Positions 1-5,123 of a DNA stretch of 5,123 bases are shown in pieces. The position numbers and the translations under genes are program-made. The notes below the pieces were generated by a model. The model was given only the letters and a program-made list of their open reading frames with translations, was not told the DNA's origin and did not search any database. The stretch lies in contig JAPYWL010000074.1 in NCBI GenBank assembly GCA_028276365.1, forward strand, positions 1-5,123, given 5' to 3'. The stretch's first letter is position 1, and every line of letters starts with the position of its first letter. The DNA is from Deltaproteobacteria bacterium. Lineage in GTDB: Bacteria; DRYD01.

Positions 1-810
1 GATTTAGAAAAGATTATAAAAAAAGTTATAGTAAATAAATATCCTTTAGAGTATATTTTAGGAAAGGTAAAATTTGGGGAGCTAAAGTTAATTATAAATG
101 AAGATTGTTTAGTACCTCGTCAGGAAACGGAAGAATTATTATTTTATTCTTTTGATTATCTAAAAAGTAAATACGATTTTAACAAGGATAGATTTTTATT
201 TTTAGAGTTAGGTGTAGGATCTGGAAATATTATATTAAATTTTTTAAATTTTTTTAAAGCTTTTAGTGGAAATATATTTATAGGAAGTGATGTTAGCTTT
301 AATGCTATTAAGTTAGCAAATATTAATTTTAAATTAAATTTTTCTAATTCTAACTTTAGTAATATCTTTTATTTGATAAATTCAGATAGATTTTTTTTCA
401 TTGATCTTTATAAATTATCAAGATTTTTGATTATTAATAATTTAAATTTAATAATTTTTAGTAATCCACCATATTTAAATAAAAAAGAGATAAAGAAATT
501 ATATGATCCCTTTATATCTTTATATTCTAAAAATAAAATTGAATTTTATTTATATATTTTTGAATTTTTGATTAATTTAGTAAGTAATTTTGATTTAGAA
601 TTACATAATTTAAAATTAAGAAAGATTTTAAAAATAGATGTTTTTTTAGAGATTGATAAATTAGCTTTTAAAAGATTATTCAATAAAAGAAGAAATAAAT
701 TTTTAAAAAAGGTAAAAATTATACAGAAAAATAAGCTTTTTAAAAATGTTTATTATTTTGTTTTAGAATATAGAGGGTATTTTTTTAGTATTAATTTTTA
801 TATAGTTTAG
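1..810 (+). CDS. prmC: PrmC/HemK-type peptide chain release factor glutamine methyltransferase (3' part; 5' end outside window)
   Basis: The family transfers a methyl group from S-adenosylmethionine to the glutamine of the GGQ motif of release factors RF1/RF2 in the cytoplasm. The frame is open from base 1 to the TAG at 808-810, giving 269 visible residues. About 50-60 N-terminal residues are probably missing, since family members run to about 280-330. Seen in order: PLEYILG (residues 15-21) and LVPRQETEEL (37-46), the conserved linker to the catalytic domain; ELGVGSGNI (69-77), the SAM-binding motif I; NPPY (155-158), the signature that holds the substrate amide; then a FLEID...VLEYRG ending typical of the family C-terminus. 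The usual EPxxAL block after NPPY is weak here (DPFISL). GC is about 17% by hand count and about 14% in the second half, well below the other genes, with many Lys, Asn, Ile and Phe codons. A TTG at 373 is not the start because the motifs lie upstream of it. Family assignment is strong; full activity is inferred. Confidence 0.9.
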   Translation, partial: DLEKIIKKVIVNKYPLEYILGKVKFGELKLIINEDCLVPRQETEELLFYSFDYLKSKYDFNKDRFLFLELGVGSGNIILNFLNFFKAFSGNIFIGSDVSFNAIKLANINFKLNFSNSNFSNIFYLINSDRFFFIDLYKLSRFLIINNLNLIIFSNPPYLNKKEIKKLYDPFISLYSKNKIEFYLYIFEFLINLVSNFDLELHNLKLRKILKIDVFLEIDKLAFKRLFNKRRNKFLKKVKIIQKNKLFKNVYYFVLEYRGYFFSINFYIV

Positions 811-834
811 GTAGTATGAAATGTAAAAATGAAA

Positions 835-858
835 TTTTATTGACTTTTATCAATAAAA
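835..858. promoter_or_regulatory. FNR/CRP-like palindromic operator candidate overlapping the -35 box
   Basis: TTTTATTGA (835-843) and TCAATAAAA (850-858) form a perfect 9-bp inverted repeat with a 6-nt centre. The core TTGAC-TTTT-ATCAA (840-853) matches the FNR consensus TTGAT-N4-ATCAA at 9 of 10 defined positions. It sits on the -35 element of the porin promoter, where a bound protein would be expected to repress. It could instead be a weak terminator for the upstream methyltransferase gene, although the T-run (866-872) begins 8 nt after the stem, which is far for an intrinsic terminator. The symmetry is seen; the regulator is inferred. Confidence 0.4.
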
Positions 859-867
859 AAGTATATT
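840..867 (+). promoter_or_regulatory. Sigma-70-type promoter of the porin gene
   Basis: TTGACT (840-845) is followed after 16 nt by TATATT (862-867). These match the consensus boxes TTGACA and TATAAT at 5 of 6 bases each. The start of transcription would fall near 873-875. The transcript would therefore carry a leader of about 165 nt and begin about 10 nt before the first strand of the leader helix. In AT-rich DNA chance matches are common, but both boxes, the spacing and the position upstream of a structured leader agree. Confidence 0.6.
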
Positions 868-987
868 TTTTTAATTGATTTAGTTTAAGGAGGATAAATA
901 GGAGGTATGTAAAATAAGATTAGTAAGGGGGTAAAAAGGGAGAAAGCGGTAAGGGAAACGAAGGAAAAACTTATTGCTAACCCCTTA

Positions 988-1033
988 TTTACCTCCTTAA
1001 AAAAAAACAAAAAAAAAACAAAAAGGAGGTAAA
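988..1033 (+). promoter_or_regulatory. RBS-sequestering hairpin
   Basis: TTTACCTCCTT (988-998) and AAGGAGGTAAA (1023-1033) are perfect reverse complements. They enclose a 24-nt loop (999-1022) made of adenines apart from C1008 and C1019. The right arm contains the whole Shine-Dalgarno sequence of the porin gene, so this fold would block ribosome entry. The left arm copies the 16S rRNA tail, ACCTCCTT. Confidence 0.6.
1023..1030 (+). promoter_or_regulatory. Strong ribosome binding site of the porin gene
   Basis: AAGGAGGT is a full-length match to the Shine-Dalgarno consensus. GGAGG (1025-1029) lies 9 nt before the ATG at 1039. This fixes the start of the porin gene and fits a highly expressed surface protein. 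Confidence 0.9.
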
Positions 1034-1038
1034 AGGTT

Positions 1039-3540
1039 ATGTGGCGGTTGCTATTATTGGCAGCGCTACTATCAATGGTAGCGTTAACGACCACATTTGC
1101 TGCACCATTTCCTGATGTCCCAGAAAGCCACTGGGCATCGAGTGCAGTACAAACACTAAAAGCTAAAGGGGTATTAGAAGGGTACCCTGATGGATTATAC
1201 AGAGGAAAAAGAGCTGCATCAAGATATGAAATGGCAATGGCTTTATCAAGAGTCGTAGCTAAATTAGAGCAATTAGAATCTTCATTACCAGATTTTAATC
1301 AATTTGTTACCAAAGATGATTTAGCAGCAGTTAAAAGAATGGTAGATGAAAACAGACAATACATAGAAGAATTAAATGTAAGAGTAGATGCATTAGAAAA
1401 GAAAGTAGGAGAGCTCGATAAAAGATTATCTAAATTAGAGAGATTAACAGTTCATGGTTGGTATGAAATGGCTTATGTTAATCAAAATGTAAAAGCAGAT
1501 CAAATAAATAATATAGTTGTAGGTAACACAACTACAGTTGGATGGCCAGCAAGTACAAGGATATTTACATTTGAATCAACTCTACCATATTCTACAGCAT
1601 TAGTGGGATGGAATAATGGAGATATAAAGCCATGGAATAATTATTTATTTACAAGATCATGGAATAATTTACCAATATCAACTGCAGAAGGTAGCTTGGA
1701 TGTAGGATATTTAAAGCTAAAAGGGAAATTAAGTGAAGATTGGATGATAGATGCCTTATTAAGTGGGAATAATTTATTATTTATGGGCTTAGGTGCTCAA
1801 AATTATATAGTTAATGCTGTAAATGGATTACAAATGCTTACAGGTGAGGGAAGTTGGATTGGGCCTACAACAGCAACTCAACAATTATTAGCTGATAATA
1901 ATTTAATAAGATTTGAAACAGTGAAATTATGGAATAAAGAAAAGAGTTTAATGGTAACTTTAGGAGGATTTAATCCAAATTTAACAGAAGGATTTGTATT
2001 TGCAGGAGGACCTAATCCATATCTATGGGATTCTAAACCATATTTTGCTGCATATGGGTTTAATATATATCATAAACCAAATAAATCATTATTTGGAGCA
2101 GAATTAGAACATGAATTATATACAGGAAAGGTTTCTCAGTTTGATGGACAAGATCAAACAGCTCCAACTCCAAATACTTATAATCTAACACAAAGAGTAT
2201 TTGGTTATGCTATAAACTTCAAATTCCAAAAGGGATATTTTAAATTAATGTATAATGTTATAGAGGATTCTCAAGAAGAATTCAATCCAGGATTTGCTTT
2301 TAGTATAAATACTGGAGCGTTTTTCGGAGGAGCTTGGTCTTGGTTAACTCCTGATAACCCTACATTAAATGATCCAATGTTTGGTGGTAAATATGGGTTA
2401 GCTGGTGGTATTACACCAGTAGGTCCTCAATATCAATCTACTATAGGAGCATCATTTAGATATAATATAAATGATAGATTTGCATTTAGTGGTAAGTTTG
2501 CATCTTCAAGATATTTACCAGTAAAAGAATTAGGATTATCAACAAGTGGCTCAATGTTTGCAGCAAGAATTTGTGGTTCTTGGGGTAATACTACATTAAA
2601 AGAATATCAAGAAAATTGGAAACTAAATGCTAAAAGCGGATTATTTAATATAGAATACTTATCAGTAGATCCAGATTATAGTCCATTTATAGGAATAACT
2701 AATTTCTTTGCAGTTGCTAATCCATTTCCAGTTGTAGGAGTAGGATATTATGATAATTTATATTGGGGACAATTACCATATCCCGTTTATCAACCAGTTT
2801 TAAATAGTGATCAATTAACATATACAGCACATGATGCAAAATCTTATCCAAATAATAGACAAGGTGTAAGAGTAAATGTACAATATAAATTTAGTGATGC
2901 ATTCTTAGGATGGGCTATGTATGAAGGATTAACTCAAAAAGATGCTACAATGGATAATGATCCTCTTATTGGTGGTACTCAAGTTAAGTGGGGATTCTAT
3001 GAACCTATATTCGGAACTACTGGTGATGTAACTGTTGCTACTGATGTATTCAAAAAAGGAACTATAAACACATTTAATGTAGGATTTAATTATAAGTTCC
3101 AAAGTGGGAAATATGATTTCACTGCACAATACTATAATACTGATGTACAAAGGAAAATCCCCAATGATGGTGTAGTTACAAATCCTTGGGATAATATAGA
3201 TTACAATATAAGAGCATATGATGTATTATTTAGGTTCTTTGCAAATGAAAAATGGACATGGCACATAGCTTATACCGCTGTAACAAGTGATGGAAAATAT
3301 TTCCTAGAACAGGATGATCCTAATTTCCAAGGAAAAAATATGTCATATGATAGTAATGCATTAAGAGTAGGATTTGACTGGAAAGTATCAGAAGATGTTA
3401 ATTTCTTTGCAAATTATAGATTCTTGAATTTTGATGGTAAGAACTTCCTAAATAATAGAGGGGTACTTACTATAGATAATCCAGATTGGAAAGGTAATCA
3501 ATTATGGGTAGGAGCAAGAGTTAAATTTGGACAAAAGTAG
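1039..3540 (+). CDS. SLH-domain outer-membrane porin (signal peptide, SLH, coiled coil, beta-barrel)
   Basis: This 833-residue protein is predicted to form an outer-membrane channel while its N-terminal domain grips the cell wall in the periplasm. Residues 1-21 form a signal peptide with a very short n-region (only R3) and a hydrophobic stretch, with probable cleavage at TFA/AP. Residues 24-78 are a single SLH domain with FPDVPESHWA, GYPDG (48-52) and RYEMAMAL (62-69). Residues about 88-135 show heptad-like Leu/Val spacing with charged residues, a likely coiled-coil stalk. The remaining roughly 700 residues are rich in aromatic, Gly and Asn residues with alternating beta-strand patterns (for example FNVGFNYKFQ, LRVGFDWKV) and end in LWVGARVKFGQK, a typical last barrel strand with a short tail. 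There is one Cys (512). ATG with a perfect Shine-Dalgarno fixes the start; TAG is followed at once by a second TAG. Family known from SomA-like and Slp/Omp-alpha-type proteins; substrate specificity is unknown. The first 102 bases are about 50% GC, unlike the rest. Confidence 0.88.
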   Translation: MWRLLLLAALLSMVALTTTFAAPFPDVPESHWASSAVQTLKAKGVLEGYPDGLYRGKRAASRYEMAMALSRVVAKLEQLESSLPDFNQFVTKDDLAAVKRMVDENRQYIEELNVRVDALEKKVGELDKRLSKLERLTVHGWYEMAYVNQNVKADQINNIVVGNTTTVGWPASTRIFTFESTLPYSTALVGWNNGDIKPWNNYLFTRSWNNLPISTAEGSLDVGYLKLKGKLSEDWMIDALLSGNNLLFMGLGAQNYIVNAVNGLQMLTGEGSWIGPTTATQQLLADNNLIRFETVKLWNKEKSLMVTLGGFNPNLTEGFVFAGGPNPYLWDSKPYFAAYGFNIYHKPNKSLFGAELEHELYTGKVSQFDGQDQTAPTPNTYNLTQRVFGYAINFKFQKGYFKLMYNVIEDSQEEFNPGFAFSINTGAFFGGAWSWLTPDNPTLNDPMFGGKYGLAGGITPVGPQYQSTIGASFRYNINDRFAFSGKFASSRYLPVKELGLSTSGSMFAARICGSWGNTTLKEYQENWKLNAKSGLFNIEYLSVDPDYSPFIGITNFFAVANPFPVVGVGYYDNLYWGQLPYPVYQPVLNSDQLTYTAHDAKSYPNNRQGVRVNVQYKFSDAFLGWAMYEGLTQKDATMDNDPLIGGTQVKWGFYEPIFGTTGDVTVATDVFKKGTINTFNVGFNYKFQSGKYDFTAQYYNTDVQRKIPNDGVVTNPWDNIDYNIRAYDVLFRFFANEKWTWHIAYTAVTSDGKYFLEQDDPNFQGKNMSYDSNALRVGFDWKVSEDVNFFANYRFLNFDGKNFLNNRGVLTIDNPDWKGNQLWVGARVKFGQK

Positions 3541-3570
3541 TAGCAGTTAACGAAGCGTAAGATTTAAATT

Positions 3571-3599
3571 AAAGGGGGCACTAGTTTGCCCCCTTTTTT
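3571..3599 (+). terminator. Rho-independent terminator after the porin gene
   Basis: AAAGGGGGCA (3571-3580) pairs perfectly with TGCCCCCTTT (3587-3596) around a 6-nt loop, and T-runs follow at 3594-3599 and 3601-3604. It lies 31 nt after the porin stop codon and should separate porin transcription from the binding-protein gene. It is the most GC-rich stem in the window. Confidence 0.93.
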
Positions 3600-3676
3600 A
3601 TTTTGTCTATTTTTTTTGCTTTTTTCATAAAAGGGATTTTAGTTTGATTTTCTAATTTATTTATTAGCTAAGCTAT

Positions 3677-4972
3677 ATGATAAAATTAAACAAAATAAAT
3701 TATTTATTTATAGTTTTTGAAATAGTTTATTTATTGTTTTTAATTAAAGATATTGTTATAGCCAATACAGTTAAAAAAGAGATTAGTATATTATTAGGTG
3801 GGGGATTGAGTGGCTGGGATACTATAATAAAGGAATTTGAGGATAAAACAGGGATAAAGGTAAGGGTAGTAGTGGGACCACCTACTACTGATAGTAGGGA
3901 AATGATGTATTCTATTTCTTTTTTAACGAAAGAACAGAGTTACGATGTGGTTTATTTAGATGTGGTATGGTTAGGGAAATTCGCCAGTGCTAATTGGCTT
4001 GAAAACCTTAATTCTTTTGTTAATCCTAAGGAGTATTTTTTAAAGAATAATATATTTAAGAATTATGTGGATTCATTAGCTTATAAGGGGCAGTATTATG
4101 CAGTTCCTATTAAAGCTGATGCTGGATTACTTTATTATAGAAAAGACTTGCTTTCTAAATATAAATTATCTCCCCCTAAAACTTATTATGAACTAAAAGA
4201 ACAAGCTAAATATATCCTAAAAATGGAAAAAGAATTATATAATAATAATGATTTAGTGGGTTTTGTTTTTCAAGGGAAACAGTATGAAGGATTAGTTTGT
4301 GATTTTTATGAAGTATTAAGAGGATTTGGTTATGAATTAATTGATATAGATTCTAATAATAAGTATTATGTAAAAGTAAAGGAGAATGAATTAAAAGAGG
4401 TTTTAGATTATTTAAAGAGTTTGCTAGAGGAAGGGGTTACCCCTAAGAATGTGATTAATTATGAGGAGGAGGAGTCTAGGTTAGCTTTTTCAATGGGAAA
4501 GGTAATATTTGCAAGGAATTGGCCATATGCTATAAAATTACTTGAGGAAAATAAGGATATGAAGGATAAGTATGGAGTAAGTGTATTACCGGGGAATCCC
4601 CCAGCTCCTACGGTAGGTGGATGGGCTTTGGCTGTTTCAGCTTACTCTAAAAACAAAACAGAAGCTTTTAAGTTTATTGATTTTGTCGTTAATAATGGTA
4701 TGAAAGAGTTATTTTTAAAAAGGGGGGATATACCTACTAAAGCAGATTTATTTGAAGATAATGAAATAAAAAATAGTTTTCCTTATAGTGACGTGGTTTT
4801 AAAATCTTTAGAATATTCAAAAAGTAGAACTATACATCCACTTTATCCTAAAATATCTAATATTATTCAAATTTATGTAAGTGGAGTTTTAAGTTTTAAA
4901 TATGATACCGCTTATGCTTCTAAAGAAATAATAAAAAATATTCAAAAAATCTTAGATACTACTAATTTTTAA
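3677..4972 (+). CDS. Extracellular solute-binding protein, trehalose/maltose (ThuE/MalE-like) family
   Basis: This 431-residue protein is predicted to be the periplasmic receptor of an ABC sugar importer. Residues 1-29 form a signal peptide: K3 and K6, then a hydrophobic stretch 7-23 interrupted by E15, with probable cleavage at VIA/NT. There is no lipobox cysteine, so it should be soluble in the periplasm, not a lipoprotein. Family motifs in order: YDVVYLDVVWLGKFA (89-103), YYAVPIKADAGLLYYRKDLL (140-159), GFVFQGKQYEGLVCDF (195-210), FARNWPYA (278-285), VGGWALAVS (313-321) and HPLYP (387-391). These match the trehalose/maltose-binding group closely, and the aromatic residues W98, W282 and W316 are plausible sugar stackers. 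Length is normal. The ATG lacks a clear Shine-Dalgarno, and an in-frame TAG at 3665-3667 limits upstream extension. No clear promoter was found, though the terminator before it implies one. No permease or ATPase gene adjoins it. The exact sugar is uncertain. Confidence 0.92.
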   Translation: MIKLNKINYLFIVFEIVYLLFLIKDIVIANTVKKEISILLGGGLSGWDTIIKEFEDKTGIKVRVVVGPPTTDSREMMYSISFLTKEQSYDVVYLDVVWLGKFASANWLENLNSFVNPKEYFLKNNIFKNYVDSLAYKGQYYAVPIKADAGLLYYRKDLLSKYKLSPPKTYYELKEQAKYILKMEKELYNNNDLVGFVFQGKQYEGLVCDFYEVLRGFGYELIDIDSNNKYYVKVKENELKEVLDYLKSLLEEGVTPKNVINYEEEESRLAFSMGKVIFARNWPYAIKLLEENKDMKDKYGVSVLPGNPPAPTVGGWALAVSAYSKNKTEAFKFIDFVVNNGMKELFLKRGDIPTKADLFEDNEIKNSFPYSDVVLKSLEYSKSRTIHPLYPKISNIIQIYVSGVLSFKYDTAYASKEIIKNIQKILDTTNF

Positions 4973-4993
4973 AAATAAAAATATAAAAATTAG
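4962..4993. repeat. AT-rich inverted repeat spanning the convergent stop codons
   Basis: CTAATTTTT (4962-4970) and AAAAATTAG (4985-4993) are a perfect 9-bp inverted repeat around a 14-nt A-rich centre. It overlaps the TAA of the binding-protein gene (4970-4972) and the stop of the minus-strand gene (4990-4992). It may help end both transcripts, but the stem has a single G-C pair and no proper T-run after it on either strand. Confidence 0.35.
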
Positions 4994-5123
4994 GGGATAT
5001 TGCTTAGAGAAATATTAGAATAGTATAAGTTTTTAAGGAGAGTAGCATCTTCTTCTAAATTCGGGCTTTCTATTATTATTAAACCCTTTATATTTAAATC
5101 TTTTAAAACTTTTACGAAATCTA
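4990..5123 (-). CDS. C-terminal fragment of a probable endonuclease IV (Nfo)-like TIM-barrel protein (5' end outside window)
   Basis: On the minus strand one frame is open from the window edge to a TAA at 4992-4990 and encodes 43 residues, DFVKVLKDLN...SLSNIP. The middle, GLIIIESPNLEEDATLLKNLY, resembles the end of AP endonuclease/xylose-isomerase-like TIM barrels, especially archaeal-type Nfo proteins whose last strand reads roughly ICESP-LEEDAL-K. In that family the Glu of this strand binds a catalytic metal, and the enzyme cuts DNA at abasic sites. Normal family length is about 270-290 residues, so more than 80% lies outside. The gene converges on the binding-protein gene with 17 bp between the stop codons. 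That the frame is coding is fairly likely, because its protein reads as an amphipathic helix, a beta-strand and a helix; the family call rests on a short segment. Confidence 0.55.
   Translation of the reverse strand, partial: DFVKVLKDLNIKGLIIIESPNLEEDATLLKNLYYSNISLSNIP

Follow-up and report, generated by a model that had tools for sequence, protein, structure and literature searches.

A conserved stem-loop in the leader of an SLH porin gene and its probable role in translational control

It has been proposed that deep-branching diderm bacteria tether their outer membrane mainly through SlpA/OmpM porins (PMC9388160), and the tuning of the high synthesis of these porins is largely unexplained. 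The stretch of 5,123 nucleotides analysed here as a whole (the window; contig JAPYWL010000074.1 of a Deltaproteobacteria bacterium) raises the question of how far such tuning may be encoded in the mRNA itself: it contains an SLH porin gene of the SlpA/OmpM type, in whose leader several segments compete for one partner of the ribosome binding site. Our answer, drawn from comparisons of sequences, is that the leader represents an RNA element that has apparently not been described before, is located before outer-membrane protein genes in many distant bacterial groups and probably sets the level of porin translation. If many phyla share such a porin-leader element, it would amount to a major family of cis-regulatory RNAs that Rfam apparently lacks.

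Competing pairings in the porin leader

The porin gene (1039..3540; forward strand, as are its promoter and the parts of its leader named below) encodes 833 amino acids and was assigned by Pfam SLH and by PDB matches (SlpA, 7zgx; the SLH proteins 8bys and 8bym); its match to the NCBIfam model por_somb is below the cut-off. A good intrinsic-terminator-like hairpin with 10 pairs and a T run follows the gene at 3571-3596. In four of the five other family genomes, contigs end inside the porin gene (G001, C8/C6; G003, C33; G004, C106; G005, C125/C112), which suggests that the barrel region is hypervariable or repeated and breaks assemblies. Upstream of the leader, a sigma-70-like promoter is predicted at 840..867 (-35 TTGACT at 840-845, -10 TATATT at 862-867; 10/12 matches), and similar promoters exist in G001 and G002. 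The RNA is consequently expected to start at about 874-876, i.e. 5' of position 884. A palindrome, TTGAY-N4-RTCAA, occupies 840-853 of the window and the same place in the loci L032 and L033; its version in G002 is the perfect FNR-box-like sequence TTGATAAATATCAA. In three relatives the palindrome overlaps with the -35 box of the promoter; it may serve as an operator of the FNR/CRP type, placed so as to repress.

The porin Shine-Dalgarno (SD) region AAGGAGGTAAA (1023..1033) is spaced by 5 nt from the ATG at 1039. An initial annotation had assigned it a perfect 11-bp upstream partner, and the anti-SD segment TTTACCTCCTT (988..998) is indeed its exact reverse complement over 11 nt; in none of 400 dinucleotide shuffles did a perfect match to the SD region extend to 11 nt (shuffle mean 5.7), and a duplex energy as good as the observed -18.4 was obtained in 1 of 1000 shuffles. 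The same annotation had proposed that 884-902 pairs with the anti-SD through about 18 pairs with one or two bulges. We computed 18 pairs and one bulge for 884-902 with 981-999 (-20.3 kcal/mol); pairing of a wider 5' region with the anti-SD arm gave -25.4 kcal/mol, a value as good in only 1 of 1000 shuffles.

The resulting picture of a three-way competition holds insofar as several segments rival for one anti-SD at near-equal energy, but it overlooked a stronger structure. Folding of the leader, which had been suggested as a check, gave as minimum-energy fold a hairpin at 924..999, whose 5' arm (924-940, GTAAGGGGGTAAAAAGGG) pairs with a 3' arm (982-999) that holds the anti-SD. This hairpin was the minimum-energy structure for every 5' end tried and is predicted to be able to form once position 999 has been transcribed. 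Its upper part (945..978) consists of an inner stem, 945-953/970-978, and the loop 954-969 (GGAAACGAAGGAAAAA), which contains the conserved core GAAAC-GAA-GG-AAA at 955-967; it was delineated by the fold, by the descriptor and the best site of model R3 (see below), and by covariation of the stem across the element as a whole (see below). The alternatives cost little: the predicted energies are -36.6 kcal/mol for the local hairpin, -34.8 kcal/mol for the SD-sequestered fold and -34.4 kcal/mol for the fold with the paired 5' arm. Thus, 1.8 kcal/mol separate the ON fold from the OFF fold, and all three states are within about 2 kcal/mol. Because the hairpin is the minimum-energy fold and holds the anti-SD arm, the SD is mostly free in the predicted folds, and the predicted default is ON. 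The annotation had arrived at the same default from the 5' helix, which is transcribed first and looked stronger; this reason is not supported, as that helix competes with hairpin 924-999, by which the default would be set.

Among six other genomes of the genus, family and order of the window organism (window genome: 1.59 Mb, 124 contigs, 87% complete), three had a readable porin leader (G001, G002, G005). All four family leaders, including that of the window, share the hairpin and its loop: it is found at the matching place with the loop GAAAC-GAA-GG-AAA or a near variant, while the stems differ in G002 and G005. The pairing of each hairpin with its own arm was best or nearly best; for G002, the value was -29.6 with its own arm versus -13 to -18 with arms of the other genus. 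The SD:anti-SD pairing is retained in G000, G001 and G002 and gone in G005 (-6.8). Pairing of the 5' arm is strong in G000 and G001 only, with values of -12.9 in G002 and -2.7 in G005. The homologous leaders, a comparison for which the annotation had asked, do show covariation, but one of them lacks the SD pairing and the 5' helix is limited to the genus.

The stem-loop is conserved and tied to porin genes

In order to follow the stem-loop beyond these relatives, we used a descriptor consisting of an apical loop G-N-AAC-N2-3-GG, a closing stem of at least 4 pairs and a distance of at most 250 nt from the start codon. Outside Deinococcota, 23 of 88 SLH-porin leaders matched, where 1.04 were expected, and the descriptor was absent from the other 65; within Deinococcota, it matched 63 of 66 leaders (3.2 expected). 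These counts are partly circular, since the descriptor was loosened after leaders had been seen; the concern is smaller for the scan of whole genomes and for the phylum that was held out, both described below. The leaders of the window, G001, G002 and G005 also fit the descriptor, which was chosen after seeing them; 0 to 0.7% of their shuffles do so. The consensus of the loop is G-N-AAC-N2-3-GG-NNA, and the element precedes SLH porins as well as some non-SLH porins. In Deinococcota, a phylum name that was assigned because SlpA matches 7zgx of D. radiodurans (E 6.4e-51), GAGG-AAAC-NN-GG-NNA-CTC is present in each of the 63 main slpA-type leaders read and missing from three paralogue leaders; many other families present GNAAC-N2-3-GG variants on different stems.

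The stems covary. In alignment A8, 80.8% of cells are paired, and 38 double-change cells compare with 15.3 after shuffling (0/500 shuffles) and with 10-20 in slid controls. In alignment A9, 84.8% of cells are paired, with 15 double-change cells versus 5.3 (0/500).

A scan of 386 whole genomes with model R2 gave 23 matches at E <= 6.5e-4, against a chance expectation of about 0.25. All but one of these best matches immediately precede a gene for an SLH porin or for another predicted outer-membrane protein, the latter having been outside the building set of R2; the sole exception is inside a hemC-like coding sequence. The protein of locus L219 matches Campylo_MOMP and Porin_O_P, whereas those of L217, L218 and L220 have only a weak hint of an outer-membrane family and no Pfam match. 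The latter three are predicted to be small outer-membrane proteins; no SLH domain was detected in them, and their genes, partly arranged in tandem, have near-identical copies of the element. In the held-out phylum (that of G229), new matches were found in 15 further genomes, and all 15 precede an SLH porin; 13 of them have a 5' GAAAGGAGGTG or AAAAGGAGGTG. R2 and R3 matches weaker than E 6e-4 are a different matter, as most of those inspected fall by chance in coding genes, e.g. for HemC or thioredoxin. Covariation and gene context together establish the leader stem-loop as a conserved structured element with a strongly covarying stem that is tied to porin genes.

The window hairpin itself scores low with models built without the window: R2 gave 6.4 bits and R3 12.8 bits, the latter with a weak E of 0.15 in 10 kb. 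The hairpin has extra loop bases; R3 nevertheless ranks the region 945-978 first in the window. The hairpins of the window family were not found by the Deinococcota-only model R1, which was too narrow, and were likewise missed by R2 with default filters. Of other copies in this family, none besides the porin element was credible. Membership of the window leader is thus a likely assignment, for which its loop, its position, the hairpin of the relatives and the weak-E rank with R3 speak together. No known class had been recognized in the initial annotation; in accordance with this, the leader hairpins of the window and of 37 related loci had no match to any Rfam 15 model, be it of a leader or a riboswitch, even when E values up to 1 were allowed, and the few matches elsewhere in the loci were unrelated to the leader.

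SD sequestration and the 5' segment

In leaders of many phyla, the elements follow one another in the same order: a near-invariant GAAAGGAGGUG comes first and an anti-SD next, within 24 nt, after which other stems precede the GNAAC hairpin and, finally, the SD and the start codon. The position of the anti-SD differs between lineages; in the window it is 3' of the loop. The anti-SD changes with the true SD, as in CCUUGG/CCAAGG and CUUGAAC/GUUCAAG, and in the covarying pairs AUUAUCCC/GGGAUAAU, CUCUGGAA/UUCCAGGGAG and CUCUCGAC/GUUGAGAG. Matched leaders surpassed swapped ones in SD:anti-SD pairing: the full set of 28 leaders gave p = 5e-5, the 13 leaders from outside Deinococcota 1.5e-4 and those from within it 0.025; inside the held-out phylum, p was only 0.057. 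Due to this covariation, SD sequestration appears to be under selection. In the predicted ensembles, SD:anti-SD pairing is favoured in some leaders and mimic:anti-SD pairing in others, which is what a switch predicts, yet no proof of one.

The 5' segment seems to have a different role. GAAAGGAGGUG is a near-complete complement of the 16S 3' end (pairing of -15.6 to -22.2, computed for other phyla only), and in these phyla it shows no covariation with the anti-SD (p = 0.69); it therefore looks more like a 16S-rRNA-binding, SD-like segment. Judged by position and sequence, its counterpart in the window would be AAGGAGGA (888..895) within the 5' arm 884-902; G001 has AGGGAGGA, and the segment is weaker in G002 and G005. 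Most likely, the 5' segment contacts the ribosome or protects the end. An upstream ORF as explanation of this element was rejected: the TTG that follows GGAGGTG in many leaders is missing where the anti-SD differs (L089, L096, L109, L129, L162), and thus follows from SD complementarity. A minimal start-stop ORF, ATG-TAA after GGAGGT, is present at 906-911 of the window and in G001 (GGATGTAA), but not in G002 and G005.

These properties of the 5' segment are also those of a leader that merely stabilizes the mRNA. In such a leader, a 5' hairpin and an SD-like segment near the 5' end would shield the very abundant porin mRNA from nucleases, and the SD complementarity of the window would be a by-product of the SD-like 5' arm. 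Near-invariance of GAAAGGAGGUG, its strong pairing with the 16S 3' end and its independence of the anti-SD are compatible with this idea, as is the mostly free SD of the window. A precedent is STAB-SD, in which SD-like 5' elements stabilize mRNAs (cited in PMC7509114). STAB-SD/ompA-type stabilizers resemble the porin leader in that an SD-like segment and a stem-loop are located close to the 5' end of an abundant mRNA for an envelope protein; however, they need neither a conserved loop nor a covarying anti-SD. Pure stabilization leaves unexplained both the conserved apical loop and the anti-SD that covaries with the SD across phyla, and we regard it as unlikely, albeit the most serious alternative.

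Proposed mode of control

We consider it rather probable, on comparative grounds, that the leader is an RNA that controls the translation of an outer-membrane porin in cis and that it is a member of a trans-phylum family. The GNAAC loop would be recognized by a shared factor acting in trans, for which a protein is a better candidate than a small ligand; its binding would shift the balance between an anti-SD kept off the SD and SD:anti-SD pairing. In the window, the ON state would have the anti-SD locked inside hairpin 924-999 and the SD free; in the OFF state, 988-998 would pair with 1023-1033. The 5' SD-like segment would probably recruit or park 30S subunits or protect the 5' end rather than act as the main switch arm. 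As an outcome, porin synthesis would be matched to the state of the envelope. Switching by the window leader, a factor at the loop and the direction of control are thus parts of a model that we infer, and autogenous control by the porin itself is possible.

A similar mode of operation is known from the autogenous leaders of ribosomal-protein operons, where a protein-sized binding hairpin is combined with SD occlusion before an abundant product. The genes, however, are others, and no Rfam leader family matches the porin leaders. More tentatively, and with somewhat less than even confidence, the element may constitute an ancient trans-phylum RNA regulon, in which one RNA-binding factor, kept across many diderm phyla with SlpA/OmpM tethers, reads the GNAAC loop and sets porin translation via the SD/anti-SD switch.

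Leader location, SD sequestration and a conserved loop would equally suit a small-molecule translational riboswitch, with the GNAAC hairpin as part of an aptamer for an envelope-related metabolite or ion. Yet conservation is confined to a single hairpin with a 12-16-nt loop, a conserved junction core was not detected, the stems around the hairpin vary between phyla and no Rfam riboswitch matches, which makes this reading quite improbable. It is more improbable still that purine-rich, SD-like repeats in an AT-rich leader are complementary by accident: several GGAGG-like stretches do occur in the leader and the 5' arm pairing is unconserved in G002 and G005, but the shuffle tests, the stem covariation and the genome-wide association with porins contradict chance for the hairpin; for the 5' arm 884-902, chance may still apply. 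Least probable is a CsrA/RsmA site, i.e. a CsrA-binding hairpin with a GGA (ANGGA-like) loop, since, despite the resemblance of loops such as AACAAGGAUAC to the CsrA consensus and a CsrA gene in 15 of 28 element-bearing genomes tested, Deinococcota loops often read GGC, and CsrA (PF02599) was not found in the window genome (87% complete), three relatives, five Deinococcota genomes, G021, G164, G209 and G343; its absence from the tested genomes of the window family and Deinococcota excludes CsrA as the common factor, but it may act in single lineages.

Among the closest known systems is also the slpA 5'UTR of Thermus thermophilus, which shares the gene family; Thermus-type slpA leaders have the loop GAAACRCGG. 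Post-transcriptional control through this 5'UTR was reportedly described by the Berenguer group in about 1997-2001, and autogenous control by the porin is said to have been proposed. To our knowledge, the GNAAC motif and its spread were not described in that work. The element offers a handle for finding the factor that would couple porin translation to the state of the envelope, and Thermus and Deinococcus are suitable for this purpose. The window leader differs from those of Thermus by its 3-nt spacer, its larger loop and the location of its anti-SD inside the hairpin; the Thermus leaders, unlike that of the window, have a separate SD-proximal hairpin (ACCCT..AGGGGGT, ACCTCC..GGAGGT). This hairpin is located in the last 30 nt before the start codon (L045, L058, L060 and others) and has undergone apparent compensatory changes, as is seen from ACCTCC-AAA-GGAGGT versus ACCCT-GA-AGGGGGT.
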